Origin: Erysipelotrichaceae bacterium
Lineage (GTDB): Bacteria; Bacillota_I; Bacilli_A; Erysipelotrichales; Erysipelotrichaceae
DNA length: 48,025 bases
Assembly: GCA_013334325.1 (NCBI GenBank)
Contig: JAAXXT010000017.1
Location: 1 to 48,025, forward strand
Direction: 5' to 3'
The notes under the pieces are model-generated. The model had not been told where the DNA came from and did no database searches. It worked only from the letters and a program-made list of their open reading frames with translations. A program made the translations under genes and the position numbers. Shown here piece by piece: positions 1 to 48,025 of the stretch (position 1 is the first letter of the stretch; every line of letters begins with the position of its first letter).

Positions 1-47
1 GGCGAATAATCCTTTTAGAACTTGTGGTTTATGAAAGAGGACATCCC

Positions 48-524
48 TTGAACAAAGTCTATCAATATCCAAACCAAAGAAGAGTCTTCAGCATCATCAT
101 TCCCACTGTCTTGTCGGGTCTGATTGTGATCTATATGCTAGGTGAGTATCTTACCACCAGTTCAACAGAGTATACTCTACCTTTTGGACTACTGGCACTG
201 ATCATCTTTCTTGATCATTTCTTATCACTGTCTCATCCTGAGAAGGTGACCGTATCTGATCATGACATCGTCTTTTCTGGTTTTGGAAGACATCATACTT
301 ATACTTTTGATCAGATCAAGCGCATTAACATTCGTAAAACGGCGTTCACTAAGAGCATCTACGTACGAATCAATGAGGCTAGTCTATTAAAAGGTAGGTA
401 CTGGCTTAACATCGAGACCTTAAGCGAAGGCAAAGAACTACAAGAGTTACTAACCAAGCTGGTTGAGACAAAGCATCCTTTATTCAAGAACTTCGATCGT
501 AGATCCTTCGATAGAACAAAATAA
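48..524 (+). CDS. Membrane protein with PH-like domain, function unknown
   Basis: About 158 residues. Two hydrophobic segments lie near the N-terminus (IIIPTVLSGLIVIYMLG and FGLLALIIFLDHFL). They are followed by a beta-rich stretch (EKVTVSDHDIVFSGFG ... YTFDQIKRINIRK ... YWLNIET) that looks like the small bacterial PH-type domains of membrane proteins. A final helix precedes a basic C-terminus. I chose the TTG at 48 because AGAGGA precedes it at a good distance. The frame is open back to the window edge and a GTG at 24 is the alternative, so the start is uncertain. A strong terminator follows directly. No specific function is recognised; membrane location is inferred from the two hydrophobic stretches. 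Confidence 0.6.
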   Translation: MNKVYQYPNQRRVFSIIIPTVLSGLIVIYMLGEYLTTSSTEYTLPFGLLALIIFLDHFLSLSHPEKVTVSDHDIVFSGFGRHHTYTFDQIKRINIRKTAFTKSIYVRINEASLLKGRYWLNIETLSEGKELQELLTKLVETKHPLFKNFDRRSFDRTK

Positions 525-527
525 TCT

Positions 528-556
528 AAGCTGTCCATATGGACAGCTTTTTTTTG
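528..556 (+). terminator. Intrinsic terminator
   Basis: A perfect 9-bp inverted repeat (AAGCTGTCC / GGACAGCTT, 4-base loop) is followed by a run of T. It separates the upstream membrane-protein gene from the HAD phosphatase gene. Confidence 0.9.
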
Positions 557-606
557 GTATAGTTATTTAGGATAAGAAATACATACAAAAGAAAACAGGA
601 GTCTTT

Positions 607-1422
607 ATGATCAAAGTCATTGCCTTAGATATCGATGGAACACTATTTAACGCTCATGAAGAAATCATGCCTTTGACGAGAAAGATGTTGATGAAAGCTC
701 ATCAGATGGGCATCATCTTGATTTTAGCGTCAGGACGATCTATTCATGGCTTAAAGAGCTTAGTTTCACGACTCGATTTTCCTTTAGAAAATACAATCTT
801 TATTGGTTATAACGGAGCTTCACTGGTTGATGTGTCTACCCATGAGACATTATTTCAATCGATCATTAGACAAGATCTTGCGGTATCAGTACTTAACAGC
901 ACTAGAAATCATCCTGTTACCGTGATGATCCCTGTAGATGATGAACTATGGGTTGAAGATCTTCAACATCCACTAGTTCAATATGAAGCTCAAACAGAGA
1001 ACTTAAGATTAAGATTCAATAAGGATCTTAGTCAACTTGAATTAAATCCAATCAAAATCATGATTACTTCTGATAAGGATAACTTAAAAGCCTATTTTGA
1101 TCAGCTTTCAGAAACACTTCATAATCAAGCGATCTTTGCGAGAAGTGGAGATGTGTATTTAGATGTGACTAACTTAGGTTGTGATAAAGGAAGTGCTCTA
1201 CAACGTTACTGTGAATTAAAAGGCATCTCACGAAATGAGGTCATCGCCTTTGGGGACAACTATAACGATCTTTCGATGATTGAATTCGCAGGGATTGGGA
1301 TTGCGATGGGCAATGCGGTAGAAGACTTAAAAAAAGTCGCCAATGAGGTGACTTTAACGAACAATGAAGATGGGATAGGAATCTGGTTAAAGAAACATCT
1401 AAGCGAAGAAACTCGCAAATAG
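607..1422 (+). CDS. HAD-superfamily sugar-phosphate phosphatase, Cof/YidA type (subfamily IIB)
   Basis: 271 residues, the usual length for Cof-type HAD hydrolases. Motif I is DIDGTL at residues 8-13 (nucleophile and acid/base Asp), motif II is LASGRS near 40, the motif III Lys is in NPIKIMI, and motif IV is FGDNYNDLSMI with AGIGIAMGNA. The C2-type cap sits between motifs II and III. Relatives dephosphorylate small phosphorylated sugars, flavin mononucleotide or pyridoxal phosphate in the cytoplasm; the substrate here cannot be read from sequence. AGGAG lies just before the ATG. The gene stands alone after a terminator. Its last 24 bases overlap the 3' end of the NRAMP relic on the other strand. 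Confidence 0.93.
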   Translation: MIKVIALDIDGTLFNAHEEIMPLTRKMLMKAHQMGIILILASGRSIHGLKSLVSRLDFPLENTIFIGYNGASLVDVSTHETLFQSIIRQDLAVSVLNSTRNHPVTVMIPVDDELWVEDLQHPLVQYEAQTENLRLRFNKDLSQLELNPIKIMITSDKDNLKAYFDQLSETLHNQAIFARSGDVYLDVTNLGCDKGSALQRYCELKGISRNEVIAFGDNYNDLSMIEFAGIGIAMGNAVEDLKKVANEVTLTNNEDGIGIWLKKHLSEETRK

Positions 1423-1637
1423 AAGCTCAATTAGGAAGGCTACGATAAAGCCTACAGTCCATAGACTTATTTTTTCAAAGGTAGAGTTGACATAGCTTCC
1501 CTTGACACTTTTCTTTGAGGTAAGATAAATCAAAGTAAATACTGTAATAGGCAATTGAATACTTAGTGCCTATTGAGAATGGACTAGACCCATGAAAGCT
1601 TATATCCAAAATCAGATCCTGCAGTGATATTAGAGAC
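1399..1637 (-). pseudogene. Relic of an NRAMP-family divalent metal transporter gene (mntH-like), internally deleted
   Basis: Two pieces of an NRAMP transporter can be read on the minus strand in different frames. The upstream piece (1637 to 1584) reads VSNITAGSDFGYKLSWV and then a stop. It matches the end of TM1 and start of TM2 of NRAMP proteins, where the family has GN-[WI]-[AV]-[ST]-N-x-x-AGSxFGYxLLWV. The downstream piece (1569 to 1399, about 56 codons) starts LSIQLPITVFTLIYLTS, continues with YVNSTFEKISLWTVGF, and ends in a stop. This matches the C-terminal two helices and the VN-T loop of the same family. Most of the roughly 400-residue protein between them is gone, and stops lie at the junction. 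It is clearly dead; the family call rests on my recognition of these motifs. Confidence 0.72.
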
Positions 1638-1714
1638 TTAATTTAAAGATTCTATTATGATAGGGAAAATGTTAAAAATAATCGTTTATACTTAATCTTA
1701 TACATTTAATTAAG

Positions 1715-1903
1715 TCACTTCTTATCTTTGATCGTATCCACAACTAAGATAAAAGAACCACATACAGCTCCACTCAAGGAAGCCATGACTCCAAATAAGA
1801 TATAAGGATTAGATGTCATAATAAATCCCCATAGTGCGAAGAAAGCTACTATTACTAGAAAATGAATGAAAAGAAAATTCTTTAGAATGGATCTTAGTGA
1901 CAT
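1715..1903 (-). CDS. Small two-helix membrane protein, function unknown
   Basis: 62 residues with two hydrophobic segments (FLFIHFLVIVAFFALWGFI and YILFGVMASLSGAVCGSFILVV) and a short charged C-terminus (DTIKDKK). It is not recognised as a named family. It is probably a real gene: AGGAG lies 7 bases before the ATG and a perfect TATAAT sits about 25 bases upstream on the same strand. It is divergent from the membrane-protein gene beginning at 2036, and their promoters lie side by side. It faces the NRAMP relic. Confidence 0.6.
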   Translation of the reverse strand: MSLRSILKNFLFIHFLVIVAFFALWGFIMTSNPYILFGVMASLSGAVCGSFILVVDTIKDKK

Positions 1904-1927
1904 ATTGGTCTCCTATTTATTTATTCC

Positions 1928-1933
1928 ATTATA
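1928..1933 (-). promoter_or_regulatory. -10 element (TATAAT) of the small membrane-protein gene
   Basis: The minus strand reads TATAAT about 25 bases before the ATG at 1903, followed by an AGGAG ribosome binding site. I see no good -35 hexamer at the usual distance. Confidence 0.5.
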
Positions 1934-1956
1934 CTAGATAAACGAATCAACCTTAG

Positions 1957-1985
1957 TTGCGATATGGTCTTTTAACAACTACAAT
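1957..1985 (+). promoter_or_regulatory. Promoter of the membrane-protein gene at 2036
   Basis: TTGCGA, a 17-base spacer, then TACAAT. This is a good housekeeping-sigma match placed about 50 bases before the start codon. Confidence 0.55.
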
Positions 1986-2035
1986 ATGGGTGAGAGAGAT
2001 GTCTCTATTTAATCTCAATGAAAGGAGTTCAGTCT

Positions 2036-2482
2036 ATGAAAATCAGTGGATCAATGAAGAAAGTTCTGGAGATATTGTTTATCGTCTTGGCTGGATTCGT
2101 TTTATTCAATGTCGCGTTTATAATGGCGGCTTTGGTGATTCAAGGACTTGGTTTCCTATCTCAAAGTGAGACACAGAATCCAAGATTAGGAATGATCTTT
2201 GGTTTGATTTTATTGGGATTGAGTTGGTTTATCTTAAGATCTAGATTATCCACATTAGTAAAGGCTACCTATTTTACAATGCCTTTGATGTCTATGATCG
2301 TGGTCCTTGGGGTACTTATGAATGGACTTCAACTTTGGATGATCTTAGCGTGTGAAGGCTTGCTTATAGGAGTGGTATTTGGATTTATAAGAATGAAAAG
2401 ACTAGCGTGGGAATATCACTTTGCGACACTTTATTGTACTGTCATTGGGATATCGATCATCATCTTCAATATCCAAATCTAG
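2036..2482 (+). CDS. Polytopic membrane protein, function unknown
   Basis: About 148 residues and mostly hydrophobic, with around five possible membrane helices (ILFIVLAGFVLFNVAFIMAA; MIFGLILLGLSWFIL; YFTMPLMSMIVVLGVLM; LWMILACEGLLIGVVFGFI; LYCTVIGISIIIF). The ATG at 2036 is chosen because AAAGGAG ends 8 bases before it; an upstream ATG at 2018 has no such site. No family is recognised. It ends 2 bases from the convergent flavodoxin gene, so the two 3' ends nearly touch without an obvious terminator between them. Confidence 0.6.
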   Translation: MKISGSMKKVLEILFIVLAGFVLFNVAFIMAALVIQGLGFLSQSETQNPRLGMIFGLILLGLSWFILRSRLSTLVKATYFTMPLMSMIVVLGVLMNGLQLWMILACEGLLIGVVFGFIRMKRLAWEYHFATLYCTVIGISIIIFNIQI

Positions 2483-2484
2483 GT

Positions 2485-2964
2485 TTACTTTATTTCACTT
2501 AACCAAGCTTGTAGTTCTTGATCGACTGCTTTTGGATCTTGAGCTAAAGGATCTTTAAACCCATGAAAACTTACGATGTTCGATGTAGGTAGCTGCTTTT
2601 TAAAATTGTTAAAGGTAGAAATAGTACTGCCACCAGAGTGACAAATAAATAAGGCTACTTTCTTTCCTTCGAAAGAGACAGTGTTTAATAGTGTATGAAC
2701 CGATGGCGCATAACTACCTGCCCACAATGGACTTCCAATAAAGATAAGGTCATAGATTTTAGGATCAGGTAAGACTGAAATAAGTTGTGGTGATTCTTTG
2801 AAGATAACGCTTTTTCCTCCCCAGAAATACTTCCCAAACCCTTCTTTAGGGTTTTCTTTTTCTGGGATAAGTTCTAATAGATCTCCTACATATTTTTGAT
2901 GAATCAATTCTGCGATTCTTTTTGTATTTCCTTCTAGGGAATAATAGATAACCAGTGTTTTCAT
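2485..2964 (-). CDS. Flavodoxin-family protein
   Basis: 159 residues from the ATG at 2964, which is preceded by AAAGGAAA. The N-terminus KTLVIYYSLEGNTKRIAE is the flavodoxin beta1 and phosphate-binding loop for FMN. GSPLWAGSYAPSV and CHSGGSTISTFNN match the second and third FMN-contact loops. It probably carries electrons in the cytoplasm. It is the last gene of a PadR-polyferredoxin-flavodoxin operon; its ATG overlaps the stop of the polyferredoxin (ATGA), implying coupled translation and a functional link. The redox partner downstream is not known. Confidence 0.88.
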   Translation of the reverse strand: MKTLVIYYSLEGNTKRIAELIHQKYVGDLLELIPEKENPKEGFGKYFWGGKSVIFKESPQLISVLPDPKIYDLIFIGSPLWAGSYAPSVHTLLNTVSFEGKKVALFICHSGGSTISTFNNFKKQLPTSNIVSFHGFKDPLAQDPKAVDQELQAWLSEIK

Positions 2965-3698
2965 TTTGTTTTCCTTTTCTGACATTTGATACTTAAGATC
3001 TTCTTAGGACAAACGTCTACGCATTGACCACATAGGATACAATCTTGAGTCATGATCGATCCATTTTTTTGATCCTTCATAACGGAGATACTCATCGGAC
3101 ATACCTTATCACATTGACTACAGTGGATACACTTTGAATGATCGGAAACTATCTTGAATTGAGGAAGATTTAATTTATCACCAACCCAAGCACCGGCGAC
3201 CATAAACGGAGACATCCAACAGATACTGTGACACGCACCACGTTTGCCTATCGTTAAGGTCAATATGAATAGACTTCCTAACACCAAATAATAGGTAATG
3301 TATTTTAGAGGCATATCGACGGAGAACCCGTTCTCAGTTAAGTGAAAAGGATCGATCCCTTTGATTCCACCCGCTATGATGAAACCACTCACTAAGGTAA
3401 TGAACCATAAGGCAAAGATAGAATATCTTATGATCCTTAAACGTTTTCTATTTACGCTTTTCCCATTGATTTTTTCTGTATATTCAGATAAAGCAGCGAC
3501 AGGACAAACATAAGAACACCACGCTCTACGAAAGAGCAGGCCAGAAAGAAAGAGAAGTATAAAGACGATGACACTTCCTGAGATGATCCCATTGAAGGCT
3601 CCATCGATACTCACATAAGGTGAGAAAAAGTTAAGGGTGATTGGGAATAGTAATAAACTGATCAAAGTAAGTATTCTACGTATCTTAGCGCGATTCAT
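2961..3698 (-). CDS. Membrane-bound polyferredoxin (NapH/NosR-type 4Fe-4S protein)
   Basis: 245 residues. Four or five membrane helices (around 10-25, 38-56, 92-112, 132-151) carry the family's two CxxxC motifs at helix ends: CSYVCP at 61-66 and CHSIC at 156-160. A C-terminal ferredoxin domain has two classical 4Fe-4S motifs, CIHCSQCDKVCP (190-201) and CILCGQCVDVCP (220-231). Relatives such as NapH, NosR and RdxA pass electrons across or along the membrane. GGAGG lies before the ATG, whose first 14 bases overlap the end of the PadR gene. Co-transcription with flavodoxin suggests that electrons move between a membrane pool and FMN; the direction is not known. Confidence 0.88.
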   Translation of the reverse strand: MNRAKIRRILTLISLLLFPITLNFFSPYVSIDGAFNGIISGSVIVFILLFLSGLLFRRAWCSYVCPVAALSEYTEKINGKSVNRKRLRIIRYSIFALWFITLVSGFIIAGGIKGIDPFHLTENGFSVDMPLKYITYYLVLGSLFILTLTIGKRGACHSICWMSPFMVAGAWVGDKLNLPQFKIVSDHSKCIHCSQCDKVCPMSISVMKDQKNGSIMTQDCILCGQCVDVCPKKILSIKCQKRKTK

Positions 3699-4233
3699 GA
3701 GAGCCCTCCAGTTGACTTAAAGTTTCTTGGCACCATTGAAGGTAAGCCGTATTTGTCTTGACACCGAATTCTATGACCGAGAGTATATTCTGATGATTTT
3801 GATAAGGATCAGGAATCGATGAGAGTTCCTTTTTAAAAGAATTAAGGATCATAAGATCTTGAGTATGACTTGATTGAAAGCTCTTGATGTAGTTGATAAG
3901 GATATGAGGATTACTTCCTAAACTAAAATACATTTTGAGAAAGAGCTCTAATCTAAGTGATTCTTTCTCAGGTTCTTGAGCTTGCCAAAGGGTAAGAGTT
4001 TTTCGACCTAGAGAAGTGATCTCATAACGTTGTTTACCTCGATTATCTTTTGTTTGAGACAAAGCTTTAACTAGTCCTTCATTTACCATTTTCTTTAATG
4101 TTGGATAGATCTGTCCATAGGATTCGCTCCAAAAGAATCTGAACCTTATGTCGATCAGTTTCTTGATGTCATAGCCACTTAATGGTTCTTCGCTTAATAG
4201 TCCTAAAATAACGATATGAGTTTTACTGTTCAT
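3685..4233 (-). CDS. PadR-family transcriptional regulator
   Basis: 182 residues. The N-terminal winged helix has the PadR signature: LGLLSEEPLSGYDIKKLI, then SYGQIYPTLKKMVNEGLV, then the wing KQRYEITSLGRKTL. The C-terminal half is the helical dimerisation domain of the longer (VirR-like) PadR subgroup. It is the first gene of a minus-strand operon with a polyferredoxin and a flavodoxin, so it likely controls them in response to a small molecule or redox-related compound. A 13-base perfect palindrome 9 bases before its start codon is a candidate autoregulatory operator. Confidence 0.9.
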   Translation of the reverse strand: MNSKTHIVILGLLSEEPLSGYDIKKLIDIRFRFFWSESYGQIYPTLKKMVNEGLVKALSQTKDNRGKQRYEITSLGRKTLTLWQAQEPEKESLRLELFLKMYFSLGSNPHILINYIKSFQSSHTQDLMILNSFKKELSSIPDPYQNHQNILSVIEFGVKTNTAYLQWCQETLSQLEGSHESR

Positions 4234-4242
4234 GGTTAAACC

Positions 4243-4255
4243 TATCTAATAGATA
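4243..4255 (-). promoter_or_regulatory. Palindromic candidate operator before the PadR operon
   Basis: TATCTAATAGATA is a perfect palindrome around a central base, lying between the expected promoter and the PadR start codon. PadR repressors usually bind dyads at their own promoters. The assignment is inference from position and symmetry. Confidence 0.5.
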
Positions 4256-4484
4256 TATTAAAGGAATGGTTAGGCTTTGTAAAGTACTAAATTAAAACTT
4301 AATTGATTATTTAGAATAATTATTGATTTGTGAAAACAGGATGCTTTATGGAATATTTGGATTGCTTATGTTTGAAGATCGTGAAAAATGTGTCTAAGAG
4401 AAGCCAACTCTTGATTTTTTAGTGGAATGTGTTATTTTTAAGGCGTATCATAAAAGAGAACGTATTAGAACTTATGGAGTTTCA

Positions 4485-5474
4485 ATGAAAAAGAAAAAAT
4501 CGTTAGTGAAAATTATAGGAGTGATCAGTACCTTATTCGCAAGTATTCTTTTATCAGTTGTGATTTTAATTGTAGCGGTGGTTACCCTTATATTCTATGG
4601 ACCATCAACAACCGCAAGAGATATGTTGGTACTTACATCGCTTGAAACCAGTGCGATGAAGTTTGTGCCTCATCTTTACTTCTCTCAAGAGAAGATCGAT
4701 GCGATAATTTTAGCCAACTCCGCAAGAGAAACCGATGAGACATCCGATGGGGATGACGTTACGATCCCTACTGATGAGATCGATCTAGAAAAAATAGAGA
4801 TCGTGGATATCTCAGGACCAACCTTCGTTGGTAAACTGATGATCGTCAATGATCCTTCAAGAGTGTATGTATCCGTCATTAAAAACTTCGCTCCAGATAA
4901 AGGAGGCCAAAGACTATTGGATATGGTTAAAGCTGAAAACGCCATTGGTGGAGTCAATGGGGGAGCTTTTAGTGATGTAGGTGGTGTTGGGAATGGTGGT
5001 ATGCCTTTAGGAATCGTCATCAAAGATGGTGAGATCCTAGTCAATAGTGCGAGCTCTTATCGAGTCTTAATAGGATTCGATACAAACCATAAATTGGTTG
5101 TTGGATCTATGACGGCTCAAGCCGCGATAGATCGTGGTGTCGTCGATGCAGTTAGTTTTGGACCAGTCTTGGTTCTTAATGGAGAAAGAGCAGCGATTAC
5201 AGGCTCAGGTGGTGGTCTTAATCCTAGAACAGCCATTGGTCAACGTGCAGATGGGGCCATTCTATTATTGGTCATCGATGGACGTCAACCAACAAGTTTA
5301 GGTGCTACCTTCAATGATGTCGCGGATGTCTTGATCGAATACGGAGCTGTCAATGCAGCTGCTTTAGATGGTGGATCATCGACTTTGATGGTGTATGAAA
5401 ACAAGATCTTAAATCAAACCAGTTTATTGACAGGTCCACGAAGAATCCCGACCTTCATCATGGTCTCGAAATAA
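4485..5474 (+). CDS. Membrane-anchored phosphodiester glycosidase (NAGPA) domain protein
   Basis: 329 residues from the ATG at 4485, which has GGAG 7 bases upstream. Lysines and one long hydrophobic helix (about residues 8-38) anchor it with the rest outside the cell. After an acidic linker comes a NAGPA domain: GGVNGGAFSD, GNGGMPLGIVIKDGEI, RTAIGQRADGAILLLVIDGRQ in outline, and the C-terminal NAAALDGGSSTLM. Family members cleave N-acetylglucosamine phosphodiesters, and bacterial relatives are linked to exopolysaccharide or wall-polymer processing. It is separated by one base from the next gene, also anchored and extracellular, so the two likely act together at the surface. Confidence 0.85.
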   Translation: MKKKKSLVKIIGVISTLFASILLSVVILIVAVVTLIFYGPSTTARDMLVLTSLETSAMKFVPHLYFSQEKIDAIILANSARETDETSDGDDVTIPTDEIDLEKIEIVDISGPTFVGKLMIVNDPSRVYVSVIKNFAPDKGGQRLLDMVKAENAIGGVNGGAFSDVGGVGNGGMPLGIVIKDGEILVNSASSYRVLIGFDTNHKLVVGSMTAQAAIDRGVVDAVSFGPVLVLNGERAAITGSGGGLNPRTAIGQRADGAILLLVIDGRQPTSLGATFNDVADVLIEYGAVNAAALDGGSSTLMVYENKILNQTSLLTGPRRIPTFIMVSK

Positions 5475-5475
5475 T

Positions 5476-6549
5476 ATGAAACATAAAAAAACAAAGGGTC
5501 TTAAAGGACTCCTACTCAACTACCTTAAGGTCTTCTCAGGGATCTTATTGGTGGTCTTAATTATTGGTTATATATACTTACTTGATTATCAAACCAGTTT
5601 GCCTTCAGATGCGGGAACACGTGTCATCAAAGCAATTGAGAATTTAGACTTAGACACTTTAGATGAGATGAGTTCTAATCTACCGATCTCGTTGACCAAT
5701 CCTGATATCTTTACCGAATATTTAAAAGTCTTCTCTGAAGAACCTGATCTTTATTTTTATGCGGGGACATCTAAAGTCGAAAACCAAGATGTCTATATCA
5801 TAGGCAATCACGATAAAATGATGGCTACTTTGATTCTTGAAAAGACGGGTAAAAAATCACTCTTTGGATTTGATAAATTCAAAGTCGTTGATTTGGTTTT
5901 TAAACCACTTCATGAGTTTAAAATCATTGCCCCTTCAGGCGTCAAACTACTACTTAATGGGGTCAGTATCGATGATCAGGTTCAAGATCTAAAAACGATA
6001 CAAATTCCTGCCTTTACCCAAGAAGTGTTTGGGACAATCGAGACCTTGACGTATACCTTTAAGAATTTCCAATTCATCTCTTCTGTAACGATTGATGGAC
6101 AAGAAGCTGAGGTGGTCTACGATCCTCTCACCTATACATATTCGGTTGTATATAGACCAACTCAAAGTATCCAAGATGAACTGAGTACTTTTGGGATCAA
6201 TGCGATGAAAGCACATACTCGTTTATTAGGGGTACCTTATTTATCACGTAGTGCTTTCCTAAGTGATTATGCTTATCCAGGATCTCATATCGTTTCACTT
6301 GTGAACAGTTATGATCTATCCGTTCGATATCCGCTAATCTCGGAAAGTTTCTCTGATCTAAAAGCTGAAAACTTCATTCAATACGGTCCTAATGCGTATT
6401 CAGCTGATGTGACACTATCTTATACTTTAACGTCTACATGGTTCGGTGTGGTGAAGACAAGAGTAATGACACCTTACTATAAAGTCTATATGACAAATAT
6501 CGATGGTGCATGGCATCTAACTGATTTGGTTATATTAACAAGCAACTAA
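5476..6549 (+). CDS. Anchored extracellular protein, function unknown
   Basis: 357 residues. A lysine-rich N-terminus (KHKKTKGLKG) and one hydrophobic helix (about 19-35, VFSGILLVVLIIGYIYLL) predict a signal anchor. The remaining 320 residues are polar and beta-rich, with no Cys and no catalytic motif I can name. The middle part (APSGVKLLLNGVSI ... IQIPAF ... TVDGQ-like turns) resembles the small beta domains of TcaA/YvbJ-type wall-associated proteins, but that is weak. The ATG follows the stop of the NAGPA gene by one base, which implies coupled expression. A strong bidirectional terminator follows. Confidence 0.65.
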   Translation: MKHKKTKGLKGLLLNYLKVFSGILLVVLIIGYIYLLDYQTSLPSDAGTRVIKAIENLDLDTLDEMSSNLPISLTNPDIFTEYLKVFSEEPDLYFYAGTSKVENQDVYIIGNHDKMMATLILEKTGKKSLFGFDKFKVVDLVFKPLHEFKIIAPSGVKLLLNGVSIDDQVQDLKTIQIPAFTQEVFGTIETLTYTFKNFQFISSVTIDGQEAEVVYDPLTYTYSVVYRPTQSIQDELSTFGINAMKAHTRLLGVPYLSRSAFLSDYAYPGSHIVSLVNSYDLSVRYPLISESFSDLKAENFIQYGPNAYSADVTLSYTLTSTWFGVVKTRVMTPYYKVYMTNIDGAWHLTDLVILTSN

Positions 6550-6578
6550 AAAAATCGACTCACTATGAGTCGATTTTT
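6550..6578. terminator. Bidirectional intrinsic terminator
   Basis: AAAATCGACTCA and TGAGTCGATTTT form a 12-bp stem with a 3-base loop, with A and T runs on either side. It serves the convergent surface-protein operon and the ABC-F gene. Confidence 0.9.
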
Positions 6579-6579
6579 A

Positions 6580-8136
6580 TTAAACGATTTTAGTAGTCCA
6601 GCTTTCTACATTCCATACTTCACTGACGATGTCTTGGTAGAACTCAGGTTCATGACATACCAATAAAACAGTTCCTTTATAATCGATGAGTGCTCTTTTG
6701 AGTTCTTCTTTCGCGTCGATGTCCAAATGATTGGTTGGTTCATCAAGAACCAAGACATTGGATGGGGTATGAAGGATCTTACAGAGTCTTACTTTAGCTT
6801 GTTCACCACCGCTTAACACACTGATCTTAGATTCAAGTTGTTGACGAGTTAGACCAACCTTAGCTAAGGCATTTCTTATTTCTAATTGACTAAAAGAAGG
6901 GAAAGTTTGCCAGACATCATCGATACAGGTCAAGTTGGTATTCTTCTTCTGTTCTTGTTCAAAGTAACCAATAAAGAGATACTCACCTTTTTCGATCTTA
7001 CCGTCTAATGGTTCAATCAGACCTAAAATACTTTTTAGTAAGGTGGTCTTACCTAAACCATTGGCGCCTGTTAAGGCGATCTTCTGTCCTCGTTCAATCG
7101 TAAACTTTAAAGGTCGAGTTAAAGGCGATTCATAACCTATGACCAAGTCATTGGTTTCTACGATCAACTTCCCTGAAGTACGAGACATCTTGAAGTTGAA
7201 GACAGGTTGAGGTTTTTCTGGAGCTAATTCTATACGATCCATCTTATCGAGTTTCTTTTGTCTAGATTTGGCCATATTGGCAGTTGCGACATTGGCCTTA
7301 TTACGAGCGACAAAATCTTCTAGTCTAGAGATCTCAGATTGTTGACGTCCATAAGCAGATTCTAATAGACGTTTGTTTTGTTCATAGACTCTTAAGAATT
7401 CATCATAATTACCTACATAACGAGTCAATTTTCTATTCTCAACGTGATAGATCAAGTTGACGACTTCATTTAAGAATGGCATATCATGAGAAATCAAAAT
7501 AAAGGCATTTTCATAAGTTAATAGATAACGTTTAAGCCATACGATATGTTCCTCATCGAGGTAGTTGGTGGGTTCATCTAGAAGTAAGATATCAGGTTTT
7601 TCTAAAAGAAGTTTCGTTAGGAGAACTTTTGAACGTTGTCCACCAGATAATTGATCGACATCTTTTTCTAGTCCGATCGCATTAAGCCCTAAGGCAGATG
7701 CCACCTCATCTATCTTCTTATCGATGATGTAGAAATCGTGATGATCAAGAGTATCTTGTAGGATACCAATGCGTTCTAATGCACTGTCCATATCGAGATT
7801 TGGATCAGAAGACATGGCTTCATAAAGTCCAAGCATTTCTGCCTCATCATCGAAGAGATATTGATACGCTCTTTGAAGTGCTTGTCTAATGGTCAAGCCT
7901 TTCTCTAGCGTAGAATGTTGATCTAAATAACCTACTCTTACTTTAGAAGACCATATGACACGACCTTCTTCTGGTTGAAGTTTACTGGTTAGGATGCTCA
8001 TGAAGGTTGATTTTCCTTCACCATTGGCTCCGATGAGACCTACATGTTCTCCTTTAAGTAATCTAAAAGAGACATCATCAAAGATACCTCGATCGCCAAA
8101 TCCATGACTTAAATGTTCTACTGTACAAATGCTCAT
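6580..8136 (-). CDS. ABC-F family ATPase (ribosome-associated type)
   Basis: 518 residues with two ABC ATPase domains in one chain and no membrane segments. Walker A is GANGEGKST (36-44) in domain one and GANGLGKTT in domain two; the signatures are LSGGQRSK and LSGGEQAK; the Walker B motifs are LLLDEPTNYLD and LVLDEPTNHLD. The linker between domains is charged and helical (EQNKRLLES ... SRQKKLDKMDRIEL), as in the P-site tRNA interaction motif of ABC-F proteins. Family members act on ribosomes as translation factors or antibiotic-protection proteins. Length and linker suggest the YbiT/YkpA housekeeping group rather than resistance. AGGAGG precedes the ATG. Confidence 0.93.
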   Translation of the reverse strand: MSICTVEHLSHGFGDRGIFDDVSFRLLKGEHVGLIGANGEGKSTFMSILTSKLQPEEGRVIWSSKVRVGYLDQHSTLEKGLTIRQALQRAYQYLFDDEAEMLGLYEAMSSDPNLDMDSALERIGILQDTLDHHDFYIIDKKIDEVASALGLNAIGLEKDVDQLSGGQRSKVLLTKLLLEKPDILLLDEPTNYLDEEHIVWLKRYLLTYENAFILISHDMPFLNEVVNLIYHVENRKLTRYVGNYDEFLRVYEQNKRLLESAYGRQQSEISRLEDFVARNKANVATANMAKSRQKKLDKMDRIELAPEKPQPVFNFKMSRTSGKLIVETNDLVIGYESPLTRPLKFTIERGQKIALTGANGLGKTTLLKSILGLIEPLDGKIEKGEYLFIGYFEQEQKKNTNLTCIDDVWQTFPSFSQLEIRNALAKVGLTRQQLESKISVLSGGEQAKVRLCKILHTPSNVLVLDEPTNHLDIDAKEELKRALIDYKGTVLLVCHEPEFYQDIVSEVWNVESWTTKIV

Positions 8137-8217
8137 GCGAATCCTCCTACTAAATGTCCAAAAAGAATCATACAGGAGAATGCGTACTTATGCAATCTAC
8201 TAGGCAGTGTTCATAAA

Positions 8218-8242
8218 AAAAGTCATCCTTAGGATGACTTTT
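8218..8242 (-). terminator. Intrinsic terminator with the stop codon in its loop
   Basis: AAAAGTCATCC and GGATGACTTTT pair around a 3-base loop. On the minus strand the loop is the TAA stop of the DUF1697 gene, and a T run follows. Confidence 0.85.
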
Positions 8243-8780
8243 CATTCCACATCATTGCGTTTAATTTTCTTACTGTATTGATATTACGAGCGGTCATATT
8301 TTTATATAAAGGACTACCTATAAATTTATTCATACCACTTTCTTTATAGTGATCTCGACGAATACACCATCCTATCGATCCAGAAACATACATTAACACA
8401 TCTACTTCAGGATTCTGTTTGATCAATTGAAGTGAGTCTGATGTATCATAATCATCCCATAAAAATAGAATATCTGTCTTGTATTCATCATTATTGATCC
8501 AAGTTTTAGGGAAAGTATCACAGATTGTTTTCAGATTCTCTTTATCTCTTAAAACTATGGGTATCTTAAATCCATAAGTTTCAATAAGTTTGGCTTCTAT
8601 CGATTTAATAATCACAGTTCTATTTTTCATCGGCGAATCAAAAACTACATTACCTGTGTTGATGTAAGTTCTGACATTGATAAAATTTAGAGATTCAAAA
8701 CAAGTTTTAAGTTGTTTCATATCGACAGGAGCATTGCCTCCTACATTGATTCCTCTTAATAAAGCTAGATAAGTGTTCAT
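8229..8780 (-). CDS. DUF1697 family protein
   Basis: 183 residues, the normal family length. The N-terminus YLALLRGINVGGNAPVDMK, then FINVRTYINTGNVVFDS, is the diagnostic DUF1697 pattern. Further conserved positions include PIVLRDKENL and the C-terminal YKNMTARNINTVRKL. The family is cytoplasmic and widespread, with no assigned biochemical role. The gene stands alone between a PAS-HD-GYP gene and an ABC-F gene. Its 3' end lies within its own terminator hairpin. Confidence 0.9.
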   Translation of the reverse strand: MNTYLALLRGINVGGNAPVDMKQLKTCFESLNFINVRTYINTGNVVFDSPMKNRTVIIKSIEAKLIETYGFKIPIVLRDKENLKTICDTFPKTWINNDEYKTDILFLWDDYDTSDSLQLIKQNPEVDVLMYVSGSIGWCIRRDHYKESGMNKFIGSPLYKNMTARNINTVRKLNAMMWNEKSS

Positions 8781-8820
8781 GGGTCTATTTTACCATTGAA
8801 TGCGCCCATATCTTGAATAT

Positions 8821-8844
8821 AAAACAAATGATCCTTTCGGATCA
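8821..8844 (-). terminator. Intrinsic terminator of the PAS-HD-GYP gene
   Basis: On the minus strand TGATCC-GAAA-GGATCA forms a GNRA-capped hairpin followed by TTTGTTTT. The stop codon TGA is the first part of the stem. Confidence 0.7.
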
Positions 8845-10653
8845 AATGTTGGTTTCTAATAATTTAATGTAGACCTGTTCAAATTCGTTTTCACAAAGCA
8901 TAAAGGTATCTACAATGATGGGATTAAAATGCTTACCTTTACCCAAGAGAAGTTCTTTTAAACTGTCTTGATGGTTCAATGGTTCTTTATAAGGACGTTT
9001 TGAACGAAGGGCGTCATAGACATCACAGATGGCTAAGATCTGAGCGGATAGAGGAATCTTGTCTCCTGAGAGATGATAAGGATAACCTGTCCCATCCCAT
9101 TTCTCATGATGGGATTCAGCGATTTCTATACCCATTTCGATATAAGCGTTACCAGGATAAGTCTTGTGAACTAGTTTCAAGACATTGGCACCGATAACGG
9201 GGTGCTGTTTGATTTCTTCAAATTCTTCAAATGTTAATTTACCTGGTTTTAGTAGGATGCTATCTCGGATGCCTACTTTCCCAATATCATGGACGACGGA
9301 AGCATATTGAATTCTACTAATGAAGTCATGAGTAATAATCTCTTTATACTCTGTATGTGTGCTTAAATTCTCAGCGATGATACGACAACCTTCTTTCAAA
9401 CGTTCAACGTGACTACCAGTATCGGTATCTCTAGATTCAGTGATGTTAGAAAGGGCTGTAATGGTTGCGAGTTGTGCTTCTGCGACTTCTTTTACTTTAA
9501 CAGAAACAATGCCTTCCAATTGTTTATTATAGGTTTTGAATTTGTCTTCTTTCAAAACTCGTTCTGAAATATCGATCATTGATGTCATAAAACAAAGTTC
9601 GTTTTCAAGATAAATAAGATCTGCATTAAACAATCCAGTAATGGTTGAACCATTCTTGGTTAACATAGTGGCTTCTACATTCCTTAGACTATGGGTCAGT
9701 TTTAAAGACTCTATTAGTTTTTCTCTAAGATTAGGATCTTTAAATAAATGTAAATTATCTGAAGTATTACCTATGATTTCTTCTGGCGAATAACCAAGAT
9801 TGTCACAAAACGCTGGGTTGACATCTAAAAATACAGCATCAGATAGACGTGTAATCGCCATCAAGGCTCCACTATTATGGAATGCCTTTGAGAATTTTTC
9901 TTCTGATGCTTTCAATTCGGATATATCTTTACATACTCCAAATAGGACAGGTTTCCCATCCCACTCACCATTTTTGACTCTTGTTTCTACTGCGATGGTA
10001 GATCCATCCTTGGCAACCAACGGAACTGGACAATATTCTCGGGTTCCTTGAAGCATCTCTATAACATTCGCAAGCGCTTCATCTCTACGATTTTCAGGAT
10101 GAACTTTTAGGACGGTATTCCCATACAGTTCTGCTTCTGTATAACCCAGTCGATCAAAAACAGTCTTGTTGGCGTGAATGATGTTGCCTTGTTCATCTAG
10201 AATAAACAACATGTCATAAATCGAATTAAAGAAAGCGTAGAAGTTCTTCATCGAATTAGCGAGTTTTTGGCTTTCTCTTTCTAAAAGGATCTCATCTGTG
10301 AAATCAATGATTAAGGTATTCACATAACCTTCCTCAGCACGTGAGACGATAAGTTTATAGTCACGATTGGATTCAAGATCGTGATGATGGTAAGGTATAT
10401 TGCGAGGTGCCTTGAGGCTCTCTAATCCAGTTTTTGCCCAAGTTGCAGTTTTTATATGATCTGAATTGATAAGTTGAGTTAGGGTTTTACCTACGATGTT
10501 TTTACTAGAAATATCAAAAGTATGTTCAATCTTTTGGTTTATAAAAACAAACTCAGCGTCACATCGCTGACCTTGATCATCTAAGATGAGTTTTAATTTG
10601 GCGAAGCCAACAGGCATTGTATTTACAAATTGTAGTAATGATCCATTTTCCAT
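8842..10653 (-). CDS. PAS-PAS-PAS-HD-GYP protein, predicted c-di-GMP phosphodiesterase
   Basis: 603 residues. Three PAS-type sensor domains lie at about 8-120, 138-248 and 256-365; the last two are the clearest (GNIIHANKTVFDRLGYTEAEL and DVNPAFCDNLGYSPEEI). A coiled linker leads to an HD-GYP domain at about 395-600. Its motif residues are present: the early His in TGSHVERL, HDIGK at 455-459, His484, HHEKWDGTGYP at 515-525 and the later CDVYDAL. HD-GYP proteins hydrolyse cyclic di-GMP in the cytoplasm. No membrane segment is seen, so the PAS domains sense an internal signal. It diverges from a two-component system across a 315-base region full of repeats. Confidence 0.93.
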   Translation of the reverse strand: MENGSLLQFVNTMPVGFAKLKLILDDQGQRCDAEFVFINQKIEHTFDISSKNIVGKTLTQLINSDHIKTATWAKTGLESLKAPRNIPYHHHDLESNRDYKLIVSRAEEGYVNTLIIDFTDEILLERESQKLANSMKNFYAFFNSIYDMLFILDEQGNIIHANKTVFDRLGYTEAELYGNTVLKVHPENRRDEALANVIEMLQGTREYCPVPLVAKDGSTIAVETRVKNGEWDGKPVLFGVCKDISELKASEEKFSKAFHNSGALMAITRLSDAVFLDVNPAFCDNLGYSPEEIIGNTSDNLHLFKDPNLREKLIESLKLTHSLRNVEATMLTKNGSTITGLFNADLIYLENELCFMTSMIDISERVLKEDKFKTYNKQLEGIVSVKVKEVAEAQLATITALSNITESRDTDTGSHVERLKEGCRIIAENLSTHTEYKEIITHDFISRIQYASVVHDIGKVGIRDSILLKPGKLTFEEFEEIKQHPVIGANVLKLVHKTYPGNAYIEMGIEIAESHHEKWDGTGYPYHLSGDKIPLSAQILAICDVYDALRSKRPYKEPLNHQDSLKELLLGKGKHFNPIIVDTFMLCENEFEQVYIKLLETNI

Positions 10654-10968
10654 ATCTTTATACCCCGTTGGCTTCCTTGTGATTTCACGATTTATTTTAT
10701 CACAGAATAACTAATACATTGTCTATATATACATATAAGGTCTTATAAAATGCATAAATAGTATAAAAAACACAGAATAACTATATCACAATTCAGTATA
10801 TTCATACAATAACACTTATAGTGTGCAAAAACACTCTAAGTTGAATAATTTATTAATAATCTCTTATTCAAGTTGATTAAGTGAAGAGGCATTGCTAAAC
10901 TATAGACATCTTAGGTAGTTTCATCTACTTTTAATGAGAAAGATGTAAAGTGATAAAGAGGAAAAGAC
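10654..10968. promoter_or_regulatory. Divergent intergenic region with direct and inverted repeats
   Basis: This 315-base, very AT-rich gap lies between the HD-GYP gene (minus) and the two-component genes (plus). It holds a direct repeat CACAGAATAACTA at 10701-10713 and 10771-10783 (70 bases apart). There is a short dyad ACACT-TAT-AGTGT at 10812-10824, and a longer inverted repeat TTGAATAA/TTATTCAA at 10841-10848 and 10864-10871. I cannot place -35/-10 pairs with confidence. No ORF with a ribosome binding site is seen here. Confidence 0.5.
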
Positions 10969-11646
10969 ATGCGCATCCTTGTAGTTGAAGATGAGAGAGA
11001 TCTCAATAAGATACTCGTAAAGAAACTGACACTTGAAGGATACATCTGTGACAGTTGTTTTGATGGTGATCAAGCTCTAACCTATCTTCAAAGCGATGCG
11101 GTCTATGATGCGGTCTTAATGGATGTGATGATTCCTGGATTGAGTGGTCTTCAAGTATTATCGACCATAAGATCTACACAAAACCTGACTCCAGTGCTTT
11201 TATTGACAGCACGAGATAGTATCCAAGATCGAGTAAATGGTTTAGATCTAGGAGCTGATGATTATCTCATCAAACCATTTGCGTTTGATGAATTGATGGC
11301 TCGTCTTAGAATGATCACTCGAAAAGCAAGTGGACTAAAAACCAATGTGTATGAGTGTGGAGACCTTAGTGTAGATGTATTAACTAAAATCGTTATTCGT
11401 CATCAACGAAAAATAGCCTTATCGGCGAAAGAATTTGCCATATTAGAAGTACTAATAAGAAACAAAGGCATCGTTTTATCTCGAGAAAGCATAGAAAGCA
11501 GGATCTCAAATTTTGATAGTGATCTAAATTCTAATGTGGTCGATGTATACATTCGTTTTCTTCGTAAGAAGATCGATGATGACTTTGAGAATAAATTGAT
11601 CCATACCGTTAGAGGTAGTGGTTATGTCTTAAGGGATGAAGTATGA
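10969..11646 (+). CDS. Response regulator, OmpR/PhoB family
   Basis: 225 residues. The receiver domain (1-115) has the acidic pair ED in VVEDER, the phosphoacceptor Asp52 in VLMDVMIPG, Thr80 and Lys102 (LIKPF). The C-terminal winged helix (about 125-222) shows LSAKEFAILEVLIRNKGIVLSRE and VDVYIRFLRKKID, ending TVRGSGYVL. It is a cytoplasmic DNA-binding protein activated by the kinase encoded next; the genes overlap by 4 bases (ATGA). The PepSY gene downstream carries 11-bp-spaced repeats in its promoter, the expected site for this family, and is the likely target. Confidence 0.95.
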   Translation: MRILVVEDERDLNKILVKKLTLEGYICDSCFDGDQALTYLQSDAVYDAVLMDVMIPGLSGLQVLSTIRSTQNLTPVLLLTARDSIQDRVNGLDLGADDYLIKPFAFDELMARLRMITRKASGLKTNVYECGDLSVDVLTKIVIRHQRKIALSAKEFAILEVLIRNKGIVLSRESIESRISNFDSDLNSNVVDVYIRFLRKKIDDDFENKLIHTVRGSGYVLRDEV

Positions 11647-13001
11647 GACATCTGTCGATAAAACTTAAGGTAACGCTTTGGTATACCTTTTTAATGATCG
11701 TGGTGGTTACCGCGGTATTAGGCTTTATGTATCTGATCAGTTCCTCTGTCATCGAAAAGGATGTGAAGAAAGAACTGGAAGCTGTAGTGGACTCTATAGG
11801 AGGATCAATTCACCTAGATGATCATGAAGTCATCATCAGTGTGAACCTCGTTCAGAATGGGATCTATACCGTAGTTTATAAAGAAAATCTTAGTCCTATT
11901 CAAGGATTCTTTCCTCTAGAGTATGACAACACCAATATCGAATATAAATCGGATGTCTTACAAACCATTAAAATAAACGGTTTGAATTTTTATGTCTATG
12001 ATCGAAAAGTAAGTCTTCAAGATGAAGAAGATAGAACAAGTGTATGGATAAGAGGAGTCGTGGCGGCGGATACGACGCCTAATTTAATGAAGAACTTATT
12101 TGAAACGGCGTTAATGACCTTACCTTTCTTGGTTTTACTTGCGGCTATTGGAGGATATTTGATTTCTAGACAAGCATTTAAACCAATTGATCGTTTAATG
12201 AAAGCTGCCAATCAGATCAGTGATGGGAAAGATTTATCAAAAAGAATCGGCTTAGAGAACAGTAAGGATGAGATAGGACGCTTAGCGAGCACCTTTGATC
12301 GTATGTTTAATCGATTGGAAAATTCATTTGAGGCAGAGAAACAATTCACTTCAGATGCTTCTCATGAATTAAGAACTCCGATTACAGTCATCTTAGCTCA
12401 AAGTGAACTCGCTCAAAGTAGCGCTAAGACCTTAGAAGATCATCAAGAAGCTCTCAGTGTCATTCATCGTCAAGCTTTGAAGATATCTCATCTTATCTCC
12501 CAGCTTCTAGCTTTTGCGAGATTAGATCAAGATAGAGGTAAAGTTGAGTTTACCCATGTGGATCTTTCTGATTTGGCCAAATCGGTTTGTGATGAACAAA
12601 ATGAAGCTTGGGAATCATCCATTACTTTAAGCACTGAAATCCAAGCGAATGTAAGTGCTCAAGGAGACCCAGTATTATTGAATAGACTGATGAGTAATCT
12701 TATCGAAAATGCTTATCAGTATGGAAAAGAAAATGGTCATATTAAAGTAAGTCTCTCTCAAACTCAAAAAGAAATCCTCTTCAAGGTTGAAGATGATGGG
12801 ATAGGCATCTCTCAACAAGAACAAGAAAAGATCTTCCAACGTTTTTATCAAGTCTCAAATTCAAGAACAGCTAATGAACGAGGATCTATGGGATTAGGTT
12901 TAGCGATGGTTCAAAAAATCGCTGTTCTTCATAAAGGATCCATCAGTGTAGAAAGCACGATACATAAAGGAAGTAGTTTTATCTTTAGATTCCCAAAATA
13001 G
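11643..13001 (+). CDS. Membrane sensor histidine kinase
   Basis: 452 residues. TM1 is at about 11-33, an extracytoplasmic sensor loop spans 34-153, and TM2 is at about 154-174. Then come a HAMP domain (176-228) and a HisKA domain with the phosphorylated His241 in SDASHELRTPI. The ATPase domain has the N box (NLIENAYQYG), the G1 box DDGIGI, the F box with FYQVS and the G2 box SMGLGLAM. It is an EnvZ/PhoR-like architecture. The gene overlaps the response regulator and is followed after 74 bases by a secreted PepSY protein, a common arrangement in which the PepSY protein acts near the sensor or is its main output. The signal is not known. Confidence 0.95.
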   Translation: MRHLSIKLKVTLWYTFLMIVVVTAVLGFMYLISSSVIEKDVKKELEAVVDSIGGSIHLDDHEVIISVNLVQNGIYTVVYKENLSPIQGFFPLEYDNTNIEYKSDVLQTIKINGLNFYVYDRKVSLQDEEDRTSVWIRGVVAADTTPNLMKNLFETALMTLPFLVLLAAIGGYLISRQAFKPIDRLMKAANQISDGKDLSKRIGLENSKDEIGRLASTFDRMFNRLENSFEAEKQFTSDASHELRTPITVILAQSELAQSSAKTLEDHQEALSVIHRQALKISHLISQLLAFARLDQDRGKVEFTHVDLSDLAKSVCDEQNEAWESSITLSTEIQANVSAQGDPVLLNRLMSNLIENAYQYGKENGHIKVSLSQTQKEILFKVEDDGIGISQQEQEKIFQRFYQVSNSRTANERGSMGLGLAMVQKIAVLHKGSISVESTIHKGSSFIFRFPK

Positions 13002-13011
13002 TACACAATCC

Positions 13012-13044
13012 TTTAATCTGGTTTTAATATAGCTTTGTCATAAT
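13012..13044 (+). promoter_or_regulatory. Three 11-bp-spaced repeats and -10 element before the PepSY gene
   Basis: TTTAAT at 13012, TTTAAT at 13023 and TTTGTC at 13034 are spaced exactly 11 bases apart, the layout bound by OmpR/PhoB-type regulators. They cover the place of the -35 element. CATAAT at 13039-13044 is the likely -10. This suggests direct activation by the response regulator encoded upstream. Confidence 0.55.
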
Positions 13045-13075
13045 GGGTTCAACACAATGAAAGGAAATCAATGTG

Positions 13076-13672
13076 ATGAACAAAAACTTATTTAAGAAAA
13101 TGCCAAAAGTGGCAGTACTAGGAATAGCAGCAGTTGCTTTGTTTGGTAGTATTGGAGTAAATGCTTTAACGACAGATGCAACAGCGGGATCGACAACACC
13201 GGCTCCTACTCCAACGCCTACTCCTAAGCCAACCCCAACACCTACTCCTAAGCCAACTCCTACGCCTACCCCAACGCCGACTCCTACTCCTACGCCTACC
13301 CCAACTCCAAGTGATCTTGCTGGATTAGAACTCGCGAAATCTGTAGCGTTGGCTGATGCTGGACTTACGGAAGCTGAAGTTACTTTTAGAGAACTAGAAG
13401 CTGAAACCAAGGATGGTGTCGTCTTGTATGAAGTAGAATTCGTATCTAATGGTGTAGAATTCGAATACAAAGTCAGTTCAACAGGAGTCATCCTAATGTC
13501 TGAAAAAGATGTTGATGATTCAGATGATAAAGACGGTTCTGAACTAGAAAAAGACAATCACTCTATGGACGATAATTCTAGAGATGATGGTTCAATGGAT
13601 GATAGTTCAAATGATACTCAAGATCGTCACTCAGATTCTGTAGATGATCATAACGATCAAGATAGAGACTAA
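13076..13672 (+). CDS. Secreted PepSY-domain protein with Thr-Pro repeat and acidic tail
   Basis: 198 residues from the ATG at 13076; AAGGAAA lies 8 bases upstream, and a GTG immediately before is less likely. The signal peptide comprises residues 1-30 with probable cleavage after VNA. There follows a proline-rich spacer of Thr-Pro and Lys-Pro dipeptides (about 40 residues). A PepSY domain comes next ([21 protein letters not shown] ... [17 protein letters not shown] in outline). The tail is about 60 residues, very rich in Asp, Ser and His, with no hydrophobic anchor. PepSY domains are thought to inhibit or bind peptidases or act in sensing; the tail could bind metal ions. The gene sits directly after a two-component system and has its own promoter and terminator. 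Confidence 0.85.
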
Positions 13673-13679
13673 TTAAGCT

Positions 13680-13709
13680 AAAGCCGATTCGAAAAAGAAT
13701 CGGCTTTTT
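13680..13709 (+). terminator. Intrinsic terminator of the PepSY gene
   Basis: AAAGCCGATTC and GAATCGGCTTT form an 11-bp stem with a GAAAAA-type loop and a T run. Confidence 0.9.
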
Positions 13710-13767
13710 ATTTATTCTAAGGGTGAAAAGTAATCATTGAGAACGTATACTATAAGTAGGAAAACCA

Positions 13768-14424
13768 ATGATCTATTACTACCTCGTAAGCAACCTACTC
13801 TTTGTTTGTCTCTTGATTCAGTTCACTTTTAAAGGTGAGTCAAACATAAGGTTCATCATTAAGTTGATTGCGTGTTTACACTTCGTTGCGCTAGCGCTTT
13901 TTGCGTTATCTACTAAGCAATTTAATCAGAAAGAGATATTTTTATGTTTGGGTTTGGTGTTCTCATTCTTTGGAGATCTTGCCTTAGGTTTGAAATATAA
14001 ATACAAACAAGCTCTTAAATTTGGATTACTGTTATTTATGGGTGCTCAAGTGATGTATATTATTTCGTTTGGATTCAATGCTTACACATTTATGATTTGG
14101 ATTCCATTACTGTTGATGATGTATTTTATGGGTGTGCGAATTCGAAAAAACAAACACTACAATTTTAAAAATATGGGACTTGGGGTAATTGTATATGCCT
14201 GTCTATTGAGTCTGATGATGAGCACAGCTTTAGCCCAATGGGATCTTCGTTTATTATCAGCGTCTTTTCTATGTGCCTTAGGGGCAATCTTGTTTCTAGG
14301 ATCAGATTTTTTATTGCTTCATCTTTATTTTTATGATCATAAAAAAACAAGCTTGGTCATCCTATATCTGATCCTTTATCATGTGGGTCAAAACTGTTTG
14401 GCACTTAGCTTGTGGGTAAAATAA
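13768..14424 (+). CDS. YhhN family membrane protein (lysoplasmalogenase-like)
   Basis: 218 residues with about eight membrane helices and little else. The family's conserved acidic positions are seen in FSFFGDLALG (about 69-78) and LFLGSDFLLL (about 172-181). The C-terminal YHVGQNCLAL also fits YhhN/TMEM86 proteins. Eukaryotic TMEM86B hydrolyses the vinyl-ether bond of lysoplasmalogen; in bacteria the role is mostly untested. AGGA lies before the ATG. The gene stands alone, convergent with degV, with only 13 bases between the stop codons. Confidence 0.8.
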   Translation: MIYYYLVSNLLFVCLLIQFTFKGESNIRFIIKLIACLHFVALALFALSTKQFNQKEIFLCLGLVFSFFGDLALGLKYKYKQALKFGLLLFMGAQVMYIISFGFNAYTFMIWIPLLLMMYFMGVRIRKNKHYNFKNMGLGVIVYACLLSLMMSTALAQWDLRLLSASFLCALGAILFLGSDFLLLHLYFYDHKKTSLVILYLILYHVGQNCLALSLWVK

Positions 14425-14437
14425 TCACTTTTAAATG

Positions 14438-15265
14438 TTAGGCTTCATCATCCTTTAAGATGTATTGAACAGCGACACATCCTGGTCCACCTAGAGCCAT
14501 TAATACAGGTGAAAAACCGAGATACTCGATGTCTATATTACCAAAGCTTATTCGCAGTCGCTCTTCAAGCTTTCTCGCTGTATCTAAATTCATTGCATGA
14601 ATGATATAGATCTTATGTCTAAGACTGACTGCGTTTTGGGTCATTTTTTTTATGATCTGATCAAAAGCTTGAGGCCATGTTCTTCCTACCCCAAACTTAT
14701 CTAGTTTCTCCATTCCAGGTGTAAAGGTCAAGATGGGTTTGATACCAATCATACCCGCAAAAGAAGCAGCCATAGGAGAGATACGACCAGATCTTTTTAA
14801 GAAATTAAAATCAACAGGAATTAAAAAAGATTGACACTCTGTAAGACATTTATCCATTCTTTGAATGATCTCTTGAGGGCTATGATTTAATGATAGACGC
14901 TTCGCCAACATCACCAAATATCTTTGTGTCCCAACCAAAGCTTTTGAATTATACAGAATAAGATCTGAACTTAATTCTCCTAAGGCAGAAGCTGCTACGT
15001 CGTAAGTAGAACTTAAACCCTTAGCGACACAGATATGTAAACCTGATTTAGTGCGATCATAGATTTCCATCATTTGACCAATCGAAGGTAATGAAGTTCT
15101 CGCCCTTTCTGTTTTTGTGAGCTCTACGAAGTCTTCACAACTGATATCTAAATAATCTTTATAATTGATCCCTTTGACTTCTACTTGAAGGGGAATCAAT
15201 TCGATGTCTAGCTCTTGAGCTTCCTTTACACTGATCAAACTTCCAGTATCGGTAATGATTTTCAT
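14438..15265 (-). CDS. DegV family fatty-acid-binding protein
   Basis: 275 residues from the ATG at 15265, chosen because MKIITDTGS is the classic DegV N-terminus and AGAGGA lies upstream; the longer in-frame extension has no support. The lipid-contact motif RTSLPS is at about 61-66 and GLSSTYDVA forms the second contact loop. The C-terminal domain holds FNFLKRSGRIS and GIKPILTF, typical of DegV. Family members bind a single fatty acid and, as FakB, hand it to a fatty-acid kinase (FakA) for phospholipid synthesis; no fakA is visible here. It diverges from the purine operon leader; a TATAAT lies about 20 bases before its ribosome binding site. Confidence 0.92.
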   Translation of the reverse strand: MKIITDTGSLISVKEAQELDIELIPLQVEVKGINYKDYLDISCEDFVELTKTERARTSLPSIGQMMEIYDRTKSGLHICVAKGLSSTYDVAASALGELSSDLILYNSKALVGTQRYLVMLAKRLSLNHSPQEIIQRMDKCLTECQSFLIPVDFNFLKRSGRISPMAASFAGMIGIKPILTFTPGMEKLDKFGVGRTWPQAFDQIIKKMTQNAVSLRHKIYIIHAMNLDTARKLEERLRISFGNIDIEYLGFSPVLMALGGPGCVAVQYILKDDEA

Positions 15266-15412
15266 AAGAGTCCTCTTTAAACTATTATACATAAAAAAGA
15301 AAGTGATGGGGAAAAGGGACCTTTCTAAGAAATGAATCATCGATAAAACATGCATAAGGATGACTAAAAAATGTTAAAAAAAACGTCTTCTAGAGCCTCC
15401 TAGCCCTGTCAT

Positions 15413-15440
15413 TTTGGAGTCAATTATGGTAAAGTATAAG
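15413..15440 (+). promoter_or_regulatory. Candidate promoter of the purine operon
   Basis: TTTGGA, a 16-base spacer and TATAAG lie about 15-20 bases before the leader ORF and about 270 bases before purE. The match is fair rather than perfect. No PurR-type box (ACGAAC pairs) is seen nearby. Confidence 0.5.
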
Positions 15441-15458
15441 CATCTTACGGAGGACAGC

Positions 15459-15515
15459 ATGATTACCAATCGACTCAATCAGCTCCATGACGTAATGATC
15501 TTCTTAGGGACATAG
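15459..15515 (+). CDS. Candidate 18-codon leader peptide of the purine operon
   Basis: ATG at 15459, preceded by GGAGG at a normal distance, opens a frame that encodes MITNRLNQLHDVMIFLGT and stops at TAG 15513-15515. The stop lies inside the 5' arm of the following terminator hairpin, so a ribosome that reaches the end would cover the stem. The ribosome binding site can pair with CTCC at 15483-15486 (helped by TTAC/GTAA), and GGACAG can pair with CTGTCC at 15544-15549. These features suggest a translated attenuator. No run of one codon points to a particular amino acid. Whether it is translated is not shown. Confidence 0.45.
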   Translation: MITNRLNQLHDVMIFLGT

Positions 15516-15538
15516 GGCTTTTAGCGCCTGTGTTTTTT
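15510..15538 (+). terminator. First leader terminator of the purine operon
   Basis: ACATAGG pairs with CCTGTGT (7 bp including one G-T), with two further G-C pairs possible above a bulge, followed directly by TTTTT. It lies before the riboswitch, about 75 bases into the transcript. Confidence 0.7.
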
Positions 15539-15556
15539 ATTTTCTGTCCAGCACGA

Positions 15557-15628
15557 ATTTTTGTATAACTGTGGAAATACGGTCCACAAGTCTCTACCCT
15601 GACACCTTAAACGTTGGGACTACAAAAT
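15557..15628 (+). ncRNA. Purine riboswitch aptamer, guanine/hypoxanthine class
   Basis: The three-way junction is clear. P1 is TTTTGTA with TACAAAA. P2 is TGTGGA with TCCACA, closing the loop AATACGG (consensus GATATGG). J2/3 is AGTCTCTAC. P3 is CCTGAC with GTTGGG (two G-T pairs), and its loop contains CCTTAAA. J3/1 carries C at 15620 where guanine aptamers have C74 (adenine types have T). The base equal to U51 is T, which argues against the 2'-deoxyguanosine class. One change, C for T at the flipped-out position 48, is tolerated in the family. It should lower pur expression when guanine or hypoxanthine is abundant. Confidence 0.9.
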
Positions 15629-15690
15629 CAAACTAAGCTAACAAGCGTTTTTTTGATTTTTATGAGACATCCGGACCTGGATGTCTTTTT
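15624..15690 (+). terminator. Riboswitch expression platform with second terminator hairpin
   Basis: AAAATCAAA, which begins inside the 3' arm of P1, can pair with TTTGATTTT at 15651-15659, so this hairpin and P1 exclude each other. Downstream, AGACATCC (15665-15672) and GGATGTCT (15679-15686) form a firm hairpin followed by TTTTCT, ending only 5 bases before the purE ribosome binding site AAAGGAGG. The latter looks like the terminator. How P1 formation is relayed to it is not evident from pairing alone. Confidence 0.65.
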
Positions 15691-15707
15691 CTATAAAGGA
15701 GGATCTT

Positions 15708-16193
15708 ATGGATCAAATTAGAGTAGCGCTCGTTATGGGTTCCATCAGTGATTATGAGACAGTGATCGAAACGGTCAAAGTCTTAGAATCTTTTGGGATT
15801 GCTTATGAGAAAAACGTGATCAGTGCTCATCGTACTCCTGAAGATATGGTTCAATACGCTAAATTGGCTTCTTCTAGAGGACTACAAGTGATCATTGCGG
15901 CAGCGGGTGGGGCAGCCCATCTACCTGGGATGATCGCTTCTTTGACCACGCTTCCTGTGATTGGGATCCCTATCAAGACCTCTGCCTTGGATGGCTTAGA
16001 TAGCTTACTTTCAATCAATCAAATGCCTGCAGGGATACCTGTATTAACCACAGCGATCGGGATCGCAGGAGCTAAGAATGCGGCTTTAGGAGCCATTCGT
16101 ATTTTAGCTCTACATGATTTGGATTTAGCTCAAAAATTGATCGATTATCAAAATGATCTCGCTCAAAGCGTAAGGGACAGTAACTTTAAATGA
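15708..16193 (+). CDS. purE: N5-carboxyaminoimidazole ribonucleotide mutase PurE (class I)
   Basis: 161 residues, normal for class I PurE. The ATG at 15708 is set by AAAGGAGG at 15695-15702; an upstream in-frame ATG at 15681 lies inside the terminator hairpin and is unlikely. Motifs: VALVMGSISDYE (nucleotide loop), VISAHRTPE with the catalytic His, AAAGGAAHLPGM, and VIGIPIKTSALDGLDSLLSI. It converts N5-CAIR to CAIR, taking the product of PurK. It is the first structural gene of the operon and overlaps purK by 4 bases. Confidence 0.97.
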   Translation: MDQIRVALVMGSISDYETVIETVKVLESFGIAYEKNVISAHRTPEDMVQYAKLASSRGLQVIIAAAGGAAHLPGMIASLTTLPVIGIPIKTSALDGLDSLLSINQMPAGIPVLTTAIGIAGAKNAALGAIRILALHDLDLAQKLIDYQNDLAQSVRDSNFK

Positions 16194-17299
16194 GACAAAG
16201 AATCTTGCCTCCCGCAAAAATAGGCATCATCGGTGGTGGCCAATTGGGCCAAATGATCGCCTTATCAGCCATAGAAATGGGCTATCGAGTCGCAGTTTTA
16301 GATCCGGATCCATTTTGTCCATGCGCATGTTTGGCTCAACCTTTTATAAAAGCTGACTACACAGATGTGGTAGCTTTAGCTCAATTGGTTGAATTATGCG
16401 ATGTCGTAACCTATGAGTTTGAGAATGCGGACAGTGCTTTGATCGATGGGTTCAATATTAACGGAAAGATTCCCCAAGGGGCTTTAGCTTTGACTTTGTC
16501 TCAACATCGTCTAAAAGAAAAAGCTTTTGCGGAATTCTTAGAGATTCCTTGTCCTAAGTATTGGCCAGTTTTATCTCATAAAGATCTATTTAAACTCAAT
16601 GATTTTCCTTTGATCATTAAGAGTTGTCGATATGGTTATGATGGGAAACATCAATACATCATAAGAACAAAAGAGGATTTAAAAGCGCTTAAATTGGAGT
16701 TTCCTTCTGAATACATCGCAGAGAAATTGATCACTTTTGAGAAAGAGATCTCTGTAGTAGCGGCTTGTTTCAAAGATGGGATCAGTTTATTTGAGCCCTT
16801 TGAGAATGTTCACGTCAATGGGATTCTTTCTACCTCTCGTCATCCCGCATTGATTTCGCCTCAACTTCAAAGACAAGCTTTAGAAACCACTGAAAAGATC
16901 GCTCATGCGTTGGATTATATTGGGGTTTTGGCTGTTGAATATTTTATCAGTTCAGAAGGTCTTTTGTTTAATGAGATGGCTCCTCGTCCACACAATTCAG
17001 CTCATGGGACGATCGAAGGTTGTACCTTTAGTCAATTTGATCTTCATGTCTTATCGATCACAGGTTCTTCATTGGTTCAAACTCGCAGAAGTTCTCTAAC
17101 CATGATGATCAATATTTTAGGTCAAGATCTACCCTTAGCCCTCAAGAAATTTTCTAAATGTGATCCTAATGAAACACATCTTCATCTGTATGGGAAAAAA
17201 GAAGCTCGAGAGAATCGTAAGGTAGGTCATGTGACACTGTGTGCAGCGACTTTAAACGATCTTCAAAAGGATATCAATGATTGGAGGAACAACTCATGA
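16190..17299 (+). CDS. purK: N5-carboxyaminoimidazole ribonucleotide synthase PurK
   Basis: 369 residues with an ATP-grasp fold. The N-terminal GIIGGGQLGQM is the PurK hallmark; VVTYEFENAD, KSCRYGYDGKHQ and FNEMAPRPHNSAH follow the family order. It carboxylates AIR with ATP and bicarbonate to N5-CAIR. Its start overlaps the purE stop and its TGA overlaps the purL ATG, so translation is coupled. The last 60 residues are somewhat variable but the length is normal. Confidence 0.97.
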   Translation: MRQRILPPAKIGIIGGGQLGQMIALSAIEMGYRVAVLDPDPFCPCACLAQPFIKADYTDVVALAQLVELCDVVTYEFENADSALIDGFNINGKIPQGALALTLSQHRLKEKAFAEFLEIPCPKYWPVLSHKDLFKLNDFPLIIKSCRYGYDGKHQYIIRTKEDLKALKLEFPSEYIAEKLITFEKEISVVAACFKDGISLFEPFENVHVNGILSTSRHPALISPQLQRQALETTEKIAHALDYIGVLAVEYFISSEGLLFNEMAPRPHNSAHGTIEGCTFSQFDLHVLSITGSSLVQTRRSSLTMMINILGQDLPLALKKFSKCDPNETHLHLYGKKEARENRKVGHVTLCAATLNDLQKDINDWRNNS

Positions 17300-20200
17300 G
17301 AAGACTCTTTATCACCAAACGAAAAGGCTTTGAGCTTTCCTCACACGACTTAAGTCAAGTCATACAGAATCAATTGAATCTAAATGCCTTTGCGACACAC
17401 GTGATTGGCTATGATGTCTTTGATTTAGATGAAAACCTTCTACCTCAAGCCATCTCTTCTGTTTTCTCAGAAGCCATGTGTGATGAAGTCAGTTTTGAGC
17501 TTTCTGAACTAAAAGGAACCTTAATCGTTAAAGAACCTTTACCAGGTCAGTATGATCAACGATCAGATGCCGCAATCCAATGTCTTCGTTTATTGGATCC
17601 TTCAACCAAAGCTTCAGTCAAGACTTTCGAAGCTGTGCTTTTTGATCGTGAACTATCTAGTCATGAACGAGAAATCTTCACCCACTATTGGATCAACCCT
17701 ATTGAAATGCGAGAGAAATCTCTCACTCAGGAAATTCCCTTATCTGAAGAGATCTCTAATCAAGGTCCACTTAAAAACTTTACATCGTTTAATGAGAAAG
17801 AAGCCTTGTCTTTCTTAAAAGAAAACAAAGCAGCGATGAGTCTTTTAGATTTCAACTTGATTCAAGATTTCTTTAGAACCAATGAGAATCGTCAACCAAC
17901 GATGACAGAATTCAAAGTCTTGGATACCTATTGGAGCGATCATTGTCGACACACTACTTTTGAGACCCAATTGAGTTCTATAGAGATCCCCAGTGGTCCT
18001 TATGAATCTGAACTTAATGAAGCTTTAGAGCTGTTTAAATCCTCAAGAGAATTAACCAAACGCAATGAAAAGCCAGTGACCTTGATGGAGATGGCGACAA
18101 TCATGGGCAGAGTCATCGACGATCCTAGAGTTGAACACAGTGATGAGATCAATGCCTGTAGTGTAAAAATCAAAGTCAACACAAAAGAAGGCCTCATCGA
18201 TGCCTTACTTCAATTTAAAAACGAGACCCATAATCATCCTACAGAGATCGAACCTTTTGGGGGAGCTTCTACTTGTATTGGAGGAGCCATAAGAGATCCC
18301 CTAAGTGGGAGAGCCTATGTCTATCAAGCGATGAGGATCTCTGGATGTGGTAACGTCAAAGAAGAAATCAGTGAAACCATAAAAGATAAGCTTCCTCAAC
18401 GTGTGATCGCACTTAGAGCGACCCAAGGCAACAGTGCTTATGGGAATCAGATTGGGGTCGCAACGACCTATGTGAAAGAGATCTATCATCCAAAATATAC
18501 CGCTAAACATCTTGAATGTGGGGCTGTGGTAGGCATCGCAAAAGCGAGCTCCGTTAAAAGAGAACATCCTGAAGAAAACGATGTGATCGTGTATTTAGGA
18601 GGAAGAACAGGAAGAGATGGGATTGGTGGTGCCACAGGGTCATCTTTAGCTCATACTCAAAATTCGATGACACAATGTGCCAGTGAAGTTCAAAAAGGCA
18701 ATGCACCTGAAGAGCGTAAACTACAGCGTCTTTTTAGAAATCCATTGGCGTCAAGAATGATCAAGAAAGCCAATGATTTTGGGGCAGGTGGTGTTAGTGT
18801 CGCGATCGGTGAACTCGCCGATGGTTTGATCATCGATCTTGATAAGATTCCTTTAAAATACCTTGGATTGAATTCTACGGAATTGGCCATCAGTGAAAGT
18901 CAAGAAAGAATGGCTGTCGTTTTAGATCCAAAAGACGCGCAAGCTTTTATCGATATGGCTCATCAAGAAAATATAGAAGCTACTATCGTCGCAAACGTCA
19001 CCAAAGCACGTCGTCTTCAAATGTTTCATCAAGGCAATTTGGTTGTAGATCTAGATAGAAATTTGATAGACACCAATGGGGTCAGACAAAGTTCAAACGC
19101 GAAATTAACTCAAAAACCTATACAAGAGATTCATAAAACATCCTTCAGTGAAGCTGAAGTTTTGACTCATTTATCTTCATTAAATGTGGCCCTTCAAAAA
19201 GGTCTGATCGAACGATTTGATGGGAGTATCGGTGCGACTACGGTCTTAGCGCCTTTAGGTGGTAAACATCAACTCACATCTACTCAAGGTTCCGTTCAAA
19301 AGATCCTTCTTGAGAATGAAGATGTCTCAACGGTCTCGATCCTTACTCATGGTTTTATTCCTCAGCTTAGTGAAATCAATCCTTTCTTAGGCGCTCAAGG
19401 GGCACTTCTTCAATCCATCGCGAAAACGATCGCCTTAGGTGGTAAGATCGAAAATATCTTCTTCTCCCTTCAAGAGTACTTTCCTCGTCTGAATCAAGAC
19501 AAGGAAAAATGGGGCTCTGTCGTAAGTGCTTTATTAGGAGCCCTTAGTGTCCAGTCTGTCTTTAAAAGACCCGCTATTGGGGGAAAAGACAGTATGTCTG
19601 GAAGCTTTAAAGATATGGATGTCTTAGAGACCTTGATTTCATTTGCGTGTACCACAGCTGAACTAGAAGATGTCCAGACCCAATGCGCAAGATCACCTTT
19701 AGAAAATCTATATCTGGTTAAAGCACCTCGAAAAGCGAATGGCTTATTCGATCTAGAAGAAGTCATGAAAACTTATCTTACTGTTCAAGATATGGTTCAA
19801 TCCAAACAAATCACAGGGATCCGTGTTCTAGAAGAAAGTTTACTAGAATCCATTTGTGCGATGGTATTTGGGAATGGACTACAAGCGGAGATCGAAACAA
19901 AAGAAGACTTGTTGGAACTCATCCCATGCGCATTCTTGATTTCGACCCAAAGTTTAAAAGTTCCTCATGAATGGGAAAAGATAGGGAAAGTCTCTTGTGA
20001 TAAGTTTATCTTCAATGGGGTAAAAGTGGATTATGAGAAAGCGAAACACGCTTATGTCTATGGCTTAGATTTCCTTTACCCTGTAGTTGCGAAAGCTCAA
20101 AGAATGTCCTTACCATTACTCAATACGAATATAATCCCAATGACCTATCAAGGAGAGATCCCAAGTGTCATTAAAGTCGTTATCCCGTTTTTCCCTGGCA

Positions 20201-20967
20201 CCAACTGTGAAAACGATACTGCGAGAGCCTTCAGTAAAGCTGGTGGCACCCCAGTCATCATCGGGATCAGAAACATCACGAAGGAAGATCTCGAAGATTC
20301 ATTAAAAGAGCTCGTGAAAGCCATCGATGAAGCCCATATCTTAGCTCTTCCTGGAGGTTTCTCCTCAGGTGATGAACCTGATGGGAGCGCTAAGTTTATC
20401 GTCAATGTCTTGCGCCATAAGAAAGTCAAAAAAGCTGTGGAGGATCTCTTAAAAAGACAAGGTTTGATTCTAGGGATCTGTAATGGATTCCAAGCCCTCA
20501 TCAAGACGGGACTCTTACCTTATGGTCAATATCATCACTTAAACGAGAAAGATGCGACCTTGACCCACAATACACTTCATCGACATATCTCAGCCATTGC
20601 GATCACACGCTTGACCTCAAATGGTTCACCTTGGCTTAGAAATGAAAAACCTGGGACCTTATATCGAGTACCTCTAAGTCATGGGGAAGGTCGTTTAAAG
20701 GTCAGTCCTAAACAAGCTGAGACTTGGTTTAAAAATGGTCAAGTTGCGTTTCAATACGCAGAAGAATCAGGAGCCCCATCGATGGATCCTGAAGTCAATC
20801 TGAATGGATCTGATTATGCGATCGAAGGACTCTTATCACCTAATGGTCAGATCTTAGGTAAGATGGGCCATACTGAACGATCTGGACGAGATCTCGCAAA
20901 AAATATTCCTGCTTTGGAAGAACTCAAACTCTTCCAAAATGGGATCGATTACTTCAAAAAGCGCTAA
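17296..20967 (+). CDS. purL: Phosphoribosylformylglycinamidine synthase, single-chain PurL
   Basis: 1223 residues, the large single-chain type that joins the synthetase and glutaminase parts, so separate purS and purQ genes are not needed. The ATG at 17296 follows GGAGG. The synthetase part has TYWSDHCRHTTF, ETHNHPTEIEPFGGAST, GGRTGRDGIGGA and AIGGKDSMSG. The C-terminal glutaminase starts at about residue 960 (PFFPGTNCENDTARAF). It has the nucleophile Cys in ILGICNGFQ, and PLSHGEGR with later HTERS completing the amidase site. It makes FGAM from FGAR, glutamine and ATP. Bacillus uses the split PurSQL, so this form is a useful lineage marker. Confidence 0.97.
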   Translation: MRRLFITKRKGFELSSHDLSQVIQNQLNLNAFATHVIGYDVFDLDENLLPQAISSVFSEAMCDEVSFELSELKGTLIVKEPLPGQYDQRSDAAIQCLRLLDPSTKASVKTFEAVLFDRELSSHEREIFTHYWINPIEMREKSLTQEIPLSEEISNQGPLKNFTSFNEKEALSFLKENKAAMSLLDFNLIQDFFRTNENRQPTMTEFKVLDTYWSDHCRHTTFETQLSSIEIPSGPYESELNEALELFKSSRELTKRNEKPVTLMEMATIMGRVIDDPRVEHSDEINACSVKIKVNTKEGLIDALLQFKNETHNHPTEIEPFGGASTCIGGAIRDPLSGRAYVYQAMRISGCGNVKEEISETIKDKLPQRVIALRATQGNSAYGNQIGVATTYVKEIYHPKYTAKHLECGAVVGIAKASSVKREHPEENDVIVYLGGRTGRDGIGGATGSSLAHTQNSMTQCASEVQKGNAPEERKLQRLFRNPLASRMIKKANDFGAGGVSVAIGELADGLIIDLDKIPLKYLGLNSTELAISESQERMAVVLDPKDAQAFIDMAHQENIEATIVANVTKARRLQMFHQGNLVVDLDRNLIDTNGVRQSSNAKLTQKPIQEIHKTSFSEAEVLTHLSSLNVALQKGLIERFDGSIGATTVLAPLGGKHQLTSTQGSVQKILLENEDVSTVSILTHGFIPQLSEINPFLGAQGALLQSIAKTIALGGKIENIFFSLQEYFPRLNQDKEKWGSVVSALLGALSVQSVFKRPAIGGKDSMSGSFKDMDVLETLISFACTTAELEDVQTQCARSPLENLYLVKAPRKANGLFDLEEVMKTYLTVQDMVQSKQITGIRVLEESLLESICAMVFGNGLQAEIETKEDLLELIPCAFLISTQSLKVPHEWEKIGKVSCDKFIFNGVKVDYEKAKHAYVYGLDFLYPVVAKAQRMSLPLLNTNIIPMTYQGEIPSVIKVVIPFFPGTNCENDTARAFSKAGGTPVIIGIRNITKEDLEDSLKELVKAIDEAHILALPGGFSSGDEPDGSAKFIVNVLRHKKVKKAVEDLLKRQGLILGICNGFQALIKTGLLPYGQYHHLNEKDATLTHNTLHRHISAIAITRLTSNGSPWLRNEKPGTLYRVPLSHGEGRLKVSPKQAETWFKNGQVAFQYAEESGAPSMDPEVNLNGSDYAIEGLLSPNGQILGKMGHTERSGRDLAKNIPALEELKLFQNGIDYFKKR

Positions 20968-20979
20968 AAGGAGCACCCT

Positions 20980-21693
20980 ATGGAAAAACTACAGATGATT
21001 TATGAAGGTAAAGCGAAACAGCTTTATACCTGTGAAAGAGAAGATGCCTTGATCATTCACTATAAAGACGATGCGACTGCGTTCAATGGGGTCAAAAAAG
21101 CCCAGATTGAACATAAAGGGATGCTAAATAATGCGATCTCAACGATCATATTTAAAGAAATGGCGAAAGCCAATATCCCTACGCATTATCTAGAGACCCT
21201 TAATGATCGTGATCAACTGTGTCGTAAGGTTACGATCATTCCATTAGAAGTCATCGTAAGAAATCTGATCGCGGGCTCTATGGCGAAACGTCTCAATATC
21301 CCAGAAGGAACACCTTCTTTAAAACCCATCTATGAGCTGTGTTATAAGGATGATGAATTGGGCGATCCACTTATCAATGAGGATCATGCCTTAGCGATTG
21401 GTTTCGCTTCTGAAAGCGATCTTATGACGATCAAGACTTTGACCTTACAGATCAATGAAGTCTTAAAGAATCTATTTGATAAATTAGGCATCATCTTAGT
21501 TGATTTTAAGATCGAGTTTGGGAAGACAAGTGATGGGACCATCGTCTTAGCTGATGAGATCTCACCTGATACTTGTCGTTTTTGGGATAAAGAAACTGGG
21601 ATGAAACTTGATAAGGATCGCTTTAGAAGAGATCTTGGTCAAGTAGAAGATGCCTATCAAGAAATTCTAAGAAGATTGGAAACTTTGAAATAA
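20980..21693 (+). CDS. purC: SAICAR synthase PurC
   Basis: 237 residues, typical for bacterial PurC. Motifs: [10 protein letters not shown] (glycine loop), [12 protein letters not shown]-like [25 protein letters not shown]-type core, [10 protein letters not shown] and [14 protein letters not shown]. It joins aspartate to CAIR using ATP. AAAGGAG precedes the ATG, 12 bases after purL. The next pathway enzyme, PurB, is not encoded in this operon. Confidence 0.97.
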
Positions 21694-21695
21694 AC

Positions 21696-23108
21696 ATGGG
21701 AGAAATCAACTTGCTTTATGAAAGGGAACTTCATGAGGAATGCGGGGTATTTGGGGTATTCAACTGTCCTAAAGCTTCCGAATTGACCTACTATGGGCTT
21801 CATGCGCTTCAACATCGAGGTCAAGAAGGCTGTGGTATCGTTGTCTCAGACACTGAAAAACTAACAGGAGTAAAAAACGAAGGCAATGTCCGTTTTGTCT
21901 TTCCTGAATCGGTGCTTAAAAAATTAAGCGGGATCCATGCGATTGGTCACGTACGATATTCAACGACAGGTGGAGGAGGCATCCTTAATGTCCAACCTTT
22001 TCTCTTTAGACATGGGGATGGGGATTTTGCCTTATGTCATAACGGAAATATCGTCAACTCTCAAGTACTTAAACAAAACCTAGAACGAAAAGGTTCTATC
22101 TTTCAGAGTTCTTCTGATTCAGAGATCTTAGCTCATTTGATTTATCAAGATTCTCGTGTCAAACGAATCGCTGCCATCAAAGAGGCCCTCATTTATCTCG
22201 AAGGTGCTTTTGCGTTTTTAGTCCTCACCAATGATCGTTTATACGCGATGAGAGATCGTCATGGGTTAAGACCTTTATCGATAGGTCAACTTGAGAATGG
22301 TTATGTGGTTGCGAGTGAGACTTGTGCACTGGATGCGATCGGGGCTACTTTCGTAAGAGACATCTTACCTGGAGAGATCGTTACGATCGATAAAGATGGG
22401 CTCCATAGTGATTTTTATTCTAAGGATACCCAATCGAAGATCTGTGCGATGGAGTATATCTATTTCTCAAGACCTGATAGTGATATCTTAGGTTTAAATG
22501 TTCATCGTTCACGTAAAGAAGCAGGTCGTTTATTGGCGAAAGAAAGTCCTGTAGAGGCAGATATCGTCATAGGGGTACCTGATTCATCTTTATCCGCAGC
22601 CTATGGTTATGCGGAAGCCAGTGGGATACCTTATGAGATGGGTCTCATTAAGAATCGATATGTGGGAAGGACCTTTATAGAACCTTCTCCTGCCTTAAGA
22701 GAAAAAGGGGTAAAGATGAAGCTGTCTCCTTTAAGATCCATCATCCAAGGTAAACGAGTGGTCCTCATCGATGATTCGATCGTAAGAGGAACCACATCGA
22801 TGAAGATCGTTGAGATGCTTAGACAATGTGGGGCGAAAGAGATCCATATGAGGATCGCTTCTCCAGCCATCATCGCACCTTGTTTCTATGGGGTAGATAC
22901 TTCAACTTATGAAGAATTACTAAGTGCTTTTAATGATGTGGAAGCTGTAAGACAAATCATCAAGACCGATTCTTTGGCTTTCTTATCGATGGAAGGTCTA
23001 AAAGAAGCTTTAGGTCAACGAGATTTCTGTGCAGCCTGTTTTACGAAACAGTATCCAACTCATTTGTATGAACATATCGAAAATGCGAATAAAGATGGGA
23101 AGTTCTAA
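21696..23108 (+). CDS. purF: Amidophosphoribosyltransferase PurF (propeptide and Fe-S type)
   Basis: 470 residues. The catalytic N-terminal Cys is in EECGVFGVF, preceded by a short propeptide that must be cleaved, as in Bacillus PurF. The glutaminase domain shows HVRYSTTGG and CHNGNIVNS; the PRPP site is VVLIDDSIVRGTTS. Cysteines in KICAMEYIYF, APCFYGVD and FCAACF match the 4Fe-4S ligands of the Bacillus-type enzyme. It makes phosphoribosylamine, the first committed step. The start is ambiguous: ATG at 21696 has a poor ribosome binding site, while TTG at 21711 follows GGGAG by 8 bases and gives a 10-residue propeptide. Confidence 0.96.
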   Translation: MGEINLLYERELHEECGVFGVFNCPKASELTYYGLHALQHRGQEGCGIVVSDTEKLTGVKNEGNVRFVFPESVLKKLSGIHAIGHVRYSTTGGGGILNVQPFLFRHGDGDFALCHNGNIVNSQVLKQNLERKGSIFQSSSDSEILAHLIYQDSRVKRIAAIKEALIYLEGAFAFLVLTNDRLYAMRDRHGLRPLSIGQLENGYVVASETCALDAIGATFVRDILPGEIVTIDKDGLHSDFYSKDTQSKICAMEYIYFSRPDSDILGLNVHRSRKEAGRLLAKESPVEADIVIGVPDSSLSAAYGYAEASGIPYEMGLIKNRYVGRTFIEPSPALREKGVKMKLSPLRSIIQGKRVVLIDDSIVRGTTSMKIVEMLRQCGAKEIHMRIASPAIIAPCFYGVDTSTYEELLSAFNDVEAVRQIIKTDSLAFLSMEGLKEALGQRDFCAACFTKQYPTHLYEHIENANKDGKF

Positions 23109-23119
23109 AAGGAGAAATC

Positions 23120-24139
23120 ATGAGCCAACACTATAACGACGCAGGGGTCAATCTAGAAGCAGGATATGAATCCGTTAGACGAATCAAAAGCCATACTGAA
23201 AGAACACGTAATCTAGGTATGATGGCCAATATAGGATCCTTTGGAGGTCTCTTTGATTTATCCCTTTATAAAATAAAAGACCCTGTATTGGTGAGTGGCA
23301 CCGATGGGGTAGGAACCAAATTAAAAGTAGCCTTTATGATGGATACTCACGATACGGTTGGGATCGATGCGGTGGCGATGTGTGTCAACGATATCTTGGC
23401 TCAAGGTGCTTTACCTTTATATTTCCTGGATTATATCGCCATAGGGAAAAATAAACCTGAAGTGGTAGAAGCCTTGGTTAAAGGGGTCGCAGATGGTTGT
23501 GTTCAAGCAGGATGTGCCCTCATTGGGGGAGAGACCGCTGAGATGCCTGATATGTATCAAGATGGTGAATACGACATCGCTGGTTTTGCGGTAGGTGTCG
23601 CAGAGAAGTCACAGCTCATTAATCCATCTAAAGTAAAAGCAGGTCAAGTGGTGATTGGTTTAGCGTCCAGTGGTGTTCACTCTAATGGATTCTCGTTGGT
23701 TAGAAAAATTCTTTTTAAGGATCATCATATATCTCTTAATGAACCTTTTGAAGATTCAACTTTAGGAAAAACATTATTGACCCCAACGAAGATCTACGTA
23801 AAAAGCGTCATGGCGGTTTTAAAAGAAATTCCTGTCAGTGGGATCGCTCATATTACAGGTGGTGGTTTCATTGAGAATATGCCTCGCTGTATCCAAGAAA
23901 CTCAAGGTCTACTCATTAAGAAAGGATCTTGGAAGATACCTACTATTTTTCCTTATCTTCAAAACTTAGGAAAGATCCAAGAAGAAGAAATGTATAACGT
24001 CTTCAATATGGGCATTGGGATGATCCTGATCGTCGATCAGAAAGACAGTGAAAAAGCATTGTCCATTTTAAAAGAACAAGGTGAGATCGCAAGCCTCATC
24101 GGAGAAGTAAGCAATACACCTGGTGTTTTGTTTCAATGA
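23120..24139 (+). CDS. purM: AIR synthase PurM
   Basis: 339 residues. YNDAGVNLEAGYE at the N-terminus, DGVGTKLKVAF, DAVAMCVNDILAQGA, GGETAEMPDMY and ASSGVHSNGFSLVR are the standard PurM motifs. The C-terminal HITGGGFIENMPR completes the ATP-binding fold. It cyclises FGAM to AIR with ATP. AAGGAGAAA precedes the ATG, and the end overlaps purN by 4 bases. Confidence 0.97.
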   Translation: MSQHYNDAGVNLEAGYESVRRIKSHTERTRNLGMMANIGSFGGLFDLSLYKIKDPVLVSGTDGVGTKLKVAFMMDTHDTVGIDAVAMCVNDILAQGALPLYFLDYIAIGKNKPEVVEALVKGVADGCVQAGCALIGGETAEMPDMYQDGEYDIAGFAVGVAEKSQLINPSKVKAGQVVIGLASSGVHSNGFSLVRKILFKDHHISLNEPFEDSTLGKTLLTPTKIYVKSVMAVLKEIPVSGIAHITGGGFIENMPRCIQETQGLLIKKGSWKIPTIFPYLQNLGKIQEEEMYNVFNMGIGMILIVDQKDSEKALSILKEQGEIASLIGEVSNTPGVLFQ

Positions 24140-24708
24140 CAAACTTGGTGATCTTCGCTTCTGGGAATGGCTCTAATTTTCAAGCCATCATAGACGCCAC
24201 TTCAAAAGGTGATCTTCACGCTCAAATCAAAGGTTTGATCTGTGATCATAAGGATGCCTATTGTATCACCAGAGCTCAAAATCACCAGATACCTTGTGTT
24301 CTTTTTAATCGAAAAGATTATGAATCTAAAAGTGATATGGATGAGGCTATCCTTAATCAATGTCGATTATGGGATGCTGACTGGTTGATCCTGGCGGGCT
24401 ATATGCGTTTATTAAGCTCAGTCTTGATCCAATCCTATCCTCAACGAATCATAAACATTCATCCTTCTTTACTACCACAATACAAAGGAAAAGATGCCTT
24501 AGGTCAAGCCTTAGCGGCTCATGAGACCACCTTAGGAGTTAGTATCCACTATGTCGATGAAGGCATGGATACAGGATCCCTTATCGCTCAATATCCTTTT
24601 CAAATCAAAGGCGATGAAGATCGATCGCTTATCGAAGAAAAGCTTCATCAGCTTGAGCATAAGATCTATCCATTAGTCATTCAACAGTTAATCAAGGAGA
24701 AACCATGA
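24136..24708 (+). CDS. purN: Phosphoribosylglycinamide formyltransferase PurN
   Basis: 190 residues, the folate-dependent GART. IFASGNGSNFQAI is the phosphate loop. INIHPSLLP carries the catalytic Asn and His, and DEGMDTGSLIAQ carries the catalytic Asp. AGYMRLLS is also conserved. It formylates GAR to FGAR using 10-formyl-tetrahydrofolate. It overlaps purM at its start and purH at its end by 4 bases each. Confidence 0.97.
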   Translation: MTNLVIFASGNGSNFQAIIDATSKGDLHAQIKGLICDHKDAYCITRAQNHQIPCVLFNRKDYESKSDMDEAILNQCRLWDADWLILAGYMRLLSSVLIQSYPQRIINIHPSLLPQYKGKDALGQALAAHETTLGVSIHYVDEGMDTGSLIAQYPFQIKGDEDRSLIEEKLHQLEHKIYPLVIQQLIKEKP

Positions 24709-26240
24709 AAAAAAGAGCCTTACTTAGTGTCAGTGATAAAACGGGTCTACTTGAGGTGGCGAAAGCCCTCATCGAAGCTCAGTTTGAACTCATCTCAACA
24801 GGAGGTACTAAAAAGACCTTGGTTGAGGCAGGCCTTTCTGTCTTAGGGATCGAAGAGGTCACAGGTTTTCCTGAGATGTTGGAAGGAAGAGTTAAGACGC
24901 TTCATCCAAATGTTCATGGGGGACTTTTGTTTAAACGTAATGATCCTCATCATGTGGAAAGTGTAGTCAACGCTCATATTGAACCCATCGATGTGGTCAT
25001 CGTCAATCTATATCCTTTTCAAAAAACGATAGAAAAAAAGGATTGTACGATCGAAGAAGCCATAGAGAATATCGATATTGGAGGTCCTTCGATGTTGAGA
25101 AGTGCCGCTAAAAATGCTCAAGATGTGACTGTAGTATGCGATCCTCTTGATTATGAGGCGCTTATTCAACAACTCAAAGAAGATGGTTCAACTACGCTTT
25201 CGTTTAGACAAGCCATGGCTGCGAAAGTCTTTCGTACGACAGCGGCATATGATGCCTTGATTGCTCAATATATGAATAAGGTCGTAGGATGTGAAAATCC
25301 TGAACGATTGACAGAGACCTATGTGTTGAAACAAACCTTACGATATGGGGAGAATCCTCATCAAAAGGCAGCCTTTTATGCGAGTCCTTTTGAGGAAGAC
25401 AATGCGATCTCTAGTGCGCTTCAGATCCATGGGAAAGAGCTTTCCTATAATAATATCCAAGATGGATCTGCAGCTTTAGCTCTTCTAAGTGAGTTTGATC
25501 AAGCTGCTGTTGTGGCACTTAAACATATGAATCCATGTGGAGTAGGGATATCTCATGAGGCATATACCTCTTGGAGAAAAGCCTATGAAGCAGATACCAC
25601 CAGTATCTTTGGAGGAGTCATCGCCTTTAACCGAGAAGTTGATCAAAAGATCGCACTAGAACTTTCTGAGATCTTCTTAGAGATCATATTAGCGCCTTCG
25701 TTTACTCAAGAAGCACTTGAGATCTTAACTCAAAAGAAAAACATACGTCTATTAAAAACAAACAATGAGAAAGATCATCCATATACGACTTCCACTGTGC
25801 GACTCGCAGGAGGCTTACTCGTTCAAGATACAGATAGGAATTCTACTAAAACGACTTCTCTTAAAGCAGTCACCAAGAAATCTCCTACCGCATCTCAACT
25901 TAGTGATGCCTTATTCGGAGAAAAGGTCGTTAAGCACGTGAAATCAAATGCGATCGTAATCGTTAAGAATGGGCAGACTTGTGGGATAGGGGCAGGTCAA
26001 ATGAATCGTGTCGGTGCCGCAGAGATCGCACTTAAACAAGCAGGTGAAAAAGCCAAAGGCGCAACGATGGCTTCGGACGCCTTTTTCCCAATGGATGATA
26101 CAGTGAAGTTGGCTGCTTCTTATGGGATCGTGTGTATCCTTCAACCAGGAGGATCCATCAAGGATCAGGATTCTATTGCGGCCTGTGATGAGGCCAATAT
26201 CTCGATGGTATTTACTGGTGAAAGGCATTTTAAGCACTGA
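24705..26240 (+). CDS. purH: Bifunctional AICAR transformylase / IMP cyclohydrolase PurH
   Basis: 511 residues, normal for PurH. The N-terminal cyclohydrolase domain (about 1-195) has LLSVSDKTGLLEVAK, STGGTKKTL, GRVKTLHPNVHGGLL and NIDIGGPSMLRSAAKN. The C-terminal transformylase domain has LRYGENPHQKAAF, ELSYNNIQDG, ALKHMNPCG with the catalytic Lys-His pair, and SDAFFPMDD. It carries out the last two steps to IMP. The TGA stop shares a base with the purD ATG (TGATG). Confidence 0.97.
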   Translation: MKKRALLSVSDKTGLLEVAKALIEAQFELISTGGTKKTLVEAGLSVLGIEEVTGFPEMLEGRVKTLHPNVHGGLLFKRNDPHHVESVVNAHIEPIDVVIVNLYPFQKTIEKKDCTIEEAIENIDIGGPSMLRSAAKNAQDVTVVCDPLDYEALIQQLKEDGSTTLSFRQAMAAKVFRTTAAYDALIAQYMNKVVGCENPERLTETYVLKQTLRYGENPHQKAAFYASPFEEDNAISSALQIHGKELSYNNIQDGSAALALLSEFDQAAVVALKHMNPCGVGISHEAYTSWRKAYEADTTSIFGGVIAFNREVDQKIALELSEIFLEIILAPSFTQEALEILTQKKNIRLLKTNNEKDHPYTTSTVRLAGGLLVQDTDRNSTKTTSLKAVTKKSPTASQLSDALFGEKVVKHVKSNAIVIVKNGQTCGIGAGQMNRVGAAEIALKQAGEKAKGATMASDAFFPMDDTVKLAASYGIVCILQPGGSIKDQDSIAACDEANISMVFTGERHFKH

Positions 26241-27484
26241 TGAATACGATCTTGATCATAGGTTCAGGAGGACGTGAACACGCTTTAGCGAGATGTTTTA
26301 GACGAAGTCCAACAGTAGAAATGGTTTATGTGGCACCTGGAAATCCTGGGATGAATGATGTGGCCGAAACAATAGACATCAAGATGGATGACTTTGAAGG
26401 CTTGGCTCAGTTTGCGAAAGAGAAAAAAATAAACTTGGTCTTTGTAGGACCAGAAGCCCCTTTATCACTAGGCATCGTTGATGAGCTACGTGCCTTAGGT
26501 ATTTGTATATTTGGACCAACAAAAAAAGCAGCTCAACTGGAATCCAGTAAGAACTTCGCTAAGATCATCATGAATAAATACGATATCCCAACCGCTAAAC
26601 ACATTACCGTAAACACTAAAGAAGAAGCGCTTGAAGTTCTGAAAACACATAAGGCACCCATCGTCATCAAAGCGGATGGTTTGATGGCTGGTAAAGGCGT
26701 TACCGTTGCGATGGATGATAAAGATGCTTATGTGGCGATCCAAGAGATCTATACAGATGATCAAGTGATTTCACCTGTCGTTATCGAAGAATATCTAGAA
26801 GGAGAAGAATTCTCACTTATGGCTTTCGTTAAAGGAGAACGTGTCATCGCGATGGATATCGCTCGTGATCATAAACGTGCTTACGATAACGATAAAGGAC
26901 CCAATACTGGAGGTATGGGTGCGTATTCTCCCGTTCCTCAGATATCATCTGATCAAATCGAAGAAGCCATGGCTAAAGTGATGAGACCCATCGCGAAAGC
27001 TATGGTTACGGAAGGTATTCCTTTTGAGGGGGTTTTATATGGAGGTCTTATGGCCACCAAAGAAGGCATCAAGACGATCGAATTCAATGTTCGCTTTGGA
27101 GACCCTGAAACAGAGGTCTTATTACCTAGACTTCAAGTTCCATTAGACCAAATCATCTTCGATCTAATGAATGATAAAGAAGTAAGTTTAAAATTCGATG
27201 AGCGCTTTGCCTGTGGGGTCGTACTGGCTTCTGTAGGTTATCCTAAAGCCTTTGAGAAAGGTCATTTGATTTTAGGTTTAGATCTGGTTGAATCCCAGGT
27301 TTATCATATGGGGACTTCGTTTCAAGATGGGTTTAGAAACAACTCAGGAAGAGTCTTATGTGTGGTGGAATTAAGTGAGACACTTCAAGGTGCTGCAGAG
27401 AAAGTATACGCACAAATTGAAAAAATAGAGGCACCTCATCTTTTCCATCGTCACGACATAGGTATTAATCCAAACAAACGCTAA
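26240..27484 (+). CDS. purD: Phosphoribosylamine-glycine ligase PurD
   Basis: 414 residues with an ATP-grasp fold. ILIIGSGGREHALA at the N-terminus, FVGPEAPLSLGIVD, IVIKADGLMAGKGVTVA, EGEEFSLMAF, GPNTGGMGAYSPVP and EFNVRFGDPETEVLLP all match PurD. It makes GAR from phosphoribosylamine and glycine. It is the last gene of the operon; its final codons form the 5' arm of the terminator that follows. Confidence 0.97.
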   Translation: MNTILIIGSGGREHALARCFRRSPTVEMVYVAPGNPGMNDVAETIDIKMDDFEGLAQFAKEKKINLVFVGPEAPLSLGIVDELRALGICIFGPTKKAAQLESSKNFAKIIMNKYDIPTAKHITVNTKEEALEVLKTHKAPIVIKADGLMAGKGVTVAMDDKDAYVAIQEIYTDDQVISPVVIEEYLEGEEFSLMAFVKGERVIAMDIARDHKRAYDNDKGPNTGGMGAYSPVPQISSDQIEEAMAKVMRPIAKAMVTEGIPFEGVLYGGLMATKEGIKTIEFNVRFGDPETEVLLPRLQVPLDQIIFDLMNDKEVSLKFDERFACGVVLASVGYPKAFEKGHLILGLDLVESQVYHMGTSFQDGFRNNSGRVLCVVELSETLQGAAEKVYAQIEKIEAPHLFHRHDIGINPNKR

Positions 27485-27500
27485 AGGCGTTTGTTTTTTC
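27473..27500 (+). terminator. Intrinsic terminator of the purine operon
   Basis: AACAAACGC and GCGTTTGTT form a perfect 9-bp stem around a 5-base loop holding the purD stop codon; a T run follows. Confidence 0.9.
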
Positions 27501-27517
27501 AGGTGTATACTTGATTT

Positions 27518-27973
27518 ATGGATAAGATAAAAAGACCTCGTTTTGATGAAGAAACCCAAGGCATTCTAGATGAATTACTTAAACTTGAGAAGAAGGACGC
27601 TTTAAGATGGGCACTAGATGTGGCAGAACATATCTTACCTGTGTTTGAGGCTCATCAACCTGATGATCCTAGACCTCGTAAGTGTATTGAATTAGGAAGA
27701 GAATGGATGAAAGGAACAGTTCCTTTTAAAGAAATAAGAGCAACAGCTTTAGCGGCTCACGCAGCTGCCCGTAACGCCAGTGATCCTTTAGCCATCGCTG
27801 CCGCAAGAGCCTGTGGTCATGCGATCGCAACGATCCATGTCCAAACTCATAGTGTAGGTGCTGCACTTTATGGGATGAAAGCTTGTCCAGATGAGATTTC
27901 AAAAAGAACAGAACGTGCTTGGCAGATCAATCATCTAGAAGAGATCAAACTGAGTCTAAATAAAACAACATAA
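27518..27973 (+). CDS. Imm-5-like (putative immunity protein) family
   Basis: 151 residues, helical and soluble. PDDPRPRKCIELGREWMKG, the Ala-rich ALAAHAAARNASDPLAIAAARACGHAIATIHV (in outline) and the C-terminal YGMKACPDEI are the pattern of the family labelled putative immunity protein (Imm-5-like). The label comes from homology to immunity proteins of polymorphic toxin loci, but no toxin gene is next to it, so a toxin-immunity role is not supported here. The start has no strong ribosome binding site. It has its own terminator. Confidence 0.75.
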   Translation: MDKIKRPRFDEETQGILDELLKLEKKDALRWALDVAEHILPVFEAHQPDDPRPRKCIELGREWMKGTVPFKEIRATALAAHAAARNASDPLAIAAARACGHAIATIHVQTHSVGAALYGMKACPDEISKRTERAWQINHLEEIKLSLNKTT

Positions 27974-27975
27974 AA

Positions 27976-28006
27976 AAGGTGACCATTCATTGATTGGTCA
28001 CCTTTA
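27976..28006. terminator. Intrinsic terminator between convergent genes
   Basis: AAAGGTGACCA and TGGTCACCTTT form a long stem with A and T runs on either side, able to act in both directions. Confidence 0.85.
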
Positions 28007-28022
28007 CTTTAGAGCTAAATAC

Positions 28023-28499
28023 TTATGATTTCTTTACTTTACATTTCCCATTCTTGATTTCCCATAAGGTCCATAGGATACCAATGAGAATCAATCCCAA
28101 GGAAATGAATTTATAAGGTAAACCAGCATAAGGTAATGCGATCACAGAGAAGGCAATCCCAACACTCGCAAAGAAGGCAATCACACAAGGTGTACAACCA
28201 TAAGTAAGTATTCCAAACAAAACTGAAATGAAACTTAAATTAGAACCCATACTTTCTTTACCTTTAAGTTGAGCCATGATCGTACTTAAACTTAACATAA
28301 ACGCAGATCCACTGGCCATGATGACATTCAACGAGATGTTTAGTATCACCAACAGCATTCCATATTCATGGATCATATCTGCATAAGGCATATTCAATTG
28401 ATCGATCATTCCATAGATGACGATAAACACTAATCCAAAAACTAGAGTTTGAAGTATCATTTTTTTATTTCTTAATCGACTAAAGGTTTCTTGGATCAT
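28023..28499 (-). CDS. Four-helix membrane protein with CxxC motif, function unknown
   Basis: 158 residues with four or five hydrophobic segments. The helix GILTYGCTPCVIAFFASVGI holds the only cysteine pair, C-T-P-C, and the C-terminus is short and basic (NGKCKVKKS). A cysteine pair inside a membrane helix recalls the mercury carrier MerT and thiol-redox membrane proteins, but the rest does not let me assign either. Its start lies in a good context, with a basic N-terminus (SRLRNKK). Convergent with the Imm-5-like gene and divergent from ppx. Confidence 0.6.
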   Translation of the reverse strand: MIQETFSRLRNKKMILQTLVFGLVFIVIYGMIDQLNMPYADMIHEYGMLLVILNISLNVIMASGSAFMLSLSTIMAQLKGKESMGSNLSFISVLFGILTYGCTPCVIAFFASVGIAFSVIALPYAGLPYKFISLGLILIGILWTLWEIKNGKCKVKKS

Positions 28500-28596
28500 A
28501 TCACTACCTCACTTCAGACAAGAGTATATCATTTGGTGATCATTTATAGAATAAAGATAACTGAACTTATTGTATATAAAGTTTAATGGTCACTCA

Positions 28597-28650
28597 TTAA
28601 CCAACACTTAACACTAAATTGATACTCTAATAAAGAACTGAGATTATACT
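28597..28650 (+). promoter_or_regulatory. Pho-box-like 11-bp repeats and -10 before the exopolyphosphatase gene
   Basis: TTAACC at 28597, TTAACA at 28608 and TTGATA at 28619 are spaced exactly 11 bases apart. They match the TTAACA-type half-sites with 5-base gaps bound by PhoP in Bacillus. TATACT at 28645-28650 is a good -10, so the last repeat takes the -35 place, as at PhoP-activated promoters. The downstream gene acts on polyphosphate, which supports phosphate control. Confidence 0.55.
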
Positions 28651-28669
28651 GATAAAAAAGGAGTACACC

Positions 28670-29587
28670 ATGAGAATCGGAATCATCGATTTAGGTTCTA
28701 ATAGTATACGTTTAGTTATATATTTCTGGGATGGGGCTAAGATCGAGAAGAAACAAGACATCAAACATCAAGGTCAAAGTATAAAATTCATCAAAGATCA
28801 GAAAATGAGCCAAGATGGGATAGATTCGATCGTAACGCACTTAAAAGAATTGATGGTGATGGCTAGAGCTTATGGGGTAGATGAATTAAGGATCTTTGCG
28901 ACTGCTTCCTTAAGAAACATCTCCAACAGTAATGAAGCAAAAGCTGACATCGAAAATAGAATTATGTATCCTATAGAGATATTGAATGGGTATGAAGAAT
29001 CCTTATTTGGATTTGAAGGAATGAAGAAGATCGTTCGTTTACCCTTAGAAGGCATCAGTATCGATATCGGCGGAGGATCATCAGAAATCACCTATTTTAA
29101 AAATGAGACTGCGATCTTTAGCGATTCTATACCACTAGGTTCTTTGAGCCTTTATCTTGATCATGTGGTAGATGTGGTACCTAATGATTATGAACAAATT
29201 GCGATAAGGAATTCGATCCAAAAAGCTTTAGATGAGCTTGTATGGTTAAATACCATCAAAGTAGAAACCATCATTGGGATAGGTGGTACAGCAAGAGCAG
29301 TGATGAAACTTCACCAAGCCCGTTATGAGATCAATAGTTCTATATACGATATGAAATTATCCTCGTCGATCGTTCATGGTTATGCGACTTTAAACAAACG
29401 AAACAGAACCTCAGAGTTGTCTTTGATTGTAGATGTTATCCCTGATCGTTTAACGACAGTGCTTCCAGGAGCGCTTATTTTAGATGAAATCATGAGAAAA
29501 GTAGAAGCTCAAGAGTTCCATCTTTCTCAATATGGGGTAAGAGAAGGTTATATGTTTAATCGTATTCTTAAGGATGAGAAGAAATAA
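28670..29587 (+). CDS. Exopolyphosphatase / pppGpp phosphatase family (Ppx/GppA)
   Basis: 305 residues: the two-domain sugar-kinase/actin-like core without the extra C-terminal domains of the long E. coli enzymes. GIIDLGSNSIRLVIY is the first phosphate loop, ATASLRN and GYEESLFGF follow, ISIDIGGGSSEITYF is the second loop, and GIGGTARA is the adenosine-side motif. It removes terminal phosphate from polyphosphate or pppGpp. AAAAAGGAG precedes the ATG. A Pho-box-like promoter is present, and a VTC-type polyphosphate polymerase homologue lies 8 kb downstream. Confidence 0.92.
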   Translation: MRIGIIDLGSNSIRLVIYFWDGAKIEKKQDIKHQGQSIKFIKDQKMSQDGIDSIVTHLKELMVMARAYGVDELRIFATASLRNISNSNEAKADIENRIMYPIEILNGYEESLFGFEGMKKIVRLPLEGISIDIGGGSSEITYFKNETAIFSDSIPLGSLSLYLDHVVDVVPNDYEQIAIRNSIQKALDELVWLNTIKVETIIGIGGTARAVMKLHQARYEINSSIYDMKLSSSIVHGYATLNKRNRTSELSLIVDVIPDRLTTVLPGALILDEIMRKVEAQEFHLSQYGVREGYMFNRILKDEKK

Positions 29588-29695
29588 ACTCATCTTTTGA
29601 TTTTAAGACTTTAATTTTACTTGAAAAAAGCATAAAAATAAGTAATGATATGTGTACAAACTCGATTGATCATTGATCATTCAGAAAGGGTCTTC

Positions 29696-30115
29696 ATGGA
29701 TAATAAACCTAAAGTAGCCTTCGTTTGCGTACACAACTCTTGTCGTTCCCAAATTGCCGAAGCTTTAGCTAAGTTTTATAATGAGGATGTGTTTGAAGCC
29801 TATTCCGCTGGGACTGAAACTAAGCCTCAGTTGAATCAAGATGCGGTTCGTCTAATGAAGAATCTTTATGGGATCGATATGGAAGAAACCCAGAAATCAA
29901 AATTGATCACTGAACTTCCTGAGATCGATATCGTGATCACTATGGGATGTAATGTAGAATGTCCAAGTCTACCTTGTACCTATCGAGAAGACTGGGGATT
30001 GGATGATCCTAGTGGACAATCAGATGAAGTCTTTTTAGAGATCATCAATACGATCGATACTAAAGTCAATGAATTGAGCCAACGTATCTTAGATAACGAA
30101 TTTGACTTAAAATAA
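29696..30115 (+). CDS. arsC: Arsenate reductase ArsC, thioredoxin-coupled type
   Basis: 139 residues from the ATG at 29696 (AAAGGG upstream); the longer in-frame start lacks support. The low-molecular-weight phosphatase loop CVHNSCR has the nucleophile Cys11 and Cys16. The redox relay cysteines are in CNVECPSLPC (85, 89, 94), and DWGLDDPSG carries the general acid Asp. This is the Staphylococcus pI258-like class, which reduces arsenate to arsenite and is recycled by thioredoxin. No ArsR or arsenite efflux gene is adjacent, so it is an orphan copy. A serine hydrolase follows after 16 bases and may be co-transcribed. Confidence 0.9.
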   Translation: MDNKPKVAFVCVHNSCRSQIAEALAKFYNEDVFEAYSAGTETKPQLNQDAVRLMKNLYGIDMEETQKSKLITELPEIDIVITMGCNVECPSLPCTYREDWGLDDPSGQSDEVFLEIINTIDTKVNELSQRILDNEFDLK

Positions 30116-30131
30116 TCAAAAAGGAGTCTTT

Positions 30132-31190
30132 ATGAATACAGAGAAAATCATAACTAAGCTCAGTCCCTTAACCCAAAAAACAGAGGCAAAGAACCATAAG
30201 AAACCTTTCCAGGTATTGGTTCATTCTGATCGTCATGAGCTTCATTTTGCGTATCCACTCAACACAGAAAATCAGATCTTTCATGTGGCCAGTATTGGGA
30301 AGCTATTTACGACTGTCCTTACTTTGAAATTGGTCGAAGAAGGAAAACTGAGCTTAAGCGATAAACTGGTGAAATGGTTGGATCCAGCTTTACTAGAAGG
30401 ACTCTTTGAGAGCGATCTTCATGAGATCGATGTCTTGGATTGTTTAAGCCATCGTAGTGGCGCTGAAGATTTCTTTGAGGGTAAACCTAAAACAGGAGAT
30501 CCTTTAACGAAGATCGTTTTTGAGAAACCTGATACCTTATGGACTGCTGAAATGTTGCTTGAGTTTACCAGAACGAATTTAAAACCCATTGGTAAACGAA
30601 AAGAAAAATTCGCATATAGTGATACAGGTTTCTTATTGGTGTGTATGGTTTTAGAAAAGGTTGAGAATAAACCTATTCGATTGATTTTTGAAGAACAGTT
30701 GTTTAGACCTCTAGGATTAAACAATACCCAATCGATGATCTACTTATATCCAAAGAATCTTGCGAAAGTTCCTTCTGCGATATGGTTAGGCAAACATGAA
30801 GTCAAAGATCTCAACATCTTATCCATAGATCAAGCAGATGGTGGTATCGTATCTACGCCAGAAGATTTAGTAAGTTTTAATAAAGCACTTTATTCAGGAA
30901 AGATCATCAATCAAGAACATTTGGATTTGATGCAGAACTGGCAAGGGAAATTCAGAGCGGGTCTACATTATGGGACAGGGATGATGCAGGTTCATTTTGA
31001 GGAATTCTTTTTCTTGATGAAAGGCTTCCCAAGATTAACAGGTCATATTGGTGTCTTATCAACGCATTGTTTCTATGATCAGATAAATGATATCCACTAT
31101 ATATTGAACTTTGGTTCAACAGAGAATATGAGCAGTAGTTTTGTATACTTAAGTAATGTGGTTGGATTGATCAAACAAGAAAATAAGTAA
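30132..31190 (+). CDS. Serine hydrolase of the class C beta-lactamase / DD-peptidase fold
   Basis: 352 residues with no signal peptide, so it is probably cytoplasmic. The SxxK motif SIGK is at 54-57 (FHVASIGKLFT). The second motif YSD is at 162-164 in place of the usual YSN/YAN, and HIG near residue 309 stands where KTG would be, as in esterase-type members. Such proteins are often esterases or peptidases of unknown substrate rather than lactamases. AAAGGAG precedes the ATG. It lies close behind arsC and ahead of the toroid protein. Confidence 0.85.
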   Translation: MNTEKIITKLSPLTQKTEAKNHKKPFQVLVHSDRHELHFAYPLNTENQIFHVASIGKLFTTVLTLKLVEEGKLSLSDKLVKWLDPALLEGLFESDLHEIDVLDCLSHRSGAEDFFEGKPKTGDPLTKIVFEKPDTLWTAEMLLEFTRTNLKPIGKRKEKFAYSDTGFLLVCMVLEKVENKPIRLIFEEQLFRPLGLNNTQSMIYLYPKNLAKVPSAIWLGKHEVKDLNILSIDQADGGIVSTPEDLVSFNKALYSGKIINQEHLDLMQNWQGKFRAGLHYGTGMMQVHFEEFFFLMKGFPRLTGHIGVLSTHCFYDQINDIHYILNFGSTENMSSSFVYLSNVVGLIKQENK

Positions 31191-31196
31191 CTTTTT

Positions 31197-31211
31197 AAGA
31201 CTAAAAGTCTT
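31197..31211 (+). other. Small hairpin directly before a ribosome binding site
   Basis: AAGACT-AAA-AGTCTT lies next to TAGGAG of the following gene. It has no T run after it, so it is not a terminator; it may affect translation or mRNA stability. Confidence 0.35.
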
Positions 31212-31221
31212 AGGAGCTTAT

Positions 31222-32160
31222 ATGGAACAAAACATCATTGATTGGCTTGAAGATAGTGACCCTGTGGTACGTTTTCGTTTACATCGAGATATTCTTCATA
31301 GTGATCAAGACACAATTAATAAAATCAGAACCTCCATCGCAACTGAGGGTTGGGGAAAAGCTTTCCTAGATCATCGTAATGAGAATAAACATTGGGGAGA
31401 AGCGTACTATAATCCAAAATGGATCAGTACCCACTACACCTTATTGAATCTAAGAATGATCCATTATCCACTAGGTGATCCTCGTGTGAATGAATCTATA
31501 GAGCTCATCCTAAATGAGAATTACAGTAAAGAGGAGGGTATCGTTCATCGCATTGGTTATCCAATCAGTGATGTCTGTATCAATGGGATGTTTCTAAACA
31601 TCGCAGCTTATTTTAAAGCCCCTGAAGAAAAACTAAGATCCATGATCGATTATCTTCTATCGACTCAGTTGAAAGATGGGGGATTTAATTGTCAATACCG
31701 AAAGAAACAGACCCATCATAGTTCTGTTCATACCAGCTTATCAGTCTGTGAAGGTTATTGGGAATATGAGAAAAATGGATATACCTATCGTTTAGATGAA
31801 ATCATCAAACAACGCAAAGAAGCCGAAGAATTCTTGTTGGTACATAAGCTTTATAAAAGCGATAAAGATGATTCGATTATGAACCCACACTTCTTATCGA
31901 TGCATTGGCCTTATCATTGGCACTTCGATGTGATGCGTGCTTTGGAGTACTTCTCTAAGAGTAAACATCCTTACGATCCACGAATGAAAGATGCCTTAGA
32001 TTGGTTGAGATCTAAAGAGAAAGATGGTCTATGGCCTTTAAGCCCACACTATAGTGGAAAGACTTTTTTTACGATGGAGAGGGTCTCTCAGAAAAGTAAA
32101 ATCAATACTTTGCGAGCAATGAATATTCTTGCACATTATTATAGGATTGATAAGGCTTAA
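31222..32160 (+). CDS. Alpha/alpha-toroid (prenyltransferase/squalene-cyclase-like) protein, function unknown
   Basis: 312 residues, soluble and helical. Repeats of the type LLSTQLKDGGFNCQY and DWLRSKEKDGLWPLSP are QW-like motifs of the squalene-cyclase/prenyltransferase toroid fold; His and Trp are frequent (MHWPYHWHFDVMRALEYF). The DXDD catalytic acid of cyclases is not seen, and it has half the length of squalene-hopene cyclases, so terpene cyclisation is unlikely. Relatives are annotated only as prenyltransferase-like or hypothetical. The strong GGAG site and short spacing after the hydrolase suggest co-expression. Confidence 0.65.
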   Translation: MEQNIIDWLEDSDPVVRFRLHRDILHSDQDTINKIRTSIATEGWGKAFLDHRNENKHWGEAYYNPKWISTHYTLLNLRMIHYPLGDPRVNESIELILNENYSKEEGIVHRIGYPISDVCINGMFLNIAAYFKAPEEKLRSMIDYLLSTQLKDGGFNCQYRKKQTHHSSVHTSLSVCEGYWEYEKNGYTYRLDEIIKQRKEAEEFLLVHKLYKSDKDDSIMNPHFLSMHWPYHWHFDVMRALEYFSKSKHPYDPRMKDALDWLRSKEKDGLWPLSPHYSGKTFFTMERVSQKSKINTLRAMNILAHYYRIDKA

Positions 32161-32197
32161 GTCCTTATTTAGAAGGATGATTCATTAAGATTTAATG

Positions 32198-32261
32198 CGC
32201 TTTTCATTTGATTTATACAGAAAAGCGTATAATAAAGTTAAGCCGTCTAAGACGGCGGAGG
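32198..32261 (+). promoter_or_regulatory. Promoter region of the SPFH gene with inverted repeat and pre-RBS hairpin
   Basis: CGCTTTTC (32198-32205) and GAAAAGCG (32220-32227) form a perfect 8-bp inverted repeat with a 14-base gap directly before TATAAT (32228-32233). The -35 region falls inside this dyad and is a poor match, which suggests regulator control. Downstream, GCCGTC-TAA-GACGGC (32242-32256) forms a hairpin immediately before the GGAGG ribosome binding site. Confidence 0.55.
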
Positions 32262-32268
32262 TAACTGC

Positions 32269-34281
32269 TTGACAGACTATATTCCGTATTTAGTGTATGC
32301 ATTGATTGCGATTGTTGCTTTTTATGTTTTGGTTTTCAAGGTCTTTGGACTTCGGGTTATCAATTCAAATGAAGTAGCGGTGGTTGAAAAGTGGTGGAGC
32401 TTAAAAGGTTCCCTAAAAGATGCCATCATTGCCCTTAATGGTGAAGCAGGTTATTCACCTGATTTATTACGTGGGGGTATTCACTTTAAATCCGTCTTCA
32501 TGTATAAGATTCACCGTTATCCATTGATTACCATTCCGCAAGGACAGATTGCTTACATCTTCGCTAGAGACGGCTCACCATTGTCTCCTACTCAAACTTT
32601 GGGTAAGATCATTCCAGAAGCCAATAACTTCCAAAATGTTCGTGGATACCTACAAAAAGGTGGACAAAGAGGACCTCAACGTGGAATCTTACGTGAAGGT
32701 ACTTACGCCATCAATTTGGCTCAGTTTATCGTTATTACACCAACAGAAATCAAGATGATCGATTCGACTCGTCGTCAAGAACGTGCTGAACTTCAAAGCA
32801 TGCAGAATACTTTGCGTGATCGTGGTGCGTTTGGACCAGTGGTCATCATGGCTGAAAAAGACCAGATGTCTGATTTGATGGGGATCGTTACGGTTCATGA
32901 TGGGTTACCTTTACAATCAGGTGAGATTATTGCACCTAGCGTAGGAGAAGGCCATTCTTCTTATCAAGATCCTGAAAAATTCTTAGAATTAGGTGGACGT
33001 CGTGGTAAACAGATCCAAGTCTTAACCGATGGGACCTATTACATCAACCGTCTATTCGCGACCGTTGAGTTTAAACCAAAAACAGTTGTTCCTATTGGGT
33101 TTGTTGGGGTCGTTGTTTCCTTCTTTGGAAACGAAGGCAAAGACATTACCGGAGAAGACTACAGACATGGTGAATTGGTTGCTGAAGGCAGTAAAGGGGT
33201 TTTAGAGAAACCTTTAATGGCTGGTAAGTATGCGTTTAATACTGATGCTGGTAAAGTTGTATTGGTTCCTACAACCAACATCATCTTAAAATGGAATAAG
33301 ACTGAAACAGGGGATCATAAGTATGATGAAAACCTGACTGAAGTTGATATCATCACAAAAGATGCTTTCGAACCTGCACTGCCGCTTTCTGTCGTAATGC
33401 ACATCGATTACAGACAGGCGCCTTGGGTCATCCAAAGATTTGGCGACATCAATATGTTGGTCAATCAATCCTTGGATCCACTCGTATCTGCTTATTTTAA
33501 AGATGTCGCTCAAACCAAGACCCTCATCGAACTCATTCAAGAACGTTCTGAAATTCGTGAACGCGCTGTAGAAGAAATGAGAGCTAAATTTGCGAAGTAT
33601 AACCTACAATTAGAAGAAGTATTGATTGGGACACCACGTTCCTTGGTCAACGATCCTATGATCGAGAATATCTTGACTCAGTTGCGTGAACGTCAGATCG
33701 CTGAAGAAAAGAAAGTTACTTACGGTAAGCAACAACAAGCTGCTGAAAGTGAAAAGACATTAAGAGAAGCTCAAGCTGTTGCTGAACAACAAAGTACTTT
33801 GACAAGATCTAAGATCCAAATCGAAGTAGAACGTAACAGTGGGGCCGCTATGGCTTCCAAAGCTGAACAAGAAGCCAATCAGATCGTTGCCTTGGCTAAA
33901 GCCAATGCCACCAAAGTACGCGTTGAAGGGGAAGCTGAAGCTTCTAAAGAATCCAACGTTGGGTTGGCTAAAGCTCAAGCCATTGATGCTCAAGTTAAAG
34001 CTTACGGTGGAGCTGAATACCGCGTTATGCAGGAAATCGCCGATAAGTTGGCCGATGCCATTAAGAATGCGACCGTCAGTGTTGTTCCTAGTACCGTAGT
34101 CAATATGGGATCTAGAGACAATGAAGGTGGAAGCGATAATATCGTAGAAGCCTTGTTGAAATTGATCACTATGAATAAATTAGGGATTGAACTTCCTAAA
34201 GTTGAAGATAAACCTAAAGTAGCTCCTAAAAAAGCTCCTGTTCAAAAAGTTGTCGAAGCTGTTAAGGAAGAAGTTAAATAA
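32269..34281 (+). CDS. SPFH/band 7 (flotillin-like, YqiK-type) membrane protein
   Basis: 670 residues with a TTG start (GGAGG 7 bases upstream). One N-terminal membrane helix (about 6-27) is followed by beta-rich modules. A unit with GGQRGPQRGILREGTYAIN (about 131-149) recurs as GGRRGKQIQVLTDGTYYIN and, more weakly, as GVLEKPLMAGKYAFN. The SPFH domain proper covers about 340-480 (PLSVVMHIDYRQAP ... VSAYFKDVAQTKTLIELI). A long Ala/Glu-rich coiled coil follows (EEKKVTYGKQQQAAESEK ... KAEQEANQIVALAKANATK), then a Lys/Pro tail. Such proteins build membrane scaffolds. It stands alone; no NfeD partner is adjacent, which is unusual for this family. Confidence 0.88.
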   Translation: MTDYIPYLVYALIAIVAFYVLVFKVFGLRVINSNEVAVVEKWWSLKGSLKDAIIALNGEAGYSPDLLRGGIHFKSVFMYKIHRYPLITIPQGQIAYIFARDGSPLSPTQTLGKIIPEANNFQNVRGYLQKGGQRGPQRGILREGTYAINLAQFIVITPTEIKMIDSTRRQERAELQSMQNTLRDRGAFGPVVIMAEKDQMSDLMGIVTVHDGLPLQSGEIIAPSVGEGHSSYQDPEKFLELGGRRGKQIQVLTDGTYYINRLFATVEFKPKTVVPIGFVGVVVSFFGNEGKDITGEDYRHGELVAEGSKGVLEKPLMAGKYAFNTDAGKVVLVPTTNIILKWNKTETGDHKYDENLTEVDIITKDAFEPALPLSVVMHIDYRQAPWVIQRFGDINMLVNQSLDPLVSAYFKDVAQTKTLIELIQERSEIRERAVEEMRAKFAKYNLQLEEVLIGTPRSLVNDPMIENILTQLRERQIAEEKKVTYGKQQQAAESEKTLREAQAVAEQQSTLTRSKIQIEVERNSGAAMASKAEQEANQIVALAKANATKVRVEGEAEASKESNVGLAKAQAIDAQVKAYGGAEYRVMQEIADKLADAIKNATVSVVPSTVVNMGSRDNEGGSDNIVEALLKLITMNKLGIELPKVEDKPKVAPKKAPVQKVVEAVKEEVK

Positions 34282-34285
34282 TCAC

Positions 34286-34315
34286 AAAAGAACGTTGCCT
34301 ACGCAACGTTCTTTT
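34286..34315. terminator. Bidirectional intrinsic terminator
   Basis: AAAAGAACGTTGC and GCAACGTTCTTTT form a 13-bp stem with a 4-base loop between the convergent SPFH gene and the beta-helix lipoprotein gene. Confidence 0.9.
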
Positions 34316-34321
34316 ATTTAG

Positions 34322-36097
34322 CTATTTCTTAGGAGGACGAGTTCCACCGCCAGGTCCACCTTGACCACCAGGACCAGTTTGAGCGGCTCCTGATGAGGTA
34401 ATGGTTGAAGAGATGGTGAAGGTTGTCAATTGAGTTCCTTTTGTATAAGTACCACTTGTAGAGACATGATCGACTAGGCTTGTATCTAATGAACCACCAG
34501 AGTATACGGTGTAGGTGCCATTCGCTAGTGTTTCTGATGCGAAGACGAAGTTGGTTGCGCTTTTAATGGTCTCAAATGCTACGACTACTTTTCCACTTGA
34601 ATCTACTACTGTAATCAAGGTCCCAGTTGGTAAGGTTGAACTTAAGTTGACCATGACTGTATTGATTTCTGAAACGGAGGCTTGTTGAGCCATACCTGAT
34701 GATCCAACTGCGATGATGGTACCACCAGTTAAGGTGAAGGATTTGTTGTAGTCTAGAGTACCATTTTGAGATGCAGTAGGTCCATAAGCGATAAGTGTTC
34801 CGCCTGACATCGTAATTGTGCCGTTACTATCGACCCCATCACCCAAAGCACTTAAGAAGATGGTGCCACCGGTAATGGTTAAGGTTGATCCATCATCTTG
34901 AGTCATATTTGTGCCACCCTTAACGTAATCTACAGTATCTGTGGATGTATTGATCCCATCATCTAAAGCTACGAGATGAATGGTCCCATCGTTGATGATG
35001 ACTTCTGCGGATTCTAAACCTTCATAGGAGGTAGAGATATTGATGTCTCCACCGTTGATCAATAAGGTATCTTGTGCGGTAATCGCATCGTCTTGAGCGC
35101 TAAGTTCTAAAGTTCCACCACTGATCGTAAGTGTTCCTTTTGAATTCAAAGTATCTTCGGCTTGAGAGGTAATGTCTAAGGTTCCACCTTCTATCGTAAG
35201 ATCCAAGAGGGCTTTGATGCCTTTACCTGAATCATTGGTTCCTGCTTGAGATCCTGCGTCGATCGTAATGATCCCATCACTAATGAGAACTTGTGTTTCT
35301 GCTTGTATCCCATCTAGACCTGCGATGATCGTGATGACGCCTCCATCGATATCGATGTAGCCTAGACCTTGATCTAGGTCATTGGTGGATTGTATCCCAT
35401 CATGATCTGCGTTGATGATGAGCTGAGCGTCTTTTAAACTGACACTGTCTTTTCCTTTGATCCCATCTTTAGCTGCAGTCACATTGACTGAGGCATCGAT
35501 GATTTTGATGTCATTGGATCCATGGATCCCATTCTTAGAATTGGATGTAATATTGAGTGTGCCTAATCCATTGATCGTAAGATCATCTTTTGCGAAGATC
35601 GTCGCATCTGGATCCTCATCTCCATTTAAGGTATAGCTAGTCCCATCGATCAAGGTATTGACTGTATTTTCTAAAAGAGTCACTACGACTTTGTCTGCGT
35701 TGAGTAATACGAAGGGTGAACCATCTTTATTGGTGATGGTGACATTGTCGAAGAAGATATGGATGACGTCTTCTTTATCCGCTGCGATGAGGATCTGACC
35801 ATCGCTTAAGCTACCACTGATGAGATAATCGCCTGCGGCACTTAGTGTTAATGTAGATTCGTTGATCGATGAAAGAGCTCCATCTGAAGTGATAGAAGTC
35901 CCATTAAAGGTTATCTTCTCAACTGTAGCTTCATCATAGGAAGTATCCAGATCGTTGGTGCTGTAATCGACACTGATGGTGGTGGTAACTTGGGTCGAGG
36001 TATCCTCAACTTCAGTTGTGGTGTTGGTTGTGCTGGTGCACGCCGCTAAGGGTAATACGCTTATGAGACCTAGTGCGAGTGTTTTTTTGATGTTCAT
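34322..36097 (-). CDS. Lipoprotein with carbohydrate-binding beta-helix (Cthe_2159-like)
   Basis: 591 residues. The lipobox LPLAAC puts the lipid on Cys20, and a Thr/Ser-rich spacer follows. From about 140 to 430 there is a ladder of around ten repeats centred on DGI-like turns: KNGIHGSND, KDGIKGKDS, HDGIQSTND, LDGIQAETQ, DDAITAQDT, YEGLESAE, DDGINTS and GDGVDSNG. This matches the Cthe_2159 type of right-handed beta-helix, known to bind acidic sugars with calcium at such turns. The C-terminus is Gly/Pro-rich and basic. It is the last gene of a VTC-DUF4956 operon, so it is probably the surface product linked to those membrane/cytoplasmic partners. Confidence 0.85.
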   Translation of the reverse strand: MNIKKTLALGLISVLPLAACTSTTNTTTEVEDTSTQVTTTISVDYSTNDLDTSYDEATVEKITFNGTSITSDGALSSINESTLTLSAAGDYLISGSLSDGQILIAADKEDVIHIFFDNVTITNKDGSPFVLLNADKVVVTLLENTVNTLIDGTSYTLNGDEDPDATIFAKDDLTINGLGTLNITSNSKNGIHGSNDIKIIDASVNVTAAKDGIKGKDSVSLKDAQLIINADHDGIQSTNDLDQGLGYIDIDGGVITIIAGLDGIQAETQVLISDGIITIDAGSQAGTNDSGKGIKALLDLTIEGGTLDITSQAEDTLNSKGTLTISGGTLELSAQDDAITAQDTLLINGGDINISTSYEGLESAEVIINDGTIHLVALDDGINTSTDTVDYVKGGTNMTQDDGSTLTITGGTIFLSALGDGVDSNGTITMSGGTLIAYGPTASQNGTLDYNKSFTLTGGTIIAVGSSGMAQQASVSEINTVMVNLSSTLPTGTLITVVDSSGKVVVAFETIKSATNFVFASETLANGTYTVYSGGSLDTSLVDHVSTSGTYTKGTQLTTFTISSTITSSGAAQTGPGGQGGPGGGTRPPKK

Positions 36098-36114
36098 GAT
36101 TTTTTCCTTGAGCT

Positions 36115-36795
36115 TTAAGCTACGTAATCGCCGTTATAACTGACCAGCTGTATATTTGAAACGCCAGAAATCTTAGAGATCGCACTGATGAAGAGGGCGT
36201 TGGTGTCTTTCAGTTGAAGTTCGAAGATGAGTTCGAGATTATCTGCGGAATGCGTTTTTGATTTTAACTTGATCTTGCCTGCGTTTTCATTTAGGATGCC
36301 CCATACTTTTTCTTCAGCACTCACATCGTCCAAGTTACAGATGACCATATAGGGAGTATGATTGGTGCCTCTTCCTTTAAAGATAAGGACGAGTCCTATT
36401 AATATGGATCCTATTAAAGCTAAGGGGAATAAGCCAGCACCTAAGACAATGCCTCCTCCTATGGCCCAAAATAAGAATACTAAATCTAAGGGATCTTTGA
36501 TGGCTGTACGGAAACGCACGATCGATAAGGCACCTACCATTCCTAAAGATAAGACGATATTAGAAGTCACGGCTAAGATGATGAACGTCGTAAGCATCGT
36601 CAATAGAAGAAGACTCATATTGAAGGGTTCAGAATAGATCACGCCTTGGAAAGTCTTTTTATAGACGAAATAGATGAAGACTCCTAAGATAAAGGCAGCG
36701 AGTAGTGCCAAGACGACATCAGTGATCGATACAGCAGTTAAGTTTTCTAAGAATTTTGATTTGAAGATTTCATCGAAGGTGGTTGTCAGTAACAT
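36115..36795 (-). CDS. DUF4956 membrane protein
   Basis: 226 residues. Four membrane helices span about 25-150, and the conserved core is LSLGMVGALSIVRFRTAIKDPLD with FLFWAIGGGIVLGAG, characteristic of DUF4956. The C-terminal 75 residues form a soluble domain (YMVICNLDDVSAEEKVW ... SKISGVSNIQLVSYNGDY) that resembles a small alpha/beta regulatory domain. The function of the family is unknown; it is commonly linked to VTC-domain and CotH or carbohydrate-binding proteins, as here. It lies 11 bases after the VTC gene and 17 before the lipoprotein gene. Confidence 0.88.
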   Translation of the reverse strand: MLLTTTFDEIFKSKFLENLTAVSITDVVLALLAAFILGVFIYFVYKKTFQGVIYSEPFNMSLLLLTMLTTFIILAVTSNIVLSLGMVGALSIVRFRTAIKDPLDLVFLFWAIGGGIVLGAGLFPLALIGSILIGLVLIFKGRGTNHTPYMVICNLDDVSAEEKVWGILNENAGKIKLKSKTHSADNLELIFELQLKDTNALFISAISKISGVSNIQLVSYNGDYVA

Positions 36796-36806
36796 GTTTT
36801 TTCTCC

Positions 36807-37511
36807 TTAAGTGTTAAACAGACGGGATAGACTGTATTTAGAATGAGCGGTTTGGATCGTATTAGGTACTTGAATCAAGTGTCTTACGATCTCAGGTAAG
36901 TATCTATCATATTTGACTTCTAAGAGACACTGTTGAGTTAATTGAGGTACTAAACTTAGCTTGGGATCGAAGAATCGTCGGACATCACAACTGTTTCTTA
37001 TTTGAGAATCAAGCGTGATCCTTACGTTACCTGCGTTATAGAGATAAGGCATTCGTTGATAGGCAACGATCACTTTCGCTCGTAAGCCACGTTGTCTGGC
37101 TTTAAGATAGAACTCTCTTAGTAGAGGATCTTGAGATCCTTTGATGACTTCGAATCTACCTTCGATGAGACCTTGAGCCTCATCTTGAGTCAATCTACTG
37201 ATCAACTTGGTTCCTTTAGAGAGCTTTTTAACTTTCTTCTCGAGATTGATGAAGGAAGTATCGTTATTATAGTAACGTATCCTAAACTTCTCTCGATCTC
37301 CTGAACCTATTAGATTATCCAACCAAGCAGTATCACTGAAGTCATCGAAGTAGACGCTTTTTACAGTGTATCCATTTGAATCCGCATGAGGATCCAAGCT
37401 TAAGACCGTTTTGAGTTTCTTGTCTAGGATGAGATGATCCATCTTATTGATAAGATACTTTAGTTCACTTCGTTCACAGGTTTCTATCATAGGGTGCTTT
37501 CTAAGAGACAT
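36807..37511 (-). CDS. VTC-domain protein (polyphosphate polymerase-like)
   Basis: 234 residues, a single VTC catalytic-type domain of the triphosphate tunnel fold. ERSELKYLI, YTVKSVYFDD, REKFRIRYYN, NLEKKVKKLSKGTK and LLEVKYDRYLP supply the alternating Lys/Arg and Glu residues that line the tunnel. In yeast, Vtc4 makes polyphosphate from ATP. In bacteria this domain next to DUF4956 is widespread but little tested. It is the first gene of a three-gene operon. The start may instead be the ATG 7 codons further in; neither has a clear ribosome binding site. Confidence 0.85.
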   Translation of the reverse strand: MSLRKHPMIETCERSELKYLINKMDHLILDKKLKTVLSLDPHADSNGYTVKSVYFDDFSDTAWLDNLIGSGDREKFRIRYYNNDTSFINLEKKVKKLSKGTKLISRLTQDEAQGLIEGRFEVIKGSQDPLLREFYLKARQRGLRAKVIVAYQRMPYLYNAGNVRITLDSQIRNSCDVRRFFDPKLSLVPQLTQQCLLEVKYDRYLPEIVRHLIQVPNTIQTAHSKYSLSRLFNT

Positions 37512-37589
37512 CTCTTGGTTGTAACCATTATTGACCTTGAATATGGCGGAAATATGATGATTTTAAGATTTTCTTGTGTTTAAGGATAA

Positions 37590-37618
37590 AAGACAAAAAG
37601 TAATGACTGGTGTATAAT
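37590..37618 (+). promoter_or_regulatory. Promoter of the tldD-tldE operon
   Basis: AAGACA, a 17-base spacer and a perfect TATAAT lie 25 bases before the TldD start codon, with GAAAGGGTG as ribosome binding site. Confidence 0.6.
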
Positions 37619-37642
37619 AAACCATAACGAAAGGGTGACCTT

Positions 37643-39064
37643 ATGAACGTAAAACCATCAACGTATTTACTTAGTTTAAGAAGAGATCTTAAAACGATCA
37701 TTACTGAACTAAGCAGTCATTTTGATTATGTATCTGTATTGGCTTCTGACTCTAAAGGAAAAGCTTATAGTGTTCGTACGAGAAGTATGGATATTAGAGA
37801 CTTTATGGGAGAAAGAGGGCTTGTGTTTAGAGCTGTATGTCAAGGAAGAGTCGCTGAAGTATCCCTCAATGATTTAAAGTTAAGTGTCCCTATGGATGCC
37901 TCACAAAAAGTCATGGATCTATTAAGATCTCAGTTTGAACTTCAAGAAAAATTCGATTCTGTATTGGTTGATCTTTCTCATGAAGAAAGCACAACACTGG
38001 ATGTGACAAAAGCGTATGGGACTGCTTTTGAGACAAAGAGCCCAGAAGAAAAGCTTTCTATCTTATCCGAGATCGTTAAAGAAGTAGGCTCAAGAGATCC
38101 TCGTATCGTCAATACCGTGGTTCAATTCTGTGAAGTTACAGTCTCTAAATTATTCATCTCAACGAAGAAAGATATGCTTCAATCTTATCCTTGGTCACAA
38201 GCCTATATCGTGGCTTTAGGGAATGGGGAAAGCGGAATCAAGATGTGTTATAACGCGGTCAGTGGAATGAAAGGTCTAGAGCTCTTAGATGAACTTAAAG
38301 GTCTCATCGATACAGCTGTCAAGAATCTTGATGACACACTAAAAACAACGCCTATCGTACCTGGTGAATATGAGATCATCTGTACTCCAGACATTACCGG
38401 TCTGATCGCCCATGAAGCTTTTGGCCATGGGGTAGAAATGGATATGTTTGTGAAGAATCGTGCTCAAGCTCCTCAGTTCATCAATAAAGCTGTTGCGAGT
38501 CCTTTAGTAGGCATGCATGATGGGGCCTTAGTCTATGATCAAGTCTCCTCTTATGCCTTCGATGATGAAGGTACTTTAGCCCATGATACTGTAGTTATAG
38601 AGAATGGGATCCTTAAACAAGGCATCTGTGATGCCTTAAGTGCGTCTCGTTTAAACACAGTTCCTACAGGTAATGGTAAACGCGAAAATTTTGAACGTAA
38701 AGCCTATACAAGAATGACTTCTACCTATTTCACTTCAGGATCTGATCGTTTAGAAGACATGATCTCTTCTATTAAAAAAGGATATCTATTAGATGGGATG
38801 GAAAGTGGTATGGAAGATCCTAAGAATTGGGGCATACAATGTGTTCTTTCAAGAGGTTATGAAATCATCGATGGGAAAATGACAGGTAAGGTCGTGGGTC
38901 CAATCATTTTAACGGGCTATGTGATCGATCTCTTAAAATCGATCACGATGGTTTCTCCTGAAATCGAGCTTTCAGGTTCAGGCTTCTGTGGAAAAGGTCA
39001 TAAAGAATGGGTCAAGACTGCCAATGGCGGGGCTTATATTAAAGCCACAGCGAGGTTAGGTTAA
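37643..39064 (+). CDS. tldD: TldD-type metalloprotease subunit
   Basis: 473 residues. The zinc-binding motif HEAFGH is at 257-262 (ITGLIAHEAFGHGVEMD), and the C-terminal cysteine segment is in SGSGFCGKGH. The N-terminal half is the usual TldD substrate-chamber domain. TldD with TldE forms a heterodimeric protease that cleaves unfolded peptides, for example microcin precursors in E. coli. The stop and the start of the partner share a base (TAATG). No RiPP precursor or modifying enzyme is nearby, so it is likely a general peptidase. Confidence 0.92.
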   Translation: MNVKPSTYLLSLRRDLKTIITELSSHFDYVSVLASDSKGKAYSVRTRSMDIRDFMGERGLVFRAVCQGRVAEVSLNDLKLSVPMDASQKVMDLLRSQFELQEKFDSVLVDLSHEESTTLDVTKAYGTAFETKSPEEKLSILSEIVKEVGSRDPRIVNTVVQFCEVTVSKLFISTKKDMLQSYPWSQAYIVALGNGESGIKMCYNAVSGMKGLELLDELKGLIDTAVKNLDDTLKTTPIVPGEYEIICTPDITGLIAHEAFGHGVEMDMFVKNRAQAPQFINKAVASPLVGMHDGALVYDQVSSYAFDDEGTLAHDTVVIENGILKQGICDALSASRLNTVPTGNGKRENFERKAYTRMTSTYFTSGSDRLEDMISSIKKGYLLDGMESGMEDPKNWGIQCVLSRGYEIIDGKMTGKVVGPIILTGYVIDLLKSITMVSPEIELSGSGFCGKGHKEWVKTANGGAYIKATARLG

Positions 39065-40344
39065 TGAAAAATCTAGAAAATATCTTAAAAGGCTATCCTG
39101 AAATCAACGATTATGTCATTCATTCACGCACCACTAAAAGTGCCGAATGGTTCTTCATCAAAGATAAACTGGACCAATCCAGAAGAAAAGAAGTGTCTTA
39201 TTCATCCGTGAAGATCTTCGTCGATGATGTTGAAGGCAAGACTCGTGGTAATTCTGAAGTCTTGATCTATCCTACCCATACGACAGAAGAGATACAACAC
39301 TTGATTCATGAGGCTGTCTTAAGTGCCAAGTTGATCAAGAACCAGATCTATAGCTTGCCTGTTGAAAAAGAACTTGATTTTAAACAAAACGTAAAAGAAA
39401 ACATCGTTGAGGCAGGTCTAGAGATCATTGACTTTATTTTCGATACCGCAAAAAAAGCCAAAGGCGATCTCAACAGTTTCGAAGTTTTCGTGAATCATAA
39501 TACGATGGAATCCTTGAATAAGAATGGGCTTCATATCCATTATTCTACCCAAGACTGTTATATCGAAGTCATCGTCAATGCGAAGACCTCTACTCAAGAA
39601 ATCGAGCTTTATAAAGAATATAATTTTGGATCGTTGAATAAAGAAAGTTTATTCAATCAATTCAATGCCTTGTTTATGGAAGCCAAAGATAGAGCTGTAG
39701 CTTTGCCTACACCTAAACTAGAAAAGGCTGATTTGATCTTATCCAATGATAATGTGGAAAGCTTATTAGGCGTTTATGAAGCGTCTACGAATGTTGGATC
39801 GCTATACAATCACTCCAGTAACTTTACAATGGGTCAGAACCTTCAAGAGAACTGTGTTGGGGATAAGATCGAGATGAAGATGTTGAGTAGTTTAGAAGGA
39901 TCTATCTATACTTCTCCTATTGATGAATTAGGAGTCATCCTGAAGTCTTCTAAGGTTATTGAGAATGGTGTCTTTACGAAAGCTTGGGGAGATGCGAGAC
40001 ACTCCTTCTATATGAGTTTAGAACCTACAGGGAATTTAAAGAATGTTCAATTTAAAGGTGGTAAGAAGACCATCGCTGAACTAGAAAAAGAAGACGCAAT
40101 CGAAGTCTTAGATTTCTCCAGTTTCATCGTTGATAATTCCACAGGCGATTTCTCAGGTGAGATCCGTTTAGGTTATGTCTTGAAGAATGGGAAGAAGACA
40201 CCTATCAGTGGTGGATCCATCTCAGGTAACCTATTAGCGCTTCACCAAGAGCTATATCTATCTAAAGAGACACAACGCTCTAACCGATATGAAGGACCCG
40301 TTAAATGTCGTTTAAATGGGGTCTCAGTCGCAGGACTACAATAA
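39064..40344 (+). CDS. TldE/PmbA-type protease subunit
   Basis: 426 residues, the TldD/PmbA family without the HExxxH motif, as expected for the non-catalytic partner TldE. The segment NVESLLGVYEAS lies where TldD has its zinc site; C-terminal features are NSTGDFSGEIRLGYVLKNGK and GGSISGNLLAL. Its start overlaps the stop of tldD by one base, implying a fixed ratio of subunits. It is followed by a terminator hairpin. Confidence 0.9.
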   Translation: MKNLENILKGYPEINDYVIHSRTTKSAEWFFIKDKLDQSRRKEVSYSSVKIFVDDVEGKTRGNSEVLIYPTHTTEEIQHLIHEAVLSAKLIKNQIYSLPVEKELDFKQNVKENIVEAGLEIIDFIFDTAKKAKGDLNSFEVFVNHNTMESLNKNGLHIHYSTQDCYIEVIVNAKTSTQEIELYKEYNFGSLNKESLFNQFNALFMEAKDRAVALPTPKLEKADLILSNDNVESLLGVYEASTNVGSLYNHSSNFTMGQNLQENCVGDKIEMKMLSSLEGSIYTSPIDELGVILKSSKVIENGVFTKAWGDARHSFYMSLEPTGNLKNVQFKGGKKTIAELEKEDAIEVLDFSSFIVDNSTGDFSGEIRLGYVLKNGKKTPISGGSISGNLLALHQELYLSKETQRSNRYEGPVKCRLNGVSVAGLQ

Positions 40345-40347
40345 GTT

Positions 40348-40371
40348 AAACGCCGAAAGGCGTTTTCTTTT
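40348..40371 (+). terminator. Intrinsic terminator of the tldD-tldE operon
   Basis: AAACGCC-GAAA-GGCGTTT forms a GNRA-capped stem followed by TCTTTTT. Confidence 0.88.
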
Positions 40372-40449
40372 TGGGTAGTTATAGTGATAAGTGATATAAA
40401 TGAGCTACAATAAAGTTGAGCAGAATACAAAATGAAAGAAGGAACCCTA

Positions 40450-41796
40450 ATGTTTGATTTAACAGAATCAATGAATTTATGGATCAGTCACGTTAAGGAT
40501 AAAATGAAGCTTACTGAACTTGAGACGAAAGAGCTTAGGGAGAATTTAGCTCAAAGAACAGGAAATCTTTGTGCTCAAGGACTCACTGAAGAAGAAGCTT
40601 TTCTAGTTGCGGCTAAACGCCTTTCAAAAGAAAGTGGATTTCATCTGGTGCTTTCAGAAGGACCAGCGTGGAGAGAAGTCGCCATCAAAGCGAAAGAAAC
40701 ACGACCAGAAACCAATAAAGTAAGAAGTATCTTGATGGTGCTAGTGTTCTCACTTATCGCAGGAACGATGTCTAAACTACCTGAATTCATTTATGGGATG
40801 AAGGATTATACAATTGGGTATGATTTGATGATCTTTAAAAACATCACCTTATATGTCTTACCTTTGGTAGCTTTATATCTATTGCTTCAACATAAATCGA
40901 GTCGAAAGATGACGATGGTGTTGATGGGGATCTTTGCGTTAACCATCGTACTGATCAATGTGTATCCTTTTAATGGGGATCGTAATACTGAGCTTCTAAC
41001 GGGTCTTCATACACCTTTACTCATGTGGTTGATTATAGGAGTAGCTTATTTAGGAGATGAATGGAAGATCTCTAAAAGACGTATGGATTTTATAAGATTT
41101 ACTGGTGAAGCTTTCATTTATGGGGTCTTGATCTATAGTGGACTTATGGTTTTGATTGGATTTATCTTCTTGATCTTTAGCTCCATCAATATCGATGTAT
41201 CTGAATTCATTACGAAATATCTTATCGTTTATGGATCATATGGGACAGTCTTGGTGACAGTCTATCAAGTTGAAAAGAAGAACTTGATGGAGAATTTTGC
41301 GCCTATCTTGGCGAAGATCTTTAGTCCTTTATTTCTGATCGCGATGAGTGTCTTTCTCTTAACGATCGTATTTACAGGTAGAAATCCTTTAGTTGATCGT
41401 AGTTATCTTATTGCGTTTGATGCGATGTTGATCCTTGTCTTGGCTTTAGTCCTTTATGTAATATCGGCTAGAAAAGAAGATGAGAAGATAGGACTCTTTG
41501 ATTACTTAAGCATAGGTCTTATCACAACAGCTCTACTGATCGATGGGATCGCACTTGTAGAGATTATCTTAAGATTAGCCAGTATGGGGATCACTCCTAA
41601 TAAGATGGCTGCCTTAGGAGAGAATGTCTTGGTCTTTATCAATCTAGGAGGCTTAGCATACTTCTATATCAAAGTCATTCAAAAGCGAGTTCAATTTGAG
41701 ATCTTGGAACGTTTTCAAACAAGATATCTTGTGATCTATGCGGGATGGTTGGCTATAGTAGCCTTCATCTTCCCAATACTCTTTGGATTTCAATAA
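40450..41796 (+). CDS. Polytopic membrane protein with cytosolic N-terminal helical domain (DUF4153-like)
   Basis: 448 residues from the ATG at 40450 (GAAGGAA upstream). Residues 1-90 are soluble and helical (WISHVKDKMKLTELETKELRE ... LTEEEAFLVAAKRL), like the small N-terminal domains attached to permeases. About ten membrane helices follow. The motif IILRLASMGITPNKMAALGENVLVFINL (in outline) near the C-terminus recalls the DUF4153/DUF4173 pattern R-x-x-x-x-G-[IL]-T-P-N-[RK]. The role is unknown. It has its own TACAAT-type -10 about 40 bases upstream and a terminator. Confidence 0.65.
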   Translation: MFDLTESMNLWISHVKDKMKLTELETKELRENLAQRTGNLCAQGLTEEEAFLVAAKRLSKESGFHLVLSEGPAWREVAIKAKETRPETNKVRSILMVLVFSLIAGTMSKLPEFIYGMKDYTIGYDLMIFKNITLYVLPLVALYLLLQHKSSRKMTMVLMGIFALTIVLINVYPFNGDRNTELLTGLHTPLLMWLIIGVAYLGDEWKISKRRMDFIRFTGEAFIYGVLIYSGLMVLIGFIFLIFSSINIDVSEFITKYLIVYGSYGTVLVTVYQVEKKNLMENFAPILAKIFSPLFLIAMSVFLLTIVFTGRNPLVDRSYLIAFDAMLILVLALVLYVISARKEDEKIGLFDYLSIGLITTALLIDGIALVEIILRLASMGITPNKMAALGENVLVFINLGGLAYFYIKVIQKRVQFEILERFQTRYLVIYAGWLAIVAFIFPILFGFQ

Positions 41797-41801
41797 ACCA
41801 T

Positions 41802-41832
41802 ACACCCTTACCTAAACAGTAAGGGTGTTTTT
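41802..41832 (+). terminator. Intrinsic terminator
   Basis: ACACCCTTAC and GTAAGGGTGT form a perfect 10-bp stem with a 7-base loop and a T run. Confidence 0.92.
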
Positions 41833-41886
41833 AAGTGATACTCTATAATCAAAAGGTAGATTATATGGACAGCTTATGAGTTTGTT

Positions 41887-41939
41887 AAGTATAAATAAAT
41901 ACTTGTGATACAATGACCTTAGAAGAAGACACAGAATAA
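41887..41939 (+). promoter_or_regulatory. Regulatory region of the PAS-GGDEF-HD-GYP gene
   Basis: An inverted repeat AAGTAT-AAATAA-ATACTT (41887-41904) is followed by a likely -10 TACAAT at 41909-41914. CACAGAATAA at 41930-41939 repeats a 10-mer found twice near the other HD-GYP gene (10701 and 10771). Confidence 0.45.
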
Positions 41940-41986
41940 TTTATGGGGTTTAGATTATTTTTAGTAACTCACAAGGGGTGATTGAG

Positions 41987-44197
41987 TTGAAATCACAGGA
42001 TCAGAGAATTGTTGAGAGCGAGCCGCAAGCTTATGCGTATCTTCGCCTTATTCAAGCTCAGGATAATAGCCCTGTTGATTTTAAGTTTATAAAAGTAAAT
42101 AAGACTTTTGAAAAAATAACAGGTCTATCAAATTCAGAACTTATAGGACAAAGCTTTAAGCTTCTATTTAATGATCCTAAAGAGACCATGGTTTACTTAC
42201 ACAAATTCAATAAGATCGCACTGGGTGAACCTGGTGAATCTTTGAGTTGGAATATAAATAATTCAAGTAGATCGTTTAGGATGGATGTTTTTTCAGTAGA
42301 ACCAATGACCATTATCATCTTACTTTCAGATTCCCATGATGCCCATTTTTCTAAGTCTAATAAAATAAGCAATTCTAAAAGAAGCTCAAATATCCCAAAC
42401 GAACCTTCATCGAGGCTTCAACAGCTTTCTGAGTACACCCGAACCTATATTTGGGAGTGTGATAAAGAAGGTTTATACACTTACTTAAGTGATAATGTGA
42501 AAGATATCATCGGATATGAGCCTGAAGAGTTGATCGGGAAAACCCATTACTATGATCTATTTAGCAGTGATGTGCGTGAGAGTTTGCGAGAAGAAATTGA
42601 TGAAATCTTAAATACCACAAAGAACCTTGTGGATTTTCCCAATGATCTTGTTACAAAAACGAACTTGGTCTTATCCGTTTCAACCAATTGTTTTCCTATT
42701 CTTGATGAGAATGGTCATCTTAAAGGTTATCGCGGATCTAATGTCGATGTAACATCACGCAAAAAAATAGAAGATGCTTTGAGATTAAGCGAAAAGAAAT
42801 TCCTTCTGATCACAGAGAATATATCAGATGTTATTTGGGTCTTAAAACCTTTAACCAATGAATTGACTTATATTACCCCATCAGTATTGAGCCAAATCGG
42901 ATATACTCCCGAAGAAGCCATGAAGATAAAAGCAGAAGATTTGATCTTATCAACATCTTTTGAAAAATTCAAAGAGACGATAGATAAAGGTGCCGAGTAT
43001 TATATACAACATCCTGAAGAGGATAAGATCTGGGTCTTTGAGATCCAAGAGTATTGTAAAGATGGAACCATCATTTGGGTCGAAAGTTCGATGAGGTTTA
43101 GATTTGATGAACAAGGTGAAGTAGAAGTCGTTGGGGTATCGCGAAACATTGATCATCGAAAACAAACTGAAAAAGAGATCCTGTATTTAAGCTATCATGA
43201 TCAATTGACTGGAGTATATAATCGTGCTTTCTATGAAGAAGAGATATTACGACTAAACACAGCACGTAATTTACCTTTTACCTTGGTGGTATGTGACATC
43301 AACGGTTTGAAACTCACCAATGATGCCTTTGGTCATATGGCAGGGGACCGTTTGATCATCAGTTTAGCTCAAGTCTTTCAAAGAGTGTGTAGAAAAGATG
43401 ACATCATTGCCCGTATCGGTGGTGATGAATTTGCCTTACTCTTACCTAAGACTTCTGAGAAAGTGGCTCAAATGGTCTTGAGCAGGATCTATGATGAGAT
43501 CACATTGACCAAGCCTGAAAGAATTAAACTGTCTGCGTCTTTTGGATTAAAGACAAAGACATCTGTGGATGAAGACTTCAGTGAGATCTTCAAACAAGCA
43601 GAAGATCGAATGTATCTAGAAAAGATCAAACATCATTCCAATATTAAGACAGGTACGATAGATCTTGTAGCTACGAGTCTATTTGAGAAGTATCCAGAAG
43701 AGAAGAAACACGCTCATAACGTGAGTGTATTATGTCGAAAAATAGGAGAAGCCTTGGGCATGACTTCACGAGAAGTAGCTGATCTAGAGATGGCTGGCTT
43801 TCTACATGATATAGGAAAGATTGGATTAGAAGAAGGCTTGATCAATCCTGAGAAATATGCGATCTTCGATGAAACCCCTGAGTTTAAACGACATTCTGAA
43901 ATGGGTTATCAGATCTTACGATCGGTGTATACCTATGCTCATATTGCGGAATATATTTTAGCTCATCATGAGTGGTTCAATGGGATGGGTTATCCAAAAG
44001 GATTAAAAGGCAATGAGATCCCTCTACAAGGTCGTATCATCAAGCTCGCCAATGATTTTAGTTCACAGATTGATCGAGAAGGCTCTGATATACCAAAGAC
44101 CATGAAGTTTATTGAGGAAAGAAGCAATATCCAATATGATCCAGCTTTAGTTCTCCTTCTCAAAAAGATGTATGGGAATAGTACTCAACTCTATTAG
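41987..44197 (+). CDS. PAS-PAS-PAS-GGDEF-HD-GYP protein with both c-di-GMP synthesis and breakdown domains
   Basis: 736 residues from the TTG at 41987 (AAGGGGTG ends 6 bases before); a GTG at 41978 overlaps that site. PAS-like domains lie at about 12-115, 145-260 and 270-390. The GGDEF domain (about 397-555) keeps the active GGDEF at 478-482 and the inhibitory-site RxxD (RKDD, 469-472) five residues upstream. The HD-GYP domain (about 560-736) keeps HDIGK at 607-611 and HHEWFNGMGYP at 660-670. So both a diguanylate cyclase and a phosphodiesterase look active in one soluble protein; the PAS domains probably set the balance. A terminator follows. Confidence 0.93.
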   Translation: MKSQDQRIVESEPQAYAYLRLIQAQDNSPVDFKFIKVNKTFEKITGLSNSELIGQSFKLLFNDPKETMVYLHKFNKIALGEPGESLSWNINNSSRSFRMDVFSVEPMTIIILLSDSHDAHFSKSNKISNSKRSSNIPNEPSSRLQQLSEYTRTYIWECDKEGLYTYLSDNVKDIIGYEPEELIGKTHYYDLFSSDVRESLREEIDEILNTTKNLVDFPNDLVTKTNLVLSVSTNCFPILDENGHLKGYRGSNVDVTSRKKIEDALRLSEKKFLLITENISDVIWVLKPLTNELTYITPSVLSQIGYTPEEAMKIKAEDLILSTSFEKFKETIDKGAEYYIQHPEEDKIWVFEIQEYCKDGTIIWVESSMRFRFDEQGEVEVVGVSRNIDHRKQTEKEILYLSYHDQLTGVYNRAFYEEEILRLNTARNLPFTLVVCDINGLKLTNDAFGHMAGDRLIISLAQVFQRVCRKDDIIARIGGDEFALLLPKTSEKVAQMVLSRIYDEITLTKPERIKLSASFGLKTKTSVDEDFSEIFKQAEDRMYLEKIKHHSNIKTGTIDLVATSLFEKYPEEKKHAHNVSVLCRKIGEALGMTSREVADLEMAGFLHDIGKIGLEEGLINPEKYAIFDETPEFKRHSEMGYQILRSVYTYAHIAEYILAHHEWFNGMGYPKGLKGNEIPLQGRIIKLANDFSSQIDREGSDIPKTMKFIEERSNIQYDPALVLLLKKMYGNSTQLY

Positions 44198-44223
44198 AGT
44201 TCAAAATCATCATTTAATCAAAT

Positions 44224-44266
44224 AAAAATGTGATCTTTCGTTAAGTAACGGTAGATCACATTTTTT
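44224..44266. terminator. Bidirectional intrinsic terminator
   Basis: AAAAATGTGATC and GATCACATTTTT form a long stem, with an inner hairpin CGTTA-AG-TAACG. It lies between the convergent c-di-GMP gene and the ion-transport operon. Confidence 0.85.
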
Positions 44267-44275
44267 GTTAATCAA

Positions 44276-44938
44276 TTAATTCTGAAAGAGATTGGTAATG
44301 GCGTCTTTTTCGCTCTCATGAACCAAGGCTATGATTTCATCATCGCTACAGATACGGATATCACCTTTAGGTAAGATGACTTGATCGATTCGATTGATGG
44401 CGATCAAGAGAGATCTCGCAGGTAACTTAAGATCTTTGATGGCGACACTATTTGCGTGAGATTGAGGAAGGACTTTGATCTTGATGATGGAATAATCACC
44501 TTTAGAGAGCTTCATCATGGTTTCGATGTTGCTGAGGTCCATGTTTTCTATGATCATACGACTCATGAGATCTGCTTGATTGAGATGGATATCGACACCC
44601 ATTTGGAAGTTGAATAACCATTCATTCTTAGGATTATTGACACGGGCAATCGTTTTAGGAACGCCATATTCTAATTTCGCTAAGGTAGAAACCACAAGAT
44701 TGGTCTCATCAGCACCAGCGACAGCGACCAAGACATCACAATCTGCGATGCCTGCTTCGATGAGCTTCTCATGAGAAGTCCCATCCCCATGAACGACGAT
44801 GCCTTCAGGGAAATCTAGAATGAGCTTATCGTATATACCAGGTCTATTTTCAATGATTTTTACGTCGATATGATTTTTGAGTAAGGTATGGCCGATGTAT
44901 GCACCAACTTGGCCTCCGCCGACAATAATAACTTTCAT
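44276..44938 (-). CDS. TrkA/KtrA-type RCK protein (second copy)
   Basis: 220 residues: an RCK_N Rossmann domain with GGGQVGAYIG at the N-terminus, IIENRP at the end of beta2, GDGTSHEKLIEAGI and VAGADETNLV, then an RCK_C domain from about 140. Such proteins bind nucleotides and gate potassium channels of the Trk/Ktr type. It is the last gene of the operon, 11 bases after its paralogue. The two copies are clearly related but diverged, so they could form a heteromer like CeoB/CeoC. Confidence 0.9.
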   Translation of the reverse strand: MKVIIVGGGQVGAYIGHTLLKNHIDVKIIENRPGIYDKLILDFPEGIVVHGDGTSHEKLIEAGIADCDVLVAVAGADETNLVVSTLAKLEYGVPKTIARVNNPKNEWLFNFQMGVDIHLNQADLMSRMIIENMDLSNIETMMKLSKGDYSIIKIKVLPQSHANSVAIKDLKLPARSLLIAINRIDQVILPKGDIRICSDDEIIALVHESEKDAITNLFQN

Positions 44939-44949
44939 TGTTTTTCTCC

Positions 44950-45600
44950 TTAACTCAGGCCCAATAGGGCTTCTAGATGAGGTTTCTCAGTTGATAGGAC
45001 CACGATATAGAGGATGTCTTTACTTAAGATGACACTACCTAAGGTAGGAATAAAAGTATTCCCATAACGTCTGATCGTTACGACTTGTAGTTCTGCTTCG
45101 ATGTAGAGTTCATTAACAGTCTTGCCTTCTAAAAGGACAGGAGCTTCTACTCTAATGAGGTCTACTTTTCCATCGCCTATCGTATTGAGGATATCGAGTT
45201 TACCATATCTTAAGATCCCTGATGCTTTCTCTATTCCCCATGCGGTAGTTGAGACAGCTTGGATCCCTAAAGACTGATAGATTTCTGCTTTGTGTTGATC
45301 ATAAAGACGAGCGATGACTTTAGGAACTCTAAAGAAATTCTGAGCCAATCTTGCGATCAAGGCATTGGTATCATCGCTGCTTGTACAAGCGATAAGGGCA
45401 TCGACTTCTTTGATTTTGGCTTTGCTTAAGACATCTTGGTCAAAACCTATCCCGACGATGGTCTTTCCTTTAAAGGAAGGATCCAATTCAAGGAACGCTT
45501 CAGGGTTATTGTCGACGACCGTAATTTCATGACCTTCTTTAAATAATTTGTTGGCTAAGCCTGAGCCTAGACGACCACATCCGATGATGATGAGTTTCAT
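44950..45600 (-). CDS. TrkA/KtrA-type RCK protein (first copy)
   Basis: 216 residues. RCK_N has GCGRLGSGLA as nucleotide loop, VVDNNPEAF, GIGFDQDVLSKAKI and CTSSDDTNAL; RCK_C follows from about 135. A Cys replaces the second Gly of the loop seen in the paralogue. AAGGAG lies just before the ATG, 2 bases after the stop of the P-type ATPase, so the two are surely co-transcribed. No TrkH/KtrB channel gene is visible in the window; it may lie elsewhere or the RCK proteins may serve the pump. Confidence 0.9.
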   Translation of the reverse strand: MKLIIIGCGRLGSGLANKLFKEGHEITVVDNNPEAFLELDPSFKGKTIVGIGFDQDVLSKAKIKEVDALIACTSSDDTNALIARLAQNFFRVPKVIARLYDQHKAEIYQSLGIQAVSTTAWGIEKASGILRYGKLDILNTIGDGKVDLIRVEAPVLLEGKTVNELYIEAELQVVTIRRYGNTFIPTLGSVILSKDILYIVVLSTEKPHLEALLGLS

Positions 45601-45602
45601 AG

Positions 45603-48025
45603 TCAGCTCCTTTTCTCCATTTTACTATAATGGCGCAGATAATACTTACGAGCTTCTTCAATTAATACGATTGGAAGAGGAATACAGAAGAGGAAGACCC
45701 AACCTAATAAAGGTACAGGACTGGTTTGAAAGACATTTCTTAGGAAAGGCACATACATTAAGGCTACGACTAAGATGAGTTCTACGATGATGCCTATGTT
45801 GACTTGTTTATTCTTGAAAGGACCGATCTTGAAGATGGATTCTCTTTCTGTACGACAGTTAAGGACCATGCCTATTTGACAGAAGACGATGGAAGCTAAG
45901 GTTAAGGTAGTAGCTTGGCTATAGACAACACCAGAAGCCGCCAGAGGCACATTAGGATAACCATTGAGAAGATTGATGAAGAAGTAAGCTGCCATAGCGA
46001 CTGCAGATTCTAACATCCCATACCAGAGGAAGCCTTTGATCATAACTGCTTTATTCAATAAAGGTTCTTTCTGAGATCGAGGAGGTAAGTCCATGACGCC
46101 TTTTTCAGCTTCTTCAGCACCTAATCCTAAAGCAGGTAACATATCGGTTCCTAAGTCGATAAACAGGATCTGCATGACCGATAGAGGTAAAGGTATAGCG
46201 CCTCTTGAGATCAAGAAAGCTGAAGAAGGAACCCCTTCAGGCATATTGGAATTTAAGATATACAAGATGAATTTACGAATGTTGGTATAAACGGTACGGC
46301 CTTCTTCGACAGCTTTTACGATGGAAGCGAAGTTATCATCGGTTAAGATCATATCTGCAGCTTCTTTAGCGACATCGGTTCCTGCGATTCCCATCGCGAT
46401 ACCTATGTCTGCCTTCTTTAAGGCAGGCGCATCGTTGACCCCATCTCCTGTGACGGCGACGATTTCGCCCATGGCTTGAAGTGCACAGACGACTTGATAT
46501 TTTTGTTCAGGGGCGACTCTTGCGAAGATGACTTCATCTTTAAGAGCTACTTCTAAATCTTCAATCGACATCTTAGCGAGTTCTTGACCTGTGATGACAC
46601 GAGGATGTTCACCCTTGACGATACCGATACGTTTGGCGATGGATTCTGCAGTGAGTCCATAATCACCTGTAATCATGATGACTCTTATGGATGCTTTGTG
46701 ACATTGTTCAATCGCAGCGGCGACTTCAGGACGAGGAGGATCACTCATAACCACTAAACCAATGAAGGTCATATTGACTTCGATGATCTCTGGAGTAAAG
46801 GCACTCAGTTGAACAGGAAGATTAAGATCAGCACTTAAAGCTCTGGTCGCAATTGCTAAGACACGTAAACCGTTTCTTGCGTAGCGATCATTGGCTTCCA
46901 TGATGTCTAGACGTTGCTGAGGTGTGATGGCTTGCTTGACCCCATTGATCTGAATGGTGTCACATAACTCCATGACTTCTTTAGGAGCTCCTTTTATATA
47001 GGCAATACGTTTAAGACCTTCCTTATTAAAAGGAAGTTGATGGATGGTGGTCATACGTTTACGAGAGGAATCAAAAGGCAACTCACGTAATCTTGGGAAA
47101 TTTTGATTCTGGATCTCAACGTTGAAGCCTGCTTTTTGAGCGACGACTTCTAGACATGCTTCAGTAGGATCTCCTAAAACTTGGTAACGATTGTTTTCTT
47201 CGTTAGGAGGTAAAATACGCGCATTTGAACATAAAGCAGCTGATAGGATCAATTGTTTAAGATCAGGATTTGAAGAGACAGAGACGAGATCTCCATTCAA
47301 TTGGATCTCACCTTCAGGTACGTAACCTTGTCCTGTGACTGTGAATTCAGCTGTAGGTAACCAAAGATTACCTACGGTCATTTCATTTTGAGTTAAAGTA
47401 CCTGTCTTATCTGAACAGATGACGGTTGTACAACCTAAGGTTTCTACCGCAGAAAGTTTCTTGACTAAGGCATGTTCCTTGGCCATACGCTGAACAGCGA
47501 TGGCTAAAGATAAAGTAACTGTAGGTAAAAGACCTTCTGGGATAAAGGCGACGATCATCCCTAATGAGAAGATGAAAGATTTGGCCAAAGGTTCATTGAT
47601 GAAGAAGGCTGAGATGATGAAGAAAGCGACCCCGATCGACATGGCGATAAAGGAGATCTGCTTAGTGAGTTTATCGAGTTCTTTTTGAAGAGGAGAATGT
47701 TCCTCGACCATAGACTGAGTTAATTTAGCGATCTTACCGAACTCTGTTTCCATCCCAGTTGAGATGACGACAGCTTTGCCTGTACCACTGGATACACTGG
47801 TTCCTGTGAAGATAAGATTGGCCATTTCACTGCGAGACAGACCTTCTCTTAAGACAGGATCATAGATCTTACGTACAGGATTGGATTCTCCTGTCAAGGT
47901 CGATTGATTGACTTGTAGATCACTACAGAAGAGTAATCTCGCATCAGCGGAGATCTTATCGCCTTCAGCGATGACCATAATGTCTCCAGGGACAAGTTCC
48001 TCAGCGAGGATCTTAAGTTCCTTGC
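45603..48025 (-). CDS. P-type cation ATPase, Na,K-ATPase-like (P2), N-terminus cut by window end
   Basis: The last 800 or so residues are present; the frame runs off the window. Motifs in order: TLTGES (actuator), IPEGLLPTV (M4), CSDKTGTLTQ (phosphorylated Asp), KGAPKEV (nucleotide site), MITGD, TGDGVNDAPALKKAD, and six C-terminal helices. In M5 NSNMPEG keeps the Ser-Asn-x-x-x-Glu pattern, and M6 IDLGTDMLPA keeps both Asp residues of the Na,K-ATPase (IDLGTDMVPA); bacterial SERCA-type pumps usually differ there. This suggests Na+ or K+ rather than Ca2+ transport, but that is inference. Two RCK proteins follow in the operon. Confidence 0.9.
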   Translation of the reverse strand, partial: KELKILAEELVPGDIMVIAEGDKISADARLLFCSDLQVNQSTLTGESNPVRKIYDPVLREGLSRSEMANLIFTGTSVSSGTGKAVVISTGMETEFGKIAKLTQSMVEEHSPLQKELDKLTKQISFIAMSIGVAFFIISAFFINEPLAKSFIFSLGMIVAFIPEGLLPTVTLSLAIAVQRMAKEHALVKKLSAVETLGCTTVICSDKTGTLTQNEMTVGNLWLPTAEFTVTGQGYVPEGEIQLNGDLVSVSSNPDLKQLILSAALCSNARILPPNEENNRYQVLGDPTEACLEVVAQKAGFNVEIQNQNFPRLRELPFDSSRKRMTTIHQLPFNKEGLKRIAYIKGAPKEVMELCDTIQINGVKQAITPQQRLDIMEANDRYARNGLRVLAIATRALSADLNLPVQLSAFTPEIIEVNMTFIGLVVMSDPPRPEVAAAIEQCHKASIRVIMITGDYGLTAESIAKRIGIVKGEHPRVITGQELAKMSIEDLEVALKDEVIFARVAPEQKYQVVCALQAMGEIVAVTGDGVNDAPALKKADIGIAMGIAGTDVAKEAADMILTDDNFASIVKAVEEGRTVYTNIRKFILYILNSNMPEGVPSSAFLISRGAIPLPLSVMQILFIDLGTDMLPALGLGAEEAEKGVMDLPPRSQKEPLLNKAVMIKGFLWYGMLESAVAMAAYFFINLLNGYPNVPLAASGVVYSQATTLTLASIVFCQIGMVLNCRTERESIFKIGPFKNKQVNIGIIVELILVVALMYVPFLRNVFQTSPVPLLGWVFLFCIPLPIVLIEEARKYYLRHYSKMEKRS

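Follow-up and report, generated by a model that had tools for sequence, protein, structure and literature searches.

Control of the operons for de novo purine synthesis in Bacillota is usually attributed to PurR, to guanine riboswitches or to PRPP aptamers. In E. coli, the pyrBI attenuator is both UTP-sensitive and ribosome-coupled. Leader-ORF attenuation, guanine riboswitches and pairs of a riboswitch and an upstream ORF (uORF) are already known. Candidate uORFs have been described at fthC in Streptococcus and at ilvB in Corynebacterium, the latter using Ile/Leu/Val codons (PMC11109978). When a stop codon was moved to 5 bp before a terminator in E. coli, termination dropped from ~90% to <10%, an effect abolished without translation (PMC4824070); by analogy, the same suppression would be expected with a stop codon inside the 5' arm of a terminator. 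Bacillota are classed as runaway transcribers whose ribosomes usually lag behind the polymerase (PMC13323073), so that a ribosome-operated terminator would be unexpected there and early ribosome loading would be its critical step.

The leader analysed here fills the gap between a divergent DegV-family gene (14438-15268, minus strand) and purE in the window (the whole stretch of 48,025 nucleotides that was analysed). On the plus strand, a -10-like element, a Shine-Dalgarno (SD) sequence, an 18-codon ORF, terminator 1, a guanine aptamer and terminator 2 follow one another ahead of purE (Table 1). The original prediction had proposed two terminators separated by a guanine aptamer, and an SD-equipped 18-codon ORF whose stop codon lies in the stem of the first hairpin; all of these elements were present at approximately the coordinates proposed. 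The ORF starts with the ATG at 15459 and stops at a TAG (15513-15515) within the 5' arm of terminator 1. The strands of this terminator, ACATAGGGC (15510-15518) and GCGCCUGUGU (15524-15533), are separated by UUUUA, contain one bulged G and are followed by a U-tract; the bulge is probably the reason why a generic terminator scan missed it. The aptamer scored above the RF00167 gathering cut-off of 37, and its J3/1 sequence GACUAC (15618-15623) carries a C at the specificity position, which we take to assign it to the guanine type. The -10-like element would place the start of transcription near 15441-15443. The motif TGnTAAAnT is kept at the same place in genera g1 (the genus of the window), g8 and g62, and the presence of an extended -10 element just 5' of the ORF in related genera makes it most likely that transcription starts before terminator 1.

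Table 1. Features of the purE leader (positions in the window)
Feature	Position	Strand	Evidence
Extended -10 promoter-like element TATGGTAAAGT	15425-15435	+	Sequence
5' arm UUACG of the helix covering the ribosome-binding site	15445-15449	+	MFE fold
Shine-Dalgarno GGAGG of the leader ORF	15449-15453	+	Sequence; invariant in 9 sequences from 3 genera
Leader ORF, 18 codons, MITNRLNQLHDVMIFLGT	15459-15515	+	Sequence; relatives keep frame and stop position, peptide weakly
3' arm CGUAA of the same helix, within the ORF	15491-15495	+	MFE fold
Terminator 1 (hairpin 15510-15533 plus U-tract)	15510-15543	+	Fold, -12.0 kcal/mol; conserved in g1, g8 and g62
Guanine-type purine riboswitch aptamer	15541-15642	+	RF00167, 66.5 bits, E 1.4e-9
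Candidate antiterminator hairpin that shares the 3' strand of aptamer P1	15622-15660	+	Fold; counterpart hairpins in relatives; role inferred
Terminator 2, riboswitch expression platform (hairpin 15664-15687)	15664-15692	+	Terminator scan and fold; present in relatives
purE, first gene of the pur operon	15708-16193	+	PF00731, neighbours, ORFs

The operon has the order purE-K-L-C-F-M-N-H-D. Its FGAM synthase (17281-20967, a frame of 1228 aa) is a long single chain that includes a glutaminase domain, unlike the split PurSLQ form of Bacillus. Directly after purD, the cluster encodes a putative Imm-5-like immunity protein (PF21805, 27518-27973), and a secreted-looking protein with a long Thr-Pro repeat is encoded at 13073-13672.

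Several other kinds of control were considered and rejected. A second known aptamer in the first module was not found, as no credible Rfam family other than Purine matched the leader even at E 5, and neither PRPP nor any other ykkC-like family appeared at that threshold. PurR is a protein of ~280 aa; the PF09182 matches in relatives lay nearly all in frames of ~500-720 aa, and the genome of the window (G000) gave only a sub-cut-off match, in a frame of 666 aa. An antiterminator formed by 15399-15410 (CCUAGCCCUGUC) would be placed 5' of the promoter, and genome G001 has not kept this sequence.

The prediction had made its case depend on conservation of the ORF and hairpin in relatives. We found purE in 159 of 273 genomes of the family, mostly drafts, and read ~95 of its upstream regions; several ORF starts were set by eye, and in some relatives the aptamer was called by pattern, which missed a few aptamers detectable with Rfam. 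The unit of ORF and terminator is kept within the genus of the window and in other genera, whether or not a riboswitch accompanies it. Among genera with any leader, most have ahead of purE a short ORF that is led by an SD sequence and stops at or within a terminator; the unit recurs in dozens of genera in three arrangements. It lies before the guanine aptamer in g1, g8, g62, g75, g73, g63, g56, g53, g21, g20, g72 and g18, and after it in g15, g7, g46, g69, g47, g70, g25, g13, g49, g52 and part of g51. It stands without an aptamer in g29, g61, g22, g23, g2, g74, g45, g12, g28, g59, g4 and part of g67, the absence having been checked with Rfam for most of this group. In genus g8 the ORF ends ~14 nt short of the hairpin, and the leader ORF is absent from three genomes of the window's genus that have purE and the riboswitch (G004, G005 and G007). 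To judge from these leaders, the arrangement in the window is not peculiar to it and is one of several used across the family; the swapped order and the stand-alone units show that the ORF-terminator and the riboswitch are independent modules. The second input that had been predicted stands, well supported, as architecture, the ORF-in-terminator unit being conserved and riboswitch-independent; candidates for that input are NTP supply, a ligand or protein acting on the start-codon hairpin, and initiation capacity (fMet, formyl-folate).

The unit is also restricted in its genomic surroundings. A covariance model of the window leader found one real copy in the whole of its own 1.95-Mb genome, and weakly detected the purE leaders of three genera outside the training set (G026, G153 and G259). 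The same genome has a second guanine-class riboswitch (contig 40, L250:15992-16093) before an NCS2-type permease, named from its sequence, and no leader ORF was seen there, which ties the first gate to purine synthesis rather than to salvage. Comparable combinations of ORF and terminator in front of genes were few in a scan of 640 kb of this genome, no more than a handful. In the window at 40305-40349, another SD-led ORF, of 14 codons, ends at a terminator hairpin ~84 bases before a gene of 448 aa, and similar pairs lie near genes L218:12332 and L249:13425; these could be chance pairs or further leader attenuators.

Other elements were also seen upstream of purE. ZTP riboswitches (RF01750, 55-60 bits) precede it in genus g19 and in one g50 genome (L026, L102, L105 and L110), so that within one family the same operon would be under guanine, ZTP or leader-ORF control. 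In three genomes of genus g50 (L109 in G099, L112 in G090 and L113 in G081), an element, ...GAACAACUGA.CGCCG.CC..., is conserved within the last ~140 bases before purE, with a terminator downstream of it; the element had no useful Rfam match in these genomes and is possibly an unrecognised regulatory RNA.

The position of the stop codon was assessed in 47 leaders, each representing a genus-level lineage, by asking whether a ribosome reading in frame would first meet a stop codon within the stretch from 6 nt ahead of the terminator stem to its loop. This was the case in 40 of the 47, against 7.7 expected from shuffled sequence (Poisson-binomial P ~3e-25, a nominal value that is optimistic because some starts were picked by eye with the ORF layout and the criterion in view; the effect is still large). 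The distance from the ATG to the start of the stem is 41-58 nt throughout. It might be argued that the ORF is incidental, terminator 1 being plain or controlled otherwise and the stop codon lying there by chance, since peptide conservation is weak and short ORFs are common in AT-rich DNA; however, the excess of stop codons in place, the constant spacing, the SD sequence and the occlusion of the ribosome-binding site by covarying structures (below) leave this account with a very slim chance of being right.

The sequence of the peptide appears to matter much less than the frame. Leader peptides differ between genera, and single changes between close pairs comprised 11 synonymous and 18 non-synonymous ones (11/29, with 6.8 synonymous expected; p 0.058, not significant). 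The conserved placement of the stop codon, together with this weak synonymous excess, suggests that frame and position are kept and the peptide product much less so. A function of the peptide itself was rejected, as the peptides vary by genus and the synonymous excess is not significant. With a peptide that is not conserved, what matters would be translation and its position rather than the product. Classical amino-acid attenuation, in which stalling of the ribosome at particular codons decides whether the antiterminator or the terminator forms, would fit the combination of leader ORF and terminator, the layout of trp and his, and Phe occurs in 38 of 44 leader peptides. However, these Phe codons come mostly from the pyrimidine-rich pairing arm or from U-runs. 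The 44 peptides have no run of codons for a regulated amino acid in common, and glycine (1.0%), aspartate (2.4%) and glutamine (3.1%) codons are not enriched among them; on this composition, we regard stalling at specific codons as highly improbable. No pairing of an antiterminator with the 5' arm of the terminator was noticed in the folds or on inspection by eye. Many leaders (for example L011, L021, L068 and L106) have runs of 5-7 U, which give rise to Phe codons, either within the loop of the terminator or immediately ahead of the first terminator; these runs are possible pause sites.

The SD-blocking pairing that had been proposed was recovered in the MFE fold, where the helix adjoins and overlaps the SD sequence. 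In window-like leaders generally, the 5' end of the RNA and the SD sequence pair with the distal part of the ORF (for example GUGAAAAGGA/UCCUUUUUAC and GUGAGAGGGC/GCUCUUUUAC), and across 18 lineages the energy of this pairing is better than in dinucleotide shuffles (combined p 3e-7). The helix of the window itself has 5 bp and is unexceptional by energy alone (p 0.26), and its support is comparative: the arms UUAC and GUAA are invariant in the 9 sequences from g1, g8 and g62, and the ORF sequence between them is unrelated. Sister genera have instead a local hairpin with the AUG at its apex, A[UGGUCU]U, which occludes the start codon. Its stem changes on both sides (18 double-changed cells), with a covariation score of 0.315 compared to 0.121 +/- 0.025 for shuffles and at most 0.157 for slid controls. 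A model of this hairpin matched 35 of 316 genomes of the order, once in each, and all 34 of the matches that could be located lay 76-517 bp upstream of purE. Folding of successive prefixes of the RNA predicted, in most of 19 leaders, that the ribosome-binding site or AUG is open early and loses accessibility when 24-42 nt beyond the start codon have been made, a drop that precedes completion of terminator 1. In the window, the predicted change is mainly at the AUG (from 0.9 to 0.34), the accessibility of the SD sequence being little altered.

These structures could also be a binding site. A purine-pathway signal may be sensed by a protein or small molecule that binds the hairpin at the ribosome-binding site or start codon and gates translation of the ORF, which would then be the output stage controlling terminator 1. 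The sister hairpin keeps its loop UGGUC(U/A) at the sequence level while its stem covaries and is found only at purE, and in window-type leaders CAU.UUACGGAGG is invariant across three genera. However, the hairpin is small for an aptamer, the loop contains the start codon and is constrained in sequence anyway, no motif is common to window-type and sister-type leaders, and no Rfam family matches; we consider a binding site possible but doubtful. Start-codon occlusion would also render initiation rate-limiting, and attenuator 1 might then read initiation capacity, that is formyl-methionyl-tRNA and hence 10-formyl-tetrahydrofolate, with poor initiation leaving terminator 1 intact. 10-Formyl-tetrahydrofolate is a one-carbon donor used twice in purine synthesis. 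A comparable leader ORF precedes fthC in Streptococcus, for which an fMet-tRNA initiation signal was proposed by the authors (PMC11109978); such a signal seems unlikely here.

Combined, the comparisons establish, at the level of sequence, the ORF, its stop codon in the hairpin, the fixed spacing and the occlusion of the ribosome-binding site or start codon, and they show that the unit is confined to the pur operon and does not depend on the riboswitch. With reasonable confidence, we read the leader as two independent attenuators in series, a terminator operated by the ribosome followed by a guanine riboswitch. We infer that the ORF is translated and that translation, rather than its absence, gives read-through. 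A ribosome that loads early and reaches the stop codon would cover the 5' arm of terminator 1 and allow the polymerase to read through; without timely translation, pairing would close the ribosome-binding site of the ORF, terminator 1 would fold and transcription would stop. At attenuator 2, the guanine-bound riboswitch would terminate, and the pur genes would be made only when both gates have been passed. Their expression would probably depend in this way on two checks that act independently, the first responding to translation and not to a metabolite. Our leading idea for the signal at the first gate, held tentatively, is a race: a polymerase slowed by low ATP or GTP would delay the emergence of the occluding arm long enough for the ribosome to load, and attenuator 1 would be tuned by this step as a purine counterpart of the pyrBI logic. 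A more speculative extension is that nucleotide supply could be sensed without any aptamer, the time taken by the polymerase over ~40 nt deciding whether a ribosome occupies the ORF before the site closes and hence whether the terminator is blocked.

No other element was seen ahead of purE as widely in this family as the leader ORF, which takes the place of the riboswitch or accompanies it on either side. If the proposed mechanism is true, intrinsic termination can be governed by where the ribosome stands, in a lineage presumed not to couple transcription and translation tightly, and the leader would be a simple, testable candidate for sensing of NTPs or translation capacity. Our search of openly accessible papers turned up no leader-ORF attenuator described at a purine operon, and none placed in series with a guanine riboswitch. 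The window leader has the general layout of such attenuators, with an SD-led short ORF that overlaps a terminator before an operon and is conserved in relatives. In the vmlR leader of B. subtilis, also a Bacillota species, a leader ORF likewise controls an intrinsic terminator, but induction is by antibiotic-stalled ribosomes through an antiterminator (PMC9226507). The B12 riboswitch and Mbox uORFs of M. tuberculosis similarly join a riboswitch and a leader ORF in one 5' leader; there, the riboswitch is described as interacting with or controlling uORF translation (PMC11260477, PMC12810186), whereas the modules here are separate and swap their order. Guanine-PRPP tandem riboswitches also subject purine genes to two inputs that include a guanine aptamer, but both are aptamers sharing one terminator (PMC5912903, PMC9481103), while in the window a leader ORF, predicted to be translated, would supply the second input through a terminator of its own; neither "leader peptide" nor "uORF" is a term used in the review of the tandem riboswitches. 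The fthC and ilvB uORFs share the short ORF, the stop codon in or near hairpins and the intrinsic terminator, and fthC touches one-carbon metabolism; they belong to other genes and lineages, with no riboswitch partner described (PMC11109978). With pyrBI, the leader has in common that a translating ribosome on the leader ORF would block the terminator hairpin, antiterminator and amino-acid codons not being needed, and its stop codon in the 5' arm is a placement of the pyrBI type. It differs from pyrBI in that an NTP response is hypothetical here, and in its purine genes, its occurrence in Bacillota, the occlusion of the ribosome-binding site and start codon, and the guanine riboswitch in series.
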